Below, piece by piece: positions 1 through 64,000 of a DNA stretch of 64,000 nt. The stretch covers positions 62,001 through 126,000 of the forward strand of contig CACZFO010000001.1 in assembly GCA_902780455.1 (NCBI GenBank), in the 5' to 3' direction. Each line of letters opens with the position of its first letter. Position 1 is the stretch's first letter. A model generated the notes under the pieces. That model worked only from the letters and a program-made list of their open reading frames with translations. It had not been told where the DNA came from and made no database searches. The position numbers were made by a program, and so were the translations under genes. Source of the DNA: an uncultured Bacteroidia bacterium (lineage in GTDB: Bacteria > Bacteroidota > Bacteroidia > Bacteroidales > UBA932).

Positions 1-171
1 ATTTGAGCGCTTGGTAAGGACTATGCCCAGAACCTTGCTGACGGTAAGGGCGTCGTCTCCGTAAGCCTCATAGAAATCGCCCACCCTCATCAGCAGCACT
101 GCCTGAGGATACTGTGCCTTGAACTGCACGTATTGCTTCATCAGCGGAGTATTCAGATTCCGTTCTCCCAT
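1..171 (-). CDS. mutS: DNA mismatch repair protein MutS, N-terminal part (cut by window edge)
   Basis: The minus strand is open from an ATG at 171 to the window edge (57 codons) and reads as the start of MutS domain I: NTPLMKQYVQFKAQYPQAVL, then MRVGDFYEAYGDDA. The Phe33-Tyr34-Glu35 motif matches the Phe-x-Glu that stacks on the mismatched base in MutS. MutS recognises mispairs and small loops and recruits MutL. The gene is divergent from the serine hydrolase at 217. A promoter box ends only 4 bases before the ATG, so the transcript should be leaderless or nearly so. Only the N-terminus is visible, but the family call is secure. Confidence 0.93.
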   Translation of the reverse strand, partial: MGERNLNTPLMKQYVQFKAQYPQAVLLMRVGDFYEAYGDDALTVSKVLGIVLTKRSN

Positions 172-175
172 ACCG

Positions 176-183
176 CAAATTTA
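176..183 (-). promoter_or_regulatory. TAnnTTTG promoter element for mutS
   Basis: TAAATTTG on the minus strand matches the Bacteroidota -7 element. Its last base is 176 and the mutS ATG is at 171, so transcription should start at or next to the start codon. No clear -33 TTTG was seen. Confidence 0.6.
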
Positions 184-185
184 AC

Positions 186-193
186 TATCTTTG
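186..193 (+). promoter_or_regulatory. TAnnTTTG promoter element for the serine hydrolase
   Basis: TATCTTTG on the plus strand lies 23 bases before the ATG at 217. It sits back to back with the mutS element. It lies inside a possible longer reading frame beginning at 133, which supports the later start at 217. Confidence 0.55.
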
Positions 194-216
194 GACATAA
201 AATAACATCACAAAAA

Positions 217-1452
217 ATGAAAAAGTCTGTTTTCTATTCACTCAGGATTGCCGCAATGGGTTTTGCAGCATTCATAATCTGCTCGCTCAGCACGGGCGCT
301 TATGCACAATTCCAGCAGGATGACTATTCCGCCGGAATAGACAAGGGAATCGAGAAAATAATGAAAGACCTTGACGTGGTTGGTCTTGGTGTAGCCGTCG
401 TAAAGGACAACAAGATCATCTATAAGAACAGCTGGGGTTACAAGAACCTGGAAACCAAGACTCCGTTGGCAGAAGACGATCTTTTCAGGATTGCGTCAAT
501 TTCAAAGTCATTTACTGCAACATCAATCATGCAGCTGGCAGAAAGGGGAATGATAGACCTGGACGCAGACGTTTCAGACCTGGTTGGCTTCAAGGTAAGG
601 AACCCTCATTTTCCGGATGTGAAAATCACTCCTTACATGCTGCTTTCACATACATCTTCACTGGGAGACATGCAGGGCTACTTCAGGATGGACGTACTGG
701 ATCCTGCCAAGAACCCTAACTGGGAGAAGTGCTACTACAAATTCCGCCCTGGAACAAAATACGTTTACTGCAACCTCAACTACAACACCCTCGGCACCAT
801 TCTGGAAAGGGTGAGCCACATTAGGTTTGACCAGTATGTCGTAGGCAACGTGCTCAAGCCTCTCGGGCTGGGATATGCCGGCTATTGGGTAGAAAGCCTT
901 GACCAGAGCAAGTTTGTAACCCTCTATGAGAAAGACAAGAACGGAAACTGGGAACCTCAGCCTGAAGCATACGCTCCAAGGACAAAGGAAATTGCAAACT
1001 ACCAGTTCGGATATTCGGCTCCTGTATTCTCGCCTACCGGAGGAATGAAGATAAATCCTGTGGGCCTTGCAAAGGTTATGATGATGCACATGGGCCTGGG
1101 AACCTCTCCTGAGGGAGTCAAGATCATTTCTTCAGAGAGTGCGCTGCTGATGCAGAGCCGCTTTACCGAGACCGGAAGCGAAGAGGGTTACAAGGGCGGA
1201 AAACCTGTATACTACGGATTTGCCCTGTGGAACAACAAAGACCTGATTGAAGGAAAGACAATGGTGGGACATACCGGAGGAGCATACGGAGTGCTAACCC
1301 TGATGACCTGGAACAAGGAAAGGACTTTCGGCATCGTGATAATGACCAACGGATGCTCCGAAAAGAGGGAGAACGGTTTTGTAGCCATCCACAACAGGGT
1401 TGCAAACTGCCTGTACCAGAACCTGATAAAGGGAACTGACGCCGACAAGTAA
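217..1452 (+). CDS. Secreted serine hydrolase, class C beta-lactamase-like family
   Basis: 411 aa from the ATG at 217. An upstream start at 133 is possible but would begin inside mutS and run through the promoter. Residues 1-31 form a signal peptide (basic start, hydrophobic core, AYAQ end), so the enzyme is exported. The family triad is visible: Ser94-Ile-Ser-Lys97 (SxxK), Tyr184-Cys-Asn186 (YxN) and a C-terminal GHTGG. These residues give an acyl-enzyme serine hydrolase. Relatives include AmpC beta-lactamases, D-aminopeptidases and esterases, and the sequence does not show which substrate is used. A cell-wall peptide or ester is as likely as a beta-lactam. A glycosyltransferase gene follows 20 bases later. 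Confidence 0.85.
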   Translation: MKKSVFYSLRIAAMGFAAFIICSLSTGAYAQFQQDDYSAGIDKGIEKIMKDLDVVGLGVAVVKDNKIIYKNSWGYKNLETKTPLAEDDLFRIASISKSFTATSIMQLAERGMIDLDADVSDLVGFKVRNPHFPDVKITPYMLLSHTSSLGDMQGYFRMDVLDPAKNPNWEKCYYKFRPGTKYVYCNLNYNTLGTILERVSHIRFDQYVVGNVLKPLGLGYAGYWVESLDQSKFVTLYEKDKNGNWEPQPEAYAPRTKEIANYQFGYSAPVFSPTGGMKINPVGLAKVMMMHMGLGTSPEGVKIISSESALLMQSRFTETGSEEGYKGGKPVYYGFALWNNKDLIEGKTMVGHTGGAYGVLTLMTWNKERTFGIVIMTNGCSEKRENGFVAIHNRVANCLYQNLIKGTDADK

Positions 1453-1472
1453 AACCAGGCGCTACTGTATTG

Positions 1473-2837
1473 ATGAAAGTGCTCGTCATAACATATTACT
1501 GGCCCCCTTCCGGCGGAAGCGGTGTTCAGCGATGGCTGAAGACATCCAAATACCTTCCGCAGTACGGATGGGAGCCGGTAGTTTACACTCCGGAAAACCC
1601 GGATGTGAATTCTGTTGACGAGTCTCTCATGAAAGACGTTCCCGCAGACCTTACGGTCATTAAGAGAAAGATCACCGAGCCGTACGGATTCTACAAGGTG
1701 CTGACCGGAAAAAAGAAGGGCGAGCATCTTCAGGCAAACATCATCTCCTCCCCATCCGGAGGAAGCAGGAGCATGCTTCAGAAAATATCCATGCACATAA
1801 GGGCCAACTGGTTCATCCCTGATCCCAGGTGCTGGTGGATAAAGCCGTCTGTGAGATATCTTTCCAGGATAATTGACGGAAAGGGCAACGCGGATGGCGG
1901 ATTGCATTTTGACGCTGTCATAAGTACCGGACCTCCTCATTCCATGCACCTGATAGCAAGGGAAATACACAAAAGGTTCAACATACCGTGGATAGCCGAC
2001 TTCAGAGATCCTTGGACCAATATCTTCTATTTCAAACATCTTGGCCTGAGCGCAAAATCGCTGAGGAAACACAAGAGTCTGGAGCGCTCCGTAATTGCAG
2101 AGGCAGACTGCGTCACCGTGGTTTCGGAGCAGATGAAAAAGGAGTTTTCTGAAGGGGATTTTGAAGCCTTTAAAGACAAGGTGCATGTCATTCCGAACGG
2201 ATATGATCCGGATGATTTTGACACTCAAAAGAACCCGGAACTTGACAAGCTTTACAGATCGGTGTCTGAAATGGCGGAAGGAAAATTCCTGGTAGTCCAC
2301 ACCGGCCTGATGCCCGAAAATGCCAATCCGGACAGATTCTGGAAGGTACTCGGCGAAATGGCCGCTTCTGATTCTCCTTTCAAGGAAAGGCTGATGATCG
2401 TTACCATGGGACAGACGGATGCCTCCGTAAAGAAAGACATCGCTGAGAACGGTCTTGAAGGCAACTATTCAGACCTTGGATATGTTTCCCATTCAACCAG
2501 CATAGCGTGGCAGAAAAGGGCCGACATACTGCTCCTTCCGCTGAGGAAGGAAAAGGAATCAAAGGCAATCCTTACCGGAAAGTTCTTCGAATACCTGGCC
2601 TCGGGAAACAACATCCTTGCATTCGGCCCCACAGACGGAGACCTGGCCCGTGAACTGGAGAAAACCGGCAGTGGAATCATCTGCGGATTTGACGATGAGG
2701 ATGCCATCAGGTACGCGTTTGAAAAGCTTTGCACACCAGGCACCCCAACATTGCAGCAAACAGAAAACAGAAAGAAGTATTCCCGGGCCTCCGGAGCGGA
2801 AAGGTTCGCCGGGCTTCTTGATCAGATAAAGAAATAA
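1473..2837 (+). CDS. Glycosyltransferase, family 4-like (GT-B fold)
   Basis: 454 aa from ATG at 1473; a TTG three bases earlier is less likely. The N-terminus MKVLVITYYWPPSGGSGVQR is the typical first strand and glycine-rich loop of GT4 enzymes that act in surface polysaccharide synthesis. The C-terminal half has a sugar-nucleotide-binding pattern (HTGLMPENANP, then the KFFEYLASG region with acidic residues after it). No transmembrane segment is evident, so it is probably cytosolic or loosely membrane associated. It sits 10 bases upstream of yfhO and may be cotranscribed. Donor and acceptor cannot be read from the sequence. Confidence 0.8.
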   Translation: MKVLVITYYWPPSGGSGVQRWLKTSKYLPQYGWEPVVYTPENPDVNSVDESLMKDVPADLTVIKRKITEPYGFYKVLTGKKKGEHLQANIISSPSGGSRSMLQKISMHIRANWFIPDPRCWWIKPSVRYLSRIIDGKGNADGGLHFDAVISTGPPHSMHLIAREIHKRFNIPWIADFRDPWTNIFYFKHLGLSAKSLRKHKSLERSVIAEADCVTVVSEQMKKEFSEGDFEAFKDKVHVIPNGYDPDDFDTQKNPELDKLYRSVSEMAEGKFLVVHTGLMPENANPDRFWKVLGEMAASDSPFKERLMIVTMGQTDASVKKDIAENGLEGNYSDLGYVSHSTSIAWQKRADILLLPLRKEKESKAILTGKFFEYLASGNNILAFGPTDGDLARELEKTGSGIICGFDDEDAIRYAFEKLCTPGTPTLQQTENRKKYSRASGAERFAGLLDQIKK

Positions 2838-2847
2838 AAGTTGAGAT

Positions 2848-5469
2848 ATGGCAGATAGTAATAAAAACGGTTTTTTCAGGAAACTTCTTCCTTACATCCT
2901 GGCCGTAGTGGCTTTCGTCATCATAGGATATGCATACGCTCCGTATACCTTGAGCGGAAAAGTGGTGAACCAGAGCGACATTTCCTCCTGGAAGGGTATG
3001 AGCCGAGAGATAGTGGAGTGGAACGAGGCCCATCCAGACGATCCTACATACTGGACCAATTCCATGTTTTCCGGAATGCCGGCAACAACCATCTCGGTAA
3101 TCTATCACGGAGACATCACAAAATATCTGTATGATGTCCTCTTCGTAGGGCAGAGACCAGCCAGCTACCTCATCATCTGCATGGTGGGAGCGTTCCTGAT
3201 GTTCCTTGCCTTCGGTATGAACATCTGGCTCGCCATCCTGGGTGCCGTTGCCGTTGCATTCTGCTCGTACAACATGCAGATAATCCAGGTGGGGCACAAT
3301 ACAAAGATGGTGGCCATAGCCTTCATGCCATGGGTCATTGCATCCCTGGTCTATGCCTACCGCAGGAACTGGCTTCTTGGAGCGGCCTTTTTCGGACTGG
3401 CCCTGAGCTTCCAGATAAAGGCAAACCATCCGCAGATCACCTACTATCTTGCAATGATTGTCCTGGGCTTTGCAATCTGGCAGCTTTGCAAGGCAGCAAG
3501 GGAAAAATCCTGGGGTCATTTCCTCAAGACTTCCGTAGCCGTACTCATAGCCGGATTGCTCGGAATTGCAGCCAACACCAACCACCTCTGGCCCACTTAC
3601 GAATATGGACAACATACCATGAGAGGCGGCTCTGAGCTGTCTGCAGGGGCGGACAACGGGGCGGACAATGCCCAAAACGGGAAAAAGACCCGCAGCGGGC
3701 TTGACCTTGAATACGCCACCCAGTGGTCCTACGGAATAGAGGAAACTCCGAACCTTTTCATACCAGATTTCAACGGCGGCGCCTCCAGCGGTCCTTTATC
3801 CACTTCATCTGAGGTGTACAAGTTCCTTACCCAGAAATACAACTATCCTCCAGTACAGGCCCAGCAGGCCGTACAGAACCTTCCTCTGTACTGGGGACCC
3901 CAGGCATTCACTGCAGGTCCGATGTACATGGGCGCGGTATTCATCTTCCTCTTCGTCCTCGGACTGTTCGTGGTCAGGGGAGGTGTCAAATGGTGGATAG
4001 TGGGAGTTTCCGCACTGGCGCTGGTACTTTCATGGGGTTATCATTTCATGGCCCCGACTGAATTCTTCTTCAACCACATGCCTCTGTACAACAAGTTCAG
4101 GACTGTTTCAATGATTCTGGTAATACTCCAGGTAACCGTTCCAATACTTGGTGTACTGGCCCTTGACAATATCATCAACAGGCCCGATACGGACAGGAAG
4201 AAGACCACCAGGCAACTGATGTGGGCAACCGGCATCTGCGGAGGATTCGCCCTCCTGTTCGGCCTCGTGCCGTCTCTTGCAGGAAACTTCTCCTCCTCCA
4301 TAGATTCACAGCTCCCGCAGGAACTGGTTCAGGCAATCCGGGAAGACCGCGCCGGCCTTCTCCGCGCCGATGCTTTCAGGAGCCTTGGATTCGTACTTGC
4401 CGCAATGCTCCTGATCTATCTTGCCATAAACAGGAAAATCAAGCAGATCTGGTTCTATGCGGCAATGATTGCCCTTGTCGTCATAGACATGTGGCCTGTT
4501 GACAAACGCTACCTCTCAGAAAAGGACTTTGTCACAAACAAGGAATTTACCACACCTCTTGAGCCAAGGGCTGTAGACAAGATAATACTGGAGGATGACA
4601 AGGATCCTGATTTCAGGGTATTCGACCTTACCGTAGATCCGTTCAACAACGCATATGTAAGCTACCATCATAAGACAGTAGGAGGATATTCCCCGGCCAA
4701 ACTCCAAAGATATCAGGACCTCATAGACAGGTATATCAGAAAGGAGCATGCAGACATAATCAAGGAGATGCAGGGTGTGACATCCCTTGAAGAAGCCAAT
4801 GCCGCCATTACCTACCACCCGGTCCTGAGCATGCTCAATACACGTTATTTCATTCTGAGTCCGGATGCCTACCCGCTGGCAAATCCTTATGCACAGGGCA
4901 ACTGCTGGTTTGCAGACAACATCGTGGAAGCCGGCAATGCAGACCAGGAGATTGACATGCTGGGCACAATAGACCCAAGAAGACAGGCTGTAGTAAGCAC
5001 AGATTTCTTGGCAGAAAACCCAGGTCTTAAAGATATTCACAGAGGCAGCGGAAGCCAGATGGATTCTACGACGGCAACAAGCGTTGCAAATGATTTTGCT
5101 GCCATTTCACTTGTAAGCTACGCTCCAAACAAACTTGTATACCGTTACAGTTCAGAAACTCCGCAGGCAGCCATATTCTCCGAAGTTTACTATCCTGGAT
5201 GGAAAGCCGTTCTGAAAACATCTGACGGAAAGGAAAACGAGCTTAAAGTCTTCCGTGCAAACTGGATACTCAGAGGACTCCTGCTGCCACAGGGAAGCGG
5301 AGAGATTACCTTCACCTTCCAGCCGGAAAGTTTCATCAAGGGAGAAAGATATTCACTGATTGCATCAAGCCTTCTGATCCTGCTTCTGGTTGCGGCCATA
5401 GTGTCGTCGCTGAGAAAAAAGAAGGAAACAGCCTGGAAGCACGCTGCTAATTGCCCATCAGTGAGTTGA
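2848..5469 (+). CDS. YfhO family multi-pass membrane protein
   Basis: 873 aa starting at ATG 2848. It has a hydrophobic N-terminal segment (about residues 13-31), a non-cytoplasmic loop containing SDISSWKGMSREI, many further membrane segments up to about residue 550, then a large soluble C-terminal region ending in one more membrane helix and a basic tail. This is the YfhO layout. In Firmicutes YfhO is linked to glycosylation of lipoteichoic acid. In Bacteroidota the role is presumed to be lipid-linked sugar transfer to surface glycans, which fits the upstream glycosyltransferase. Its last 23 bases overlap the 3' end of the convergent transporter gene. Confidence 0.82.
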   Translation: MADSNKNGFFRKLLPYILAVVAFVIIGYAYAPYTLSGKVVNQSDISSWKGMSREIVEWNEAHPDDPTYWTNSMFSGMPATTISVIYHGDITKYLYDVLFVGQRPASYLIICMVGAFLMFLAFGMNIWLAILGAVAVAFCSYNMQIIQVGHNTKMVAIAFMPWVIASLVYAYRRNWLLGAAFFGLALSFQIKANHPQITYYLAMIVLGFAIWQLCKAAREKSWGHFLKTSVAVLIAGLLGIAANTNHLWPTYEYGQHTMRGGSELSAGADNGADNAQNGKKTRSGLDLEYATQWSYGIEETPNLFIPDFNGGASSGPLSTSSEVYKFLTQKYNYPPVQAQQAVQNLPLYWGPQAFTAGPMYMGAVFIFLFVLGLFVVRGGVKWWIVGVSALALVLSWGYHFMAPTEFFFNHMPLYNKFRTVSMILVILQVTVPILGVLALDNIINRPDTDRKKTTRQLMWATGICGGFALLFGLVPSLAGNFSSSIDSQLPQELVQAIREDRAGLLRADAFRSLGFVLAAMLLIYLAINRKIKQIWFYAAMIALVVIDMWPVDKRYLSEKDFVTNKEFTTPLEPRAVDKIILEDDKDPDFRVFDLTVDPFNNAYVSYHHKTVGGYSPAKLQRYQDLIDRYIRKEHADIIKEMQGVTSLEEANAAITYHPVLSMLNTRYFILSPDAYPLANPYAQGNCWFADNIVEAGNADQEIDMLGTIDPRRQAVVSTDFLAENPGLKDIHRGSGSQMDSTTATSVANDFAAISLVSYAPNKLVYRYSSETPQAAIFSEVYYPGWKAVLKTSDGKENELKVFRANWILRGLLLPQGSGEITFTFQPESFIKGERYSLIASSLLILLLVAAIVSSLRKKKETAWKHAANCPSVS

Positions 5470-6796
5470 TTATAATAATCGCGACAACCACGGGGGCTAC
5501 ATATCTTATAAATACCCGGAGTGTGCCTATGAGCCACTTCGGGATTTTATATCTGCCTCCGCTTGTAATCTCGTCAAAGAAATCTTCTTTTTTAATTTTC
5601 CATCCGGCAAAGATTGCACCCAGGAGGGCTCCTACGGTGAGGAAAAGATTTGATGATATGTAGTCAAAGAAATCAAAGAAAGTCTTTCCCACAATCTTTA
5701 TGTTTGCCAGAAGTCCGAAACTCAGAGCACACAGTACGGCAAAGATCAGCACTATTACAAAGGAAGTGATTACCGCTTTGAGACGGCTGGTCCTGAATTC
5801 CTCCTTCATGAATGCCACAATCGGTTCGGTTATGGAAATCGACGAAGAAAGAGCCGCTGCAAACAATATGAAATAGAACAGGATGGAAAGGATTTTACCC
5901 ATAGGCATGTTTGCAAAGACATAAGGCAGCGAAACAAATGCAAGGCCGGCGCCTTCACCAGGATCCATGCCAGCCGAGAATACAGCCGGAAGGATGGCTA
6001 CTCCGGCAATTATGGCAAATCCGGTATCTGACAGGGTTGTAATCGTAGTCGTCTTGAGCAGGTTGGTTTCCTTCTTGGTGTAGGAGGCGTAAGTGATGAT
6101 GGATCCGCATCCTATGCTCAGGCTCAGGAATCCCTGGCCCAAAGCGTTCAGTGCAGTGTTGAAAGTAACTTTTGAAAAGTCAGGCCTGAAGAGGAAATCT
6201 AGTCCCTGCCTTGCACCCGGAAGAGTAAGGGAATAAGACGCTATCAAGACTATGAGCACCGCAAGTACGCTCATCAGGATCTTGTTGGTCCTTTCTATAC
6301 CCCTTCGGACCCCGGCAAGGATAACGGCCCCGTTTATGACAAGGAACAATACCGTATAGAAAAGTATCTCGCTGGTAGAAGACACCATCTTGTTGAATTC
6401 ACCGGCAAAGTCTGTCTGCGGGGTGAACACAATCCTCAGCGATTTGACAAAATAATCTATCGTCCAGCCTCCTACAACCACATAGAACGACAGCAGGGTG
6501 ATGCAGGTCAGGACCGCAAGCACACCCGTATGTTTCCAGCCGCTGGCGGGCGCCAGTTTCTTGAAGGCGCCAAAAACGTTGGCCTGGCTCCTTCTGCCTA
6601 TTACGAATTCCGCAACCATGATAGGCATGCACAGGAAAATGATGCAGACAAGGTAAATGATTATGAAGGCCGCACCGCCGTTGGTTCCGACCAGATACGG
6701 AAAACGCCACAGATTCCCCAATCCTATTGCAGAACCTATGAGAGCAAGTATGACACCGATGGATGTCCTGAATGAATCTCTCTCCTTTACAGACAT
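5447..6796 (-). CDS. Sodium-dependent transporter, NSS/SNF family
   Basis: 449 aa with 11-12 predicted membrane helices. The first helix carries the diagnostic GSAIGLGNLWRFPYLVGTNG stretch, whose unwound middle binds sodium and substrate in LeuT. Bacterial members import amino acids or related amines with sodium. The substrate cannot be told from sequence. The gene lies 12 bases after folA on the same strand, so it may be read through from thyA-folA. Its 3' end overlaps yfhO by 23 bases tail to tail. Confidence 0.9.
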   Translation of the reverse strand: MSVKERDSFRTSIGVILALIGSAIGLGNLWRFPYLVGTNGGAAFIIIYLVCIIFLCMPIMVAEFVIGRRSQANVFGAFKKLAPASGWKHTGVLAVLTCITLLSFYVVVGGWTIDYFVKSLRIVFTPQTDFAGEFNKMVSSTSEILFYTVLFLVINGAVILAGVRRGIERTNKILMSVLAVLIVLIASYSLTLPGARQGLDFLFRPDFSKVTFNTALNALGQGFLSLSIGCGSIITYASYTKKETNLLKTTTITTLSDTGFAIIAGVAILPAVFSAGMDPGEGAGLAFVSLPYVFANMPMGKILSILFYFILFAAALSSSISITEPIVAFMKEEFRTSRLKAVITSFVIVLIFAVLCALSFGLLANIKIVGKTFFDFFDYISSNLFLTVGALLGAIFAGWKIKKEDFFDEITSGGRYKIPKWLIGTLRVFIRYVAPVVVAIIIINSLMGN

Positions 6797-6808
6797 ATGT
6801 GGAAGTGT

Positions 6809-7348
6809 TTATTTCAGCTTCTTTTTCTGATATACTACAAACTGGTATTCTATTTTGTTTTCTTCATCAGAAAAAATTTCAGAAGTCTGAACTGCTTCCC
6901 ACTCTTCAGGATCTATTTCCGGAAAGAATATGTCCGCCTGCTTTGCAACTGCCTTGATGTGAGTGATGTACAGGCGGCCGGCATATTTGAAGGCAGCTTT
7001 GTAGACACTGCCTCCGCCGATTACAAAAAACTCCTCCTTCCTCTTTCTGCTCAGCGATTTCAAAAGAACCTCCAGGTCTTCCGCCTGCTCTATGCTAGTG
7101 CCGGAAGGAGTGCCGTCTTTCTTGAACTTCGGGGACTGGGGCAGATCAAGTCTTGAGCGCGAAACCACAATGTTCCTTCTTCCGGGAAGCGGCCTTCCTA
7201 TGCTCTCGAAGGTCTTGCGCCCCATTATGACAGGATGCCCTGTGGTAGTGGCCTTGAAATACTTCAGGTCACCGGCCAGATGCCAAAGAAGCTGGTTGCC
7301 GTTACCTATGGCTCCGTTTTCCGCTACGGCGGCAATCAGTGAAATCAT
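6809..7348 (-). CDS. folA: Dihydrofolate reductase
   Basis: 179 aa. The start [20 protein letters not shown], the [14 protein letters not shown] helix, the [16 protein letters not shown] segment that binds NADPH and the C-terminal strand pair are typical of chromosomal DHFR. It reduces dihydrofolate to tetrahydrofolate with NADPH, regenerating the cofactor oxidised by ThyA. Its ATG (7346-7348) overlaps the thyA stop codon in an ATGA arrangement, so translation is probably coupled. Length is slightly above the 160 aa E. coli enzyme. Confidence 0.95.
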
Positions 7349-8139
7349 ACGGCAACAGGGGCTTTTATTGCGGGATAAGGATCATATCCCACCAGTTCAA
7401 AATCTTCATAATTGAAGGAGAAGATGTCTTTCTGGTCTCCGTGTATGACCATTCTTGGAAGAGGTCTCGGAGTTCTGGAAAGCTGCTCCTTAACCTGTTC
7501 AAAATGATTCAAGTATATATGGGTATCTCCGGTGGTGTGGATGAAATCGCCGAGAGAGAAACCGCACACCTTGGCTATCATCATCGTAAGCAGCGCATAG
7601 GAAGCGATGTTGAACGGAACACCCAGGAAGGTATCCGCACTTCTCTGGTAAAGCTGGCATGAAAGCCTGTTGTCGGCCACATAGAACTGGAACAGGCTGT
7701 GGCAAGGAGGAAGGGCCATACTGTCTATCTGTGCTACGTTCCATGACGAGATGATGATGCGCCTGGAGTCGGGATTGTTTTTGAGCATGTCCATGACATT
7801 GGAAAGCTGGTCGACGGTTTTGCCGTTTCCGCAGTCCCACCTTCTCCACTGCGCGCCGTAAACCGGTCCGAGGTCTCCGTTTTCATCTGCCCATTCATCC
7901 CATATGCTCACTCCGTGGTCTTTGAGATACTTGATGTTGGTATCTCCGTTGATAAACCACAGAAGCTCGTAAATTATTGATTTCAAGTGAACTTTCTTTG
8001 TGGTAAGAAGAGGGAATCCCTGGTTCAGGTCAAACCTCATCTGATGGCCGAATATGCTTTTTGTGCCCACTCCGGTGCGGTCTTTCTTGATCACACCTTC
8101 ATCCATTATGCGCCTTAGGAGATCCAGATACTGTTTCAT
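7345..8139 (-). CDS. thyA: Thymidylate synthase
   Basis: 264 aa from the ATG at 8139, the same length as the E. coli enzyme. A longer frame upstream has no ThyA similarity and runs into the previous gene. Visible motifs are the N-terminal [13 protein letters not shown], the catalytic cysteine in [13 protein letters not shown], the phosphate-binding [13 protein letters not shown] and the [12 protein letters not shown] nucleotide site. It methylates dUMP to dTMP using methylene-tetrahydrofolate. It is followed by folA with a 4-base overlap and preceded by the EEP-family gene 10 bases upstream on the same strand. Confidence 0.97.
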
Positions 8140-8149
8140 ACGAACAAAT

Positions 8150-9061
8150 TTACTGTTTTTTCTCCACTTTGAGAACAATGGGAAGGTGGTCACTGGCTCC
8201 GCCCTCGAACTTAGGGCCGGTAAATGTCCTTCTGGTTTTGTTCCCAAGATACTTCCTGTCGTCCTGAAGAAGGTGCCCAAAAGACAATATCCCTACGCTC
8301 CCCTTCACCGACCCGGACACCAGGAACTGGTCCAGCATCTCCCATTTTCCGTTGTATTTATGTGTTCCTTTTATCTCCGATGAAGAGCCTTTCAGTGAAT
8401 CCCTGAGCTTTGCCGAAAGGTTTATCAACGATGCCACATGCTCAAGCGGTGCCGACTTCGGAGAATCGTTGAAATCCCCCATCGCGATTATAACGGCATC
8501 GCTGTCCTCCTTCAGTATGGAATCCGCTGCGGCTTCCAGGAGTTTTGCCGCCAGCATCCTCCTGCCAAGAGATTTCTTTTCTCCTCCGAGCTTTGACGGC
8601 CAGTGGTTGACAAACACGTGAACCGTATCTTCCACTTTCGCGGAATACCCCTTTGCGTAGAGGATGTCCCTTGTCTGGAAAGACCTTATCCTCAGGAACG
8701 ACGTGTCTTTGATGTAAAATTCTTCTCTGCGATAAAGCAGGGCTACGTCTATTCCCCTGCCGTCGGGAGAGTCCTTGTGGATTACGCCGTAGCCAAGCCT
8801 GGAAAGGGGTGTGTCGTAAATGAGGTTCTTAAGGGTCCTGAGGTTTTCAACTTCACAGACTCCTATGAGTGAAGGGTACTGGTTTTCCTGGTCCCTGACC
8901 GCCATTATGGTTTTGGAGATAAGGTCTCTTTTTGCCTTGAACCTCTTCCATGTCATGACTTTTGGGTTGTCTTCTATTCTTTCCGCTCCCGACGGGTAGA
9001 AAAAATTCTCCAGGTTCCAGAACATGACCAGAAGAGCCGCCATCCTGATTGCTTTTTCCAT
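8150..9061 (-). CDS. Endonuclease/exonuclease/phosphatase (EEP) family protein
   Basis: 303 aa. The N-terminus is hydrophobic ([15 protein letters not shown]) and could be a weak signal or anchor, but it also carries the family WNLENF strand. Catalytic motifs follow the EEP order: GVCEVEN (metal-binding Glu), [10 protein letters not shown], the NHWPSK histidine, GDFNDSP (Asp and Asn), and the C-terminal SDHLPIVL with the general-base His. The family includes metal-dependent nucleases and phosphodiesterases; the substrate is unknown. It is the first gene of a leftward group with thyA, folA and the NSS transporter. Confidence 0.85.
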
Positions 9062-9155
9062 GACTGTAAAAATAAGTTGGAAGCGGTTTTGCCGGCTGCC
9101 ACCCGAGCAATTTATCCTGTCCGCCCTTCAAGTTTTTCTTTGAGGCTCTTTTTGC

Positions 9156-9163
9156 TAAATTTG
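9156..9163 (+). promoter_or_regulatory. TAnnTTTG promoter element for ychF
   Basis: TAAATTTG followed by CA, 24 bases upstream of the ychF ATG. It lies inside a longer possible frame beginning at 9077, which argues that the true start is 9188. Confidence 0.6.
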
Positions 9164-9187
9164 CACAATCAAAAAAATAGGAATCTT

Positions 9188-10291
9188 ATGTCTGTAAAGT
9201 GTGGTATAGTAGGCCTTCCGAATGTGGGGAAGAGCACTTTGTTCAACTGTATAAGTTCAGCCAAGGCAGAGGCTGCCAATTTTCCGTTCTGCACCATTAA
9301 TCCACAGATAGGATCTACAGCCGTTCCTGACAAGAGGCTGGAAACCCTGGTGGAGATGGTCCATCCGAGGAACGTGGTTCCGGCTACCGTGGAAATTGTG
9401 GACATAGCCGGTCTCGTGAAGGGGGCAAGCAAGGGAGAGGGCCTTGGAAACCAGTTTCTTGCAAATATCAGGGAAACCGATGCCATCCTCCATGTACTGA
9501 GATGTTTTGACGATCCTAACATAGCCCATGTAGACGGCAGCGTAGATCCGGTAAGAGACAAGGAGGTCATAGATACGGAACTTCAGCTGAAAGACCTGGA
9601 AACCGTTGAGAACCGTCTGGCCAAGGTGGGCAAGCAGGCCAAGATGGGAGCTGACAAGGAAGCCCAGAAACTGTGCAATGTCCTGGAACAGTACAAGGCC
9701 GTTCTGGAAAAAGGGCAGAACGCCAGGAGCGTGGTGTTTGACAACAAGGAAGACATAAAGCTTGCAAAGAGCCTGTTCCTTCTTACGGCAAAGCCGGTGA
9801 TGTACGTGTGCAACGTAGATGAGGACAGTGCGGCAAACGGCAATGCGTATGTAGATGCAGTGCGGGAGGCAGTCAAGGACGAGGGTGCTGAAATCCTCGT
9901 GCTTGCCGCAAAGATAGAGTCTGACATCGCCGAGATGGAGTCTTTTGAAGACAAGCAGATGTTCCTGCAGGACCTGGGGCTTGAGGAATCCGGCATCGTA
10001 CGTCTGGTGCAGAGTGCATACAGGCTGCTGGGGCTTCAGACCTACTTCACCCAGGGAGAACCGGAGGTGAGGGCCTGGACATTCAGGAAGGGCGACAAGG
10101 CCCCTCAGGCCGCCGGTGTGATACACTCGGATTTTGAAAGAGGCTTCATCAGGGCCGAGGTGATAAAGTATGACGATTTTGTAAAATACGGAAGCGAGAG
10201 CGCCTGCCGTGCTGCCGGAAAGCTCTCTACCGAAGGTAAGGATTATGTGGTCCAGGACGGAGATATAATGCATTTCCTGTTCAATGTTTAG
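9188..10291 (+). CDS. ychF: Redox-regulated ATPase YchF (Obg-like)
   Basis: 367 aa from ATG 9188. The start is set by homology (MSVKCGIVGLPNVGKSTLFN) and by the promoter just upstream. Walker A is GLPNVGKST and the G3 region is DIAGLVKGASKGEG. The G4 position lies in the MYVCNVDE stretch rather than a canonical NKxD, in keeping with the ATP preference of this family. A TGS domain ends the protein (EVRAWTFRKGDKAPQAAG onward). YchF associates with ribosomes and affects stress responses. It stands alone, with ppiD downstream under its own promoter. Confidence 0.95.
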   Translation: MSVKCGIVGLPNVGKSTLFNCISSAKAEAANFPFCTINPQIGSTAVPDKRLETLVEMVHPRNVVPATVEIVDIAGLVKGASKGEGLGNQFLANIRETDAILHVLRCFDDPNIAHVDGSVDPVRDKEVIDTELQLKDLETVENRLAKVGKQAKMGADKEAQKLCNVLEQYKAVLEKGQNARSVVFDNKEDIKLAKSLFLLTAKPVMYVCNVDEDSAANGNAYVDAVREAVKDEGAEILVLAAKIESDIAEMESFEDKQMFLQDLGLEESGIVRLVQSAYRLLGLQTYFTQGEPEVRAWTFRKGDKAPQAAGVIHSDFERGFIRAEVIKYDDFVKYGSESACRAAGKLSTEGKDYVVQDGDIMHFLFNV

Positions 10292-10301
10292 GATTTTTTA
10301 T

Positions 10302-10309
10302 TACTTTTG
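10302..10309 (+). promoter_or_regulatory. TAnnTTTG promoter element for the ppiD-like gene
   Basis: TACTTTTG lies 64 bases before the ATG at 10374, leaving a 5' leader of about 60 bases. No clear -33 element was found. Confidence 0.5.
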
Positions 10310-10373
10310 TGGCCCTTATGCCCTCTGATGGGGTATATTGTTATTGATTAAACTTTAGAAAACAGAAAATTAT

Positions 10374-12482
10374 ATGGCAGTTCTCGAGAAAATGCGTAAG
10401 AGGATGGGAGTCTTCATTTCCATCGTAATCGCAATCGCTTTGCTGGCATTCATCGTCAATCCTGACGATCTCCAGAGAGTTATGTCCATGTTCTCCTCCA
10501 AGTATGATGTAGGCAAGATCGGAGGCAAGAGCATAACCCAGCAGGAGTTCAGCAAAAGAAACGACATGTACAAAAGGATCCTTGGCCTGACAAACGCAAA
10601 TGTAAACAAGGAAGAAGGTGCTGAAATGGTCAGCAACGCCACATGGCAGAGCTTCATCGCAGACCAGATACTCATACCGGCTTGCGAGAAGGCCGGCATC
10701 AAGGTTGGTGAGACCGAGATGGTAGAGATGACCAAAGACGGTGCGGACATTTCCCCTGTCCTCATGAATGAGCCTATATTCATGAATGAGAACGGAATGT
10801 TTGACGTTGCACGCCTGCAGAAGTTCATCCAGGACATGCCTTACGACCAGAGCGGACAGTATTCAGAATATTGGAACTATCTGCAGAACAACATGGTTCA
10901 GGACAGGATGTTCACCAAGTACTCCGTGATGCTTGCAAAGAGCGCTTACTCCAACAACCTGCAGGTCCGCAGGGAAATCGCTGAGAACAACAACTCCTAC
11001 GACGTTGATTTCATTCTCCAGCCGGTTTCTTTCGAAAAGGACAGCACCGTAAAGGTAACCGATGCGGAGATCAAGGCTTACTACGAGCAGATCAAGCCGT
11101 CTCTGAAGAAAGTTGAGACCAGGGATGCCGAGATGGTTGTTTTCAACATCAACCCTTCAGAGAAGGATGTTAAGGCCGCCAAGGATGACATCGACAAGCT
11201 TTACGCAGAGTTCAAGACCATAGACAACTCTGAGATGAAGAACTTCATAGAGAGGAATTCAGACACTCCTTTCAACGATTTTTATGTAAAGAAGGGTGAT
11301 CTTAAGGAATGGTCTGCAATCCTTGATGAATTTGCTTCAGAAGGTTCAGTTGGCACATTCCTGGATCCTCAGCCTTATGACAACGTATTTGTTGCCGCAA
11401 AGATCATGGATGTGGCTTCAAGGCCGGATTCCGTTTACATCAAGTACATTGCCGTTCCTGATGAGAAGACTGCAGACAGCCTCATGTCAGTTATCAAGAC
11501 AAGTGAGGAGTTCTCAGCCGTTGCTGCAAGATACGTTCCTGCACAGGCCGGTGCAGAGCCTGGTACCATTGGTTGGGTGAACGAAGCCATCACCTACACC
11601 CAGCTTCCAGCCGAGTTCATGAAGGCCTTCACTTCCAAGAAGGGCGATATGTTCAAGCTCAAGACCAACGGAATGTTCGTAGTGGCAAGGGTAGACAACC
11701 TCACAAGTCCTGTAAGGAAAGCAAAGGTTGCCATCCTTTCACGTCAGGCAAATGCAAGCCAGGAGACTTTCTCCGACATCTATGCTGAAGCAAGCAAGCT
11801 TAAGGAAAGCAGCAACTCAGACATCGCCAAGTTTGAAAAGTACGCTCTTGACAACAACCTGGAACTCTATCCTATAGAGAACCTCGTAGGCGGTGCAAAG
11901 AACATCGGATCCTATGAGAAAATGAGCGAGGTTACCCGTTGGATCTTTGATACCAAGGAAGGCCACATCTCCGATATCTTCACCGTGGACAACAAGTATT
12001 ATGTAGTTGCCGCAATGAAGAAGATTCATCCTGCCGGATACGCTGAACTCAGCGAGTTCTCACAGCGCATAAGGGAATTCCTGACCATGCAGAAGAGGGT
12101 TGAAAAACTCGCTTCAGAACTCGACGGCAAGGTAAGCGGAGCAACCAGCATAGAAGAGGCTTCTGAAAAGCTCTTACTCCCTATAAGCAGCCTCACCGAT
12201 GTTACATTCTCTTCACTGACTTCAGGTGCCCAGAATGATCCTATCCTGATAGGAAACATTGCAAAGGCCGGTGCCGACAACAACAACAAGCTCGTCGGTC
12301 CTGTAAAGGGAGCCCTGGGAGTTGCTTACTTCCAGATCAAGGGCAGGAAGAACAACGCTTTCTACACTGAAAGTGACGCACAGAGGAAGAACGACCAGAA
12401 TATCTACAGCATACTCGGCGTACTTCCGCAGGTTATGTGCGACGATGCCGGTATCGAGGACAAGCGTTTTATGTTCTTCTAG
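10374..12482 (+). CDS. PpiD/SurA-like peptidyl-prolyl isomerase, membrane anchored
   Basis: 702 aa. One N-terminal membrane helix (about residues 11-28, MGVFISIVIAIALLAFIV) anchors a large periplasmic chaperone. A SurA-N-like helical region follows (about 30-250), then a parvulin domain (about 360-445) with the GTIGWVNEAI and PAEFMKAF motifs, then a second, degenerate isomerase-like half. The layout matches PpiD of Bacteroidota, which helps newly exported proteins fold near the Sec translocon. The start agrees with a short basic cytoplasmic tail. It converges on the CNNM/CorC gene, with 2 bases between stop codons. Confidence 0.88.
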   Translation: MAVLEKMRKRMGVFISIVIAIALLAFIVNPDDLQRVMSMFSSKYDVGKIGGKSITQQEFSKRNDMYKRILGLTNANVNKEEGAEMVSNATWQSFIADQILIPACEKAGIKVGETEMVEMTKDGADISPVLMNEPIFMNENGMFDVARLQKFIQDMPYDQSGQYSEYWNYLQNNMVQDRMFTKYSVMLAKSAYSNNLQVRREIAENNNSYDVDFILQPVSFEKDSTVKVTDAEIKAYYEQIKPSLKKVETRDAEMVVFNINPSEKDVKAAKDDIDKLYAEFKTIDNSEMKNFIERNSDTPFNDFYVKKGDLKEWSAILDEFASEGSVGTFLDPQPYDNVFVAAKIMDVASRPDSVYIKYIAVPDEKTADSLMSVIKTSEEFSAVAARYVPAQAGAEPGTIGWVNEAITYTQLPAEFMKAFTSKKGDMFKLKTNGMFVVARVDNLTSPVRKAKVAILSRQANASQETFSDIYAEASKLKESSNSDIAKFEKYALDNNLELYPIENLVGGAKNIGSYEKMSEVTRWIFDTKEGHISDIFTVDNKYYVVAAMKKIHPAGYAELSEFSQRIREFLTMQKRVEKLASELDGKVSGATSIEEASEKLLLPISSLTDVTFSSLTSGAQNDPILIGNIAKAGADNNNKLVGPVKGALGVAYFQIKGRKNNAFYTESDAQRKNDQNIYSILGVLPQVMCDDAGIEDKRFMFF

Positions 12483-12484
12483 GA

Positions 12485-13750
12485 TCAGTCAAGGATCTTG
12501 AGACAGACTGTCTCGATCCTCTTCTTGGAAGTTTTAAGGATTGTAAAGGAGATGTTCCCTATGCGGAATGTCTCCTTTTCCTTTGGTATGGAACCAAGGT
12601 TGAAGAGTATCAGGCCGGCCAGGGTTTCATAGGCATCATCCTCCGGAAGTGAAAGATCGTGCCGGCGGTTGATGTCCTTGACATCCAGCCTTGCAGAAAA
12701 TACCCACTCGTTTTCTGCTATCTGTTTTTCTATGAACTCGTTGCGGTCCAGTTCATCGTCTATCTCACCAAAGATTTCTTCTATAAGGTCTTCCAGCGTT
12801 ATGATGCCTTCCGTTCCGCCGTATTCGTCAGAAACCGCAACTATGTTCTCCCTGCGGGCGGTCATCTTCTCCAGGAGGGTCCTGGCATCCATGTCCTTTG
12901 GAACATGGGTAATGGGCCTGAGTATTTCAGATATGGATTTGCGGCCTTGGGTAAGGAGGTCTTTGCTGAGTACGTAACCAACGATGTCGTCAAGGGTTTC
13001 CTTATAGACTATTATCCTGGAATAACCGGTATCCACAAAAAGGGAGAGCAGCTCATCCACACTGTCCTCGATATCTATGGCAACAATCTCCGTACGGGGT
13101 ATCAGGCATTCCTTGATCTTTGTAGACGAGAAATCCATGGCATTCTGGAATATCTCGATGTCTGAAGGTACGTCATCTCCCTGTGCGTCTTCTACCTCTT
13201 CAGACAAGTTCAAAAGATCCGCCCTGTCAAACTTGGTATCGGTGCGTACGGTATCACGCTTCAAATCGGACATCTTCTTGCCTATGAGCAGATATGCAAG
13301 TTTGTTGGTAATCCATGTAAGCGGATAGAGCAGATAATAGAAGAACAGTATTATCCAATACAGCGAGGAGAATACCTTGTTGGCGTTCAGAAGGCAGAGG
13401 GCTTTTGGAAGATACTCTGCCGTAACCATGACTATCAGCGTAGCCACAATGGTCTCAATTATTAGAATCAGCGACAGAGATGTGGTTATATGTGCCTGGA
13501 TGAAAGGGTTGAGCAAATGGGCCGCGGCTATGCTGTATATGACATTGAATATGTTGTTGCCCACCAGCAGCGCAGATATGAGGTCTCCCTCATTCTGTAT
13601 GAACCTGTCCATGACTATTGCATATTTCTTCCCCTCTTTCTTGTCAAGGGCCACCTTCAAGCGGTTGCAGTGCAGAAAAGCCATCTCATACCCAGAAAAA
13701 AGGGCTGAGAAACAAAGTGCAACAATAACTATGATTATGTTGTAAATCAT
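12485..13750 (-). CDS. CNNM/CorC family membrane protein with CBS domains (hemolysin family)
   Basis: 421 aa. Residues 1-about 170 form the CNNM (DUF21) transmembrane domain of four helices, with ALFSGYEMAFL near the start. A CBS pair follows (about 205-325, including IPRTEIVAID and SDEYGGTEGIITLEDLIEEI) and then the CorC_HlyC domain to the end. Family members are implicated in magnesium or cobalt efflux. In Bacteroidota the related GldE is tied to gliding and type IX secretion, but nothing here shows that. It follows lptC with a 2-base gap and is the last gene of the leftward mfd-coaX run. Confidence 0.88.
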   Translation of the reverse strand: MIYNIIIVIVALCFSALFSGYEMAFLHCNRLKVALDKKEGKKYAIVMDRFIQNEGDLISALLVGNNIFNVIYSIAAAHLLNPFIQAHITTSLSLILIIETIVATLIVMVTAEYLPKALCLLNANKVFSSLYWIILFFYYLLYPLTWITNKLAYLLIGKKMSDLKRDTVRTDTKFDRADLLNLSEEVEDAQGDDVPSDIEIFQNAMDFSSTKIKECLIPRTEIVAIDIEDSVDELLSLFVDTGYSRIIVYKETLDDIVGYVLSKDLLTQGRKSISEILRPITHVPKDMDARTLLEKMTARRENIVAVSDEYGGTEGIITLEDLIEEIFGEIDDELDRNEFIEKQIAENEWVFSARLDVKDINRRHDLSLPEDDAYETLAGLILFNLGSIPKEKETFRIGNISFTILKTSKKRIETVCLKILD

Positions 13751-13752
13751 GG

Positions 13753-14397
13753 TCAGTCTTCCACCATCTTGTCAGGTACCAGTATCGGTCCTATGAAATT
13801 TGCGGTGTCCACATAAGTGGAGTCCTCCTCGATGCGGCTGTAGGAGTCGAACGGACGCATGATCTGGGCGTTGCGGGCCATCTCGTCACTCTCCATTCCG
13901 TAACCCTGCATGAAGCCCTGCGGAGAGGACATCTTGACAAAGCAGTGGGTGTAGATACGGTGGTTGTACCTGTCCCAGTACAAGGTGTCGGTTTCCATCT
14001 TCTGTCCGTTGATGTAGTTGTTGATTACAACATCGCCGAACACCTCCCATCTTTCTTCCTTGCCTTTTATGTCTGTATGTTTTGCAGCCTTGGAATGTAT
14101 GTGAGTCTCGATATCCGGGCCTTTGTAGGTGTAAACGTCAAAACCGTTGGGGAACAGCTCGTAGGTGGATGTATCGGTTTCGTATTTTTCCATCCTGGGA
14201 GCCTCCACCCTCATGGTGATTTCTCCGTTCACGCTCTGTGTGGCAAACAGGCTGTCTCCCACCTGGCTGGGAACGGAACTCATGTCTATCTGCCGGGCTA
14301 TCTCCGTCCTTGTGGAACAGGCAAAGAATACGAAAGCAGCAGCAACCATCAAAAAGGCCGCTGCTGCATCCGATATGTTACGGAGAATCCTTGACAT
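13753..14397 (-). CDS. lptC: LPS export ABC transporter periplasmic protein LptC
   Basis: 214 aa. The N-terminal hydrophobic segment ends in a lipobox-like FFAC followed by STRTE, so it may be a lipoprotein rather than the single-pass protein known from E. coli. The body is a row of beta strands of the LptC/OstA type (TMRVEAPRMEKYETD, AAKHTDIKGKEERWEVFGDVVI, TDTLYWDRYNHRIYT). LptC passes lipopolysaccharide from LptBFG to LptA. The gene sits between a TPR protein (15-base gap) and the CNNM protein (2-base gap), an envelope-oriented neighbourhood. Confidence 0.85.
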   Translation of the reverse strand: MSRILRNISDAAAAFLMVAAAFVFFACSTRTEIARQIDMSSVPSQVGDSLFATQSVNGEITMRVEAPRMEKYETDTSTYELFPNGFDVYTYKGPDIETHIHSKAAKHTDIKGKEERWEVFGDVVINNYINGQKMETDTLYWDRYNHRIYTHCFVKMSSPQGFMQGYGMESDEMARNAQIMRPFDSYSRIEEDSTYVDTANFIGPILVPDKMVED

Positions 14398-14412
14398 AGA
14401 TTCCCTGTTATG

Positions 14413-15741
14413 TTACTTTATTGTTCTTACAACCGTAGAGGCTGACATGCCGCCGCAAGAAACCGTATAACCCTGACCGTTTACGATATCATACATGAAG
14501 GCGTCTTCTGCCTTAGGGAAGTATGAGCTGTAACGTGCGATGTTCTTGTTGGCCTCGTCTGCAAGGGATGGATCCTTAGCCTTTGCCCTCTGCATGCAGT
14601 CTACTGCAACCCAGAACTTTGCTCTCTTGGCTATTTCGTCGCCTCCGCAAGAGGTTGCTGCCCAGATGGTACCGATGAGCATCTCAGCCTTGCCGGCATA
14701 CTTAGGATTGAGTTCTGAAGCCTGGCGTGCTGTTGAAACGGCCTGGCCGAACTGGCGGTTGCTGTAGTAAATGGTAGCAAGCTCATACATGTAGGTTCCC
14801 TTGTCAACTCCCTCAGCAACGTTTGCTGCCTCTTTCAGATACTTAAGGGCGGTTTCCTTGTCACCCTTGGTGTTGAAGAACCTGTAGAGATAGTAAGCTG
14901 TTCCTGCAGAAGGATCCAGCTTGTACATCTGTGCAACCACCTCTGAGAAGAGTTCGGTATCGGTGCACTCGTTGCTGTTCAGAAGGCTTGACATAACCTT
15001 GAGGGATGCCATGTCTTCCTTGTTCTGCTCGAATCGCGGAGCAAATACCTTTACGAGGTTTTCGCAGGTTGCAACTCCTGAATTGATGAATGCGTTCTGA
15101 AGCATTGCCTCTGCAGCATCAATCGTAGTATCCTCAGGCATTGCAGCTCTCTTTGCCTCGAAGATATCGTTGTATTTTGAATAAAGGTTCATGATATCCT
15201 CGTCGGTAAGCTTCTTCTCGGCATAAAGCTCGGTAGCCTTGATCATGGCGTTTACAACCATCTCGTGGTCTGCCTCGGCGCCGAACTCGGTGGCATAGGC
15301 ATCCAGGTTGTCATAGATGTATTTTGTCTTCTCAGGATTCTGTCCGTAGAATACCATAATGTCTGAGAGCCTTCCTTCCTTGGCTTTCTTTGCGTTCTTA
15401 GGGAAAAGACTTGCCCTGGTCTCTGCAAGTGTAAGCAGGGAATCTATCAGAGCCTCTCTTCCGGCTGCATCTCCGTTGTACTTGTTGATGCGGTGAAGCA
15501 TGATCTTCCTGCCGTTGATATACAAATTCTGAGAAACCTTAGGAGGGCAGAACTTCATCGCCTGGGTCCAGTTGACATAAGCCTCGTCCATGTTTCCCTG
15601 TCTGAGGTAATCCTGGTAGAAATTAAGGTTGTTTACACATTCAGCACTGTCCTTTCCGAATCTTCCCTGAGCAGAAGACTGGAACGGAACAACAAGAAGG
15701 GCTGCTGCCAAAAGATAGGATGCAAGTCTAAATTTTTTCAT
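14413..15741 (-). CDS. Exported TPR-repeat protein, conserved in Bacteroidota
   Basis: 442 aa with a signal peptide (about residues 1-25, ending SSAQG). The N-terminal half counts as helical repeats (NLNFYQDYLRQGNMDEAYVNWTQAM is a TPR-like pair with an extended loop). The C-terminal half has clearer TPRs (AYYLYRFFNTKGDKETALKYL and ATIYYSNRQFGQAVSTARQA). It has no catalytic motif, so a scaffold or assembly factor in the periplasm is the natural reading. Its position between an outer membrane protein and lptC suggests an envelope role. It has its own promoter element and a 52-base leader. Confidence 0.75.
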   Translation of the reverse strand: MKKFRLASYLLAAALLVVPFQSSAQGRFGKDSAECVNNLNFYQDYLRQGNMDEAYVNWTQAMKFCPPKVSQNLYINGRKIMLHRINKYNGDAAGREALIDSLLTLAETRASLFPKNAKKAKEGRLSDIMVFYGQNPEKTKYIYDNLDAYATEFGAEADHEMVVNAMIKATELYAEKKLTDEDIMNLYSKYNDIFEAKRAAMPEDTTIDAAEAMLQNAFINSGVATCENLVKVFAPRFEQNKEDMASLKVMSSLLNSNECTDTELFSEVVAQMYKLDPSAGTAYYLYRFFNTKGDKETALKYLKEAANVAEGVDKGTYMYELATIYYSNRQFGQAVSTARQASELNPKYAGKAEMLIGTIWAATSCGGDEIAKRAKFWVAVDCMQRAKAKDPSLADEANKNIARYSSYFPKAEDAFMYDIVNGQGYTVSCGGMSASTVVRTIK

Positions 15742-15793
15742 CGCTGCAATATTTTAATTTTTTAATCTTCTATGATAATCCCCGATGGGGAGA

Positions 15794-15801
15794 CAAATTT
15801 A
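15794..15801 (-). promoter_or_regulatory. TAnnTTTG promoter element and leader hairpin for the TPR gene
   Basis: TAAATTTG on the minus strand lies 52 bases before the ATG at 15741. Just downstream is a short dyad, TCCCC-ATC-GGGGA (15779-15791), at the very 5' end of the predicted transcript. It could stabilise the mRNA. Confidence 0.5.
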
Positions 15802-15807
15802 ATCAAT

Positions 15808-17094
15808 TTATTGATACTTCGGCTTTATGAACCAGAGGTCGTGGAGGCTGAGGCTGACAATGAAGTTTATGTAATTCTCCCTTACCAGGTTGCCTGTCTT
15901 GGATCCCCTCTGTCCGAAGTCTACGGCTATGTTGAACGAATTGTTCAGACGGTAAACCGGAATCGAGGTTCCAATGGTAAATCCTATCTGGTTTATGCTC
16001 TTCCCGTCCAAGCTCACATAGGTCTTGTCATAATGGAAACCTGCCCTGTAGGTCATCCTCTTATAACGGTACCTGATGTCGTAACGGTTAGGTACAAATT
16101 CTATTCCAACCCTCACAGACTGCGCAGCCTGAGCCTTGTAGCCAACTCCCGGGGTGTCTTTGAAACCGGCCTTTGACCAGTCCTGCCTTTCGTAGTCTAT
16201 GCCGGCCGCCCATTTGTCGTTCTTCTTGAGGGCTACGCCGAAAGCCAGTTTTGAAGGGATGTAGATGTTGCTCTTTGTCTTGTTGAAGGAAACCGTATCA
16301 GAAACCTCGCTGTCGTATGCGTATGCATATCTGGTAACGGAACCCCTGAGCTTGTTCTTCATCCTGTATGAGGCTCCTACCGTAAGCTGGTAGTCATCTG
16401 AAGGCTTGTAGGTGCCCTGTGCCGATGCCTCAAGCCCGAAACCGTGCGGTGTGAACTTCCATCCTGTCTGCAGGGAGCGGATCAGACCGCTTGCAAAAGC
16501 CACGTCGCTGTGGTTGGTCTGGGAGCCGAAGTAGTAGAGGCCCTGCAAACCTACGGAAAGATAATCGTTGACCTTGACCGCTCCTCCTATGAATACCTGG
16601 TTGATGCTTCCGTTACCGTACTTGCGGTATTTGATGTCGCCGTATTTGGCAACAAGGGAAGGGTCCTCCTCTTCTGTCTGGAACTTGTATCCCATGTTGG
16701 AGAAAGGCATTATTCCAACTATCATGGAATGCTTGTTCTTTATAGGGAAGGAGAAAACGAAGTTGTTGATGTTGGCGGTGTTGTATGCAGATTTGGTATT
16801 CCTGTCAGCCAGGTACATGTTCCTGGAATAAACACCGAAGTCCAGCATGAAAGACAGCGTATCCCTTTCTGTAAGGGAGGCTATGTTCTTGAGGTTGATG
16901 TATCTTGGATCCCTTATTCCCAAACCTATGCCACCCATTCCAAGGGTAGAGGCCGTACTGTTTTCGTGGAGGTCTCCCACTCCGTAGAGTGAATACGGGG
17001 TAAATGTTCCCAGAGCGTCCAGATCCTGCGCCGAAACGGTGTGGCAGCCCAGCAGGGCTACGGCCAGAACCAGTATTTTGTTCCTTATTTTCAT
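15808..17094 (-). CDS. Predicted outer membrane beta-barrel protein
   Basis: 428 aa with a signal peptide (residues 1-22, VSAQ end). The mature part has the glycine-rich start of OmpP1/FadL-like barrels (TPYSLYGVGDLHENSTASTL, then GMGGIGLGIRDPRYINLKNI) and many alternating amphipathic strands, but no conserved ligand motif. It ends in Gln (LHDLWFIKPKYQ), not the aromatic residue usual for barrel proteins. The gene begins one base after the coaX stop, so the two are cotranscribed. Function is unknown; the family is widely conserved in Bacteroidota next to coaX. Confidence 0.75.
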   Translation of the reverse strand: MKIRNKILVLAVALLGCHTVSAQDLDALGTFTPYSLYGVGDLHENSTASTLGMGGIGLGIRDPRYINLKNIASLTERDTLSFMLDFGVYSRNMYLADRNTKSAYNTANINNFVFSFPIKNKHSMIVGIMPFSNMGYKFQTEEEDPSLVAKYGDIKYRKYGNGSINQVFIGGAVKVNDYLSVGLQGLYYFGSQTNHSDVAFASGLIRSLQTGWKFTPHGFGLEASAQGTYKPSDDYQLTVGASYRMKNKLRGSVTRYAYAYDSEVSDTVSFNKTKSNIYIPSKLAFGVALKKNDKWAAGIDYERQDWSKAGFKDTPGVGYKAQAAQSVRVGIEFVPNRYDIRYRYKRMTYRAGFHYDKTYVSLDGKSINQIGFTIGTSIPVYRLNNSFNIAVDFGQRGSKTGNLVRENYINFIVSLSLHDLWFIKPKYQ

Positions 17095-17095
17095 C

Positions 17096-17830
17096 CTACT
17101 TCTTTATGTAATAATCTGCTATGAAAGCCAGCCCCTGCAATACCATGTCCTGTGTTGCAAAGACCGTGTTCTTTATCTTGTGTGCAAAGTAAAAAGCATC
17201 TCCGCCTGTGAAAATAATGGTATGCTGCGGATATCTTTTAATATATCCTTCTACTTCAAACATCAGGCCGAACACCACTCCGGCACTCATCGCACCGGTG
17301 GTTGTAACCCCTACCGGAGGAAATTCCGCATCCGGAGAGATGAACGGAAGAAGCCCGGTAAATTCGTTCAGGGCACGGAAACGCGACCTCATTCCAAGCG
17401 AAATGTTACCTCCCAGATAACTTCCGTTCTTGTCTATGAAATCTATGGTCATGGCTGTTCCGAAGTCAAACTTTATACAGTCCTGACCTTTGAACATGCA
17501 TGCTACGGCAACGGCGGCGGCTATCCTGTCAGCTCCCAGTTCCGTGGCGTCAAATCCGTAGTTGAGGTTTACCGGAAGCTCTGTCTTGTAATCAAGCATT
17601 ATGAGCCTGCGGCACAAAGGCCTGAGAGCTTCCTCCACCGGAGCATTGGCCGTACGCACATTGCTTACAACCATTGTATCTATTTCATACTCACCGGATT
17701 CTATGACGCTCATTATAAACTTTACAGCATCCCTTTCAGAGGAACGGTGAAGCTTGCCCATGGTACCGTTGTAGTAGAAGACAACCTTTGCGTTGGTGTT
17801 TCCTATGTCAACCAGAAGATTTGTTTCCAT
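17096..17830 (-). CDS. coaX: Type III pantothenate kinase
   Basis: 244 aa. The N-terminal phosphate-binding loop NLLVDIGNTNAKV and the later FDFGTAMTIDFID and GALSAG-like GAMSAGVV motifs are those of CoaX, an ASKHA-fold kinase that starts coenzyme A synthesis and is insensitive to CoA feedback. Its first 23 bases overlap the 3' end of mfd on the same strand. A promoter box lies inside mfd just ahead of the ATG, so it can be read both with mfd and separately. Confidence 0.95.
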   Translation of the reverse strand: METNLLVDIGNTNAKVVFYYNGTMGKLHRSSERDAVKFIMSVIESGEYEIDTMVVSNVRTANAPVEEALRPLCRRLIMLDYKTELPVNLNYGFDATELGADRIAAAVAVACMFKGQDCIKFDFGTAMTIDFIDKNGSYLGGNISLGMRSRFRALNEFTGLLPFISPDAEFPPVGVTTTGAMSAGVVFGLMFEVEGYIKRYPQHTIIFTGGDAFYFAHKIKNTVFATQDMVLQGLAFIADYYIKK

Positions 17831-20800
17831 ATAAAGCCCAAATATAGTGATAAATTGAATACAATATATCGTATGCCTTGCGGATGGAATCCACTCCCGG
17901 CACTTTTACCCACAGTTTGTTCTGCTCCTGCTGGTAGTTGACCTTGCCTATCCTCCGCGATGCAATCTGGCTCATCACTCCCTGATAGATATCCGTCTTG
18001 TAATATGCCGACTGAGGATCCGATACGAAGTAGACAAGCATCATTCCCTGCTTGAGAACTATTTTCTCAAACCCGAGCTTTACCGCAACGTGCCTCAGCT
18101 TTACCACATACGAAAGTTCCCGAACCTGCTCCGGAGGTTCACCGAACCTATCCTTGAGAGAAGACATGAAGGCTTCTATCGAGTCGTCGTCCTTCATGGC
18201 GTCAAGTTCCTTGTACAGCTTTATCTTTTCCGTGGTCTGGCTTATGTACTCATCCGGAATGAACAGCTCAAGGTCCGTATCCACGGCGCAGTCAGATACG
18301 AACTGCACGTCTTCTGAAGGATGCTGTGGAATATCTTCCCTCTTGGAATTGATTTCTATGAACGCTTCGTTGAGTATCCTCTGGTATGTCTCAAAACCCA
18401 TGTCTGCGATGAAACCGCTCTGCTCCCCTCCCAGCAGGTTTCCGGCACCTCTTATGTCCAGATCCTGCATCGCGATGTTGAATCCGCTTCCAAGTTCGCT
18501 GAAGGCTTCTATGGCTTTGATCCTGCGTTTTGCATCCTCTGTCATTGACGTTGCCGGAGGAACGATTAGGTAGCAGTAGGCTTTTACCGCCGAACGTCCG
18601 ACCCTTCCCCTGAGCTGGTGTAAATCGCTCAGGCCGAACATGTGCGCCTGATTGATAATCATGGTGTTGGCATTAGGGATGTCTATGCCGTTCTCTATGA
18701 TGGTCGTGGAAATCAGGATGTCGTAATCGCCCCTTATGAAATCCAGCATCCGGTTTTCCAGAACGGACGGTTCCATCTGGCCGTGACCGGTTACGGTCTT
18801 GGCTTTAGGACAGATTCGGTGTATCATCTGTTCCAGTGCCGGCAGGTCTTCCACCCTGTTGTGCACAAAGAAAACCTGACCTCCGCGGCTCAGTTCGTTG
18901 TCTATGGCTTCTCGGATGTAATCTTCGTTGAAATCTATGATCTCTGTCTGTACCGGAAGCCTGTTTGGCGGAGGAGTGTTTATTATGGAAAGGTCTCTTG
19001 CACCAAGCAGGGAGAACTGCAGCGTGCGTGGAATAGGCGTAGCCGTAAGTGTAAGGGTGTCAACCTCCACCTTCAGCTGCCTGAGTCTTTCCTTGGCAGA
19101 TACTCCGAATTTCTGCTCCTCGTCAACTATCAGCAGACCAAGGTCCTTGAACTTTATGCTCTTGTTCAGAAGCCTGTGGGTTCCTATTATGATGTCAATC
19201 TTTCCGGAAGCTATGTTCTGCGTTATCTCCCTTATGTCCTTTGCGCTGCGGAGCCTGGAAATGTAGTCTATGGTACAAGGATACTTGGCAAGCCTCTCCG
19301 TAAATGTCTTGTAATGCTGAAGGGCCAGGATGGTGGTAGGAACCAGTACGCACACCTGCTTGCTGTCGCACACGGCCTTGAAGGCGGCGCGTATTGCAAC
19401 TTCCGTCTTTCCGAAACCCACGTCGCCGCATACCAGGCGGTCCATCGGGTTCGGACTTTCCATGTCGTGCTTTATTGCCTTGGTGGCGGACGTCTGGTCC
19501 GGAGTATCCTCAAACATGAAGGAGGCTTCCAGCTCGTCCTGGAGATAGGTGTCGGCTGAGAAGGCAAAGCCCTGGGTCCTCTTCCTCTGGGCATAGAGGT
19601 CTATCAGGTCCTTGGCTATGTCCTTTATCTTGGCCTTGGTGGTGGTTTTCAGTTTGTTCCATGCACCGCTTCCAAGTTTGTATATCTTCGGAGGTACGCC
19701 GTCCTTGCTCTTGTACTTTGAAATCTTATGGAGGCTGTGAACGGAAACGAATATTACATCTCCGTCGCGATACATGATCTTTATGGCCTCCTGCATCCTC
19801 CCGCCTATGCTGGTTTTCAGAAGACCTCCGAAAACTCCCACTCCGTGGTCTATGTGCACTATGTAGTCTCCTACATGGAATGCGTTCAGGTCTTCTATCG
19901 CCAGCCTTTCGCTCCTTTCTACCTGACGGCGTACCCTGACCCTGTGATACCTCTCAAAAATCTGATGGTCGGTATAAAGGCATATTTTGGTGTCTGCGCA
20001 CACAAAACCCTCGTGCACCGATTGCTGAAGATGTTCAAAATGTGGGTATTCCCCGCTTGAAATACGTGAAGAATCCCTGAATATGCTCCTTATCCTCTCC
20101 ACCTGTTCTTCAGACGGGGAACTTATGAAAACCGTATATCCTTCTGAATTCCTCTTCCTTATATCATCGGCAAGAAGAGAAAAATTCTTGTTGAAACTAG
20201 GCTGCGGAGAACAGGAGAGTTCAACCTGAACGGAAGTATCATCCAGTTTCCTTCCGTTGAGCGAAACTGCAGTGTATCCCTCATACAGATCCTCCACGTG
20301 TTCAAACGTATCGTGCCAGACAAGACAGTTATCCTTACCTATGTAGTCAAGCAGGGTCTGCCCTCCAAGTGCAATCACTGAAGAAGCCTTGTTGAGGTCA
20401 GGAAAAATCTCTACCATGTCTGTCTTTTCCACCGAACGCTGGCTGTCTACGTTGAACTTGTTTATGGATTCAACTTCGTTTCCGAAAAAATCAATCCTGT
20501 ACGGAACATTGTCTGAATATGAGAAAATATCAACTATTCCTCCCCTTATGGCAAACTGTCCAGGTTCGGAAACAAAATCCACCTTTTCAAATCCGGAAGA
20601 TGAAAGCTTGGTCTTGAGCTGTTCAAAATCAATGTTGTCTCCTGGTTTTAGGGTAAGTATACTCTTTGATACAGCATCTCTCCTGACTATTTTTTCCTTC
20701 AAAGGATCCGGATAGGTGACTATCACCAGATTCCCTGACTTTTCAGAAAACCTGTTTATTGCACTGAGCGTTATGCTCCTTTGCACCTTGTTGGAAGAAT

Positions 20801-21107
20801 CCTTGATTGAAATTATCCTGGATGAAGATGAGGACGAAGAAGGAAAATAGAATACATTGTCTCCGAATTCAGGGTAGAGGTCATTGCACATGTATTCTGC
20901 AGCTTCCTTGCTGTCTTCAACTATCACATGTACATGAGAAGATACGCAACCCTTTACGGCAGAGCAAAAGAAAAACCCCTTGGAAGATGCAAAAAGTCCT
21001 TTTATCAAAGCCGATGAACCTGCTTTTTTTTCATCGATGAATAAAGAGATCCTCTTTACCGCCTCCAAGCGCGAAAACCCAGATATTATTCCCTCCATCT
21101 TTCCCAT
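17808..21107 (-). CDS. mfd: Transcription-repair coupling factor
   Basis: 1099 aa from ATG 21107; ATG 21098 is an alternative. A TTG at 21119 lies inside the promoter element and is unlikely. Domains in order: UvrB-like N-terminal module (about 1-330), CarD-like RNA polymerase interaction domain (HVGDYIVHIDHGVGVFGG), RecG-like translocase with Walker A GDVGFGKTE, Walker B DEEQ, TATPIPRTL and RGRVGRS, and a C-terminal TRCF domain. Mfd pushes stalled RNA polymerase off damaged DNA and recruits UvrA. It heads the leftward run with coaX. Confidence 0.96.
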   Translation of the reverse strand: MGKMEGIISGFSRLEAVKRISLFIDEKKAGSSALIKGLFASSKGFFFCSAVKGCVSSHVHVIVEDSKEAAEYMCNDLYPEFGDNVFYFPSSSSSSSRIISIKDSSNKVQRSITLSAINRFSEKSGNLVIVTYPDPLKEKIVRRDAVSKSILTLKPGDNIDFEQLKTKLSSSGFEKVDFVSEPGQFAIRGGIVDIFSYSDNVPYRIDFFGNEVESINKFNVDSQRSVEKTDMVEIFPDLNKASSVIALGGQTLLDYIGKDNCLVWHDTFEHVEDLYEGYTAVSLNGRKLDDTSVQVELSCSPQPSFNKNFSLLADDIRKRNSEGYTVFISSPSEEQVERIRSIFRDSSRISSGEYPHFEHLQQSVHEGFVCADTKICLYTDHQIFERYHRVRVRRQVERSERLAIEDLNAFHVGDYIVHIDHGVGVFGGLLKTSIGGRMQEAIKIMYRDGDVIFVSVHSLHKISKYKSKDGVPPKIYKLGSGAWNKLKTTTKAKIKDIAKDLIDLYAQRKRTQGFAFSADTYLQDELEASFMFEDTPDQTSATKAIKHDMESPNPMDRLVCGDVGFGKTEVAIRAAFKAVCDSKQVCVLVPTTILALQHYKTFTERLAKYPCTIDYISRLRSAKDIREITQNIASGKIDIIIGTHRLLNKSIKFKDLGLLIVDEEQKFGVSAKERLRQLKVEVDTLTLTATPIPRTLQFSLLGARDLSIINTPPPNRLPVQTEIIDFNEDYIREAIDNELSRGGQVFFVHNRVEDLPALEQMIHRICPKAKTVTGHGQMEPSVLENRMLDFIRGDYDILISTTIIENGIDIPNANTMIINQAHMFGLSDLHQLRGRVGRSAVKAYCYLIVPPATSMTEDAKRRIKAIEAFSELGSGFNIAMQDLDIRGAGNLLGGEQSGFIADMGFETYQRILNEAFIEINSKREDIPQHPSEDVQFVSDCAVDTDLELFIPDEYISQTTEKIKLYKELDAMKDDDSIEAFMSSLKDRFGEPPEQVRELSYVVKLRHVAVKLGFEKIVLKQGMMLVYFVSDPQSAYYKTDIYQGVMSQIASRRIGKVNYQQEQNKLWVKVPGVDSIRKAYDILYSIYHYIWALYGNKSSG
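17839..17846 (-). promoter_or_regulatory. TAnnTTTG promoter element for coaX, inside mfd
   Basis: TATATTTG on the minus strand ends 8 bases before the coaX ATG and lies within the last codons of mfd. Transcription from it would give a leader of only about 5 bases. Confidence 0.5.
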
Positions 21108-21116
21108 CTCGGGCAG

Positions 21117-21124
21117 CAAAGATA
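21117..21124 (-). promoter_or_regulatory. TAnnTTTG promoter element for mfd
   Basis: TATCTTTG on the minus strand ends 9 bases before ATG 21107. It excludes the upstream TTG as a start and predicts a leader of about 6 to 15 bases. Confidence 0.6.
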
Positions 21125-21384
21125 GTCATTAGTTGAAAAATATGTTATTAACCGTGTTGATAACTTTGTTAAAAGAAAACAAGGTTTCAAAAAGTTGAAA
21201 ACCTCCCGTCTGACCAACATGAAAACACCAGCTTTCTCAACATCGACCTATATCAGAAAAATGCCTTGGAAATATCTCTGAAACACTTTTTAAAAGTTTT
21301 CAACATTATCAACAGGATACAACAACAACTAAAAATCTTTATAAAAAATAATAAATGGTTATAGTAAATGGTGGACAAATCCAG
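21125..21384. other. AT-rich divergent gap with DnaA-box-like cluster (candidate replication origin)
   Basis: This 260-base gap between mfd and ruvB has no supported gene. It holds repeated 9-mers one or two changes from the DnaA box TTATCCACA: TTATCAACA at 21306-21314 and (minus) 21155-21163, TTTTCAACA at 21297-21305 directly abutting the former, TTCTCAACA at 21234-21242, and TTTTCAACT (minus) at 21131-21139 and 21193-21201. A run of almost pure A/T follows (about 21329-21368), as an unwinding element would. The clustering is directly visible; the origin role is inference. Confidence 0.4.
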
Positions 21385-21392
21385 TATCTTTG
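21385..21392 (+). promoter_or_regulatory. TAnnTTTG promoter element for ruvB
   Basis: TATCTTTG lies 20 bases before ATG 21413. It sits inside the frame that would start at ATG 21368, so it decides in favour of the shorter RuvB. Confidence 0.55.
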
Positions 21393-21412
21393 TTCCAGAA
21401 GACAACCTAAAT

Positions 21413-22450
21413 ATGATTTCAGAGGGAAACGACATAGAGAATTTCAATCCCAGGCAGATAGAATCTTCTTCCGACAGGGAGGTGGAAAGCCTTGTGCGCC
21501 CGAAGGAATTCAGCGATTTTTCCGGTCAGGAAAAGGTAGTTGAGAACCTGAGGGTGTTTGTAAAAGCTGCCAGGATGAGGGGAGAATCCCTGGACCACAC
21601 CTTGCTTTTCGGTCCTCCAGGTCTTGGAAAGACCACCCTGGCCAATATCATAGCCAACGAGATGGGAGTTGACATGAAGGTTACCTCAGGTCCTATCCTG
21701 GACAAGCCTGGAGACCTTGCCGGCCTGCTGACTTCTCTTGAAAGCGGAGACGTACTCTTCATAGACGAGATCCACCGTCTTCCAAAGATAGTTGAGGAAT
21801 ATCTGTACTCTGCGATGGAAGACTTCCGTATAGACATAATGATAGACAAGGGTCCGGGAGCCAGGAGCGTGCAGATAACCCTCAATCCTTTCACCCTGGT
21901 CGGCGCCACTACCAGGAGCGGACTTCTGTCTTCTCCTCTGAGGGCCAGGTTCGGAATAAACTGCCATCTGGAATATTACAATACCCAGACCTTGCAGAAG
22001 ATCATAAAGAGGTCCGCCGGAATCCTTGACATAGACATAGACGACCAGGCTGCCAAGGAAATAGCTTGCCGCAGCCGCGGAACTCCGAGAATAGCAAATT
22101 CTCTCCTTAGGCGCGTGAGGGATTTTGCCCAGGTAAAAGGCAACGGAGATGTAGACCTTGAAATAACCCGATATTCACTGGATGCCCTCAACATAGACAA
22201 GAGAGGTTTGGACATGATGGACAACAAGATCCTTTCTACTATCATATCCAAGTTCAAGGGAGGTCCCGTTGGTCTTACCACCATAGCTACTGCTGTGGGA
22301 GAAGATGCCGGTACCATAGAGGAGGTTTATGAACCGTTCCTTATCCAGGAAGGCTTCATCAGGAGGACTCCGAGGGGAAGGGAGGTTACAGACCTCAGCT
22401 ACAAGCATCTTGGCATAGACAGGTACAAGAACGACCTTTCGCTTTTCTGA
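21413..22450 (+). CDS. ruvB: Holliday junction branch migration helicase RuvB
   Basis: 345 aa from ATG 21413. An in-frame ATG at 21368 would add 15 residues without family similarity and would overlap the promoter. RuvB hallmarks are [12 protein letters not shown]-like ([19 protein letters not shown]), Walker A GPPGLGKT, Walker B DEIH, the sensor GATTRSG, and the C-terminal winged helix ending [10 protein letters not shown]. It is the hexameric motor that drives branch migration with RuvA, whose gene is at 39944. An Ntn-hydrolase gene follows 23 bases downstream. Confidence 0.97.
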
Positions 22451-22473
22451 AAACACATTAAACACATACAATT

Positions 22474-23691
22474 ATGAAAAAATTTCTTGCAGTTATAGTT
22501 ACCGTTTTATTGACTGCCCCTGTATTTGCTTGTACATCAGCCATTTTTACAGGCAAGTGCACCAAGGACGGCAGGCCTCTTATGTGGAAAAACCGCGATA
22601 CAGGAGAGCTTAACAACCGTCTTGAACATTTCAAGGGAAAGAAATACGATTTCGTAGGTCTTGTGAATTCTCCTTCAAAAGGCGGAGAGGTCTGGGCAGG
22701 AAGCAACGAGGCCGGTTTCTGCATAATGAATACTGCTTCATACAACCTTGCAATCGCTGAAGAAAAAGACCTTCAGGACGGAGAAGGTCAAGTGATGTAC
22801 AAGGCTCTCAGCCTTTGCCGCACGCTCAAGGATTTTGAAAAACTGCTGGATACCATAAAGAAGCCGCTTGCTGTTGAAGCCAATTTCGGAGTTATTGACG
22901 CTGAGGGCGGAGCTGCTTATTATGAAGTCAATACCAGGACCTGGAAGAAGTTTGATGCAAACGATGAAAAGCTTGCTCCGGAAGGATACCTGATCTGGAC
23001 GAACTACTCCAGAAGCGGAAGGGTAGACCAGGGTATGGGATATGTCAGATGGGGCAATGCAACAGATATAGTTGACAAGGCTTACAAAGAAGGAGTAAAG
23101 TTCACTCCTGAGTGGATAATGGAAAATCTTTCAAGGTCTTTCTACCACTCAATACTCAAGGCTGACCTCAGGAATTCAGACATAACCCAGAAGACCAACG
23201 GATGGTTCATAGACCAGGATTTCATTCCAAGGAAATCCACCAGCGCAATTTCCATCTTCCAGGGAGTTGCAAAAGGTGAAAAGGCAAAACATACGATTTT
23301 CTGGTGCGGAATGGGATACGGCCCTCTTGCCGTGCTGGTTCCAGTATTCATGACACACACCAAACTGATACCTTCCACCCTTGCAAAAGGCTCTTCAAAG
23401 GTCAACAAGAACAACAGTTTTGTCTGCGATCAGGTACTTGCCCTTAAAAAGACCATATTCCCTATCGTAAGAGGAAACGGAAACAAGTATTTCAATTTTG
23501 CAAAGCTTTACAATCCGGAAGGAACAGGATACAGCCAGCAGCTTGCAAAGACTGAACAGACTGTCCTTGAAAAATCCAAAGAAGCAATTGAAATTCTCTG
23601 GGCAGGAAAGTTTGATGAAAAGAGGCACAAGAAATTCAACAAGGAAATTGATGAAATCCTGACAGCCGCATACACAGGCCTGAAAAAGTAA
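22474..23691 (+). CDS. Exported Ntn-hydrolase, C45/choloylglycine hydrolase-like
   Basis: 405 aa. The signal peptide (residues 1-19) ends PVFA and is followed at once by Cys20-Thr-Ser-Ala-Ile-Phe, then KDGRPLMWKNRD and GSNEAGFCIMNTASYNL. This matches the N-terminal-nucleophile layout of the acyl-CoA:6-aminopenicillanate acyltransferase/C45 and bile-salt-hydrolase group, with the nucleophile Cys exposed by signal peptide cleavage instead of propeptide autolysis. Such enzymes cleave linear amide bonds. The substrate here is unknown. VFAC could also be read as a poor lipobox. A strong terminator follows. Confidence 0.78.
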   Translation: MKKFLAVIVTVLLTAPVFACTSAIFTGKCTKDGRPLMWKNRDTGELNNRLEHFKGKKYDFVGLVNSPSKGGEVWAGSNEAGFCIMNTASYNLAIAEEKDLQDGEGQVMYKALSLCRTLKDFEKLLDTIKKPLAVEANFGVIDAEGGAAYYEVNTRTWKKFDANDEKLAPEGYLIWTNYSRSGRVDQGMGYVRWGNATDIVDKAYKEGVKFTPEWIMENLSRSFYHSILKADLRNSDITQKTNGWFIDQDFIPRKSTSAISIFQGVAKGEKAKHTIFWCGMGYGPLAVLVPVFMTHTKLIPSTLAKGSSKVNKNNSFVCDQVLALKKTIFPIVRGNGNKYFNFAKLYNPEGTGYSQQLAKTEQTVLEKSKEAIEILWAGKFDEKRHKKFNKEIDEILTAAYTGLKK

Positions 23692-23711
23692 AAAATACTG
23701 ATATGGAAATC

Positions 23712-23745
23712 AAGATGCCGGACAAATACATCCGGCATCTTTTTT
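23712..23745 (+). terminator. Rho-independent terminator after the Ntn-hydrolase gene
   Basis: An 11-bp perfect stem (AAGATGCCGGA / TCCGGCATCTT) with an 8-base loop is followed by a run of T. It separates the plus-strand Ntn-hydrolase from the convergent hexosaminidase. Confidence 0.88.
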
Positions 23746-26182
23746 AATAAATCTTCAGCGGAGGGAGGAAGAAATTCTGACCGTCGCTTTCTCCTGTTAC
23801 CGTAATCCTGACACTCTTTACCATGGTGTTTGGAGTGAGCACTATCCTGCTGCAGTCTACCTCTTTCTTTCCCTTGTAGTTGACCCCGTCTTCAGAGTAT
23901 TCTGCATAACCTTCCGTGAGTCCGTAGAAATCCACGTTTGACCTTCCGGTCACTATGTCTATTACGGAGCATTTGACAGGTTCTTCAAATATGAATGTTA
24001 TATAGTCTCCTTTCTTTGCCCTGCCCTCAAACCTGCAGTAGGAATTCTTCTTGTATTCCTTTAGAATGCTGAGGTTTTTCTCAGATGCTTTCATATTGGT
24101 CTCGATTTCAAAATGAGGCACCATGCGGACGGTTTGCAGAGGCATGTTTGAAACAGCGACTCCGACAGAATGGAGGGTGTCAGAAACAAATGTTGCAAAC
24201 CTGTAATTTGCAATATCTCTGGTAATTATAGGCTCGGTATAGACATACTTGTAATTAGTGGTGTCTTTCTGGCCCCTTATGTTTCCGATCTCGGTCTGTG
24301 GAGAAACTATGGCATATTTTACCACGGCTCCCTCATACGGAGGAGTAACCGTAATTTTGTAAGGCCGCATATAGGATTCGCTTCTGAGGACATCCAGCTT
24401 GGTAAATGCGACAGGCTCTGCCTTGACTTCAGGATACGGTACCCTGAACCTTATTCCCATATTCTCAAGCCTTGCAAAATGAGCCTGTGTCAGACGGTCA
24501 TAGAAATACTTGTAGTTGGCAGCACTGTCTGCGATAGTCCTGGAAGTTCCCCATCCGGTTTCTGCCAATGCACACAGTCTTGGGAACATCTGGTATTCAA
24601 CAAAATTGTCAGGTCTGTTTCCTAATTCTTCCCAAAGTCCGGCCTGTACTCCAACCACGTGTTTCTTTGCAAGTTCAAGGTTTGAAGCTGCCTTTCCTGC
24701 ATCCTTTCCGGCCGCGGCCAGCGCAATAGGATCGTATGAATAAGTTATGTCCAGAGGAATGACCCTTGCCCAGTTGTGTCCTCTCTCTATCGGACTCTGC
24801 TGCATGTCGAGATAAACATATTCGGCAGCCTGCATCACGCAGTCAAATCCGTTCTGCACGGCCTGTGGTCCGAACTTCTTGCGATGCCATACATAAATGA
24901 GGGCATTGTCCTGGATTCCGTCCGCCATCATTATCTCCTCCCATCCTGCAATCTTCTTTCCATATTTTTTTGCAATGTCGTTGACCCTTCTTACAAAATA
25001 TTCATGCAGCTGGTGAGTGTCCTTCATGCCCTTTTCCTTCATGAGAGCCTGGCAGTCAGGGCATCTTGTCCAGTTATGCTGGTTAACCTCGTCACCTCCC
25101 ATGTTTATGATTTTGGAAGGGAACATCTGTGCCATCTCCTTTATGATCTTGTCTATGATTTCATAATTGTGCTCCTTGGCAACACACCATATTTCCCTGG
25201 AAAATCCGGTGTTGTTCACCGATGTATCTTCAGGAGCGTTGCAAAGGATTTCTGGATAGCTGCCTGCTATCGCCGCACTGTGTCCGGGCGTTTCTATTTC
25301 CGGAATAATCTCGATGTTCCTGTCTGCGGCATATTTTACTATATCCTTGATCTGCTGTTGGGTATAGAATCCTCCATAACGCTTGTTGCCGCTTCCGAAA
25401 GATGATGGAATCACCTCCCCGGGTCCTCTCCATGCACCTTTTTCAGTAAGCAGCGGAAGGGACTTTATCTCAACTCTCCATCCCTGGTCGTCTGTCAGAT
25501 GCCAGTGGAACTTGTTGAGCTTGTGGTAAGCCATCCAGTCAAGCACCTTGTAGACAACTTCTGCAGGTCTCCATGTCCTTGAAACATCCAGTTCAAAACC
25601 CCTGTATGAAAACTCGGGCCGGTCTTTGATGCTTCCTGCAGGAATTACCGCCTGTTTTTCAAAAACCTTGTTGTTGAAATCATAAACCTTTGCCGGAAGG
25701 AGCTGGAGTATTGTCTGTACGCTGTTGAACATACCAGCCTGTCCGCCAGCAACTACAAAAACAGCATTCTTGTCTATCTTTATGCTGTAGGATTCTTCCA
25801 TGCCGTCATCATGACTGCCCATGCCAAGCTCCTGTGCCGTAAGGATAGAAATGGCGGTATGTTTAAGTTTGCCGTATTTTTCAGGCAGCTTGTCTTTCTT
25901 GAAAACCGGAGGCTTTGATCCTGTAAGATTGCAAATCCTCTCTGCAAGATATTGTCCTATGAATTCATTGTTGCAGACGATTATCGTTTTTTTGTCAAGG
26001 ATGAAATCTCCAAAAGGGCTTTTTTCATCTTTGCTTCCGTACATCATGGCCATCTTTGGCTGAGGTATCAGCTGGGTGTAAGGATTGTCCTTGTCAAAAC
26101 CATCGTACTGAGCAAAGCTTTTCTGGCTGGACAAACACGCCGAAAGCGCGGCGATTATTATTGTCAATCGTCTGATAAACAT
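23744..26182 (-). CDS. Beta-N-acetylhexosaminidase, GH20 family
   Basis: 812 aa from ATG 26182; an upstream TTG at 26203 is less likely. A signal peptide (about 1-25, SFAQ end) directs it to the periplasm or surface. A GH20b-type N-terminal domain precedes the catalytic barrel. Barrel motifs include FELDVSRTWRP, KFHWHLTDDQGWRVEI, EIETPGHS and the catalytic Asp-Glu in NMGGDEV. The C-terminal part is a beta-sandwich, perhaps carbohydrate binding. It removes terminal GlcNAc or GalNAc from host glycans or murein fragments. It lies at the end of an operon with two DUF4251-like proteins. Confidence 0.93.
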   Translation of the reverse strand: MFIRRLTIIIAALSACLSSQKSFAQYDGFDKDNPYTQLIPQPKMAMMYGSKDEKSPFGDFILDKKTIIVCNNEFIGQYLAERICNLTGSKPPVFKKDKLPEKYGKLKHTAISILTAQELGMGSHDDGMEESYSIKIDKNAVFVVAGGQAGMFNSVQTILQLLPAKVYDFNNKVFEKQAVIPAGSIKDRPEFSYRGFELDVSRTWRPAEVVYKVLDWMAYHKLNKFHWHLTDDQGWRVEIKSLPLLTEKGAWRGPGEVIPSSFGSGNKRYGGFYTQQQIKDIVKYAADRNIEIIPEIETPGHSAAIAGSYPEILCNAPEDTSVNNTGFSREIWCVAKEHNYEIIDKIIKEMAQMFPSKIINMGGDEVNQHNWTRCPDCQALMKEKGMKDTHQLHEYFVRRVNDIAKKYGKKIAGWEEIMMADGIQDNALIYVWHRKKFGPQAVQNGFDCVMQAAEYVYLDMQQSPIERGHNWARVIPLDITYSYDPIALAAAGKDAGKAASNLELAKKHVVGVQAGLWEELGNRPDNFVEYQMFPRLCALAETGWGTSRTIADSAANYKYFYDRLTQAHFARLENMGIRFRVPYPEVKAEPVAFTKLDVLRSESYMRPYKITVTPPYEGAVVKYAIVSPQTEIGNIRGQKDTTNYKYVYTEPIITRDIANYRFATFVSDTLHSVGVAVSNMPLQTVRMVPHFEIETNMKASEKNLSILKEYKKNSYCRFEGRAKKGDYITFIFEEPVKCSVIDIVTGRSNVDFYGLTEGYAEYSEDGVNYKGKKEVDCSRIVLTPNTMVKSVRITVTGESDGQNFFLPPLKIY

Positions 26183-26206
26183 ATGATTATGTCTTGAAAA
26201 CAATTA

Positions 26207-26788
26207 TTAGTTTTTATTTTCCTTTGGTACCGGACGCTCTTCAAGATGTCCGTTGTAGTTGATGAAATCTCTGTACTGGCTTTCAACCCTGACGTATGCC
26301 ATTCCGTTCTTGAAGACGTCTATCTGGAAATAGAAGATTTCGGAATTGTACCTGCTCTTGAATGTGAATTCAACCAGGGCGTAGCATTTCTTGTAAGGAG
26401 GATTGTAGGTAACCTTGGTCTTTACGGGAACCTTGTCTGCATCAATGGCGATGGCGTTATCATTGGAGAATGAATATCTTACCTCCCCGATATATGGCAG
26501 GTAGCATTTGAGTATGCCGTCCTTGATGGAGATGGTATAGCCGTCCATGGTTTCTCTCTGCGGGAGTTTCCTTGGAACGATACGGTCTATCTCTATGTAG
26601 ATATCCTGGTTTTCAACGGAATTGATGACCATTGCCTCAGCAGCAGAAACGGCAGGTACCGGCATTGCGGCTTCCTCCATTGGTGAAGACATTGCTCCAC
26701 CCAATACTGCGCTGGCTTTCCTTGATGTTCCGCAGCTTGCAAGGAGCAGTGCTGCAACTGCTACGGAAATGATTCTGAAAGTTTTCAT
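26207..26788 (-). CDS. DUF4251-like lipoprotein
   Basis: 193 aa. Residues 1-19 form a lipoprotein signal with the lipobox LASC followed by GTSRK, so the protein is probably anchored to a membrane. The rest is a beta-rich domain with YTISIKDGILKCYLPYIGEV, resembling the DUF4251 family of Bacteroidota. It is paralogous to the next gene upstream (26791-27390): both have the xYxI..D..L.C.(L/M)P pattern and a closing E-R-P motif. No function is known. It sits 24 bases before the hexosaminidase start and 2 bases after its paralogue. Confidence 0.72.
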   Translation of the reverse strand: MKTFRIISVAVAALLLASCGTSRKASAVLGGAMSSPMEEAAMPVPAVSAAEAMVINSVENQDIYIEIDRIVPRKLPQRETMDGYTISIKDGILKCYLPYIGEVRYSFSNDNAIAIDADKVPVKTKVTYNPPYKKCYALVEFTFKSRYNSEIFYFQIDVFKNGMAYVRVESQYRDFINYNGHLEERPVPKENKN

Positions 26789-26790
26789 GA

Positions 26791-27390
26791 CTATTCTGTA
26801 AGAGGATTTGACTGTTCAGGCTGAGGTCTTTCAATCACCTCTCCTTCATAGGACATTGATTCAAATCCGGGAACCTCAACCATTGCATATACCTTTCCTG
26901 ACGGATAGATCTGAATGGTCATGGTTACCTGGATGGCCTGGGTGTCCCTGTCTGTGTCGTTGTTCCAGAAAATGCTTCTGAACATGTAGCTCTTCTGCTT
27001 CTCCTGCCAACCGCCGAATATGGTAGTAATCTGATTTTCAGCGTGGATGTTTATGTCAGTATTACTCAGGCTGTAGGCCTGTCTGGACTTTGATTCAGCC
27101 AGACCTTCAAAAGGCATGTTGCAGGAAATATGGTCCTTTTTCAGGTCTATGTAGTAGGACGTATTTCCCATCTGGATGGTCTGGTAGTTGAAGTTGAAGT
27201 TGTTGTTCTTATTGAAGCATCTGAAAATGGATATGTAGATATCCTTCTGCGAAGCACCGTCGTTTACCATCTTGGCAATCCTTTCTTTCCTTTCCCTGGC
27301 GGTTTCTTTTTTCTTTTTCTGCGAATAAGCAGGCATGCAGACCAAAATTGCTGCAGCGAGGCACGCTGCCATTGTCAAAAACTTTTTCAT
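26791..27390 (-). CDS. DUF4251-like exported protein
   Basis: 199 aa with a cleavable signal peptide (1-23, AYSQ end) followed by a highly basic KKKKETARERKER stretch. The core (YYIDLKKDHISCNMPFEGLAE, then IQVTMTIQIYPSGKVYAMVEV) resembles the neighbouring lipoprotein and DUF4251. Unlike its paralogue it has no lipobox cysteine. It is first in a three-gene leftward operon ending with the GH20 enzyme, behind its own promoter element. Function is unknown. Confidence 0.7.
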   Translation of the reverse strand: MKKFLTMAACLAAAILVCMPAYSQKKKKETARERKERIAKMVNDGASQKDIYISIFRCFNKNNNFNFNYQTIQMGNTSYYIDLKKDHISCNMPFEGLAESKSRQAYSLSNTDINIHAENQITTIFGGWQEKQKSYMFRSIFWNNDTDRDTQAIQVTMTIQIYPSGKVYAMVEVPGFESMSYEGEVIERPQPEQSNPLTE

Positions 27391-27445
27391 GACGTTTATT
27401 TTAGTATTTCGATAATCTTTAAAGCAAAAATTTCACCAAACCAAA

Positions 27446-27453
27446 CAAATATA
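27446..27453 (-). promoter_or_regulatory. TAnnTTTG promoter element for the DUF4251/GH20 operon
   Basis: TATATTTG on the minus strand lies 55 bases before the ATG at 27390. Confidence 0.5.
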
Positions 27454-27535
27454 ATGATTTAATCTTTTGAAATAACGGAAAAAGTGGTTAAAATTGTAGA
27501 TGATTTGAAAAACGTAAATAATTAACACAACTCAA

Positions 27536-29485
27536 ATGTCAGATACAAAACTTATATCCAATATTCCTGACGGCCCTCTGTCGGAAAAATGGAAAAAGCG
27601 CAAGGCGGAAATAAAGGTGGTGAGCCCTGCCAACAAGAGAAAACTTGAAATAATAGTTGTTGGAACAGGTCTTGCCGGAGCTTCTGCTGCAGCATCTCTT
27701 GGAGAGATGGGTTATAATGTCAAGATCTTCTGCATCAGCGATTCCCCAAGAAGAGCACATTCCATTGCTGCTCAGGGTGGTATCAATGCAGCAAAGAATT
27801 ATCAGAATGATAACGATTCCATCTACCGTTTGTTCGTTGATACGGTTAAAGGTGGTGACTTCCGCAGCCGCGAGGCAAACGTCTACCGTCTTGCAGAGGT
27901 GAGCAACCTCATCATAGACCAGTGCGTTGCGCAGGGAGTTCCTTTTGCACGTGAGTATGGCGGACTTCTGGCCAACCGTTCATTCGGAGGCGCCCAGGTA
28001 AGCCGTACCTTCTATGCAAGGGGCCAGACCGGACAGCAGCTTCTTCTGGGAGCTTATGCATCGTTGAACAAGGAAATCAAAGCCGGAACCGTAAAGAGCT
28101 ATCCTAGGCATGAGATGCTGGACCTGGTTCTGATCAACGGTCAGGCTAAGGGTATTATCGCACGTAACATCGCTACCGGAGAAATCGAGAGATTCGGAGC
28201 TCATGCAGTGGTAATTGCAACAGGCGGCTACGGAAACGTTTACTTCCTTTCAACCAACGCCATGAACTCCAACGGTTCTGCAGCATGGCAGTGCTACAAG
28301 AAGGGTGCTTTCTTCGGAAACCCTTGCTTTGCACAGATCCACCCGACATGTATTCCTGTTCACGGAACACAGCAGTGCAAGCTCACCCTGATGAGTGAGT
28401 CTCTGAGAAACGACGGCCGTATCTGGGTTCCTAAGAAGAAGGAAGACGTGATGAAGCTCCGCAAGGGTGAGATCAAGGCTTCACAGATTCCTGAAGAGGA
28501 CAGAGACTACTACCTCGAGAGAAGATATCCTGCATTCGGAAACCTTGTTCCTAGAGACATCGCTTCCCGTGCAGCCAAGGAAAGATGCGATGCCGGCTAC
28601 GGTGTAAACGAAACAGGAAAGGCAGTATTCCTCGATTTCAAGACCGCAATCGAGCGCCTTGGAGAAGACAAGATCAGGGAGCGTTACGGCAACCTGTTCC
28701 AGATGTATGAGGAAATCACTGACGTCAACGCCTATAAGGAGCCTATGATGATATACCCTGCCATCCACTACACGATGGGAGGTCTTTGGGTAGACTACGA
28801 CCTGCAGACAACCATCCCTGGTCTGTTTGCAATCGGTGAGGCCAACTTCTCAGACCACGGCGGAAACCGTCTGGGTGCATCAGCCCTCATGCAGGGTCTT
28901 GCAGACGGATACTTCATCCTTCCTTACACCATCGGCGGTTATCTTGCAAAGAAGATCCAGGAGCCAAAGACAGACACCAACGCCCCTGAATTTGCCGAGG
29001 CTGAGAAAGCCGTCAAGGACCGCATTGCCAAGCTGTTCTCAATCAAGGGAAAGAAATCTCCTGATGAGATACACAAGGCACTCGGAAACATCATGTGGGA
29101 ATATGTAGGAATGGGCCGTACAGAAGAAGGTCTGAAGAAGGCTATCGTTGAAATAAAGAAACTCAAGGAAGAGTTCTGGAAAGACGTTTACGTATCAGGC
29201 GAAAACGGCGAGTTCAACCAGGAGCTTGAAAAGGCTCTCAGGCTTGCAGACTTCTTTGAGATCGGCGACCTCATGGCTCGCGATGCCCTCAACCGCAGGG
29301 AAAGCTGTGGAGGACATTTCAGAGAAGAGATGCAGACAGAGGAAGGCGAGGCCAAGAGAGACGACGAGAACTTCATGTATGTTTCTGCATGGGAATACAA
29401 GGGAGAGGACAAGGAGCCTGAACTCCACAAGGAACCTCTTGTATACGAAGGAATCAAAGTAGCAACCAGAAATTATAAAGACTAG
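27536..29485 (+). CDS. sdhA: Succinate dehydrogenase/fumarate reductase flavoprotein subunit
   Basis: 649 aa. The FAD-binding loop [15 protein letters not shown], the FAD-linking histidine in [15 protein letters not shown], the substrate-site HPTCIP region, and the C-terminal [18 protein letters not shown] are those of the long (type B, Bacteroidota/epsilonproteobacterial) flavoprotein. It interconverts fumarate and succinate. In Bacteroidota this is usually fumarate respiration with menaquinol, consistent with menA and mdh in this window. sdhB follows 3 bases after the stop. The membrane cytochrome b gene that normally precedes it is absent here. Confidence 0.95.
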
Positions 29486-29488
29486 TCT

Positions 29489-30319
29489 ATGAAATTCAAG
29501 ATAAAAGTTTGGAGACAGAAGAATGCCAAGGCTAAAGGGCATTTTGAGACTTATGACATTGACAACATAAGTCCTGATTCTTCTTTCCTGGAAATGCTGG
29601 ATATTCTCAACGACAAGCTGGTTCACCAGAACTCCGATCCTGTTGCCTTCAGCAAGGGATGCGAAGGCGGAGAGGCTTGCTCAGGCGAGAAATACAAGCA
29701 GGCAAAGGCAGAAGGTAAGGCTCTTCCTATAAGTTTTGACCACGACTGCCGCGAAGGTATCTGCGGAGCATGCTCACTTTATATCAACGGCCGTGCACAC
29801 GGTCCAGAGAACGAGGTAACAACCTGCCAGCTGTTCATGCGTAAGTTCAAGGACGGCAGCACCATTACCATCGAGCCTTGGAGAAGCGCCGCCTTCCCTG
29901 TAATCAAAGACCTCGTAGTAGACCGCAGCGCGCTTGACAAGATCATGCAGGCCGGCGGTTTCGTAGACGTGCGTACAGGAAGTGCCCAGGATGCCAACAA
30001 CATCCTCATTCCAAAGGAAAAGGCAGACGAAAGTATGGACGCAGCAAGCTGCATCGGTTGCGGTGCATGCGTTGCTACCTGCAAGAACGGATCTGCAATG
30101 CTGTTCATCGGAGCAAGGGTAAGTTCACTTGCACTGCTCCCTCAGGGCAAGGTTGAGAGCACAAGAAGGGCTCTGAACATGATTGCCAAGATGGACGAGC
30201 TTGGATTCGGAACCTGCACCAATACCAGAGCCTGTGAAATGGAGTGCCCTAAGCATGTGACAATCAGCCATATTGCAAGACTCAACCGCGAGTTCCTCAA
30301 GGGATGGCTCAAGAAATAG
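29489..30319 (+). CDS. sdhB: Succinate dehydrogenase/fumarate reductase iron-sulfur subunit
   Basis: 276 aa. The N-terminal [2Fe-2S] domain carries [20 protein letters not shown] and a later conserved Cys (TTCQLF). The C-terminal ferredoxin-like domain has [16 protein letters not shown] and [13 protein letters not shown] for the [4Fe-4S] and [3Fe-4S] clusters. It carries electrons between the flavin of SdhA and the quinone-binding membrane subunit. An extra pair of cysteines ([10 protein letters not shown]) before the first cluster is typical of the type B enzymes. A terminator follows. Confidence 0.95.
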
Positions 30320-30341
30320 GCACAGGAGATGTTTAAAACAG

Positions 30342-30376
30342 AAGGGATGGCAAGACGGCCATCCCTTTTTTATTTT
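30342..30376 (+). terminator. Rho-independent terminator after sdhB
   Basis: A 10-bp stem (AAGGGATGGC / GCCATCCCTT) with a 6-base loop and a T-rich tail stands between sdhB and the convergent hflX. Confidence 0.87.
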
Positions 30377-30396
30377 ACAAAAACGAAATCAAAAGA

Positions 30397-31635
30397 TTAC
30401 ACCACCTCCAGGTCGTCAAAGTTCTGCCAGAGAAAACCGGTGAAAGGATACCTTCCGCGGATGGTTTCTCCAACCATCTTGTAGAGATCGTTGCGGAGTT
30501 TGTCAATCCCTTTCTTTTCTTTTGCTGAAATGAAGATTGCAGGTGAATTTTCCTTTGCGACCCATGATTCCTCAAGCTGACGGAGGGATATATTTCCAGG
30601 GCGGTCTTCGCTGAGGTCGAACTCACTCTTCGGAGTGAACTTATATGCGTCTATCTTGTTGAAAACCATGAAGACAGGCTTGTTTGCAGCACCTATCTCC
30701 TCAAGAGTCTTCTTTACAACCTTTATCTGGTCTTCAAAATTAGGATGGCTTACGTCAACGACATGGAGAAGGATATCAGCCTCCCTTACCTCGTCCAACG
30801 TGCTCTTGAAAGATTCCACAAGCTGGTGCGGAAGCTTCCTTATGAATCCTACGGTATCGCTCAGAAGGAAAGGCGTATTGTCTATGACCACCTTCCTTAC
30901 GGTGGTGTCAAGGGTTGCAAAAAGTTTGTTCTCTGCAAAGACGTTGCTCTTTGAAAGCAGGTTCATTATGGTACTCTTTCCCACATTTGTGTAACCAACC
31001 AGTGAGACCCTCACCATGCTCCCGCGGTGGCTTCTCTGGGTGGCCATCTGACGGTCTATCTTCTTGAGCTGGTCCTTGAGCTGGCTGATCTTGTCCATCA
31101 CTATTCGGCGGTCTGTCTCCAACTGTTTTTCTCCAGCGCCGCCCCTTGTTCCGCGACCTCCTCTCTGCCTTTCAAGATGGCTCCACATTCCCGTAAGCCT
31201 TGGCAGTATGTACTGGTAGCGTGCCAGCTGCACCTGTGTCTTTGCATAGGCTGTCTGGGCCCTCATCGCGAATATATCCAGGATAAGGGAGGTTCTGTCA
31301 AGGATGGAACAGTTCAATTCCTTTTCAAGATTCCTTACCTGGGCACCGGAAAGCTCGTCGTCAAAAACAGCCAGATGAATGTCGTTCTCAGCGATGTAAT
31401 CTTTGATATCCTGCAACTTTCCCTTGCCTACATATGTGCTGGAATTAGGCTTGTCTATCCTTTGAAGGAATCTTTTTACACCTTCTATGGATGCCGTCAT
31501 GGCCAGAAACTCCAGTTCGTCCAGATATTCGTTTGCCTGCAGTTCGGTTATGTCAGGGGTGACGGCACTTATAAGTACCGCCCTTTCCATCTTGCTTTCT
31601 TGTTTGTTTTGCACCTGGGTGCCCTTCTCCGTCAT
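30397..31635 (-). CDS. hflX: GTPase HflX
   Basis: 412 aa. The N-terminal HflX domain has STYVGKGKLQDIKDYI and FDDELSGAQVRNLEKEL. Next comes the glycine-rich linker with GGRGTRGGAGEKQLETDRR. The G domain follows with G1 GYTNVGKST, G3 DTVGFI and G4 NKID. HflX binds the 50S subunit and rescues or splits stalled ribosomes under stress. ATG 31635 is used; a later in-frame ATG (KMERAV) is possible. No clear TAnnTTTG box was found in front, only a 7-of-8 match. Confidence 0.95.
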   Translation of the reverse strand: MTEKGTQVQNKQESKMERAVLISAVTPDITELQANEYLDELEFLAMTASIEGVKRFLQRIDKPNSSTYVGKGKLQDIKDYIAENDIHLAVFDDELSGAQVRNLEKELNCSILDRTSLILDIFAMRAQTAYAKTQVQLARYQYILPRLTGMWSHLERQRGGRGTRGGAGEKQLETDRRIVMDKISQLKDQLKKIDRQMATQRSHRGSMVRVSLVGYTNVGKSTIMNLLSKSNVFAENKLFATLDTTVRKVVIDNTPFLLSDTVGFIRKLPHQLVESFKSTLDEVREADILLHVVDVSHPNFEDQIKVVKKTLEEIGAANKPVFMVFNKIDAYKFTPKSEFDLSEDRPGNISLRQLEESWVAKENSPAIFISAKEKKGIDKLRNDLYKMVGETIRGRYPFTGFLWQNFDDLEVV

Positions 31636-31740
31636 ATATCTCCGGCTTTTAAACGGCGCAAGTTACTTATTTTTCGCAACGTGGCAGACCGCTTGCCCAG
31701 AATCTTGGTCGGGGATAATTCAAAATAGTTGTAAAAAGAT

Positions 31741-31748
31741 TAAATTTG
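31741..31748 (+). promoter_or_regulatory. TAnnTTTG promoter element for the P1 peptidase gene
   Basis: TAAATTTG, 20 bases before the ATG at 31769. Confidence 0.6.
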
Positions 31749-31768
31749 AGAGGTAAAACACTCTTATT

Positions 31769-32929
31769 ATGGTAAAGAAATATTTGGTATTGTTTTTAAC
31801 ATTAGCTTTCGTCATGGGTATAACAGCAACTTCTTCTGCCCAGAAGAAAAGGATGAGAGACTACGGTCTTTCCTACGGAATATTCAAAACCGGAAAATAT
31901 AACGCAATCACTGATGTTTCCGGAGTGACGGTCGGTCAGGTTACCCTCAACCAGGGCGACGACATGCGTACCGGAGTTACGGCTATCATTCCTCATCAGG
32001 GAAACATATTCCGCAAGAAAGTTCCTGCTGCAATTTATCTTGGCAACGGTTTTGGAAAACTGGCCGGTTACAGCCAGGTGAAGGAACTCGGCAACATAGA
32101 AACCCCGATTGTGCTTACCAACACGCTCAACATAGCATCAGGACTTGACGGTCTTATCACATATACTATAAACCAGCCTGGAAATGAAAATGTAAGAAGC
32201 GTGAACGCCATCGTAGGAGAAACCAATGACGGAGGGCTCAACAACATCAGGGCAAGATATGTAAAGCCTGAACATGTGCTTCAGGCACTCTCCCAGGCAA
32301 AGGGCGGTCCGGTAGAAGAGGGCTGCGTCGGAGCCGGAACCGGAACCATCTGCTTCAGCTGGAAGGGAGGAATCGGAACTTCATCAAGGGTTATTCCGGA
32401 GAATCTTGGGGGATATACAGTAGGAGTGCTTGTACAGACCAACTACGGCGGAATCCTTGAAATCTGCGGAGTTGAGGTAGGACGTAAACTCAACGATTAT
32501 TCTTTCCGAAAGAGCGTTGAGGCTGAGGCCAGGAAAGAAGAAGCCAAGAAGGGCGACGGTTCATGCATGATCGTTGTGGCAACCGATGCCCCTGTTGATG
32601 CAAGGCAGCTTGAGAGAATGGCCAAGAGGGCTTTCATGGCCCTGGCAAAAACCGGCAGCTTTGCCTCCAACGGCAGCGGAGATTATGTAATAGCTTTCTC
32701 AGTATGTCCGGATAACCTTGTCGAGGGAGAAGAAACACACATTACCAAGGTTCTTGACAATGACCAGATGTCACCGATGTTCGAAGCTACGGTTGAAGCA
32801 ACTGCAGAAGCTTTGTGGAACAGCCTGTTTGCAGCCAAGACCACCAAGGGTGTCGGCGGCAATGTGGTAGAGGAACTTCCGGTTGAGAAAGTAGTCAAGA
32901 TGATAAAGAAGGAAAAGGGAATAAAATAG
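31769..32929 (+). CDS. Exported P1 family (DmpA-like) aminopeptidase
   Basis: 386 aa with a signal peptide (1-24, SSAQ end). The body matches the DmpA/S58 fold: RMRDYGLSYGIFKTGKYNAITDV with ITDVSGVTVGQVTL, the VGETNDGGLNN region, and the self-cleavage and nucleophile site GDGS-CMIVVATDAP. By family knowledge the chain cuts itself before that Ser, which becomes the N-terminal nucleophile of the beta subunit. These enzymes remove N-terminal residues from peptides, some with D-amino acids or beta-peptides. It stands alone between a promoter and a bidirectional terminator. Confidence 0.88.
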   Translation: MVKKYLVLFLTLAFVMGITATSSAQKKRMRDYGLSYGIFKTGKYNAITDVSGVTVGQVTLNQGDDMRTGVTAIIPHQGNIFRKKVPAAIYLGNGFGKLAGYSQVKELGNIETPIVLTNTLNIASGLDGLITYTINQPGNENVRSVNAIVGETNDGGLNNIRARYVKPEHVLQALSQAKGGPVEEGCVGAGTGTICFSWKGGIGTSSRVIPENLGGYTVGVLVQTNYGGILEICGVEVGRKLNDYSFRKSVEAEARKEEAKKGDGSCMIVVATDAPVDARQLERMAKRAFMALAKTGSFASNGSGDYVIAFSVCPDNLVEGEETHITKVLDNDQMSPMFEATVEATAEALWNSLFAAKTTKGVGGNVVEELPVEKVVKMIKKEKGIK

Positions 32930-32950
32930 ATTCCATGTCGATGAGTAAAA

Positions 32951-32980
32951 AAAAAGAGACCTTTTCAGGCCTCTTTTTTT
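32951..32980. terminator. Bidirectional terminator between the P1 peptidase and tonB genes
   Basis: AAAAAGAGACC pairs with GGCCTCTTTTT (one mismatch) around a short loop, with A-rich sequence before and T-rich after. It can act on both convergent transcripts. Confidence 0.75.
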
Positions 32981-32993
32981 CTTGTTCCAGAGA

Positions 32994-33686
32994 TTAGTTC
33001 AGCTGGAAGATGATAGGGAAGGTATACTTTACCTTTGCAGGTTTACCTCTCTGCTTTCCAGGAGACCATTTAGGAGACTTCTGGATAACTTTTACTGCTG
33101 CGTTGTCAAGTGAAGAGTCAACGCCTCTGAGAACCTTTACGTCCTTTACGCTACCGTCCTTGTCGATTGTAAACTGTACGGTAACACGGCCGGAGATACC
33201 ATTTTCCTTTGCAATTTCAGGATATTCAATGTTGTCGTAAACCCATTTTGTAAATGCGTTTGCATCCTTGCCCTGGAATGTAGGCTTTTCCTCAATGATG
33301 GCAAAAGGAATTTCTTCCTCAACTTCTACCTCTTCCTCTACAGGCTTAGCCTCTACGTAAGGCTTGATCTCGATCTTCTGGTCAGAGTCATCTGTACTGA
33401 TGAAGTCTGTTTCTACCTTCACGTCGTTTTCAACGATCTGGAGTTCCTCAGTCATTACAGGCTCTCTGATCTGCTCTGGAGGTGGTGGAGGGGTCTCCTG
33501 GGTGATAGGAGCCTGCTCGTCCTCTATAGCTACGGCAGGGCCCGTAACCAGAGTGGCGGTTTCCTTATCGTGTGTGGTCCATTCAAACAGAACGAGCACC
33601 AGTAACAGTGACACGATAAGTCCGATCTCACGGAACAAGGTCTTCTTGTTCTCGAGGTTGGCTTTAGGGGATTTCTTAATTTCCAT
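32994..33686 (-). CDS. Energy transducer TonB
   Basis: 230 aa. A short cytoplasmic start, one membrane helix (about 22-40, EIGLIVSLLLVLVLFEW), a Pro/Glu-rich periplasmic spacer (TPPPPPEQ and VEEEVEVEEEIP), and a C-terminal TonB domain (about 140-230) with ISGRVTVQFTIDKDGSVKDV and WSPGKQRGKPAKVKYTFPI. TonB passes the energy of the ExbBD motor to outer membrane receptors. No exbB or exbD lies nearby. It is 13 bases downstream of mdh on the same strand, so it may be cotranscribed with it. Confidence 0.92.
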   Translation of the reverse strand: MEIKKSPKANLENKKTLFREIGLIVSLLLVLVLFEWTTHDKETATLVTGPAVAIEDEQAPITQETPPPPPEQIREPVMTEELQIVENDVKVETDFISTDDSDQKIEIKPYVEAKPVEEEVEVEEEIPFAIIEEKPTFQGKDANAFTKWVYDNIEYPEIAKENGISGRVTVQFTIDKDGSVKDVKVLRGVDSSLDNAAVKVIQKSPKWSPGKQRGKPAKVKYTFPIIFQLN

Positions 33687-33699
33687 ATAGCTTGATTTA

Positions 33700-34641
33700 T
33701 TAGATTATATTCTGCTCTTTAAGAACGTTGGCGGTATTCCTGGTAGCATCTGCGCTGGCCTTGAAGAGAGCCTTTTCTTCATCGTTGAGCTCGAGTTCAA
33801 CAATCTTCTCCCAACCGTTCTTTCCTATGATTGCAGGAACGCCGATGCAGATGTCGTTCTCTCCGTACTCGCCTTCCAGATAGCAGCAGCAAGGAATCAT
33901 CTTCCTCTCGTTCATCACGATGGACTTAGCCATTGTGGCTGCACTCATACCTGGAGCGTACCATGCGCTGGTTCCGAGGAGTTTGGTCAGGGTAGCACCG
34001 CCAACCATGGTGTCTGCTACAACCTTGTCGCATACTTCCTTGCTCAGGAGCTTGGTAACAGGAATTCCCTTGTAGGTTGCAAAGCGGATCAGAGGAATCA
34101 TGGTCTTGTCTCCGTGACCTCCGATAACCATGCACTCGATATCGCTTACAGGAACGTTCAGGGCCTGGGCGAGATAGTAGGTGAAACGGCTTGAATCAAG
34201 CTGTCCGCCCATTCCTACAACCTGGTGCTTAGGAAGGTTGTTCTTCTTGAGTGTGAGGTAGGTCATAGGGTCCATAGGGTTGGCGATAACCATGATGACA
34301 GCCTTAGGAGAGAATTTGAGAACGTTCTCGGTAACGCCGGAAACGATCTTTGAATTTACTCCGATAAGTTCCTCCCTGGTCATGCCCGGCTTTCTTGGAA
34401 CACCTGAAGTGATGATTACTACGTCTGAATCTGCGGTTTTGGAATAATCGTTGGTTACTCCTGTTATTTTTGTGTTTGTTCCGTATTGCTTAGCAGCCTG
34501 CATCATATCCATAGCCTTTCCTTCAGAAATGCCCTCTTTGATATCCAACAGTACGATTTCTGAACAGAAATTGAGGTGAAGCATTGCTTCTACGCATGAG
34601 GCGCCTACATTACCGGCACCAATGACAGATACTTTAGCCAT
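33700..34641 (-). CDS. mdh: Malate dehydrogenase
   Basis: 313 aa of the LDH-like MDH type. NAD-binding VSVIGAGNVGASC is at the N-terminus. VPRKPGMTREELIGVNS carries the Arg residues that select malate, and the catalytic His lies in IGGHGDKTMIPL. It interconverts malate and oxaloacetate with NAD and would feed the reductive branch leading to fumarate and SdhAB. Divergent from ybeY, with overlapping promoter boxes in the 85-base gap. Confidence 0.95.
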   Translation of the reverse strand: MAKVSVIGAGNVGASCVEAMLHLNFCSEIVLLDIKEGISEGKAMDMMQAAKQYGTNTKITGVTNDYSKTADSDVVIITSGVPRKPGMTREELIGVNSKIVSGVTENVLKFSPKAVIMVIANPMDPMTYLTLKKNNLPKHQVVGMGGQLDSSRFTYYLAQALNVPVSDIECMVIGGHGDKTMIPLIRFATYKGIPVTKLLSKEVCDKVVADTMVGGATLTKLLGTSAWYAPGMSAATMAKSIVMNERKMIPCCCYLEGEYGENDICIGVPAIIGKNGWEKIVELELNDEEKALFKASADATRNTANVLKEQNII

Positions 34642-34658
34642 AAACTCTTTTTTTTAGA

Positions 34659-34666
34659 TAAATTTG
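34659..34666 (+). promoter_or_regulatory. TAnnTTTG promoter element for ybeY-mnmG
   Basis: TAAATTTGCA on the plus strand, 60 bases before the ybeY ATG. Confidence 0.55.
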
Positions 34667-34672
34667 CAGTTA

Positions 34673-34680
34673 CAAAGTTA
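34673..34680 (-). promoter_or_regulatory. TAnnTTTG promoter element for mdh
   Basis: TAACTTTG on the minus strand, 31 bases before the mdh ATG. It lies only 6 bases from the opposing ybeY element, so the two promoters probably compete. Confidence 0.5.
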
Positions 34681-34726
34681 TTACATTGTAAAAATCAGAC
34701 AAGTAATCATTATCAATAAAATATCA

Positions 34727-35194
34727 ATGTTGCATTTTACGGACCAGGACGTCAACAGCCGTCTGAGAGGTAAGGCGATTATCCGCAAATGGATATCCAA
34801 AGTGTTGAAAACCAGGGGATACGCTCAGGGAGAGATCAATATAATATTCTGTTCGGACGAGTATCTTCTCAATATCAACAAAACAGCTTTAGGCCACGAT
34901 TACTATACAGACATCATTACCTTTGATTACAACCAGGGTAACATTGTAAGCGGAGACCTCTTCATCAGCCTTGATACGGTTCTGGCAAATTCAATCACTT
35001 ATCGCCAGATGTTCAAGCCCGCCTTCAAGTGCGAACTTCTTAGAGTAATCATACATGGAATACTTCACCTGAGCGGAGAAGATGACACGACCCCTTATCT
35101 CCAGAAGAAGATGAGACACGCCGAGAACGTTTGCCTGAAGATGCTCCTCAGCGATTTTGACATTGACACAATATCTGCCCCCTACAAGTCATGA
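34727..35194 (+). CDS. ybeY: rRNA maturation endoribonuclease YbeY
   Basis: 155 aa from ATG 34727. A frame open from 34664 begins with TTG inside the promoter region and is not used. The zinc-binding signature is clear: [11 protein letters not shown], with the preceding YTDIITFDY and GDLFIS strands. YbeY processes the 3' end of 16S rRNA and takes part in ribosome quality control. Its TGA overlaps the mnmG ATG (ATGA, 35191-35194), so the two are translationally coupled. Confidence 0.93.
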
Positions 35195-37200
35195 CAAGAA
35201 AGTATGACGTAATAGTGATAGGCGGAGGCCATGCCGGATGCGAGGCCGCATTCTCATCAGCCAGAATGGGATGCAATACCCTGCTTATCACGATGGATAT
35301 GAACAAGTTAGCCCAGATGTCTTGCAACCCGGCTGTTGGTGGAATTGCTAAAGGCCAGATAGTCAGGGAAATAGATGCACTTGGCGGCGGAATGGGTCTG
35401 GTCACCGATGCTTCTACCATCCAGTTCAGGATGCTCAATGAGTCAAAGGGTCCGGCAGTATGGAGCCCGAGGGCCCAGTGTGACCGCCAGTTTTTTATCC
35501 TTAACTGGAGATATCTTCTGGAGCATGCTCACAATCTCCATATATGGCAGGATACGGTTGACGATCTGGTCATTGATACTTACAAGAGAACCATTAAAGG
35601 CTACAATCATGTGGTCAGGGGCGTGAAGACTTCAATGGGTGCAGAGTTTTCTGCCTCCAAGGTCATTCTCACGGCAGGAACCTTCCTCAACGGAAAACTT
35701 TTCATAGGCCGCAATTCAGCAGAAGGAGGCAGGATCGGTGAACCCCCGTCTCTTTCCCTGACGGAAAAACTTTCCTGTTTCGGAATAACAAGCGGCAGGA
35801 TGAAGACCGGAACTCCGCCAAGGATAGACATCAAGTCTGTAGATACATCCCGCCTTGAAGTGCAGCCGGGGAGTTTGAATCCGGGCAGGTTCTCTTTCCT
35901 GAACGTTCCGTCTTCTGTTCAGACCAACATAGATCAGAAATGCTGTTATCTTGTACATACGAACAAAAAAGTTCATTCCGAGCTAAAGAAGGGATTCAAG
36001 GATTCTCCACTTTTTTCAGGAAAGATTTCAGGAATAGGACCAAGATATTGCCCGAGCATAGAAGACAAGCTCCGCACGTTCTCAGACAAAGACCAACACC
36101 TGCTTTTCCTGGAGCCTGAAGGATGGAATACAAACGAGTATTACCTCCAGGGTTTTTCTTCCTCCCTTCCTATGGATGTCCAGATTAAAGCCCTTCATAA
36201 TATCGAGGGTCTTGAGGAATGCGAGATTTTCCGTCCGGCATACGCGGTGGAATACGATTATTTTCCACCAACCCAGCTTTGGCACAGCTTGGAATCCAAA
36301 CAGGTTTCCGGACTATATTTTGCCGGTCAGGTAAACGGTACAACCGGCTACGAAGAAGCTGCCGCCCAGGGCTTGATGGCGGGAATCAACGCCAGCCTTG
36401 CTATTCAAAAAAGAGATCCGCTTGTGCTAAGGCGGAATCAGTCATACATAGGCGTTCTGATAGATGACCTTATAACTAAGGGAGTTGACGAGCCGTACCG
36501 TATGTTCACCTCAAGGGCAGAATACAGGATTCTTCTCAGGCAGGACAATGCAGACCTCAGACTTACTGGAATCGGTTATGAAATTGGCCTGGCATCTGAA
36601 CACAGAATGAATCTTGTGAAGGACAAATACTCTGCGATAAACAAAGCTGTTTCCATTCTGGATGAGGATACAATATCTCCTCAGGCTTTTAATTCCAGTT
36701 TCAAAGACGTTACCTCGCAGATAGCAGAAGGAAAGAAGGCTTCTGCTCTCATTATGCGTCCAGATGTTTTCCTGAGGGATATTCTTGGAATTGTTCCTCG
36801 TGGAACAACTATTTTGGACAACCTTAAAAACCTTGAATCATCCTATCCCGAGACAGATTCTGCAGACGGAATCACTCTTCCTTTCCGCCCGTCCGGTTTT
36901 ACTTGCACGCGGAAAGATTCTTACAGAAACTCTCTTTCAGATCAGATTCTGACAGATGCAGAAACTGCAATCAAATACAGGGGATATGTTCAGAGGGAAC
37001 AGGCTGCTGCAGACAGGATGGCTCGCCTGGAAGAACTTAAGATTCCACAAGGCTTTGATTTTATGAAAGTTACATCTATTTCGATGGAGGGCAGGCTCAA
37101 GTTGATGAAGTATAAGCCGCAGACGATTGCACAGGCATCCAGGATATCTGGAGTTTCACCTGCCGATATTTCTGTTCTTTTAGTCTATTTTGGCCGCTGA
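35191..37200 (+). CDS. mnmG: tRNA uridine-5-carboxymethylaminomethyl modification enzyme MnmG
   Basis: 669 aa, somewhat longer than the roughly 630 aa typical of the family. FAD-binding [21 protein letters not shown], then [21 protein letters not shown] and the second family block [17 protein letters not shown]. With MnmE it installs the cmnm5 group on wobble uridine 34 of several tRNAs using FAD and folate. Coupled to ybeY upstream. A 14-bp palindrome resembling a parS site lies within its codons at 36793-36806 and recurs just downstream of the gene. Confidence 0.96.
36791..36808. promoter_or_regulatory. parS-like palindrome inside mnmG
   Basis: TTGTTCCTCGTGGAACAA has 7-bp inverted arms (TTGTTCC / GGAACAA). 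It differs by one central base from the parS form TGTTCCACGTGGAACA. The 14-base core recurs exactly at 37405-37418. Confidence 0.4.
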
Positions 37201-37270
37201 AAAGCTTAATGTTTCACGTTTGTTAAATAGAATAAAACAGCTTATTAATAAATATTTAACAGAATTTATT

Positions 37271-37285
37271 TAAAGTAATACTTTA
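37271..37285. repeat. 15-bp palindrome, copy 1
   Basis: TAAAGTAATACTTTA is a perfect 7-1-7 inverted repeat. An identical copy starts 72 bases further on. The form is that of a protein-binding operator. Confidence 0.6.
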
Positions 37286-37342
37286 TAGTTAAAAAATACC
37301 ACAAAAATGTCTTTTAAGTGAGCTTTAAAATACCGGGTTTCA

Positions 37343-37357
37343 TAAAGTAATACTTTA
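37343..37357. repeat. 15-bp palindrome, copy 2
   Basis: Identical to the site at 37271-37285, in the same orientation. Confidence 0.6.
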
Positions 37358-37404
37358 ATTAAAATACATTAAATATTTGATATAAATAAAAATAGACTAA
37401 AAAT

Positions 37405-37418
37405 GTTCCTCGTGGAAC
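37405..37418. promoter_or_regulatory. parS-like palindrome in the mnmG downstream gap
   Basis: GTTCCTCGTGGAAC is identical to the 14-base core within mnmG, 612 bases upstream. It is one base from the GTTCCACGTGGAAC form of parS. Confidence 0.4.
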
Positions 37419-37425
37419 GTAAAAT

Positions 37426-37454
37426 AAAAGGGGCTTCAAAAAGGCCCCTTTTTT
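37426..37454. terminator. Bidirectional terminator overlapping the end of the threonine aldolase gene
   Basis: AAAAGGGGC pairs with GCCCCTTTT around a 9-base loop and is followed by T on both strands. On the minus strand the stem also encodes the last residues (KKGPF) of the threonine aldolase. Confidence 0.8.
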
Positions 37455-38440
37455 AAGCGTTCTGGTTTTTGCCGGAGTGTTTCCCTATTAGAGACAATAA
37501 TCGCCCGAAAAAGCGACATCTGCTCATCTGTGAGCGGAGACAGGGAGATGTATACTCCGTTTGTATCTACATTCTGGGTAAAATAAACTCCCTTGTCCAA
37601 TACTCCGGATTCCCTGAGCCTTTTCTCAAGGTACTTAGCCATTTTGTTTGAATGGGCTGCCATCTCAAGGTACAGACCATCTTTCAGGTATGCTTCAAAC
37701 TGGGCTGCTATGAAACGGTTCTTGGAGTAAAGCTGGGTTGCCTGCTTGCGGATATAAACCACGTTGTCTGCAATCTCCCTGTTTTTCTCCAGGTTGAAGA
37801 CCACCACAGCCTCCCCTATCAGAAGCCCGTTCTTGGTACCTCCGAAACTCAGGACGTCTACACCGGTGTCTGCTATCATTTCCTTGATTGAAATGTTCAT
37901 GGCAGCTGCGGCGTTGGATATTCTGGATCCATCTACATGGATGTATCCGCCCGCTGAATGCATAAGATCTGCAAGGGCCCTGATTTCATCTACGGTGTAC
38001 AGCGTTTCAAATTCCGTTGGCTGGGAAATTGAGAGTATTGCCGGCTGGACCTTGTGCTGGTCTCCGAACTTGAGGCATTCCCTTACGGTTTCAGGCTTTA
38101 CCTTTCCGCCCTCCTGGTAAAGTGGAGTTATCCTGCAGGAGGAAAATCTTTCTACCGCGCCGCATTCATCCTCGATGATGTGGGCGCAGGATGGAGCAAG
38201 TATGGTGCTGAAAGGCTTCAGGAAAGAAGCCAGGGACACTACGTTTGCACCGGTTCCATTAAGAACAAAGAGGGCCTTGCAGTCGTTTCCCAGCAAGGCC
38301 TCTATTTGTCTGAGGACCCCTTCTGTGTATTCATCTTCTCCATAACCGAAGCAATAGCCCTCGTTTGCACGCTCTATTGCCTTGAGGATGGAAGGATGGA
38401 CACCGGAGTGGTTGTCACTCCCGAAAGAGCACTTTTTCAT
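37436..38440 (-). CDS. Low-specificity threonine aldolase / beta-eliminating lyase family
   Basis: 334 aa from ATG 38440; the TTG just before it is unlikely. The fold-type I PLP enzyme pattern is visible: FGSDNHSGVHPSIL at the start, LNGTGANVVSL, HVDGSRISNAA with the PLP-ring Asp, and the PLP lysine in SFGGTKNG. It cleaves L-threonine or L-allo-threonine to glycine and acetaldehyde. The glycine link fits gcvH, which lies 9 bases upstream on the same strand. The last codons run through the shared terminator stem. Confidence 0.9.
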   Translation of the reverse strand: MKKCSFGSDNHSGVHPSILKAIERANEGYCFGYGEDEYTEGVLRQIEALLGNDCKALFVLNGTGANVVSLASFLKPFSTILAPSCAHIIEDECGAVERFSSCRITPLYQEGGKVKPETVRECLKFGDQHKVQPAILSISQPTEFETLYTVDEIRALADLMHSAGGYIHVDGSRISNAAAAMNISIKEMIADTGVDVLSFGGTKNGLLIGEAVVVFNLEKNREIADNVVYIRKQATQLYSKNRFIAAQFEAYLKDGLYLEMAAHSNKMAKYLEKRLRESGVLDKGVYFTQNVDTNGVYISLSPLTDEQMSLFRAIIVSNRETLRQKPERLKKGPF

Positions 38441-38449
38441 CAAATGGAA

Positions 38450-38827
38450 TTATTTGCAGATGCCCTCGTAAGCAGCTGCATCGAGCAGGGAGTCAACCTC
38501 TGATGGATTGCTCATCTCTACCTTGATAAGCCAGCCGGCTCCGTAAGGATCCTTGTTTACGCTCTCCGGAGCACCCTCGAGGTCCGGATTGATTTCTACA
38601 ACTTTTCCGCTTACAGGCATCAGGGCGTCAGCAACGGTCTTTACGGCCTCTATGCTTCCGAACTGGTCTCCTGCAGAAAGTGTTTCACCCTCGCAGGTGA
38701 TATCGAGGAAGACGATGTCTCCCAGCTCGCTCTGAGCGAAATCTGTAATACCTACAGTTGCAATGTTACCCTCTACGCTTACCCACTCGTGGTCGTTAGA
38801 GTACTTGAGATTTGAAGGAATGTTCAT
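38450..38827 (-). CDS. gcvH: Glycine cleavage system H protein
   Basis: 125 aa. [20 protein letters not shown] opens the lipoyl domain and the lipoylation lysine lies in [12 protein letters not shown], followed by [11 protein letters not shown]. The H protein carries the aminomethyl arm between the P, T and L proteins of glycine cleavage. None of those genes is in the window. It pairs with the threonine aldolase 9 bases downstream, which would produce the glycine to be cleaved. There is a 69-base gap to menA upstream. Confidence 0.96.
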
Positions 38828-38896
38828 GTTATAAATCGATTTATGTGTTTGTCTTTGTTTTCAGTGTTTTCTGACGAAAGGCGAATTTATGAAATA

Positions 38897-39940
38897 TCAG
38901 CCATTATACCAAACAGGAAGTGCCGTCAAAGTAATGGTTATCACAAATAACAGGCTGTATATCAGTATATTCCGCGATGTTTTACCTAAAACCGCGTTTA
39001 GCTCTTTCCCATGGTTTATCTTTATCATTTTCCTGTGGGTTGCAAACAGGAACGGCAGAAATAGAAGCGGAACAACCAGATGGAACGGGAAAATATTTTC
39101 TGGCAGGCAGCCGTATCTAAAGATCCTGAATGCGCCGCATGATAGCATGCAAAGAACTGTGGCAAACACACCGTTGAGCAGATAGACCCATTCCGCAGCC
39201 TTAGCACCACATCTTACAACCAATGTTTTCTTTCCGTTTTCGGCATCTTGTGTTCTGTCGCGATAATTGTTGACAATCAAGAGGTTGTCGGTAACCAACC
39301 CGACGGCTAGTCCGGATAGGAGCGGAATCCACCCAAAAACGATGTAGCCAAGGGCGGCCGCCCCTGAATTACCACCTCCTTCCAGGGAGAGCATGTATGG
39401 GAAATCCAATCCACGCCAGATGATGACGTGGTATGTGAAGAACACCGGTATTATTCCAAAGAAAAGTACCACCATGATGTCTCCAAAACCCAGGTAGGAC
39501 AGCCTGGTCGTGTAGAGGAACGCTCCGAGAATGCAGAAGATTCCGACAACGGCCATCGGCCATCCGCCATAGTATATCAGCGGAAGCCCGATAAGGAAAG
39601 AAACTGCTGTCACTGTGGCTATTCCCTTTTTCATTGCTCCGGGGGTTATCCACCCTTGGGTGCAGGCTCTTTCTGGACCAAGCCGGCCGTCTTTGTCGGC
39701 TCCCTTTTTCCAGTCGAAGTAGTCGTTGATGAAATTGGCATCTATCTGCATCAATACTGCGAACAAGATGCAAAGTACAGATGGAACAATGACTATACCC
39801 GTCTTTCCGGCCGCTCCTGCAGTTGCGGTTGTAAAGACGCCGTACGCTATCCCCACAAGAACCGGAGCCACGGCACCGGCCAGTGTCTTGGGGCGTGAGG
39901 CTAACACCCAGGCTTTCAGCGAGTTGGTTTTTACCTGCAT
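38897..39940 (-). CDS. menA: 1,4-dihydroxy-2-naphthoate polyprenyltransferase
   Basis: 347 aa, UbiA superfamily with about 8-9 membrane helices. The first Asp-rich motif is NFINDYFDWKKGAD and the second is NNYRDRTQDAENGKKT, both needed to bind the prenyl diphosphate through magnesium. WVLASRPKTLAGAVAPVLVG is the usual N-terminus of MenA. It prenylates DHNA to demethylmenaquinone, which serves fumarate respiration by SdhAB. It lies 3 bases after ruvA on the same strand. Confidence 0.93.
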   Translation of the reverse strand: MQVKTNSLKAWVLASRPKTLAGAVAPVLVGIAYGVFTTATAGAAGKTGIVIVPSVLCILFAVLMQIDANFINDYFDWKKGADKDGRLGPERACTQGWITPGAMKKGIATVTAVSFLIGLPLIYYGGWPMAVVGIFCILGAFLYTTRLSYLGFGDIMVVLFFGIIPVFFTYHVIIWRGLDFPYMLSLEGGGNSGAAALGYIVFGWIPLLSGLAVGLVTDNLLIVNNYRDRTQDAENGKKTLVVRCGAKAAEWVYLLNGVFATVLCMLSCGAFRIFRYGCLPENIFPFHLVVPLLFLPFLFATHRKMIKINHGKELNAVLGKTSRNILIYSLLFVITITLTALPVWYNG

Positions 39941-39943
39941 AAA

Positions 39944-40531
39944 CTACAGTCTCTTGAGGGCAAGTTTGATGATCTGCTCCACGGAAGCAGATGGATTTTG
40001 GCGGAGAATCTCCCCTATCACCTTTTCTGAATCCTGTTTCTTGAACCCGAGCATTATCAACGCTCCGAGAGCCTCTTCCCCTACCGGACTCTTGGCTGCA
40101 GGGCCCAGCGGCAGGGTTGAACTGTCGGCACCCTTTGAAACCTTGTCTTTCAGTTCTATGATCAGCTTCTGGGCGGTCTTCAGGCCTATTCCCTTGACAG
40201 CCTTGATCTTGCTTACGTCATCAGAAACGATAGCAGCCTTCAGTTCATCCGTACTCAGCGACGAAAGTATCATCCTGGCGGTATTCGGACCGATTCCGTT
40301 CACGTTTATCAGAAGGGTGAACATGAACCTTTCTTCCTTGCTTGCAAAGCCGTACCACATTGCTATGTCTTCCTTGACATAGTAGTAGATGTAGAGTTTT
40401 ACCTCCTTCAGGTTCTGGATATCGGTGAATGTCTGGAGGGATATTTCCAGTTTGTAGCCTATTCCCCCGGCCTCAACTATTGCCTGGGTGGGAGTTGTTT
40501 CTACAAGAAGACCTTTTATGTAATCGTACAT
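39944..40531 (-). CDS. ruvA: Holliday junction branch migration protein RuvA
   Basis: 195 aa. An N-terminal OB domain (MYDYIKGLLVETTPTQAIVE) is followed by the helix-hairpin-helix pair NVNGIGPNTARMIL and VKGIGLKTAQKLIIELKDK, a flexible linker, and the C-terminal domain III that contacts RuvB (ALIMLGFKKQDSEKVIGEIL). It forms the tetramer that clamps Holliday junctions. ruvB is 18 kb away at 21413, not in an operon. The upstream SDR gene ends 37 bases before it on the same strand. Confidence 0.96.
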   Translation of the reverse strand: MYDYIKGLLVETTPTQAIVEAGGIGYKLEISLQTFTDIQNLKEVKLYIYYYVKEDIAMWYGFASKEERFMFTLLINVNGIGPNTARMILSSLSTDELKAAIVSDDVSKIKAVKGIGLKTAQKLIIELKDKVSKGADSSTLPLGPAAKSPVGEEALGALIMLGFKKQDSEKVIGEILRQNPSASVEQIIKLALKRL

Positions 40532-40568
40532 AAATATTTGATATAAGTTTATTTGGAATTAAAGGGCC

Positions 40569-41333
40569 CTATTCTTCCCTGAATATTACGCTTCCGCTGG
40601 CCTGGTGCGTTGCCAGTATGAGAACCTCGGCTATCTGCACATGCTCGGGTGCGCTTGCCGCATAGAAAGCCACGTCTGCAATGTCTGCTCCGCTCAGGGG
40701 CTTAATACCCTTGTAAACCTTGTCTGCACGGGCATTGTCTCCATGGAAGCGGGTGTTGCTGAAATTGGTTTCAACCAGACCCGGCTTAAGGTTGGTCACC
40801 CTTATCGGAGTGTGGGCCAGGTCTATGCGCAGGCCGTCGCTGAGAGCCTTAACAGCTGCTTTTGTGGCGCAGTATACGTTTCCGTTGGCATAAGCGGCAT
40901 CTCCGGCCACGCTTCCGATGTTGATGACGTGCCCCTTGTTCCTCCTTACCATTCCGGGAACAATCAGCCTTGTCATGTACAGAAGACCCTTGATGTTGGT
41001 GTCTATCATGGTTTCCCAGTCATCAATGTCTCCCTCGTATTCCGGGTCGAGGCCCAGGGCAAGGCCGGCGTTGTTTACCAGCACGTCTATGTCCGCCCAG
41101 TCTTCCGGCAATGACATTACCGCCTTCTGTGCGGCTTCCTTGTCCCTGACATCAAAGATCAGGGGGTAGGTTTCAATGTTCGGGCACAGGGAGAGAATCT
41201 CCTTTTCTGCTGCCGCAACCTTTTCCTTGGTTCTTCCTGTGAGGATGATATCGTATCCTCCCTGTGCAAATCTTACGGCGCAGGCCCTGCCTATGCCGCT
41301 TGTTGCACCTGTAATCAAAACGGTCTTGTTCAT
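40569..41333 (-). CDS. Short-chain dehydrogenase/reductase (SDR)
   Basis: 254 aa from ATG 41333; a longer frame upstream crosses the promoter and lacks family similarity. Classical SDR motifs: TGATSGIG for the NAD(P) loop, VNNAGLALG, the catalytic Ser in INIGSVAGDAAYANG and the Tyr-x-x-x-Lys in VYCATKAAV. KPGLVETNFSNTRF closely resembles YdfG-type serine/3-hydroxy acid dehydrogenases, which is the best functional guess. It is divergent from sufS and may be read through into ruvA-menA. Confidence 0.88.
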   Translation of the reverse strand: MNKTVLITGATSGIGRACAVRFAQGGYDIILTGRTKEKVAAAEKEILSLCPNIETYPLIFDVRDKEAAQKAVMSLPEDWADIDVLVNNAGLALGLDPEYEGDIDDWETMIDTNIKGLLYMTRLIVPGMVRRNKGHVINIGSVAGDAAYANGNVYCATKAAVKALSDGLRIDLAHTPIRVTNLKPGLVETNFSNTRFHGDNARADKVYKGIKPLSGADIADVAFYAASAPEHVQIAEVLILATHQASGSVIFREE

Positions 41334-41353
41334 ATAACAAAAATCAAGTAGAG

Positions 41354-41361
41354 CAAATTTA
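41354..41361 (-). promoter_or_regulatory. TAnnTTTG promoter element for the SDR gene
   Basis: TAAATTTG on the minus strand, 20 bases before the ATG at 41333. Confidence 0.6.
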
Positions 41362-41374
41362 GAAAAAATCATTG

Positions 41375-41382
41375 TATTTTTG
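41375..41382 (+). promoter_or_regulatory. TAnnTTTG promoter element for sufS
   Basis: TATTTTTGCA on the plus strand, 24 bases before the sufS ATG and divergent from the SDR element 13 bases away. Confidence 0.6.
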
Positions 41383-41406
41383 CATTTTGCACAAGACGGT
41401 ATAACC

Positions 41407-42675
41407 ATGGAAGGTAAAAAGGAAAACATATTGGCCCGGGTAAGGCAGCAGGTGCCGGCACTTTCCTCAAAGATGAACGGAGAGCCGCTGGTCTACCTTG
41501 ACAATGCCGCCACCACCCAGAAACCGGTGCAAGTTCTTGATTTCCTCAGCGATGCCCTTAAAAACAGAAACGCCAACGTCCATCGTTCCATGTATGAACT
41601 TTCGGACCGCTCGACCTCGGCTTACGAAGGGGCCAGGGAAAGGGTGCGCCGTTTTATCAATGCCCCGTCCCGTGAAAACGTGATCTTCACCAGCGGGACA
41701 ACCGCCTCCGTAAATCTGGTTGCATCATGCTTCTGCAGCAAGTTTGTTGGAAAAGGTGATGTCATACTTATAGAGGCAGACTCTCATCATTCCAACATTG
41801 TTCCATGGCAGCTGGCAGCGGAAAGGGCGGGCGCAAGCATAAAGGTCATTCCTACTGATGTAATGACCGGGTCCGGGAGAAGCGGGAGACTGGATCTTGA
41901 GGGGTTGGACGGCTTGCTCTCAGACAACGTAAAGATGGTGGCCGTTACGCAGATATCCAACATAACGGGGCTGAGGAATCCGGTTTCCCAGATAATATCT
42001 GCGGCTCATTCCAAGGGCATTGCCGTTTTGGTTGACGGAGCCCAGGGAATAGTCCATGAGAAGGTGGACGTCCAGGCAATGGACTGCGATTTCTACGCCT
42101 TTTCCGCCCACAAGATCTACGGGGCAACCGGAGTAGGGGTTCTTTACGGAAAAAAGGAACTTCTTGAAGCGATTCCTCCGTACATGGGCGGAGGAGACAT
42201 GGTTGAAACGGTTACATATGACAAGACCACATACGCCTCGCTTCCTCTGAAGTTTGAGGCCGGAACACCTAACTTCATAGGTGCGGCATCGCTGACCCCG
42301 GCACTTGACTTTGCCGAATATCTGAGGAATGGAGAAGTGGGAGAGGCTCTCGGGAGTGAGGAAGAAAGGATTGTTTCATATATGATGGACAAGCTGGACA
42401 CCCCTGGAATAGAGGTTTACGGAAAACCTGATTCCATATGCGGAAAGTCTCCGATATTTACCTTCAACATTGAAAGCATCAATGCAGGTGACCTTGCCCA
42501 ACTTCTTGATAAGATGGGTATTGCGGTTCGTTCCGGAATGATGTGCGCAGAACCGCTCCTGAATACTTTCGGAGCCGTGTCCGCCCTCAGGGCATCCTTT
42601 GCTCCGTACAATACGCTGGAAGAAGCTGAAACATTTGTCAGGTGCCTTGAAAGGGCCCGGACAATGCTTTCGTGA
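41407..42675 (+). CDS. sufS: Cysteine desulfurase SufS
   Basis: 422 aa from ATG 41407. Group II desulfurase pattern: VYLDNAATTQKP at the start, FTSGTTASVNLVA, HHSNIVPWQ, VDGAQG, and the PLP lysine in SAHKIYGATGVGVLYG. The active-site cysteine lies in RSGMMCAEPL. Most SufS have RxGHHCAQP or RTGTHCAQP, so the two residues before Cys are unusual. It takes sulfur from cysteine and hands it to the SufE domain encoded next. It begins a rightward run with the SufE-SufT fusion, folK and glyS. Confidence 0.92.
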   Translation: MEGKKENILARVRQQVPALSSKMNGEPLVYLDNAATTQKPVQVLDFLSDALKNRNANVHRSMYELSDRSTSAYEGARERVRRFINAPSRENVIFTSGTTASVNLVASCFCSKFVGKGDVILIEADSHHSNIVPWQLAAERAGASIKVIPTDVMTGSGRSGRLDLEGLDGLLSDNVKMVAVTQISNITGLRNPVSQIISAAHSKGIAVLVDGAQGIVHEKVDVQAMDCDFYAFSAHKIYGATGVGVLYGKKELLEAIPPYMGGGDMVETVTYDKTTYASLPLKFEAGTPNFIGAASLTPALDFAEYLRNGEVGEALGSEEERIVSYMMDKLDTPGIEVYGKPDSICGKSPIFTFNIESINAGDLAQLLDKMGIAVRSGMMCAEPLLNTFGAVSALRASFAPYNTLEEAETFVRCLERARTMLS

Positions 42676-42694
42676 TAAAGAATATATATAGGAC

Positions 42695-43444
42695 ATGACA
42701 ATAAAAGAAACCGAACAGCAGATAGTTGAGGAATTTTCCCTCTTTGACAACTGGATGGACAAGTACCAGTATATCATAGATTTGGGAAAGTCAATGCCAG
42801 TAATAGATGAAGCCGGCAAAAAAGATGCGAACCTGATAAAGGGATGTCAGAGCAGGGTTTGGCTGGATTGCAGGGAAGAAGGCGGAAAGCTATATTTCTC
42901 AGCCGACAGCGATGCCATAATAACAAAGGGAATAATTTCCTTGCTGATAAGGGTTTATGACGGACACACTCCCGATGAAATCATTGAATCTGAAATAGAT
43001 TTCATAGATACGATAGGGTTGAGGAGCAACCTTTCTCCTACCAGGGCCAACGGTCTTGTTTCCATGATGAAGCAGATAAAGCTCTATGCAGTGGCTTTCA
43101 AGGAGAAGGAAAAAGAAGCCGCGGAGAACAAATACAGCGTTGAGGATGTGCAGAAAAACGTCATCAGGGCCCTCAAGCAGGTGTTCGATCCCGAGATACC
43201 GGTAAACGTCTACGACCTCGGACTTATTTATGAGATCAAGGTAGGGGAAGACCGAAACGTATTCATCAAGATGACAATGACATCTCCTACATGCCCTCTT
43301 GCCGAGGATGTGGTCAACGATGTCAACAATGCCGTTTCAGATGCTCCTGGTGTCAAAGGTGTGCAGATAGAACTTACGTTTGAGCCTGAATGGGACGAGA
43401 GCCGCATGAGTGAGGAGGCCAGACTTGAACTGGGGCTGATGTAA
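42695..43444 (+). CDS. SufE-SufT (DUF59/MIP18) fusion protein
   Basis: 249 aa with two recognisable domains. Residues about 1-138 are SufE: EEFSLFDNWMDKYQYIIDLGK and the sulfur-accepting Cys51 in LIKGCQSRVWL. Residues about 147-249 are a MIP18/SufT domain: VIRALKQVFDPEIPVNVYDLGLIY and Cys200 in TMTSPTCPLAEDV. SufE accepts persulfide from SufS; SufT-type proteins help mature or insert Fe-S clusters. A charged linker (KEKEKEAAENKYS) joins them. There is no stop or frameshift between the domains. It lies 19 bases after sufS and its TAA shares an A with the folK start. Confidence 0.88.
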   Translation: MTIKETEQQIVEEFSLFDNWMDKYQYIIDLGKSMPVIDEAGKKDANLIKGCQSRVWLDCREEGGKLYFSADSDAIITKGIISLLIRVYDGHTPDEIIESEIDFIDTIGLRSNLSPTRANGLVSMMKQIKLYAVAFKEKEKEAAENKYSVEDVQKNVIRALKQVFDPEIPVNVYDLGLIYEIKVGEDRNVFIKMTMTSPTCPLAEDVVNDVNNAVSDAPGVKGVQIELTFEPEWDESRMSEEARLELGLM

Positions 43445-44007
43445 TGGAAAACTGTGATCTTTACAAGGTTGTGCTCCTGCTTGGAAGCAACCTTCCGCTG
43501 GGAAACATGACCTCCTCCCAGATAATAGAGGAGGCAGACAAGGAAATAGTTGACGCTTTGCTTCCGGATTATCTGGTGGTGGAGTCGCTGGAGGAAGCCG
43601 TGAACACCACCGGGATAATTACCACCCAGCCGTGCGGGAATTTTGAAAGGACGGTAGGGAAGGACGGCCGGGAGGAACCTACACCGGAGTTCTTCAACCA
43701 GGTGCTGTGCTGCATTACCGACAAGAACCCGGAGCAGGTTCTGGACCAGACCCAGAGAATAGAGAAACTGTTTGGCCGGATGAGGAAATATAAGGAAAAA
43801 GGAGAGATTTACGAGAACCGGACCCTGGACATAGACATACTTCAGGCCTTTAAGATGGAGGTGGCGGACAATATCCCGGACAAAGGGGAGGACAAAAGGG
43901 TGCGATGGTCTGAAATAAAGATAGATACACCAAAGCTTACAATACCGCATCCTCAGATTGGAACAAGGCCTTTCGTGAGCGTGCTGCTAGATAAACTGAA
44001 AAAATAA
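43444..44007 (+). CDS. folK: 2-amino-4-hydroxy-6-hydroxymethyldihydropteridine diphosphokinase (HPPK)
   Basis: 187 aa, longer than the usual 160. VVLLLGSNLPLGN opens the domain. NQVLCCITDKNPEQVLDQTQRIEKLFGR and the signature ENRTLDIDILQ follow, and the C-terminus has IPHPQIGTRPFV. It transfers pyrophosphate from ATP to the pterin alcohol in folate synthesis, upstream of the ThyA/FolA cycle seen earlier in the window. The extra length is an insertion of roughly 20 acidic and basic residues after the signature. Start and stop overlap with the SufE-SufT gene by one base (TAATG). Confidence 0.88.
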   Translation: MENCDLYKVVLLLGSNLPLGNMTSSQIIEEADKEIVDALLPDYLVVESLEEAVNTTGIITTQPCGNFERTVGKDGREEPTPEFFNQVLCCITDKNPEQVLDQTQRIEKLFGRMRKYKEKGEIYENRTLDIDILQAFKMEVADNIPDKGEDKRVRWSEIKIDTPKLTIPHPQIGTRPFVSVLLDKLKK

Positions 44008-44019
44008 AATTGCGTAGAT

Positions 44020-45558
44020 ATGACACAAGAAGAACTTTTCAAGAATTTGATTTCCCACACCAAGGAATATGGTTTCATTTTTCCGTCAAGCGAGATTTAT
44101 GACGGCCTGAGCGCCGTGTACGACTACGGTCAGATGGGAAGCGAACTTAAGAACAACATAAAGAAGTACTGGTGGGATTCCATGGTCAAGCTCAACGAGA
44201 ATATCGTGGGCATTGATTCATGCATATTCATGCATCCGAAGATTTGGAAGGCTTCCGGGCACGTTGATGCTTTCAACGATCCTCTGATAGACAACAAGGA
44301 CTCCAAGAAGAGGTACCGCGCTGATGTACTCATCGAGGATTACATTGCCAAGATAGAGGCAAAGATAGACAAGGAGGTTGCAAAGGGAAAGAAAAGGTTC
44401 GGCGATGCTTTTGACGAGGCCCAGTTCCGCGCCACGAATCCAAACGTGCTGAGGGAGCAGAAGAAGGCCGACGAGGTTAGGCAGAGGATGGCCAAGGCTC
44501 TCAACGACAATGACCTTGCAGGGCTCAGGCAGATAATAATAGACTGTGAGATAGTTGATCCGATCTCAGGAACACGCAACTGGACGGATGTGAGGCAGTT
44601 CAACCTGATGTTCTCCACCCAGCTCGGAAATATTTCAGGTGAGGACGGAACGCTTTACCTGCGTCCTGAAACGGCTCAGGGAATATTTGTAAACTTCCTG
44701 AACGTCCAGAAGAGCGGAAGGATGAAGATACCTTTTGGAATAGCCCAGATTGGAAAGGCTTTCAGAAACGAGATAGTTGCCCGCCAGTTCATTTTCAGGA
44801 TGAGGGAGTTCGAGCAGATGGAGATGCAGTTCTTCGTAAGGCCAGGCCAGGAACTTGACTGGTTCCGCCACTGGAAGCAGAAGAGGCTCAACTGGCACCT
44901 TGCAATAGGAATGGGTGAGGAAAACTACCGCTTCCACGATCACGAGAAACTGGCCCATTATGCAAATGCTGCAACCGACATTGAATTCAACTTCCCGTTC
45001 GGATTCAAGGAACTTGAAGGCATACATTCAAGGACAGACTTTGACCTTGGCCGCCACCAGGAGTTCAGCGGAAGGAAGATGCAGTACTTTGATCCTGAGC
45101 AGAACGTCAGCTACGTTCCTTATGTAATAGAAACATCCATAGGAGTGGACCGTACGGTTCTGGCTGTGCTTAGTTCAGCCTACCGTCAGGAAAAACTCGA
45201 GAACGGAGAAGAGAGGGTTGTAATGAGGTTCCATCCGGCCCTTGCACCTGTCAAGGTAGCCGTTCTTCCACTGGTAAAGAAGGAGGAACTGACCAATGCC
45301 GCACAGAAGATAATGGATGAACTCAAGTTCGACTTCAACTGCCAGTACGAAGAGAAGGATACCATCGGAAGGCGTTACCGCCGTCAGGATGCCATCGGAA
45401 CTCCTTATTGCGTTACTGTTGACTTTGATTCCATCTCAGACGGCATGGTTACTCTCAGAGACCGCGACACGATGCAGCAGGAGAGGGTTCCTATCGCTGA
45501 GCTTCACTCAATCGTAGACAAGAAAGTTTCCATGAAGAGGCTGCTTGAAAAGATTTAG
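44020..45558 (+). CDS. glyS: Glycyl-tRNA synthetase, single-subunit type
   Basis: 512 aa of the dimeric eukaryote/archaea-like GlyRS (class IIa), not the alpha2-beta2 form. FGFIFPSSEIYDGL-like (YGFIFPSSEIYDGLSAVYDY) is at the start. Motif 2 is AFRNEIVARQFIFRMREFEQ, motif 3 contains IGVDRTVLAVL, and the anticodon-binding domain begins at VKVAVLPLVKKEE. It charges tRNA-Gly. It lies 12 bases after folK and upstream of tRNA-Pro. Confidence 0.96.
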   Translation: MTQEELFKNLISHTKEYGFIFPSSEIYDGLSAVYDYGQMGSELKNNIKKYWWDSMVKLNENIVGIDSCIFMHPKIWKASGHVDAFNDPLIDNKDSKKRYRADVLIEDYIAKIEAKIDKEVAKGKKRFGDAFDEAQFRATNPNVLREQKKADEVRQRMAKALNDNDLAGLRQIIIDCEIVDPISGTRNWTDVRQFNLMFSTQLGNISGEDGTLYLRPETAQGIFVNFLNVQKSGRMKIPFGIAQIGKAFRNEIVARQFIFRMREFEQMEMQFFVRPGQELDWFRHWKQKRLNWHLAIGMGEENYRFHDHEKLAHYANAATDIEFNFPFGFKELEGIHSRTDFDLGRHQEFSGRKMQYFDPEQNVSYVPYVIETSIGVDRTVLAVLSSAYRQEKLENGEERVVMRFHPALAPVKVAVLPLVKKEELTNAAQKIMDELKFDFNCQYEEKDTIGRRYRRQDAIGTPYCVTVDFDSISDGMVTLRDRDTMQQERVPIAELHSIVDKKVSMKRLLEKI

Positions 45559-45568
45559 GCCAAAAAAT

Positions 45569-45599
45569 TTTGGAAATTAAAAAAATACTCATATTTTTG
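45569..45599 (+). promoter_or_regulatory. Complete TTTG-N19-TAnnTTTG promoter for tRNA-Pro
   Basis: TTTG at 45569-45572 and TATTTTTG at 45592-45599 are separated by 19 bases, matching both elements and the spacing of the Bacteroides consensus promoter. The tRNA starts 18 bases further on. It is the best full match seen in the window. Confidence 0.75.
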
Positions 45600-45616
45600 C
45601 AGCCCCATTAGGGATT

Positions 45617-45694
45617 CGGGGTGTGGCGCAGTTGGCTTAGCGCACCTGCTTTGGGAGCAGGGGGTCCTCCGTTCGAGTCGGAGTACCCCGACCA
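45617..45694 (+). tRNA. tRNA-Pro (anticodon TGG)
   Basis: A full cloverleaf: acceptor CGGGGTG pairs with TACCCCG, the anticodon stem CCTGC/GCAGG encloses the loop TTTGGGA with anticodon TGG, and the T arm contains GTTCGAGTC. Discriminator A is at 45691, and the CCA tail (45692-45694) is encoded. A strong terminator follows. Confidence 0.96.
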
Positions 45695-45722
45695 CAAGAT
45701 CGTTTTCATACTATGTTTTTTT

Positions 45723-45761
45723 GACCAATTGCGGGTTCTCCGCAGTTGGTCTTTTTTTTTT
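45723..45761 (+). terminator. Rho-independent terminator after tRNA-Pro
   Basis: A 12-bp stem (GACCAATTGCGG / CCGCAGTTGGTC, one G-T pair), a 5-base loop and a run of nine or more T. Confidence 0.88.
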
Positions 45762-47534
45762 CTAGAATTTGGAAATGATTTCCTGCATTTCTTCCTGGGT
45801 TTCACACCCGATGAGAGTGCGGATACGGCGCTTTGTCCTGCCCACGCTGTCTTTGTCTATACCAAGCACACGTCCTATTTCCTTGTTATCCAGCCCAAGG
45901 AAAAGCAGAACGGCAACTTTCTCGTAGGTAGGGGTTGCCTTGCGGCCGAGAGCCTGGTTGAAGTTTGAGAAGAAAGACATATGGACGGCAGTAAACCTCT
46001 CACGGAATTCTATCCACTGGTCTTCATTTGAGAGGTCCTGTGGATTCCCGCTTTCTTCCTCCATTCCTTTTTTCTTGAGTCCTTCAGTCATCCTGTCAAG
46101 CTGTGAAGTGGCTGCGGCAGCCTGTTTCTGCTCATGCTGGCGCGCTATCCTGCGGTGTATCTTTGTCCTGAACCGCTTCCTTGATGCAACCATCAGGCCT
46201 ATGATGCCAAGAAGCACCACAATCAGGACTATCAGCCATGTCCAGCTGCGTCTTGTCTTCTTTTCCTGGCTGACTGTGTTTATGTCGTTCTGTATCTGGA
46301 GAAGTTCATGTTCCGTCCTGGTTTTCAAAAGCTCCACATCCTGTTTCGAGGCCTGTATCCTTTCCTGCAGCATCTGGAGTTTTCTCTTGCATATGGAGGC
46401 GCTGTCTTCCTGCCCCAGGTCTTCAAAAGAGCGGGCTAGTTCATCGTAGACTTTTGTCTGAAGCAAGGCAAACCTCCTGGTGGTGGCATAGCGCCTGGCC
46501 TGCTTGAGTTCAGATACTGCCTTTTTTCCGTCTCCGGTTCCCATCTGAAGCCGCCCCAGACCAAGATATGCGTTGATTATGTCGGAGGTGTCTTTTGCCC
46601 CAAGGGAGGTTTTCAGATAATTTTCCAGATTCTCCCGAGCCTGTGCAAACTGCTGCCACTTGGCCTGCACCATGCCGGTTTTTCCAAGCGCCCTTTCTTT
46701 CAGTCTGGAAACTGAAAATGATATTTTTTGGTCGGCGATGCTGTCAGATGCAACTGAAAGCATGTTTTCAAACATGGTTGAACTGCTGTCCCACTGGTTT
46801 ATCTCCATGTAGGATGAACCTACGACATCCATGATGGAGAGTCTTTTGAGGGTATGCTCTTCGGAGGAGTCTTCCGGCTGGTCTTCCAAGAACATGTTGC
46901 CGTACTTTATGGCATCTCTCCAGTCTTCAGCCTTGAAGAAAGTGCAGGCCAGGTCATAAAACTCATCGGCTGAGTAATAATCCCTTTCGCGATCTTTTTT
47001 CTGGAGCAGGTCTATGGCCTTCGTGTCATAGATGGCGGAACGCAGCGGTTCTGCTGAAGTGAGTTTTGCCATCATCATGTAAAGTTCGGCCAGCAGGGTC
47101 TGGTCATTGAGTTCCGCTGCCTTTCTGAGGGCGTTTATTCCTTCTGACTCCAGATACTCCTGCTTGTCGGACTCATACAGCATCTTGCCATATACCTCGA
47201 ACAGTGTATTGCGGACGTCCACCCTGGTAGACGGATTGTTCCTGGCATATTCTCTAAGGGCGTTTACGGTACCAAGGAAATCCATGTAGGACTCCTGGAA
47301 ATTCTCTGAGGTGTCTGCCTGTTTCCTTTCAGAAAGAGAGTCCAGATAATAGGCCCTGCATACGGAAGTCTGGCTCTGGTCTGCGGTTTTCCAAGCTTCT
47401 ATAATGCCGGAGATATCCTTGTCCGCCCCCGTGTCGGAACATGCGGACAAAACAAGTAAAAAGGCGGACAGCATCCCGGAAATAATGATTCCGGAGATGC
47501 CGCCCAAAGCTATCTTAAAAATATTATTTTTCAT
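45762..47534 (-). CDS. Membrane-anchored TPR protein with C-terminal HTH (signal-transducing regulator)
   Basis: 590 aa from ATG 47534; a TTG 12 bases upstream is less likely. The N-terminus has a hydrophobic segment ending in LSAC, a possible lipobox. TPR-like repeats fill about residues 60-400, then a coiled-coil stretch, one membrane helix (about 428-448, SWTWLIVLIVVLLGIIGLMV) and a cytoplasmic tail. That tail carries a LuxR-like HTH: LFLGLDNKEIGRVLGIDKDSVGRTKRRIRTLIG. This is a periplasmic-sensor, cytoplasmic-DNA-binding layout known in Bacteroidota. No target is evident. Having both a lipobox and a membrane helix is odd. Confidence 0.78.
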   Translation of the reverse strand: MKNNIFKIALGGISGIIISGMLSAFLLVLSACSDTGADKDISGIIEAWKTADQSQTSVCRAYYLDSLSERKQADTSENFQESYMDFLGTVNALREYARNNPSTRVDVRNTLFEVYGKMLYESDKQEYLESEGINALRKAAELNDQTLLAELYMMMAKLTSAEPLRSAIYDTKAIDLLQKKDRERDYYSADEFYDLACTFFKAEDWRDAIKYGNMFLEDQPEDSSEEHTLKRLSIMDVVGSSYMEINQWDSSSTMFENMLSVASDSIADQKISFSVSRLKERALGKTGMVQAKWQQFAQARENLENYLKTSLGAKDTSDIINAYLGLGRLQMGTGDGKKAVSELKQARRYATTRRFALLQTKVYDELARSFEDLGQEDSASICKRKLQMLQERIQASKQDVELLKTRTEHELLQIQNDINTVSQEKKTRRSWTWLIVLIVVLLGIIGLMVASRKRFRTKIHRRIARQHEQKQAAAATSQLDRMTEGLKKKGMEEESGNPQDLSNEDQWIEFRERFTAVHMSFFSNFNQALGRKATPTYEKVAVLLFLGLDNKEIGRVLGIDKDSVGRTKRRIRTLIGCETQEEMQEIISKF

Positions 47535-47611
47535 ATAACCCTGCAATTCAGGATTTTAAAAACAACGACAATTCTGTCCGCCCTGAATCGCGAGTTAAAT
47601 ATAAGCAAATA

Positions 47612-48265
47612 TTATTCCGCAAAATACTTGATGGTTCTCTTTTCAACCGTGCCGTCATCTCTCTTCCTCTGAGTCCAGTTACCTTTGTCGTCAACGGCGG
47701 TATATTCATAGGAAAAGGAATAGTTCTGCGTTAGTGTGGCATTATCGTTCCCCGAGTAATCCGGATGAACCTCCCTGACTTCTACCTTTATCGGATTCCT
47801 GTCTTTTCCATAGGTGAAGGTATAGTGGTGTTCAGACTCTATTCCCATCATGCCATAAGCGGTGTAGCTGACAACCCTGTCCTGGTCATCATAGGTTATG
47901 TCACCGAAACTGGCCTCCCAGAATCCGACAGTAACCAGCCTTCCCTTTTTGTCGTACCGGCACTCCACGTATTCTTCTCCACCGCCGTCTTCATCGTCGG
48001 TATCCAGCATGAGAACCCTCAGGTCTCCATCCTTTTCCTCCTTGTATTTGATGTCGTTGACAAAAAACAAACCCTCCTTGTTGAAGGTTGGTTTCTGTCC
48101 AATGAAAGTGAATTCTCCGCCCACTTCCTGAAGGTCTATGGATTCTACGTTTCCTGCAACCTCATAGAAGGCGCGGTCTCCAATCGGGTAGTTCTCTGTC
48201 TTTTTGTTCTCGGTGCATGCTGCCGCCATTACAACGGCCAGTGCGGCAATGATAATTCTCTTCAT
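47612..48265 (-). CDS. Hypothetical lipoprotein with YD-like strands
   Basis: 217 aa from ATG 48265, set by the lipoprotein signal MKRIIIAALAVVMAAACTEN (lipobox AAAC) and by a promoter box 25 bases upstream; a longer frame would begin beyond the promoter. The body is beta-rich with repeats such as CRYDKKGRLVTVGFW and ITYDDQDRVVSYTAYG, which resemble YD/Rhs-type strands found in many Bacteroidota lipoproteins. An acidic loop (DTDDEDGGGEE) lies between. No enzyme motif was seen and function is unknown. Confidence 0.7.
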   Translation of the reverse strand: MKRIIIAALAVVMAAACTENKKTENYPIGDRAFYEVAGNVESIDLQEVGGEFTFIGQKPTFNKEGLFFVNDIKYKEEKDGDLRVLMLDTDDEDGGGEEYVECRYDKKGRLVTVGFWEASFGDITYDDQDRVVSYTAYGMMGIESEHHYTFTYGKDRNPIKVEVREVHPDYSGNDNATLTQNYSFSYEYTAVDDKGNWTQRKRDDGTVEKRTIKYFAE

Positions 48266-48290
48266 AGGTAAGTTGTTTGTAAGTGCAAAA

Positions 48291-48298
48291 CAAATATA
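48291..48298 (-). promoter_or_regulatory. TAnnTTTG promoter element for the YD-like lipoprotein gene
   Basis: TATATTTG on the minus strand, 25 bases before ATG 48265. It is downstream of tRNA-Ser, which reads the same way. Confidence 0.55.
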
Positions 48299-48360
48299 CA
48301 CAAACTCTGACAAAAATGGTAAAAAAGAAAAACGCACACCGGGTGGCATGCGTTTAAATG

Positions 48361-48448
48361 CGGTGAGGGCGAGATTCGAACTCGCGGAACCGAAAACCGG
48401 TTCGGCAGTTTAGCAAACTGCTGGATTCAGCCACTCTCCCACCTCACC
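48361..48448 (-). tRNA. tRNA-Ser (anticodon GCT)
   Basis: An 88-base class II tRNA with a long variable arm. Acceptor GGTGAGG pairs with CCTCACC, the anticodon stem GCAGT/ACTGC encloses TTGCTAA with anticodon GCT, the variable arm is GAACCGG-TTTT-CGGTTC-like, and the T loop has TTCGAAT. Discriminator G is at 48361. The CCA end is not encoded, in contrast to tRNA-Pro in the same window. Confidence 0.95.
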
Positions 48449-48493
48449 GTGGATTGTTTCCTGAATCAAATGGACTGCAAATATAACATTTTT

Positions 48494-50509
48494 TCAATAA
48501 ACCGCTTCAACAGATATTTTTTTGTCTGAAATATCTTTCAGTTTTTCAGCCAGTGCGTTAGCTTCCTTCTGCGATGAGAAAGGCCCCGCAATGAACTTGA
48601 AGCCATCTTCTGCTGCGATCTTGGCCACATCCTTGCCACCGGAAGAAAGAACTTTCATGAGGTTGGATTCAAGGCTGGAGGCTGTGGTGTATACGCAGAC
48701 ATTGAACGCAGAGGCCTTGCCGTCTTTCTTGGTTTTGGAAGAGGCCTCGGTTTTCCTTGCGGAAGCCAGAGGTATGGCCCTTCCGTCCTGGAAGGCTATG
48801 ATGGAGGCGGAAGCAAAACCGGCCTTCTTTACGCGGGCAAGCTGCCTGGAGGCATCTGCATAGGAAGAGAAGGCGCCTGCACTGTAGATGAAGCGTCCGC
48901 CGTCTTTTCTTTCAAAGACCGGAGAAATGCCCTTGAAGGATTTTTCATCCAGATGCTTTGTGGAAGATGTGAGCTTTATCTGGTATTTCAGGCCGTCGGG
49001 AAAATCGTTGAGGTCTGCCATTGTGGTCTTTTTCTGGATCTTGAAGGTGAGGTCTGCCTTTGATTTGGCCTTTTCAATCCTGAAATTCGGATCGGAGACA
49101 ACCTTGGCGCGCTTTTCAAGGATCGTGTTGAAGTCTATGTCTTCAGGATCATCACCGCCGTTGTCTTCTGCCTCGGCGGCAAGTTCATCTGAAGAAGAGA
49201 AGAGGGTGTTCTCCGGAACGGACACGCCGGTGGAAAGGAAGATGTCCTCTATCCTGCGGATTTCAGCTTCAGCCTGGCGGATCTGGTTTGCTGTGTTGAG
49301 GGCGGCGCTCTCGCTTTCCGATATGGTCTTGGCAACCATTTCCAGAGAATCTCTCATAAGCTCGAGGTCTATGCTGTCCTTTTCAATGGCAATCCTTCCC
49401 TCAAGGGCGGAATACAGGCTCCTGAAACGGTCCTGTCTGGACTGAAGCTGCTGCTGGTTCTTCTTGAGCTGCCTGTATGCGAGAACCGTCTTGGTATATC
49501 TCTCCGTGATCTGACGGGTGTTGGGGTCCATTTCTGAAATGCCGGTCTTGCGGTCTACCCCGGCCAGGGCTTTGTCCACGCTTGCGGAAGCAATGGAATC
49601 CCTCTGCCTCTGGGTGAGGTTGGAGGAGGCCCTGAGCCTGGCTATCTCATAGGTTTCCTTCGGAGTTGCCGGGTGTTTGACCGGATCGCTCTCAAACTCC
49701 ACCACGTAGCAGACGATCCTTGTCGTGGAGTACATGCGGTTTGTAGGATCGTTGAACAGCCTGTTTGAAGAAAAGGCCGCGTACTTTCCGTCAGGAGTTA
49801 TGTAGAAGAACAGGTCATCTCCGGGAGAAGAGTACGGGAATCCCATGTTCTGGGCCAGGCCCCATTCTTTCAGGTCTTCGTCCCAGTAGCTTACGTAGAG
49901 GTCGTATCCTCCTGCCCCGTAGTGTCCGTTTGAAGAGAAGTAGAGGCGCTTTCCGTCTGAAGAAATGAACGGGAATATGTCGTTGCCGCCGCTGTTGACA
50001 TTCTTGCCAAGTATCTCGGACTGTCCCCAGGTTCCGTCTTCCTGCTTGTGGGAAACAAAGATGCTCCACTTGCCGGAGTTGTCACGGGCGCTGTAATACA
50101 GGGTGTTTTTGTTTTCAGGTACGAAGAGGGTGTCGCTGAAGCTTCCGGAAGCGTCTGTCCTGAGGGTGAAGTGCCCGATGCTGCTGATATCGGGATAATG
50201 GAGGAAGAAGTCTTTTTTGTCAAGGGTTTTCCTCGTTACCACCGTAGGGGTGGATACATAATGGAGCATTGCCTCTCCGTTCTGGCAGGCAATGGCCTTC
50301 AGTTCAAGACGGTTCCTGTCTTCCGGCTGGGCGGTGCGGGCCATCTGCAAATAGATTTCAGCAGCCCGGGAGAACTCGTAAACCCGGTACAGCGAGTCGG
50401 CCTTTCTCTCGTTCTGGAGGGCGCCGTCAGACTGTGTTTGCCCCGCCGCCTTATTGCATGGCAGCAGGCAGGAACATATGATAATTGTCAGCGATATAAA
50501 CTTGTTCAT
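48494..50509 (-). CDS. PD40 beta-propeller protein with SPOR-like C-terminal repeats
   Basis: 671 aa from ATG 50509; a longer frame upstream crosses the promoter. A signal peptide (1-24) is followed by a TPR-like pair and a WD40-like/PD40 propeller (about 115-290) with repeats such as NDIFPFISSDGKRLYFSSNG and DDLFFYITPDGKYAAFSSN. A long coiled coil (about 330-450) follows. The C-terminus has two SPOR-like units with matching FIYSAGAFSSYADASRQL and FKFIAGPFSSQKEANALAEKL segments. Such proteins act at the envelope; the SPOR-like part suggests peptidoglycan contact. The lack of an OmpA domain separates it from Pal-like PD40 proteins. Confidence 0.76.
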   Translation of the reverse strand: MNKFISLTIIICSCLLPCNKAAGQTQSDGALQNERKADSLYRVYEFSRAAEIYLQMARTAQPEDRNRLELKAIACQNGEAMLHYVSTPTVVTRKTLDKKDFFLHYPDISSIGHFTLRTDASGSFSDTLFVPENKNTLYYSARDNSGKWSIFVSHKQEDGTWGQSEILGKNVNSGGNDIFPFISSDGKRLYFSSNGHYGAGGYDLYVSYWDEDLKEWGLAQNMGFPYSSPGDDLFFYITPDGKYAAFSSNRLFNDPTNRMYSTTRIVCYVVEFESDPVKHPATPKETYEIARLRASSNLTQRQRDSIASASVDKALAGVDRKTGISEMDPNTRQITERYTKTVLAYRQLKKNQQQLQSRQDRFRSLYSALEGRIAIEKDSIDLELMRDSLEMVAKTISESESAALNTANQIRQAEAEIRRIEDIFLSTGVSVPENTLFSSSDELAAEAEDNGGDDPEDIDFNTILEKRAKVVSDPNFRIEKAKSKADLTFKIQKKTTMADLNDFPDGLKYQIKLTSSTKHLDEKSFKGISPVFERKDGGRFIYSAGAFSSYADASRQLARVKKAGFASASIIAFQDGRAIPLASARKTEASSKTKKDGKASAFNVCVYTTASSLESNLMKVLSSGGKDVAKIAAEDGFKFIAGPFSSQKEANALAEKLKDISDKKISVEAVY

Positions 50510-50548
50510 TTCTGCTCTTATGGTTTGAAAGGAGCCAAATGGCTGTAA

Positions 50549-50556
50549 CAAAGGTA
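50549..50556 (-). promoter_or_regulatory. TAnnTTTG promoter element for the PD40 protein gene
   Basis: TACCTTTG on the minus strand, 39 bases before ATG 50509. Confidence 0.5.
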
Positions 50557-50585
50557 TGAAATACTTTTTTTTTACGAAAAAATTG

Positions 50586-50593
50586 TACATTTG
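50586..50593 (+). promoter_or_regulatory. TAnnTTTG promoter element for secDF
   Basis: TACATTTGCA on the plus strand, 29 bases before the secDF ATG. Confidence 0.6.
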
Positions 50594-50622
50594 CATCCTA
50601 TTATCAAAAATGAACTAAAAAA

Positions 50623-53600
50623 ATGCAAAACAAAGGGCTCTTTAGAGTATTGGCAATCCTGATCGCTCTTGCCTGCCTGTATCAGCTTTCTTTTACATGG
50701 GCAACAAGGAATCAGGAGAAAAAGGCGGCGGTTTATGCAGAGAAAGCCGCTGAGGCAGAGAAGCTTAAGCCGGAGTTTGCCCAGGTTTCCAACCTTGATC
50801 AGGCATATTTTCTGGACTCTGTCATCAAAGTAAAAAACAGATATTACCTTGACTCTGTAGCTGACAAGAAAGTCTTCTTGGGCAACACCTACAAGCAGGT
50901 AAAGGAAAAAGAAATAAAACTCGGCCTTGACCTTAAGGGCGGAATGAACGTGATGATGCAGGTGCAGGTAAAGGACCTTATAAAAGCCCTTTCCAACAAC
51001 AACCAGTCTGAAGAGTTCGTCAAAGCCGTAGAGCTTGCTTCCCAAAGGGAGGTTACAAGCCGTCAGGACTTCATAACCCTGTTTGAGCAGGCGTGGGACG
51101 AGGTGGCTCCGGGAAAGCCGATGGCTTCCGTATTCTCCACCTACGAGATGAAGGACAAAATCAAGAGCGGAAGTTCCAATTCTGAAGTCATCTCAGTGAT
51201 AAGGAGCGAGGCGGAAAGCGCCATCGCCAACTCGTTCAACGTACTTCGCAGCCGTATAGACCGTTTTGGAGTTACCGCTCCGAACATCCAGAGGCTTGGA
51301 AACTCAGGAAGGATCCTTGTTGAACTTCCTGGAGTCAAGGAGCCAGAGCGTGTAAGAAAGCTCCTCCAGGGAACTGCATCACTGGAATTCTGGCCTACTT
51401 ACGAGTATCCTGAAATCAGCGACCAGATATTTGCCGTTGACGCACTGCTCAAGAGGCTCAACGACGACACTCCGGATGAAGGACAGGCCGATACCACAGT
51501 TGCCGCTTCTGATTCTACGAGCCTCGCACAGGCAGTGAAGGAGCAGCTGGGATCTACAGACTCTCTTTCTACAGACCAGATTGCAATGCTCAAGGAGCAT
51601 CCTCTTCTGGCAATCCTCAGGCCTAACGACTATGGCAGGGGAGCGCTGATGGGATATGCACACTACAAGGATACCGCAGTTATCAACAAGTATCTGAAGA
51701 TGCCTGAGGTTAAGGCAGCACTTCCTTCAGACCTGGTTCCTATGTGGGGCGTCAAGCCTACCGACCAGGCAGGAACTATATTCGAACTCGTTGCCATCAA
51801 GTCTACAAGGGACGGAAAGGCCCCTCTGGACGGAAGCTGCATCAACGATGCCAGCATTTCATACAGGGAGCAGGGCGGTACTCCTACCGTAAGCATGGCA
51901 ATGAACCCTGACGGAGCCAAGACATGGGCAAGACTCACTTCCGACAACGTAGGACGCAGCGTGGCTGTCGTACTTGACGGTATGGTTTACTCATATCCTA
52001 ATGTAAACGAGCCTATCACCGGAGGCCGCAGCGAGATTTCCGGCCACTTCACCATCGAGGAGGCAACAGACCTTGCAAACGTGCTCAAGTCCGGTAAGCT
52101 TCCGGCACCGGCAACCATCCTCCAGGAGCAGGTTGTAGGTCCTTCACTCGGACAGGAGTCTATCAACGCAGGTATGATATCATTCCTGATAGCATTCCTT
52201 CTGGTACTGCTGTACATGCTGTTCTTCTATCGCGGAGCCGGCGTGGCAGCCTGCATAGCCCTTATCTGCAACGTGGTATTCCTTCTTGGAGCCCTGATTT
52301 CAATAGGAGCCGTCCTCACCCTTCCTGGTATTGCCGGTCTGGTATTGACCCTGGGTATGGCCGTAGACTCCAACGTTATCATATACGAAAGAATCAAGGA
52401 AGAGCTGCGCAGCGGAAAACAGCTCAGGCTTGCTATCAAGGACGGTTACAACAACGCATACTCTGCAATCCTTGACGGTAACATCACGACCATCATCGTA
52501 GGTATCGTGCTGGTTATTTTCGGAACCGGTCCGATTCAGGGATTTGCTACAACCCTGATCCTCGGTATCATTACCTCCCTGATCACTTCAATCTTCATAA
52601 CAAGACTTTACTTTGAAGGCCGTCTTGCCCGCAACAAGAACATTACCTTTGAAGGAAAGGCTACAAGGAAGTTCCTTACCAACACCAAGATAGACTTCAT
52701 CGGCATGAGGAAGACCACTTATGCTATTGCCGCAGTGGTTGTGCTCACCTGCCTTGCATTCATCTTTGTAAAGGGATTCTCCTACGGTGTAGACTTTACC
52801 GGAGGCCGTACCTATGTTCTCCGCTTTGACAAGCTCGTTGGAGCAGAAGACGTAAGGAAGGCAGCCGTTGCCGAATTCGGAGGAGAGAGCGTTGAGGTTA
52901 AGCAGTTTGGTTCTGGCAGCCAGATGAAACTCACAACCAAGTACAAGATCAACGACAACTCACAGGAAGTAGACCAGGAAGTAGAGAGCAAACTCTATAA
53001 CGCCCTCAAGGGATTCTTTGAGACCCCTCTGACCCAGGAGCAGTTTACTACTACGGTAGACAATCCTAACGGTATCGTAAGTTCCGACAAGGTTGGTCCT
53101 ACAATCGCAAACGACATGAAGAGAAAGGGTGTTTATGCTGTGATCATAGCCCTGATAGCAATCTTCCTCTACATTGCCGCCAGATTCTCCAACTGGTCAT
53201 GGGGTGCCGGTGGTGTTGCAGCTCTTGCACACGACTCCATCATCGTGATCGGATTCTACTCTATCTTCACCGGAGTGCTTCCGTTCACTCTGGATGTAGA
53301 CCAGACATTCATTGCCGCGGTTCTGACAATCATCGGTTACTCAATCAACGATACCGTGGTTATCTTCGACCGTATCCGTGAATACAAGAGGCTTTATCCG
53401 AAGAGAAGCCTCAGGGAGAACATCAACGGTGCCGTCAACAGCACTCTTGCAAGAACCTTCAATACTTCCGGAACTACATTGGTAGTATTGCTGGCTATCG
53501 CGATCTTCGGTGGTGATACCATCCGCGGATTTGCAGTTTCCCTTGCAATCGGTGTTATCGTAGGTACATTCTCATCTGTATTCATCGCTACTCCTATAAT

Positions 53601-53646
53601 GTATGACATCAACAAGAAAAAGGTTGATGCACCTGTAAAGAAGTAG
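50623..53646 (+). CDS. secDF: Protein translocase SecDF fusion
   Basis: 1007 aa. The SecD half (about 1-620) has one N-terminal helix, the periplasmic P1 domain starting KEIKLGLDLKGGMNVMMQV, and five more helices with LPGIAGLVLTLGMAVDSNVIIYERI. The SecF half (about 640-1007) has FSYGVDFTGGRTYVLRF and the matching helical block AVLTIIGYSINDTVVIFDRIRE. Together they use the proton gradient to pull secreted proteins through SecYEG. Fusion is usual in Bacteroidota. A charged AEKAAEAEKL stretch follows the first helix. A terminator lies after the stop. Confidence 0.96.
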   Translation: MQNKGLFRVLAILIALACLYQLSFTWATRNQEKKAAVYAEKAAEAEKLKPEFAQVSNLDQAYFLDSVIKVKNRYYLDSVADKKVFLGNTYKQVKEKEIKLGLDLKGGMNVMMQVQVKDLIKALSNNNQSEEFVKAVELASQREVTSRQDFITLFEQAWDEVAPGKPMASVFSTYEMKDKIKSGSSNSEVISVIRSEAESAIANSFNVLRSRIDRFGVTAPNIQRLGNSGRILVELPGVKEPERVRKLLQGTASLEFWPTYEYPEISDQIFAVDALLKRLNDDTPDEGQADTTVAASDSTSLAQAVKEQLGSTDSLSTDQIAMLKEHPLLAILRPNDYGRGALMGYAHYKDTAVINKYLKMPEVKAALPSDLVPMWGVKPTDQAGTIFELVAIKSTRDGKAPLDGSCINDASISYREQGGTPTVSMAMNPDGAKTWARLTSDNVGRSVAVVLDGMVYSYPNVNEPITGGRSEISGHFTIEEATDLANVLKSGKLPAPATILQEQVVGPSLGQESINAGMISFLIAFLLVLLYMLFFYRGAGVAACIALICNVVFLLGALISIGAVLTLPGIAGLVLTLGMAVDSNVIIYERIKEELRSGKQLRLAIKDGYNNAYSAILDGNITTIIVGIVLVIFGTGPIQGFATTLILGIITSLITSIFITRLYFEGRLARNKNITFEGKATRKFLTNTKIDFIGMRKTTYAIAAVVVLTCLAFIFVKGFSYGVDFTGGRTYVLRFDKLVGAEDVRKAAVAEFGGESVEVKQFGSGSQMKLTTKYKINDNSQEVDQEVESKLYNALKGFFETPLTQEQFTTTVDNPNGIVSSDKVGPTIANDMKRKGVYAVIIALIAIFLYIAARFSNWSWGAGGVAALAHDSIIVIGFYSIFTGVLPFTLDVDQTFIAAVLTIIGYSINDTVVIFDRIREYKRLYPKRSLRENINGAVNSTLARTFNTSGTTLVVLLAIAIFGGDTIRGFAVSLAIGVIVGTFSSVFIATPIMYDINKKKVDAPVKK

Positions 53647-53668
53647 GAACGGCAGTTTGAAAGCAAAG

Positions 53669-53704
53669 AACCGGGGAGTTGATAACTTCCCGGTTTTTCT
53701 TTTA
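53669..53704 (+). terminator. Rho-independent terminator after secDF
   Basis: A 12-bp stem (AACCGGGGAGTT / AACTTCCCGGTT, one G-T pair) with a GAT loop, followed by TTTTTCTTTT. Confidence 0.85.
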
Positions 53705-53734
53705 CAAAAAAGGGAAGTGCCTATGTCTTTTTTG

Positions 53735-53742
53735 TAAATTTG
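53735..53742 (+). promoter_or_regulatory. TAnnTTTG promoter element for rnr
   Basis: TAAATTTG, 28 bases before the rnr ATG and directly after the secDF terminator. Confidence 0.6.
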
Positions 53743-53770
53743 TGGTTGCACAAATAATAAGGAATAAAAT

Positions 53771-56014
53771 ATGAGCAAGAGAAACAACAGAGGTGGAAAC
53801 GGTTCTGGCAAGAGAAGATCAGCCGTTTACGGAATCAAAAAATCCCGCAGGCGCAGCGGTATGACAATGGGACGGGATGCAGAGAGGGGAATGCGCTCCC
53901 ATGGCGGAAAGAAAGTGCTGCAGGAGGTTGAAGGTGTACTTGAAATCGCATCCGGAGGATATGGCTTTGTACGTCTTGCTCCAAAGGAGGGAGAAAATCC
54001 ACTGGCCAAGACTGACAGGAGGGAGGATGTTTTCATCCCGATAGGAAAGATGAGGGGCGCTCTCAACAATGATACGGTAAGGGTTGCCATTCTTAAGAAA
54101 AATCCGGAAAAAGGAAACGAAGGAGAAGTAATCAAGATAGTAAGCCGCTCCACCCGTCCTTATGTAGGTCTGATGCAGATCACCGGCCGGCATGCCTGGG
54201 TCATCATAGAGAACAGGAGCATGCCTTACGACGTTGAGGTTCCGATAGACAGCGTGCAGAAGGAGTGGCAGGGAATGAAGGTTTCCGTTCTGGTAAAGGA
54301 TTTTCCAAAAGGTTTCCAGACCCCTGTCGGAGAAATTGTTGACGTGCTCGGAAAGCCGGGCGAGAACGACACCGAAATGCACGCCATCCTTTCAGAATAC
54401 GGGCTTCCTTACAAGTTCCCTGCAAACGTGGAAGCAGAGGCCAACAGGATTCCAAAGAAGATTACGGCCAAGGATCTGGAAGGCAGGCGTGACCTTCGCA
54501 AAGACTGCATATTCACCATAGACCCGGCAGATGCCAAGGACTTTGACGATGCCGTATCCTACAAGGCTATGGACAACGGTCATATAGAGGTTGGAATCCA
54601 CATCGCCGATGTATCCTATTATGTAAGGCCGCAGTCTGTGCTGGACAAGGAGGCCTATGCCAGGGCAACTTCTGTCTACCTCGTGGACAGGACCATCCCT
54701 ATGCTTCCGGAAGCCCTTTCAAACAATCTCTGCTCTCTCCGTCCGGGAGAAGACAAGCTCTGTTTCTCGGCGATCTTTGAGATGGATCCAGCCGGCAAGG
54801 TGTACGGACAGTGGTTCGGCCGTACCGTGATATGCTCGGCATTCCGCTTTGCCTATGAGGAGGCTCAGCAGATAATAGACAATGAAGGCGACATGTCTTC
54901 ATACAAACCGGTCATGCCGGAGGGAAAGATTCCTTCACAGGAAGTGGTAAAATCTGTCCTGGAACTCCACAAGCTTGCCACCATCCTCCGCAAGAAGCGT
55001 TTCCAGGAGGGCTCCATCAGTTTCGAGAGGCCGGAAATGAAGGTGATGGTAGACGAGAAGGGCAAGCCGGTGGATGTGGTTCAGAAGATTACAAAGTCTG
55101 CCAACTGGCTTATAGAGGAATACATGCTGCTGGCCAACAAGGCCGTGGCAACCTATGTGGCAACAGCCATACGCAAGCAGGCTCCTACGTTTGTCTACCG
55201 TATCCACGACGAGCCTAACATGGAGAAGGTTGCCGAACTGAAGACATTTGTCAAGTACTTCGGGTACAAGCTGGATGCCGTTGAAACTCCAAAGCAGCTG
55301 GCAAAGAGCCTGAACAAGCTGGTTGAGCAGATTCACGGCAAGCCTGAATGCGACACCATAGAACTTCTGGCACTCAGATGTATGGCAAGGGCCCAGTACT
55401 CAACCGACAACATAGGCCACTACGGACTGGGATTCAGGTATTACACCCACTTTACATCTCCTATCAGAAGGTATCCGGACATGATGGTGCACCGTCTGCT
55501 GTCAAGATATCTTGCCGGGGAAAAGAGTGCTGACAAGGCAGCCTTTGAAGAATACTGCCTCCATTCATCGCAGAGAGAGCAGATAGCCACCGAGGCAGAA
55601 AGGGCCAGCATCAAGTACAAGATGGCCGAATACATGAAGGAAAGGGTCGGGCAGGTTTACGACGGAACCGTCAGCGGAGTTACCGAGTGGGGTATCTATG
55701 TCCAGGTGGAGCCTACACGCATAGAAGGCATGGTTGCCCTCAGGGAGCTTACAGACGATTACTACCAGTTTGACGAGAAGACATTCACGGTTTACGGTAA
55801 GTCCACCGGCAGGAAATTCACCCTTGGAGACAAGGTTAAGGTAAAGGTTGAGAGGGCTTCCCTGGAACAGAAGACCATAGATTTCTCCCTGGTGATTCCG
55901 GAAGGAGAGCCAACCGGAGACTTTGTTCCTTCTGCAGAAGAAGATCAAAACAAGACAAAAAAGAAAGCCGCAAAGAAAGCAACTAAAACAACAACGAAGA
56001 AGACAAAGAAATAA
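53771..56014 (+). CDS. rnr: Ribonuclease R
   Basis: 747 aa. A basic N-terminal tail leads into cold-shock domains (GVLEIASGGYGFVRL, REDVFIPIGKMRGALNNDTV), then the RNB catalytic domain with IDPADAKDFDDAVSY and the IHIADVSYYV block. An S1 domain follows (YDGTVSGVTEWGIYVQVEP), then a Lys-rich tail (KKKAAKKATKTTTKKTKK). It is a processive 3'-5' exoribonuclease that degrades structured RNA and acts in rRNA quality control. gpmI starts 3 bases after its stop. Confidence 0.96.
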   Translation: MSKRNNRGGNGSGKRRSAVYGIKKSRRRSGMTMGRDAERGMRSHGGKKVLQEVEGVLEIASGGYGFVRLAPKEGENPLAKTDRREDVFIPIGKMRGALNNDTVRVAILKKNPEKGNEGEVIKIVSRSTRPYVGLMQITGRHAWVIIENRSMPYDVEVPIDSVQKEWQGMKVSVLVKDFPKGFQTPVGEIVDVLGKPGENDTEMHAILSEYGLPYKFPANVEAEANRIPKKITAKDLEGRRDLRKDCIFTIDPADAKDFDDAVSYKAMDNGHIEVGIHIADVSYYVRPQSVLDKEAYARATSVYLVDRTIPMLPEALSNNLCSLRPGEDKLCFSAIFEMDPAGKVYGQWFGRTVICSAFRFAYEEAQQIIDNEGDMSSYKPVMPEGKIPSQEVVKSVLELHKLATILRKKRFQEGSISFERPEMKVMVDEKGKPVDVVQKITKSANWLIEEYMLLANKAVATYVATAIRKQAPTFVYRIHDEPNMEKVAELKTFVKYFGYKLDAVETPKQLAKSLNKLVEQIHGKPECDTIELLALRCMARAQYSTDNIGHYGLGFRYYTHFTSPIRRYPDMMVHRLLSRYLAGEKSADKAAFEEYCLHSSQREQIATEAERASIKYKMAEYMKERVGQVYDGTVSGVTEWGIYVQVEPTRIEGMVALRELTDDYYQFDEKTFTVYGKSTGRKFTLGDKVKVKVERASLEQKTIDFSLVIPEGEPTGDFVPSAEEDQNKTKKKAAKKATKTTTKKTKK

Positions 56015-56017
56015 GAC

Positions 56018-57532
56018 ATGGGAAAGAAAGTTTTACTTATGATCCTCGACGGATGGGGATTGGGAGCACATGACAAGTCAGATGTCATATATACTCAAGG
56101 ACAACCTAACATTGATGCCCTCAGGGCAAGATATCCGCATTCCCAGCTGATGGCCTGCGGAGAAGATGTAGGTCTTCCGGACGGGCAGATGGGCAACTCC
56201 GAAGTTGGTCACCTGAACATAGGTGCAGGAAGGGTTGTCTATCAGGACCTGGTTAAGATAAACAAGGTATGCCGTGAGCACAAGATGCTTGAAAACAAGG
56301 AGATAAAGGCCGTGATGGAGTATGCGAAAGAAGGTCATGACCTGCATCTGATGGGACTGGTGTCAAGGGGCGGAGTCCACAGTTCGCTTGAGCATGTTTT
56401 CGGTTTCCTCGATGCAGCAAAAGAGTGCGGACTTGAAAGGGTTTTCGTACACTGTTTCATGGATGGAAGAGATACCGACCCTCATAGTGGAAAGGGCTTT
56501 GTCAAAGAGCTTGAAGACCACATGGCAAAAAGCTGCGGCAAGGTTGCTTCTGTTTGCGGAAGATTCTACGCCATGGACCGCGACAAGAGATGGAACAGGA
56601 TCAAGGAAGGCTATGACCTTCTCACAGAAGGCAAAGGAGCACAGTTCACATCAGCCCAGGATGGTATCCAGGCCTCTTATGACCAGGATGTTACAGATGA
56701 ATTCATTAAGCCGGTAAGCATCGTTGAAAACGGAAAACCGGTTGCAACAATCAAAGCAGACGACGCTGTCATCTTCTTCAATTTCCGCAACGACCGCGCA
56801 AGGGAAATGACATCTGTCCTTACCCAGAAAGACATGCCGGAAGAAGGGATGCACACCATTCCGCTTTACTACTGCTGCCTTACACCTTATGATGACAAGT
56901 TCAAAGGTCTTCACATCCTGTTCGACAAGGAAAACGTGCATAAGACTCTGGGAGAAGTCGTTGCAGCCGCAGGAAAGCGTCAGCTCAGAATCGCTGAGAC
57001 AGAAAAATACGCCCACGTCACATTCTTCTTCAACGGCGGAAGGGAAGAGCCTTTTGAGAATGAAGACAGGATACTGGTGGCTTCTCCAAAGGTTGCAACA
57101 TACGATCTGCAGCCTGAAATGAGCGCTCCGGAAGTTGCTGAAAAACTCATAGAGGCCATCCGTACCGGAAAGGAAGACATGATCATCCTGAACTTTGCCA
57201 ACGGCGACATGGTGGGCCATACGGGAGTCTATCCGGCTATCTGCAAGGCAGTTGAGACCATAGACAAACTTACGGGAAAAGTGGTGGAGGAGGCAAGGAA
57301 GATGGGATATTCTGTTCTCATTACCGCAGACCACGGCAATGCAGACTATGCCATCAATCCGGACGGAACTCCGAATACCGCCCATTCGCTCAACCCTGTA
57401 CAGTTTGTAGTGGTTGACGATGATGTCAAGGAAGTTGAAGACGGAAGGCTCTGCGACATAGCTCCTACCATCCTCAAACTGATGGATATTCCTCAGCCGC
57501 AAGAAATGACAGGAAAGGTTCTCATAAAGTAG
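56018..57532 (+). CDS. gpmI: 2,3-bisphosphoglycerate-independent phosphoglycerate mutase
   Basis: 504 aa. Alkaline-phosphatase-fold motifs: [11 protein letters not shown] with the first metal Asp, [17 protein letters not shown] with the phosphoserine nucleophile, [26 protein letters not shown], and the metal ligands in [12 protein letters not shown]. It interconverts 3- and 2-phosphoglycerate in glycolysis with two manganese ions. It is cotranscribed with rnr. A perfect 16-bp palindrome begins right after its stop codon, and a remnant of the dnaE start lies 23 bases beyond. Confidence 0.96.
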
Positions 57533-57548
57533 TTTTATCGCGATAAAA
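57533..57548. repeat. 16-bp perfect palindrome after gpmI
   Basis: TTTTATCGCGATAAAA is a loopless perfect dyad directly after the gpmI stop. It looks more like a protein site or insertion boundary than a terminator, since it has only a CGCG core and no loop. Confidence 0.5.
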
Positions 57549-57555
57549 AAACAAG

Positions 57556-57648
57556 ATGATACACCTGCATCTGCAAAGCCATTATTCCATTCAGGACAGG
57601 AGTAAGGAATCCAGATATCTCCTCTTGTTATTATGTCTCCTAAAATAA
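57556..57648 (+). pseudogene. Remnant of the dnaE 5' end, joined to foreign sequence
   Basis: An ATG frame begins MIHLHLQSHYSIQD, close to the DnaE start MSTPFVHLHLHSHYSILDG, and then runs into unrelated codons and a stop after 30 residues. At DNA level 57560-57592 matches 59519-59551 in 32 of 33 bases. Upstream both copies share CAAGATGA; the intact gene has 12 extra in-frame bases after it. The PHP motif (HLHLHSHYS) is kept except His to Gln. It is probably the old dnaE start left after insertion or recombination, and is not functional. Confidence 0.8.
57560..57592 (+). repeat. 33-bp direct repeat of the dnaE start, left copy
   Basis: One mismatch to 59519-59551. The two copies bound the AT-rich block, 1959 bases apart. 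Confidence 0.85.
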
Positions 57649-57782
57649 TTGAATCAATGGGATTAGAATTTTTTTGGGGAACAAAAATCACAGAACCAAA
57701 TACTGGGTCATTTTGTATTCAGTGGAATAATACCGATTTTATAGATGTTTCACCAATACCATTAGGCTGCTACACCAATTAA
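57606..57782 (+). pseudogene. A1: 5'-truncated homologue of the A2 gene
   Basis: The frame is open from 57606 (after a stop at 57603) and contains one ATG, at 57633, giving only 49 residues. From about KIIESMGLEFFWGT through IQWNNTDFIDVSPIPLGCYTN it aligns without a break to the C-terminal half of A2 (SIINEMGLQLYWGT, IQWNNTEYTELTPILLGCYT). The first 60 or so residues of A are missing, cut off where the dnaE remnant begins. It is therefore a broken copy. B1 follows 16 bases later, in the same A-then-B order as A2-B2. Base composition is strongly AT-rich. Confidence 0.7.
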
Positions 57783-57798
57783 TGAAATATATATAATT

Positions 57799-58446
57799 AT
57801 GAAGTGTTTTTTTTACACAATAATATTATTAGCGGTATGTCAGTCAAAAGCATATTCTCAATCTTTTGAAGAATTACCGCTAGACAAACAAAACACTTTT
57901 TTCGAAGGGTACTGGAAATCTGTTTCTAGCAATAGTGATACAATTTTCATTTTAAAAATTAAACATTTTGAAACGGAGAGAGGCAATGTATATATTGGTT
58001 CATATCTTTTAAAGTACAATGAGACACTAGATGATAAACTATCTGATCTTTCAGATTTTCTACCCTTTTCCTCTTTCGAGGATTTTAAAAGAATAGATTC
58101 GATAAAGTTCTACCAAAATAAGGTAAAGCAATGGTATTCAATATTTCTCACGGGGGGGACCTCTCATGTTATGAGAGGATCTTTTTATGATTATATAAAA
58201 GGGCATCGCAACGGGCAAGTAACACTTGAGGTTTTATCTGCACAAAATGGTAGTGAAACAATCACTTGGTCTTTAACGATAGGAGATGGTACGTATTACT
58301 ATCCCAACGGTTGTGAAAATGAACTTTTTACTTTCTCTGTTCCTACAAGTACAGTATTTACAAAAATATATAACCTTAGAGAGTTTGAAAATGAAGGGAT
58401 CGTTCTCCCCCCATTTCCGCGACAGTTAGAGGTTCATCAACCCTAA
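57799..58446 (+). CDS. B1: secreted protein of unknown function, paralogue of B2
   Basis: 215 aa with a signal peptide (about 1-20, KAYSQ end). It is followed by a beta-rich domain with FFEGYWKSVSSNSDTIFILK, then GNVYIGSYLLKY, RGSFYDYIKGHRNGQVTLEV, ITWSLTIGDGTYYYPNG and a C-terminal GIVLPPFPRQLE. It is clearly paralogous to B2 at 58804. No catalytic motif is apparent. The FFEGYWK start recalls small exported DUF6705-type proteins of Bacteroidota, but I cannot confirm this. It is far more AT-rich than its neighbours and contains a G7 run at 58152-58158. An immunity role is possible. Confidence 0.65.
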   Translation: MKCFFYTIILLAVCQSKAYSQSFEELPLDKQNTFFEGYWKSVSSNSDTIFILKIKHFETERGNVYIGSYLLKYNETLDDKLSDLSDFLPFSSFEDFKRIDSIKFYQNKVKQWYSIFLTGGTSHVMRGSFYDYIKGHRNGQVTLEVLSAQNGSETITWSLTIGDGTYYYPNGCENELFTFSVPTSTVFTKIYNLREFENEGIVLPPFPRQLEVHQP

Positions 58447-58457
58447 AAAACACGAGT

Positions 58458-58802
58458 TTGAACTTGGATATCCTCATTAAAGACAGTACGACATTTCATA
58501 ACTATATAAATAATTATTTGATAAATTCGAACACCCCTGATTGGTATAATAAACAAAGGCAAGTATTGATAGATGATTTTGGTGATTTATATTCTGAAAA
58601 GAAAATATACAATAACCGCAATAACACATATGAGTACATAGACGTAATAAAATCTATCATTAATGAAATGGGACTACAATTGTATTGGGGTACTTTAATT
58701 AATGGCAATTCAGAACAAAAACTAATACAATGGAATAATACCGAATATACAGAGTTAACCCCGATACTTCTTGGATGTTATACTCATATTCAAAGATTAT
58801 AA
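58458..58802 (+). CDS. A2: unknown protein, TTG start only, possible orphan C-terminal module
   Basis: 114 aa if TTG 58458 is used. The frame is open back to 58395 without any ATG, and the first ATG lies halfway through, at GLQLYWGT. So either TTG initiates or this is a detached C-terminal domain. No signal peptide or membrane segment. Composition is polar and Asn/Tyr/Ile-rich, with DWYNKQRQVLIDDFGDLYSEK and IQWNNTEYTELTPILLGCYT. It ends one base before B2, an arrangement like toxin-then-immunity pairs. I do not recognise the family. A truncated homologue, A1, precedes B1. Confidence 0.45.
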   Translation: MNLDILIKDSTTFHNYINNYLINSNTPDWYNKQRQVLIDDFGDLYSEKKIYNNRNNTYEYIDVIKSIINEMGLQLYWGTLINGNSEQKLIQWNNTEYTELTPILLGCYTHIQRL

Positions 58803-58803
58803 A

Positions 58804-59475
58804 ATGAAAAACACAAGACAAATAAAACAGATTTTTCTTGTTGCTTTAATTGTATTATCAAGAACCACTGTTGTATTATCTCAAGATTTAAATGGTCTTG
58901 TAACAGAGGAACAGAAATCATTTTTTGAAGGGTACTGGAAATATACATCATCTACAAGGGATACGATATTTATAGTTAAGTTAAAGTATTTTGAGATGAC
59001 TTTTGGTGGAGAGATATTTAATTATTACATAGGTTCATATCTATATAAAAACCCTTCTCTGGAAGAGGATAACTTATCTATTCTTACAGACTATATGCAG
59101 GAGAGCACCTATGATGATTATTATAACAAGTATTCAACACGAAATGTTAGAGAGAATTATATACCCATCCGAGTATGCAATTATTCATATAATGACATGA
59201 GTGGCGTTTTTTATGATTATACAAAGGACCATATGAATGGTGAGGTAACCCTTTCTGTAATTTCTATCGAAACGGGAGCAGAAACCATAAGTTGGTCTTT
59301 AAAGATCGGCGAAGGAGTATATATGTACGCAGAGGGGGAACAAAATAGGTTGTTTTCTTTTTCTGTTCCAACCAAACTGATATTGACCAAAGTACATAAT
59401 TTAAAAGAGTTTGAGGATATTGGAATAATACTTCCTCCTTTTCCCAGGAAGATGGAATTAAACCCCAAAGATTAA
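58804..59475 (+). CDS. B2: secreted protein of unknown function, paralogue of B1
   Basis: 223 aa from ATG 58804; a longer frame from 58771 overlaps A2 and lacks a signal. The signal peptide is about residues 1-25 (VVLSQD end). The domain matches B1 throughout: FFEGYWKYTSSTRDTIFIVK, FNYYIGSYLYKN, SGVFYDYTKDHMNGEVTLSV, ISWSLKIGEGVYMYAEG, GIILPPFPRKMEL. B2 has a few extra residues after KYFE. The conserved core and divergent middle suggest family members matched to different partners. It is 27 bases upstream of dnaE. Confidence 0.65.
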   Translation: MKNTRQIKQIFLVALIVLSRTTVVLSQDLNGLVTEEQKSFFEGYWKYTSSTRDTIFIVKLKYFEMTFGGEIFNYYIGSYLYKNPSLEEDNLSILTDYMQESTYDDYYNKYSTRNVRENYIPIRVCNYSYNDMSGVFYDYTKDHMNGEVTLSVISIETGAETISWSLKIGEGVYMYAEGEQNRLFSFSVPTKLILTKVHNLKEFEDIGIILPPFPRKMELNPKD

Positions 59476-59502
59476 ATTAAATGCAACAATAAGTATAGCA
59501 AG

Positions 59503-62500
59503 ATGAGCACTCCTTTTGTACACCTGCATCTGCACAGCCATTATTCCATTCTTGACGGAATGGGAAAGATAGAGGATTATATAGCCAGGGCAATGGAACT
59601 TGACATGCCGGCCATGGCCCTTACGGACCACGGCGTGATGTACGGAATCAAGGACTTTCTGGATTCGGTGAAGAAGGCTGAGAAGAAGACCGGGAAAAAG
59701 CTGAAGCCGATAGTTGGTTGCGAGGTATATGTTGCACCGGAGAGCCGCCTGATAAAGAAGGCTTATCCAGACAAGAGAAGCGCTTACCACCTGATACTTC
59801 TGGCAAAGAACCTAATAGGTTACCATAACCTTATGAAGCTGTCTTCCCTTGGTTTTACGGAGGGTTTCTACAACCGTCCGAGGGTGGACCATGAATTAAT
59901 CCAGAAGTATCACGAGGGGCTTATCTGCTGTTCTGCCTGTCTTGCGGGAGAGATTCCTCAGGCCATACTGAAAGGCAACATAGAAGAAGCACGTCAGACG
60001 GCGCTTTGGTACAAGAACATATTCGGAGAAGATTTTTACTTTGAGATCCAGAATCACAACTGCAAGGTACCAGGCCAGGACAACATAGTCTTTGAGGAGC
60101 AGCAGAGGGTGAACCCTGTGCTTTATGCATTTTCTGAAGAGCTTGGTATCAAGTGTGTTGCAACCAACGACTGTCACTTTGTAAAGAAAGAGGACGGGCC
60201 GGCACACGACCTTTTCATCTGCATCAACACGGCCAGCAAGCTCACAGACCAGAACCGCCTGCACTATACCCAGGAAGAGTACATGAAGAGCGGTGACGAA
60301 ATGGCCGAACTCAATTACGGACATCCGGAAGTAATTGCCAATACGCTGGAGATAGCAGACAAGGTAGAAAGATACGAGATAGACATAAAGCACATACTTC
60401 CGCACTTTGACATTCCGGAAGAGTTTGCAGATTCAAACGAATACCTCAAGCATCTGGTTTACGAGGGAGCAAGGAAACGCTATGGCGAGAACATACTGCC
60501 GAGCGTGAAGGAAAGGATAGACTTTGAGCTGGATACCATCCGCAAGATGGGTTTTCCGGACTACTTCCTCATTGTCCACGACTTCATAAACCATGCACGT
60601 TCAGAGGGTATCTGGGTTGGACCGGGAAGAGGTTCCGCAGCCGGCAGCGTTGTGGCATACTGCCTGACAATCACCAATATGGACCCTATCAAGTACGACC
60701 TTCTGTTTGAGCGTTTCCTCAATCCGGACCGTATATCCATGCCGGATATCGACATAGACTTTGAGGAGGAAAGACGCGGCGAGGTCTATGAATACGTGGA
60801 GAAGAAATACGGCAAGGACCATGTTTCCCATGTGGTGACCTTTGGCACCATGGCTACCAAACAGGCTATCAAGGATGTTGCAAGGATAGAGGACCTTCCT
60901 CTGCCCATATCCAACAAGCTGGCCGGCATGGTGCCTACAAGGAGTTTCCAGGAAGATGTCAAGACCAAGGACAAGGACGGAAAGGAAGTGGTTGAAACAA
61001 AGGACTACAAGCCCAACTTCACCAACTGTCTGAAATTCGTTGAAGATTTCCGCAAGGAATATGAAGATTCGCCGGATCCGAAGATCAAGGAAACACTTCA
61101 TTTTGCAAGGGAACTGGAGGGAACCATCCGACAGACCGGAGTACACGCCTGCGCCGTAATCATAGGACCTCACAACCTGATGGAGCACATACCGGTATCG
61201 GTGGCCAAAGGTGTGGAGGGATGGATATCCCAGTACGAAGGAACCAGGATAGAAGATGTAGGAATGCTCAAGATGGACTTCCTGGGCCTGAGAACCCTCT
61301 CCATACTGAAGGAAACTCTTGAGAACATCCGCAAGCATACCGGAAAGCAACTTGACATAGACAGCGTCCCTCTTGACGACAAGGCGACCTTCAAGCTCTT
61401 TGGAAGGGGTGATACCGTTGCCACATTCCAGTTTGAAAGCCCTGGAATGCAGAAATGGCTCAGAGACCTTCATCCTTCAAGATTTGAAGACCTCATAGCC
61501 ATGAATGCCCTCTACCGTCCGGGTCCTATGCAGTACATTCCAAAGTTCGTTGCCAGGAAGACGGGCAAGGAGGCCATTACCTATGAACTTCCTGAAATGG
61601 AGGAAATCCTTTCCGATACTTATGGAGTTACCGTCTACCAGGAGCAGGTGATGCTGCTTTCTCAGAAACTTGCAAAGTTCACCAAGGGCCAGGCAGATAC
61701 CCTGCGAAAAGCCATGGGTAAGAAGAACCTGGAGAAGATGCAGGAACTGGAGGAAAAGTTCCTTGCCAACGGTGTTGAGAACGGGTTCTCAAAGGAAATC
61801 CTGCAGAAGATCTGGAACGACTGGAAGGAATTTGCAAAATATGCGTTCAACAAGTCCCACTCTACCTGCTATGCGTGGGTGGGTTATCTGACAGGATACT
61901 TCAAGGCCCATTATCCGGCAGAGTTCATGGCCGCCAACCTTACAAAGAACTCAACTGACACAAAGGAGATCACCGTCCTGATGGACGAGTGCAAGAGGAT
62001 GGGGCTGAGCGTTCTCGGTCCGGACGTGAACGAGGGCGGAGTGAACGCCACCGTAACGGCAAAGGGCGGGATAAGGTTCGGCCTTGCGGCAATCAAGGGT
62101 CTGGGAACCCAGGTTGCTGAAGATATAGTCAAGAACGCTCCTTACAAGGATATCTACGACTTTGTGGAAAGGGCTAGCCGCCAGAACATGAACCGCAAGA
62201 CTCTGGAGAGCCTGATATATGCCGGAGCGTTTGATTCTTCATTCCCAGAAATCCGCAGGGACCAGTATTTCATGCCGAACACGAAGGGCGAGATATTCCT
62301 GGACAGCCTTATCCGCTACAGTCAGGACTTTGGCTCCATTGACAGCAGCATAGAATCTCTCTTCGGCGACCAGGATGAGGGATTCCAGCTCAAGAAGCCT
62401 GAGATTCCGGCACGCCAGGGCGAGATGAACCTTGTGGAATTCCTCAAGAAGGAGAGGGAACTGGTAGGTATGTACATATCTTCACACCCTCTGGATGTCT

Positions 62501-63129
62501 ACCGTTTTGAGCTGGAAAACTTCTGTTCGGTATCTCCTGGCGAACTGTCTCAGCTTATTAAGCAGGCATCCGGAATGCAGCTTGACGAGAACCAGGATTA
62601 CTTTACCGGAGGTCTGGTGACGAATGTGAACGAGAGGCTTTCAAAGAACGGCCGCCCGTTTGTGGACTTTACCCTGGAGGACTTTTCTTCCAGCATGGAT
62701 TTCCGCCTTTTTGGCAAGACCCACGAGCAGAGCATCGGCTACATCAAGGACGGAAGCGCCGTGTTCATGAAGCTCAAGATCAAAAAGAGGTTCAACGATG
62801 AAACCTACGAGCCGAGGATAGAATCCATCCGCTTTCTGGCAAACATCAAGGAAACCGCACTGAAATCTCTGGAACTCATTATTCCGGCCCAGATGATCAC
62901 CAAGGAGTTCAGGACGGACCTGATGAAGCTGATAAAGGAAAACCACGCCTCCCGTAACAGCGAGGGAGTGGGCAAGACTCCTGTCAAGATGAAAATCGTT
63001 GAAAAGGAGAAGGGATTTTCTCTCGACTACGACACCAAGTTCCTGGTGAGCGTAGACAACAACTTCCTCTCCCAGCTGAGGAAGATGGGAGTTGAGTACA
63101 AGGGAAACGTAAATACTTCGGTGTTCTAG
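59503..63129 (+). CDS. dnaE: DNA polymerase III alpha subunit
   Basis: 1208 aa. It starts with a PHP domain (VHLHLHSHYSILDGMGKIED, ALTDHGVMYGI). The palm carries the catalytic aspartates in ISMPDIDIDFEEERRGEVYEYV, with GPGRGSAAGSVVAYCL nearby. Fingers and a helix-hairpin-helix region follow, with GRGDTVATFQFESPGMQKWL and KSHSTCYAWVGYLTGYFKAHYPAEF. An OB-fold lies near the C-terminus (FTGGLVTNVNERLSKNGRPFVDFTLEDF). This is the replicative polymerase. Its first 16 codons overlap a sequence duplicated at 57560-57592. It ends 4 bases before the convergent thiL. Confidence 0.97.
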   Translation: MSTPFVHLHLHSHYSILDGMGKIEDYIARAMELDMPAMALTDHGVMYGIKDFLDSVKKAEKKTGKKLKPIVGCEVYVAPESRLIKKAYPDKRSAYHLILLAKNLIGYHNLMKLSSLGFTEGFYNRPRVDHELIQKYHEGLICCSACLAGEIPQAILKGNIEEARQTALWYKNIFGEDFYFEIQNHNCKVPGQDNIVFEEQQRVNPVLYAFSEELGIKCVATNDCHFVKKEDGPAHDLFICINTASKLTDQNRLHYTQEEYMKSGDEMAELNYGHPEVIANTLEIADKVERYEIDIKHILPHFDIPEEFADSNEYLKHLVYEGARKRYGENILPSVKERIDFELDTIRKMGFPDYFLIVHDFINHARSEGIWVGPGRGSAAGSVVAYCLTITNMDPIKYDLLFERFLNPDRISMPDIDIDFEEERRGEVYEYVEKKYGKDHVSHVVTFGTMATKQAIKDVARIEDLPLPISNKLAGMVPTRSFQEDVKTKDKDGKEVVETKDYKPNFTNCLKFVEDFRKEYEDSPDPKIKETLHFARELEGTIRQTGVHACAVIIGPHNLMEHIPVSVAKGVEGWISQYEGTRIEDVGMLKMDFLGLRTLSILKETLENIRKHTGKQLDIDSVPLDDKATFKLFGRGDTVATFQFESPGMQKWLRDLHPSRFEDLIAMNALYRPGPMQYIPKFVARKTGKEAITYELPEMEEILSDTYGVTVYQEQVMLLSQKLAKFTKGQADTLRKAMGKKNLEKMQELEEKFLANGVENGFSKEILQKIWNDWKEFAKYAFNKSHSTCYAWVGYLTGYFKAHYPAEFMAANLTKNSTDTKEITVLMDECKRMGLSVLGPDVNEGGVNATVTAKGGIRFGLAAIKGLGTQVAEDIVKNAPYKDIYDFVERASRQNMNRKTLESLIYAGAFDSSFPEIRRDQYFMPNTKGEIFLDSLIRYSQDFGSIDSSIESLFGDQDEGFQLKKPEIPARQGEMNLVEFLKKERELVGMYISSHPLDVYRFELENFCSVSPGELSQLIKQASGMQLDENQDYFTGGLVTNVNERLSKNGRPFVDFTLEDFSSSMDFRLFGKTHEQSIGYIKDGSAVFMKLKIKKRFNDETYEPRIESIRFLANIKETALKSLELIIPAQMITKEFRTDLMKLIKENHASRNSEGVGKTPVKMKIVEKEKGFSLDYDTKFLVSVDNNFLSQLRKMGVEYKGNVNTSVF
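59519..59551 (+). repeat. 33-bp direct repeat, right copy, within dnaE
   Basis: Codes for the PHP motif of intact DnaE. It matches 57560-57592 in 32 of 33 bases. Confidence 0.85.
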
Positions 63130-63133
63130 AAAA

Positions 63134-64000
63134 TCAATCCCAGCCCTGGGCTTTAATCTTGAGAGGGTTGCCGTCCGGACTTACCAGATAGCAGCCTTCT
63201 TTTGTTGTGTGGCCTATGATTTCCAGGAAAGGCAATTCCTTGCGGATTTTGTCGTGATACTCAAGAGGGAAGACATACATGAGGCGGTAGTCGTCTCCGC
63301 CGTTTACTATGGCAGTTGATATATCCATCCCGATTTCTTCTGCCACCACCCTGGCCTCAGGCGCAACCGGAATCTTGTCAAGGAAGATATTGGCTCCGCA
63401 GCCGTTGTCCTTTGCCATCTGCATTACAGCGTCTCCAAGTCCCTTCGTAAGGAAATAGCCGCAGGAAGGGAAGACTCCGCTTTCTTTGAAACTGTCCAGC
63501 ACAGAAGGGTCTATCTCGGGAGTAAGATACTGAGACAGAGGATACTTGTACTTATCCAGCTGAGGCTGGCTGCCGGTAAATGCGGCTTTTTCCCTCTCCA
63601 GCACGTAAAAACCCATGCAGGCGCTGCCAAGGTTGCCGTTGATGCAGATCAGCGAGTTTGGAGACAGGGCGGACATCATGTCAGCCACACCGGTTTCCTG
63701 CCTGCCGCAGCAAGTGCAGCTTATCATAAGTCCGCTCATTGAAGGCACCAGGTCAAATGTCAGGTTCTCCACCCCGTGGGTCTTGGCCGCCGCACGGATA
63801 CCCGTCCACAGCCAGTCCACGTGTTCATAGCTGAACTTGGAGGAAACTCCGATGGTAAAATCCATGGAATAAGGCTTGGCGCATCTTGCATAAATGTAAC
63901 CCATAGCATGAAGGGCAGCCTTGTATCCCAGATACTTGATAGGTGTATAGGTCAGGTCAAAATCCACTCCTTCCACCAGCAGCTTGTTTGTGGTTATGTA
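63134..64000 (-). CDS. thiL: Thiamine-monophosphate kinase, partial (5' end beyond window)
   Basis: The minus frame is open to the window edge (288 codons plus stop). A GTG at 63976 is internal: the 8 codons before it continue the homology (YITTNKLLVEGVDFDL). Family features are LLVEGVDFDLTYTPIKYLGYKAA (metal-binding Asp), a middle with SLICINGNLGSACMGFYVLER, and the C-terminal NGGDDYRLMYVFPLEY. ThiL phosphorylates thiamine monophosphate to the diphosphate cofactor. The N-terminal metal-binding loop lies outside the window. It converges on dnaE, with 4 bases between stop codons. Confidence 0.88.
   Translation of the reverse strand, partial: YITTNKLLVEGVDFDLTYTPIKYLGYKAALHAMGYIYARCAKPYSMDFTIGVSSKFSYEHVDWLWTGIRAAAKTHGVENLTFDLVPSMSGLMISCTCCGRQETGVADMMSALSPNSLICINGNLGSACMGFYVLEREKAAFTGSQPQLDKYKYPLSQYLTPEIDPSVLDSFKESGVFPSCGYFLTKGLGDAVMQMAKDNGCGANIFLDKIPVAPEARVVAEEIGMDISTAIVNGGDDYRLMYVFPLEYHDKIRKELPFLEIIGHTTKEGCYLVSPDGNPLKIKAQGWD

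Follow-up and report, generated by a model that had tools for sequence, protein, structure and literature searches.

A predicted chromosomal replication origin between mfd and ruvB in a Bacteroidales genome and much of its family

In many phyla the chromosomal replication origin, oriC, usually lies beside dnaA. Origins of the Ori-Finder/DoriC type are intergenic, carry 9-bp DnaA boxes with an A/T-rich side, and sit at a minimum of GC skew (PMC10225481). The gap described here, from the genome of an uncultured gut bacterium of the order Bacteroidales, is alike in these respects, but differs from the usual DnaA-type origin in being flanked by mfd and ruvB rather than by dnaA, and in having a box of the form TTWTCAACA rather than TTATCCACA. 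In the same order, the oriC of Prevotella intermedia OMA14 was likewise predicted from DnaA boxes and skew and is far from dnaA, although the box used there was that of E. coli with one mismatch, unlike the one found here (PMC4755523). The same source describes origins away from dnaA as common in Bacteroidetes, where dnaA, the usual marker gene, consequently gives no guide to them. The 9-mer consensus is the same as the DnaA motif TT(T/A)TCAACA proposed for mollicutes and phytoplasmas, members of an unrelated phylum, and the review reporting that motif itself doubts how well it covers their genomes (PMC3322544). In Bacillus subtilis, the basal unwinding system (BUS) of oriC comprises tandem boxes, a short spacer and at least three NAN trinucleotides no more than 16 bp from a box (PMC8287927), an arrangement with a counterpart in our locus (see below). 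A literature search of titles and abstracts returned no report that locates the origin of a Bacteroidales chromosome next to mfd or ruvB.

The window, that is, the whole 64-kb stretch of DNA analysed (G000:C1:62001-126000), belongs to a 1.92-Mb assembly of 78 contigs. Pfam matches confirm the gene arrangement given in the original prediction, with mfd and coaX running leftward and ruvB running rightward with sdhA beyond, by identifying mfd, a type III pantothenate kinase, ruvB and a succinate dehydrogenase flavoprotein. Both genes that face the gap are preceded by a match to TAnnTTTG, which we take to be the Bacteroides-type -7 promoter consensus. Such elements are found before ruvB in 39 of the 40 family loci where mfd is adjacent (2.3 expected), and 23 of the 40 have one ahead of mfd (5.1 expected). 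The positions of the promoter elements suggest gene starts inside both open reading frames, at ~21107 for mfd and ~21413 for ruvB (Table 1). Elsewhere in the window, two neighbouring DUF4251-type genes adjoin a glycosyl hydrolase family 20 gene (23744-27390), and positions 57001-60000, which hold several short open reading frames, have a G+C content of ~36% compared to ~48% around them and are possibly an acquired segment.

Table 1. Features of the mfd-ruvB locus, in window coordinates.
Feature	Position	Strand	Basis or remark
Predicted oriC, intergenic between mfd and ruvB starts	~21108..21412	.	Boxes, conservation, skew; A+T 68.5%
mfd, transcription-repair coupling factor	17808..21119	-	ORF opens at TTG; likely start ATG 21107
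TATCTTTG, likely -7 promoter element of mfd	21117..21124	-	TAnnTTTG match
DnaA-box-like 9-mer TTTTCAACT, left group	21131..21139	-	Pattern scan
DnaA-box-like 9-mer TTATCAACA, left group	21155..21163	-	One change from TTATCCACA
DnaA-box-like 9-mer TTTTCAACT, left group	21193..21201	-	
DnaA-box-like 9-mer TTCTCAACA	21234..21242	+	Pattern scan
Tandem DnaA-box-like pair TTTTCAACA-TTATCAACA, right group	21297..21314	+	Sites at 21297 and 21306
Six A-centred trinucleotides TAC AAC AAC AAC TAA AAA	21318..21335	+	Candidate DnaA-trio run
A/T-rich stretch, candidate unwinding element	21329..21375	.	Inferred limits
ruvB, Holliday-junction helicase	21368..22450	+	ORF opens 21368; likely start ATG 21413
TATCTTTG, likely -7 promoter element of ruvB	21385..21392	+	TAnnTTTG match

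All six 9-mers of the form TTNTCAACW that had been reported for this gap are present on its two strands (21131-21314), and the two said to abut do adjoin. Three minus-strand sites lie to the left and three plus-strand sites to the right. The statement that these 9-mers differ from the E. coli box by one or two changes is correct for TTATCAACA, which has one, and fails for TTTTCAACT, which has three. Eighteen sites occur in the entire window, and the gap contributes six of them. Chance clustering of A/T-rich words might be suspected in a region of about 70% A+T, but among 3,000 dinucleotide shuffles of the gap 2,731 contained no site, 261 contained one, eight contained two and none contained more, which leaves this explanation with a negligible probability. 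The DnaA-box cluster thus exceeds chance, as is characteristic of a DnaA-dependent oriC.

The array also stands out from the rest of its own genome, where TTNTCAACW has 284 sites compared to 127 for the reversed pattern. The two individual words TTATCAACA and TTTTCAACA occur 27 and 59 times, respectively, and a comparison of both site lists by eye places three of them within 500 bases in the gap only. A script test of contig C1 gave the gap as the sole cluster on that contig of at least three TTNTCAACW sites in 450 bases, and relaxing the motif to C or A at the sixth position yielded one further three-site cluster there, at 60,237. The canonical TTWTCCACA was considered as the main box and rejected, having 46 sites in the genome and none in the gap. 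The mfd-ruvB locus is not adjacent to dnaA, which lies on another contig, C53 (L134:2646-4064). An origin near that gene was likewise rejected, since the 20 kb of C53 that were read hold scattered boxes only. E. coli DnaA has the sequence GGRDHTTVLHA, and at a comparable stretch the DnaA of this organism reads GGKDHATVLHA, a difference that might accompany the C-to-A change in the box.

A RuvB-domain match was obtained in all 119 family genomes, in some only via a related ATPase. From these, 78 family loci were taken, the present one included, and the region between 620 and 170 bases upstream of the RuvB P-loop was scored in 77 of them, L271 being left out for lack of a P-loop anchor. Named loci outside the family sample were treated in the same way, with 77 of 80 counted because three had too little upstream sequence. 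The counts include eleven loci whose anchor score was weak, seven of which belong to the family set. Two or more TTNTCAACW sites are found in 46 of the 77 family loci, one site in 10 and none in 21. The conservation in relatives expected of an origin is clearest where mfd faces ruvB: 35 of these 40 loci have two or more sites, four have one and a single locus (L018) has none, a distribution that refutes chance clustering. The corresponding numbers for the 37 loci without mfd upstream, some of which may represent weak anchors and not ruvB, are 11, six and 20. Box presence therefore follows gene order (Fisher p 2e-7, for related genomes that are not independent). Outside the family sample, two or more 9-mers occur in one of 105 loci (none of 28 from other Bacteroidales families and one of the 77 named loci). 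This sole exception, L141, is the nearest relative, with mfd beside ruvB and a RuvB of 94% identity. Among named sequences, the only close relative is “Bacteroidales bacterium” RGIG7951 from water-buffalo rumen.

Not only the boxes but also their layout recur within the family. Most TTWTCAACA sites 440-560 bases ahead of the P-loop have minus-strand orientation, most of those at 240-360 bases have plus-strand orientation, and a right-hand plus-strand box at 220-335 bases recurs in 41 family loci. The conserved order is minus boxes, plus boxes, A-centred trinucleotides, A/T-rich stretch and ruvB promoter. A search of 149 genomes of the order with a stringent 18-base form of this right-hand element gave matches in two, including the one studied here, and the form is too strict to be useful.

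Because the gap holds two TAnnTTTG elements that point in opposite directions and bracket the array, and because mfd and ruvB are both repair genes, the boxes could instead belong to a divergent promoter regulated by DnaA or another transcription factor, with the true origin elsewhere. We consider this improbable, given that the array persists before ruvB in genera that lack the mfd neighbour, some of which have sdhB or a hydrolase on the other side (genes named by eye), and that a large-scale skew minimum falls at the locus in all three closed relatives described below.

The association of these words with DnaA does not depend on the 9-mers chosen in the original prediction. When all 8-mers in the 77 family upstream regions were ranked against Markov-resampled sequence, the first was TATCAACA, present in 53 of the 77 loci (5.0 expected), followed by TTATCAAC in 47 (3.9 expected). 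Pieces of the canonical DnaA box also appear among the top ten, with TATCCACA ranking eighth (17 loci, 1.3 expected) and TTATCCAC tenth (15 loci, 1.0 expected), which ties the enriched words to DnaA independently.

Since the chromosome of this organism is divided among 78 contigs, GC skew was read in three closed genomes of the family: G003, which is from the same genus and 2.23 Mb in length, G010 and G077. The skew minimum anticipated at the locus is present in all three. In G003, cumulative skew over twenty 20-kb samples spread along the genome has its minimum in the ruvB stretch and its maximum at ~1.76-1.78 Mb, roughly half a chromosome away. In G010, where ruvB is located at 15.7 kb, the minimum falls on the final sample ahead of the contig end, which adjoins the contig start. 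In G077, with ruvB at 1.494 Mb, the minimum spans 1.32-1.505 Mb and is lowest in the stretch holding ruvB, and another dip near 720 kb is shallower. Individual samples run against the trend at 220 kb in G003 and at 840 kb in G077.

Contiguous reading of 400 kb around ruvB places the base-level minimum upstream of the RuvB domain, by 242 bases in G077 (at 1,494,135) and by 520 bases in G003 (at 671,968). This sub-kilobase precision should not be over-read, because mfd and ruvB are transcribed divergently, which sharpens the minimum locally. In steps of 20 kb, both genomes still have their minimum beside ruvB. The box array thus coincides with the GC-skew minimum. The cluster at the locus is modest in both genomes, with three sites each.

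Clusters of boxes that titrate or reactivate DnaA are known as datA and DARS, respectively, and an array of this kind might lie near the true origin without being part of it. Two observations would fit such a role. The skew minimum of the organism's own contig, of which 260 of 263.8 kb were read, is at 87,832, some 4.5 kb to the right of the candidate at 83,125-83,384, and G077 has two other three-site clusters of the relaxed motif within its 400-kb stretch. Yet the base-level minima in G003 and G077 occur at the array itself, and the organism's own genome has no second place with three TTWTCAACA in 500 bases. We regard a datA/DARS-like cluster as slightly less probable even than the divergent promoter. 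The skew minima together with the conserved 9-mers instead support the origin proposed between mfd and ruvB, and this gap very probably serves as the chromosomal oriC, both in this organism and in much of its Bacteroidales family. As a DnaA-type oriC it would be ordinary; what is unusual is its location, next to ruvB rather than dnaA.

To the right of the tandem boxes, three bases separate the pair from a run of six NAN trinucleotides, and the window therefore contains the BUS combination of a box, a spacer of at most 16 bp and at least three NAN. In the 41 family loci with a right-hand box, the longest NAN run on its 3′ side averages 4.78, compared to 3.82 in shuffled sequences (z 4.2). This enrichment is absent on the 5′ side of the same box (2.51 versus 2.69 shuffled) and at the left boxes (2.84 versus 2.69). 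Two stricter definitions of the trio gave no enrichment over shuffles in the family loci (z 1.3 and -0.2), the latter value being for [TA]A[AG] runs (1.59 versus 1.62 shuffled). Trios close to 3′-GAT-5′ are thus not enriched here, unlike in B. subtilis (PMC8287927), and the element is best described as a candidate BUS on the basis of its sequence. A half-box, scored by a simple pattern, directly follows the right-most plus-strand box in 22 of the 41 loci.

The trinucleotide run extends into A/T-rich DNA, although the original description of a nearly pure A/T stretch holds only for ~21329-21356. Positions 21126-21384 are 70% A+T overall, and the 40-base windows starting at 21320 and 21340 reach 80-82%, with the richest (82%) being that from 21320. 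An A/T-rich element beside the boxes is typical of oriC, and this one may be the site of unwinding.

These features can be assembled into a plausible initiation pathway. DnaA would bind the TTWTCAACA-type array, whose left and right groups lie on the minus and plus strands, respectively, and the right tandem pair would load DnaA onto the strand that carries the A-centred trinucleotides. The protein would then melt the A/T-rich stretch on the ruvB side, before the ruvB promoter, allowing two helicases to load and forks to depart bidirectionally, so that replication would start here.

Box arrays of the same type were also encountered in other lineages of the order. In the closed genome G249, from another family, six copies of TTATCAACA are present in ~400 bases (1,652,489-1,652,889; L221:10489-10889), close to a gene that by eye resembles ychF and at a distance of 82 kb from ruvB. 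In this genome the sampled skew changes direction between 1.46 and 1.64 Mb, and a local minimum lies ~1.5 kb from the cluster, which is a candidate origin at a different place. At 0.5-1.5 kb before ruvB, named loci from other families contain 19 TTWTCAACA sites in 74 kb, a density above the 0.09 per kb found overall. In Marinifilum (L167), a box cluster lies ~1.2-1.45 kb before the RuvB P-loop, with a response-regulator-like gene between it and ruvB, and the sequence AACATTATTAACAGGATATAATAATCATC is a near copy of the tandem-box-plus-trinucleotide element AACATTATCAACAGGATACAACAACAAC of the window. In a termite-gut member of the Prevotellaceae (L145), the array is one gene away from ruvB. We also observed an mfd-like stretch in Porphyromonas circumdentaria (L208), beyond a sugar-transferase-like gene upstream of ruvB, with no boxes in the tested interval.

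These few cases suggest that the same box is used across the order while its position shifts. A tentative extension, which we think somewhat doubtful, is that the Bacteroidales origin is an itinerant module, whose TTWTCAACA array and tandem-box-plus-trinucleotide core keep their sequence while staying next to ruvB in much of this family and residing elsewhere in others. If so, the shifting position of the origin could be followed across related families.

A mapped origin would provide a reference point for growth-rate estimates based on read depth in uncultured members of this lineage. The analysis also puts forward a specific DnaA box, TTWTCAACA, which is open to testing with purified DnaA, and offers a clade in which to study why an origin sits where it does.

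Follow-up and report, generated by a model that had tools for sequence, protein, structure and literature searches.

A duplicated dnaE start next to DUF6705 genes as a candidate scar of a toxin-immunity cassette in a gut Bacteroidales bacterium

The displacement of toxin genes from their immunity genes, which we propose below for the present locus, is the same model as that proposed for the T6SS immunity arrays of Vibrio cholerae, where one-sided homology lets in a foreign effector-immunity pair and the old effectors are displaced, one of them surviving as a 3' end; the immunity genes stay, and arrays form as a result (PMC5361080). In polymorphic toxin systems, a constant N-terminal part is combined with exchangeable C-terminal enzyme domains and a varying downstream partner (PMC3482391). 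Orphan immunity-like genes are also retained in the rAID islands of gut Bacteroidales, with which a recombinase gene is associated. Homology-facilitated illegitimate recombination, in which homology acts at one end of the incoming DNA and a few bases suffice at the other, has been described as well (e.g. PMC3240628).

The locus studied here lies in a window of 64,000 nt (contig CACZFO010000001.1 of GCA_902780455.1, positions 62,001 to 126,000) from a gut Bacteroidales bacterium. It is like the V. cholerae arrays in that one-sided homology would have admitted a foreign gene pair, and in that the putative effector gene, a lipoprotein gene here called X, has been cut to a 3' scrap while its neighbor, a DUF6705 gene, has been kept. 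It differs from them in its presumed anchor, for which the start of a housekeeping gene on the downstream side (dnaE or a transporter gene) takes the place of the conserved upstream portion of the V. cholerae effector module, and in that this gene start has been duplicated, one copy having been taken over by the lipoprotein gene. X shares its overall organization, including the varying downstream partner, with polymorphic toxins, but the carrier is a lipoprotein of no named family and its toxicity is putative. Immunity-like genes are retained as in the rAID islands, but the recombinase gene is absent from the window's island; homology-facilitated illegitimate recombination would be seen here through its presumed product alone and not in action. 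A literature search did not find DUF6705 named, hence it is not a described immunity family, and a search for islands restoring gene starts gave no match.

The repeated dnaE start in the window

The beginning of dnaE occurs twice in the window, before and after two DUF6705 genes (Table 1). The left copy, TACACCTGCATCTGCAAAGCCATTATTCCATTC, is identical to the right one at 32 of 33 bases, and the repeat can be extended to 38 nt with 92% identity. A whole-genome search with the dnaE start returned the left copy as the sole second match, with E = 2e-8, and a chance match is dismissed because of this value; the 33-bp repeat with a remnant as its left copy, as described in the original prediction, is thus real. 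The ATG of the left frame (57556) follows the end of gpmI (57532) after 23 bases, and in 21 congeneric relatives dnaE directly follows gpmI at a distance of 16-193 nt, which places the left copy at the native position of the dnaE start and bears out the view of the structure as an insertion scar, the site being empty in these relatives. The GC content of the 1.9 kb between the copies is ~31%, against 49% in both flanks, and no transposase or integrase was found there (57533-59502), the absence of a transposase having been noted before; the two full genes in this interval both encode DUF6705 proteins. The left frame, which translates to MIHLHLQSHYSIQDRSKESRYLLLLLCLLK*, is open over 30 codons, and its hydrophobic end may be a leftover lipoprotein signal peptide, by analogy with the fused gene of G003 described below. 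Homology of the left copy beyond 57592 (to GATA, 57617, with small indels) was not significant, being equaled in 135 of 2000 shuffles, and the idea that the remnant and the G003 copy share their last dnaE codon was rejected for this reason.

Table 1. Features of the window's dnaE site and of the transporter islands in two relatives (window positions unless another locus is named).
Feature	Coordinates	Strand	Basis
gpmI, left flank of the site	56018..57532	+	ORF of 504 aa; adjoins dnaE in 21 relatives
Remnant frame opening with decayed dnaE codons (MIHLHLQSHYSIQDRSKESRYLLLLLCLLK*)	57556..57648	+	Analogy with G003 L032:1851-1960
Left copy of the dnaE start	57560..57592	+	32/33 identical to 59519-59551
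C-terminal end of X (lipoprotein gene) of the first cassette; remainder deleted	57639..57782	+	Match to G003 X
DUF6705 gene, intact, first cassette, putative immunity gene	57799..58446	+	215 aa; PF20448 E = 5e-7
Second X gene, C-terminal fragment, 5' side cut off	58458..58802	+	Match to G003 X
DUF6705 gene, intact, second cassette, putative immunity gene	58804..59475	+	223 aa; PF20448 E = 3e-15
Intact dnaE	59503..63129	+	ORF of 1208 aa
12 bases (GCACTCCTTTTG) missing from the left copy, ancestral	59507..59518	+	Same codons in all close relatives
Right repeat copy, within intact dnaE	59519..59551	+	32/33 match to the left copy
G003 transporter-start/lipoprotein fusion	L078 (G003:C7:99000-115000), reverse-complement 7354-9189		
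G010 transporter start fused directly to DUF6705, intact transporter downstream	L080 (G010:C15), reverse-complement 6912-7625		

The original prediction regarded the short start of the left copy (MIHLHL) as ancestral and the 12 extra bases of the intact gene, which give STPFV, as a sign that the present dnaE start came with the incoming DNA. The alignment of DnaE N-termini that it named as a check was run and turned this reading of the short start around. DnaE opens with MSTPFVHLHLHSHYS in the close clade, and all close relatives have MS, two residues and then FVHLHLHSHYSILDG (FVHLHLHSHYS). Because they all carry the longer start, the left copy has lost the 12 bases and the right one did not gain them; the intact gene has the usual start, and the left start is a copy short of 12 bases. 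The loss preserves the frame, and the remnant also carries one nonsynonymous change in the PHP motif. The further suggestion that the right copy stems from a donor allele is unsupported in the window because the two copies seem to represent a single allele: of the dnaE genes compared, the window's own is the nearest to the left copy (32/34, against 31 or fewer elsewhere), and CAAG precedes ATGA in both.

The genomes of the relatives are apparently draft assemblies, one per species, and the six named ones are metagenome-assembled. When 399 genomes of the family were searched for the exact dnaE-start pattern, which is too narrow outside the genus, 17 genomes had one copy each and two copies were found only in G003, an assembly from yak rumen; in this search no relative was seen with a duplicated start lacking a cassette.

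Parallel islands at dnaE and at a nucleoside transporter gene

In G003, gpmI is followed by a normal spacer, 70 bases of the dnaE start, an intact X in frame with them, a DUF6705 gene, and the intact dnaE, whose spacer differs from that before the captured start. The fused gene, a lipoprotein gene of 620 codons in all with the captured start included, runs through the junction (MSTPFVHLHLHSHYSILDGMGKI joined to VIIILVFCFLFSGC) with its frame unbroken. The dnaE codons MGKI in the fusion open with an internal ATG, and either ATG might be used because MGKI can supply the charged start of a signal peptide. The left copy agrees at 69 of 70 bases with G026 and G032, and the right copy at 69 of 70 with G010 and G031, so the two look like different alleles, though only 3-4 sites distinguish them; the last 32 bases of the repeat are identical between the copies. 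A switch point between donor and recipient along the dnaE of G003 was also considered, but the sites are mixed and a clear breakpoint is absent.

G027 and G028 have a reduced island at the same site, consisting of an X scrap and a DUF6705 gene, without a remnant of the dnaE start. Their islands are ~97% identical as far as the first dnaE codons, whereas their gpmI and dnaE genes diverge by ~20%, and G028 clusters with island-free species. Because of this difference between island and flanks, the island moved recently between G027 and G028 by recombination in the flanks, and this is how an island spreads once it has been made. Two other observations were made in this neighborhood. The dnaE of G032 (L090, G032:C2:24000-41000) groups with those of G003 and G026, and the genes on both sides of it group with the G010/G028 clade, indicating from the groupings that dnaE, an essential gene, has been replaced between species. 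In G001 (L075, G001:C27:4000-17000), an X-DUF6705 island separates gpmI from the RNase R gene; it neighbors the window's site, has the opposite direction, and is flanked by a 200-base direct repeat of 82% identity.

A nucleoside transporter gene is the second target. In G003, the first 20 codons of this gene, together with its leader, run in frame into another X (MKSKSKKNGPRIGFMGPKFL joined to GVFFFIFFISLFSC), and DUF6705 and then the intact transporter gene with its own promoter-like sequence follow on the 3' side. G010 has the same start joined directly to DUF6705 (Table 1), G018 carries X and DUF6705 at the same site, with X using its own start, and the plain arrangement is found in at least seven relatives (G000, G016, G020, G026, G027, G028, and G031). 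The captured and the intact leader are alike at 34 of 52 aligned positions and hence are different alleles. The allele of the sister species is the right copy and not the left, the reverse of the situation at G003 dnaE, and the direction of transfer is not reliably readable because the sister-like copy is the left one at dnaE and the right one at the transporter. An internal ATG able to supply the n-region of a signal peptide precedes the join by a few codons in either gene; the join is at AAAGATAG in dnaE and at AAGTTTCT in the transporter gene, and the two "sites" have unrelated sequences. No recombinase gene was found in the dnaE and transporter islands, X and DUF6705 being the sole genes that lie between the copies.

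When each of ~20 further DUF6705 islands from the genus was compared with itself, duplicated gene starts were found only at dnaE and the transporter gene, and the other repeats that were looked at were intergenic or within duplicated DUF6705 genes; start capture is thus not the rule, because it affects only two target genes among some 20 islands. A ~70-base repeat with the core ATTGATTTACAG....CAAAATGT borders DUF6705 cassettes in L063, L067 (G034), and L075 (G001); an exact search for this core in 39 genomes of the genus gave no occurrences beyond cassette borders, and it is possible that the repeat is a cassette-border element. In G034 (L067), DUF6705 genes occupy the space separating a ksgA-like from an Mrp-like gene, and in G022 (L111) this space is taken by an M23-type lipoprotein gene with other partners; it is a shared insertion hotspot whose cargo differs.

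X and DUF6705 as a putative toxin-immunity pair

Both X scraps in the window were recognized because they match the end of the intact X protein of G003. The product of the first has 64% identity to residues 555-599 (E = 1e-16) and that of the second 43% identity to residues 497-600 (E = 1e-21); the TTG start of the second fragment is only formal. Each scrap is followed on its 3' side by a DUF6705 gene, the first of which encodes a protein with 65% identity to DUF6705 of G003. The PF20448 scores of the two, 30.1 and 56.8 bits, are both above the curated cut-off of 24.4, and single-sequence structure prediction for DUF6705 from the window gave a pLDDT of 32. Searches of NCBIfam and sequence searches of solved structures with X and DUF6705 brought nothing useful.

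The X proteins are lipoproteins according to their signal peptides and have a constant N-terminal part. The C-terminal domain of those in G003 and G018 carries the HxHxHTxGxxxPSxxD motif, HSHYHTSGNPRPSIKD or one near it, together with an upstream E, and X-related proteins in G007 (L113), G022 (L111), and UBA1725 (L171) have a C-terminal M23 peptidase instead. Foldseek with the X model, whose mean pLDDT is 50, found no significant match (best E 0.2); BubCD, RadC, and BRCC36 topped the second-look list of the structure comparison, with Z at most 5.9. From the motif and this weak structure match, the domain in G003 and G018 resembles JAMM metallopeptidases. The partner changes along with the domain, the JAMM-like X being followed by DUF6705 and the M23-type X by one or more other small signal-peptide proteins. 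An exchangeable C-terminal enzyme domain on related N-terminal parts and a downstream partner that switches with it are both features by which polymorphic toxin-immunity systems are recognized, and, by analogy with those systems, X probably is an antibacterial toxin whose C-terminal domain can be exchanged, with DUF6705 as its probable immunity gene. X is truncated or absent twice in the window and also in G027, G028, and G010, and DUF6705 is intact every time, with dN/dS of 0.11-0.35 where dS is measurable, pointing to purifying selection. Repeated loss of X beside an intact DUF6705 is as expected for orphan immunity genes, if the analogy holds.

Possible origin of the scar

We lean toward the view that the repeat in the window is the scar of an X-DUF6705 cassette. 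One-sided recombination would have placed this cassette at the dnaE start, and the toxin gene would later have been lost from it while the immunity gene was kept. The cassette, X followed by DUF6705, would land at the start of dnaE, one of its ends joining the chromosome through homologous recombination within dnaE and the other joining just inside the resident dnaE start with the help of a few matching bases, that is, by homology-facilitated illegitimate recombination; AAAGATAG may have served as the microhomology at the dnaE join. In the product, a short dnaE start would stand before X and might provide it with an existing start for its translation, and dnaE would be complete on the far side of the cassette. 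Ordinary recombination in the core genes on either side could then carry islands formed in this way from one species to another. A second cassette would have been added in the window, and both X genes would then have been lost to deletions, leaving both DUF6705 genes and a decaying left dnaE start. One-sided homology with an illegitimate join is proposed because the order of start, cassette, and gene occurs at two unrelated genes without a recombinase. At one end of the insert the homologous gene is continuous, dnaE being intact and collinear and the transporter gene likewise, and the insert holds no recombinase gene. The proposed process is of a known kind and is new in its use of housekeeping gene starts.

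The other explanations divide the same evidence differently. The dnaE start might have been duplicated locally by slippage or unequal exchange, the cassette arriving later between the copies as an unrelated event. The likeness of the window's copies to a single allele (32/34, with the common CAAG) would fit such an order of events, but the second gene of G003 has an identical start-cassette-gene arrangement, the copies are different alleles at G003 dnaE and at the transporter gene, and the cassette-free duplication that should precede the insertion was not seen in relatives (17 genomes with a single exact start, two copies only in G003); we regard this course as unlikely. A recombinase acting in trans might instead have inserted a circular cassette with the dnaE start as its attachment site, the gene being restored on one side. 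An intact restored gene and a repeat at both ends are what such a reaction would leave, and the identical last 32 bases of the G003 repeat could be taken for the attachment site; that stretch is uninformative in this respect, however, because it is conserved in nearly all relatives, and with no recombinase gene in either the dnaE or the transporter islands and a transporter "site" of unrelated sequence, site-specific insertion appears very improbable.

That the remnant is kept for a function, for example, as a short leader frame coupling translation or regulating the dnaE or DUF6705 genes, is suggested by the frame-preserving nature of the 12-base loss, by the open 30-codon frame, and by the captured start heading an intact long gene in G003 and at the transporter. 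In the window, however, the captured gene is gone, the PHP motif has suffered a nonsynonymous change in addition to the deletion, and G027 and G028 manage without any remnant, which makes a retained function quite unlikely. A direct repeat bounding foreign-looking DNA also calls to mind the target-site duplication of a transposon, and a chance match or a misassembly could mimic it. A repeat of 33-70 bases and an insert devoid of the transposase that such a transposon would carry speak against the first of these, the E-value given above against the second, and the parallel structure in the assembly of another species, together with the islands at the site in G003, G027, and G028, against the third, so that this group of explanations is hardly credible.

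Insertion of the cassette by one-sided recombination, the account preferred here, might also have a more general meaning, namely that the capture of housekeeping leaders and starts is a regular landing and expression route for toxin-immunity cassettes. We consider this extension rather doubtful; under it, the conserved gene start would act as the anchor of homology and provide the cassette with a functional start, and the site would stay open to further rounds because the housekeeping gene is restored behind the cassette. If it is true, small competition cassettes could enter the neighborhoods of core genes without a transposase and be expressed at once, and such events could be looked for in any genome by their sequence signature, in which a foreign gene pair is preceded by part of the start of the gene that follows it. 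DUF6705, which has so far been without a function, is put forward as a putative immunity family of rumen and gut Bacteroidales.
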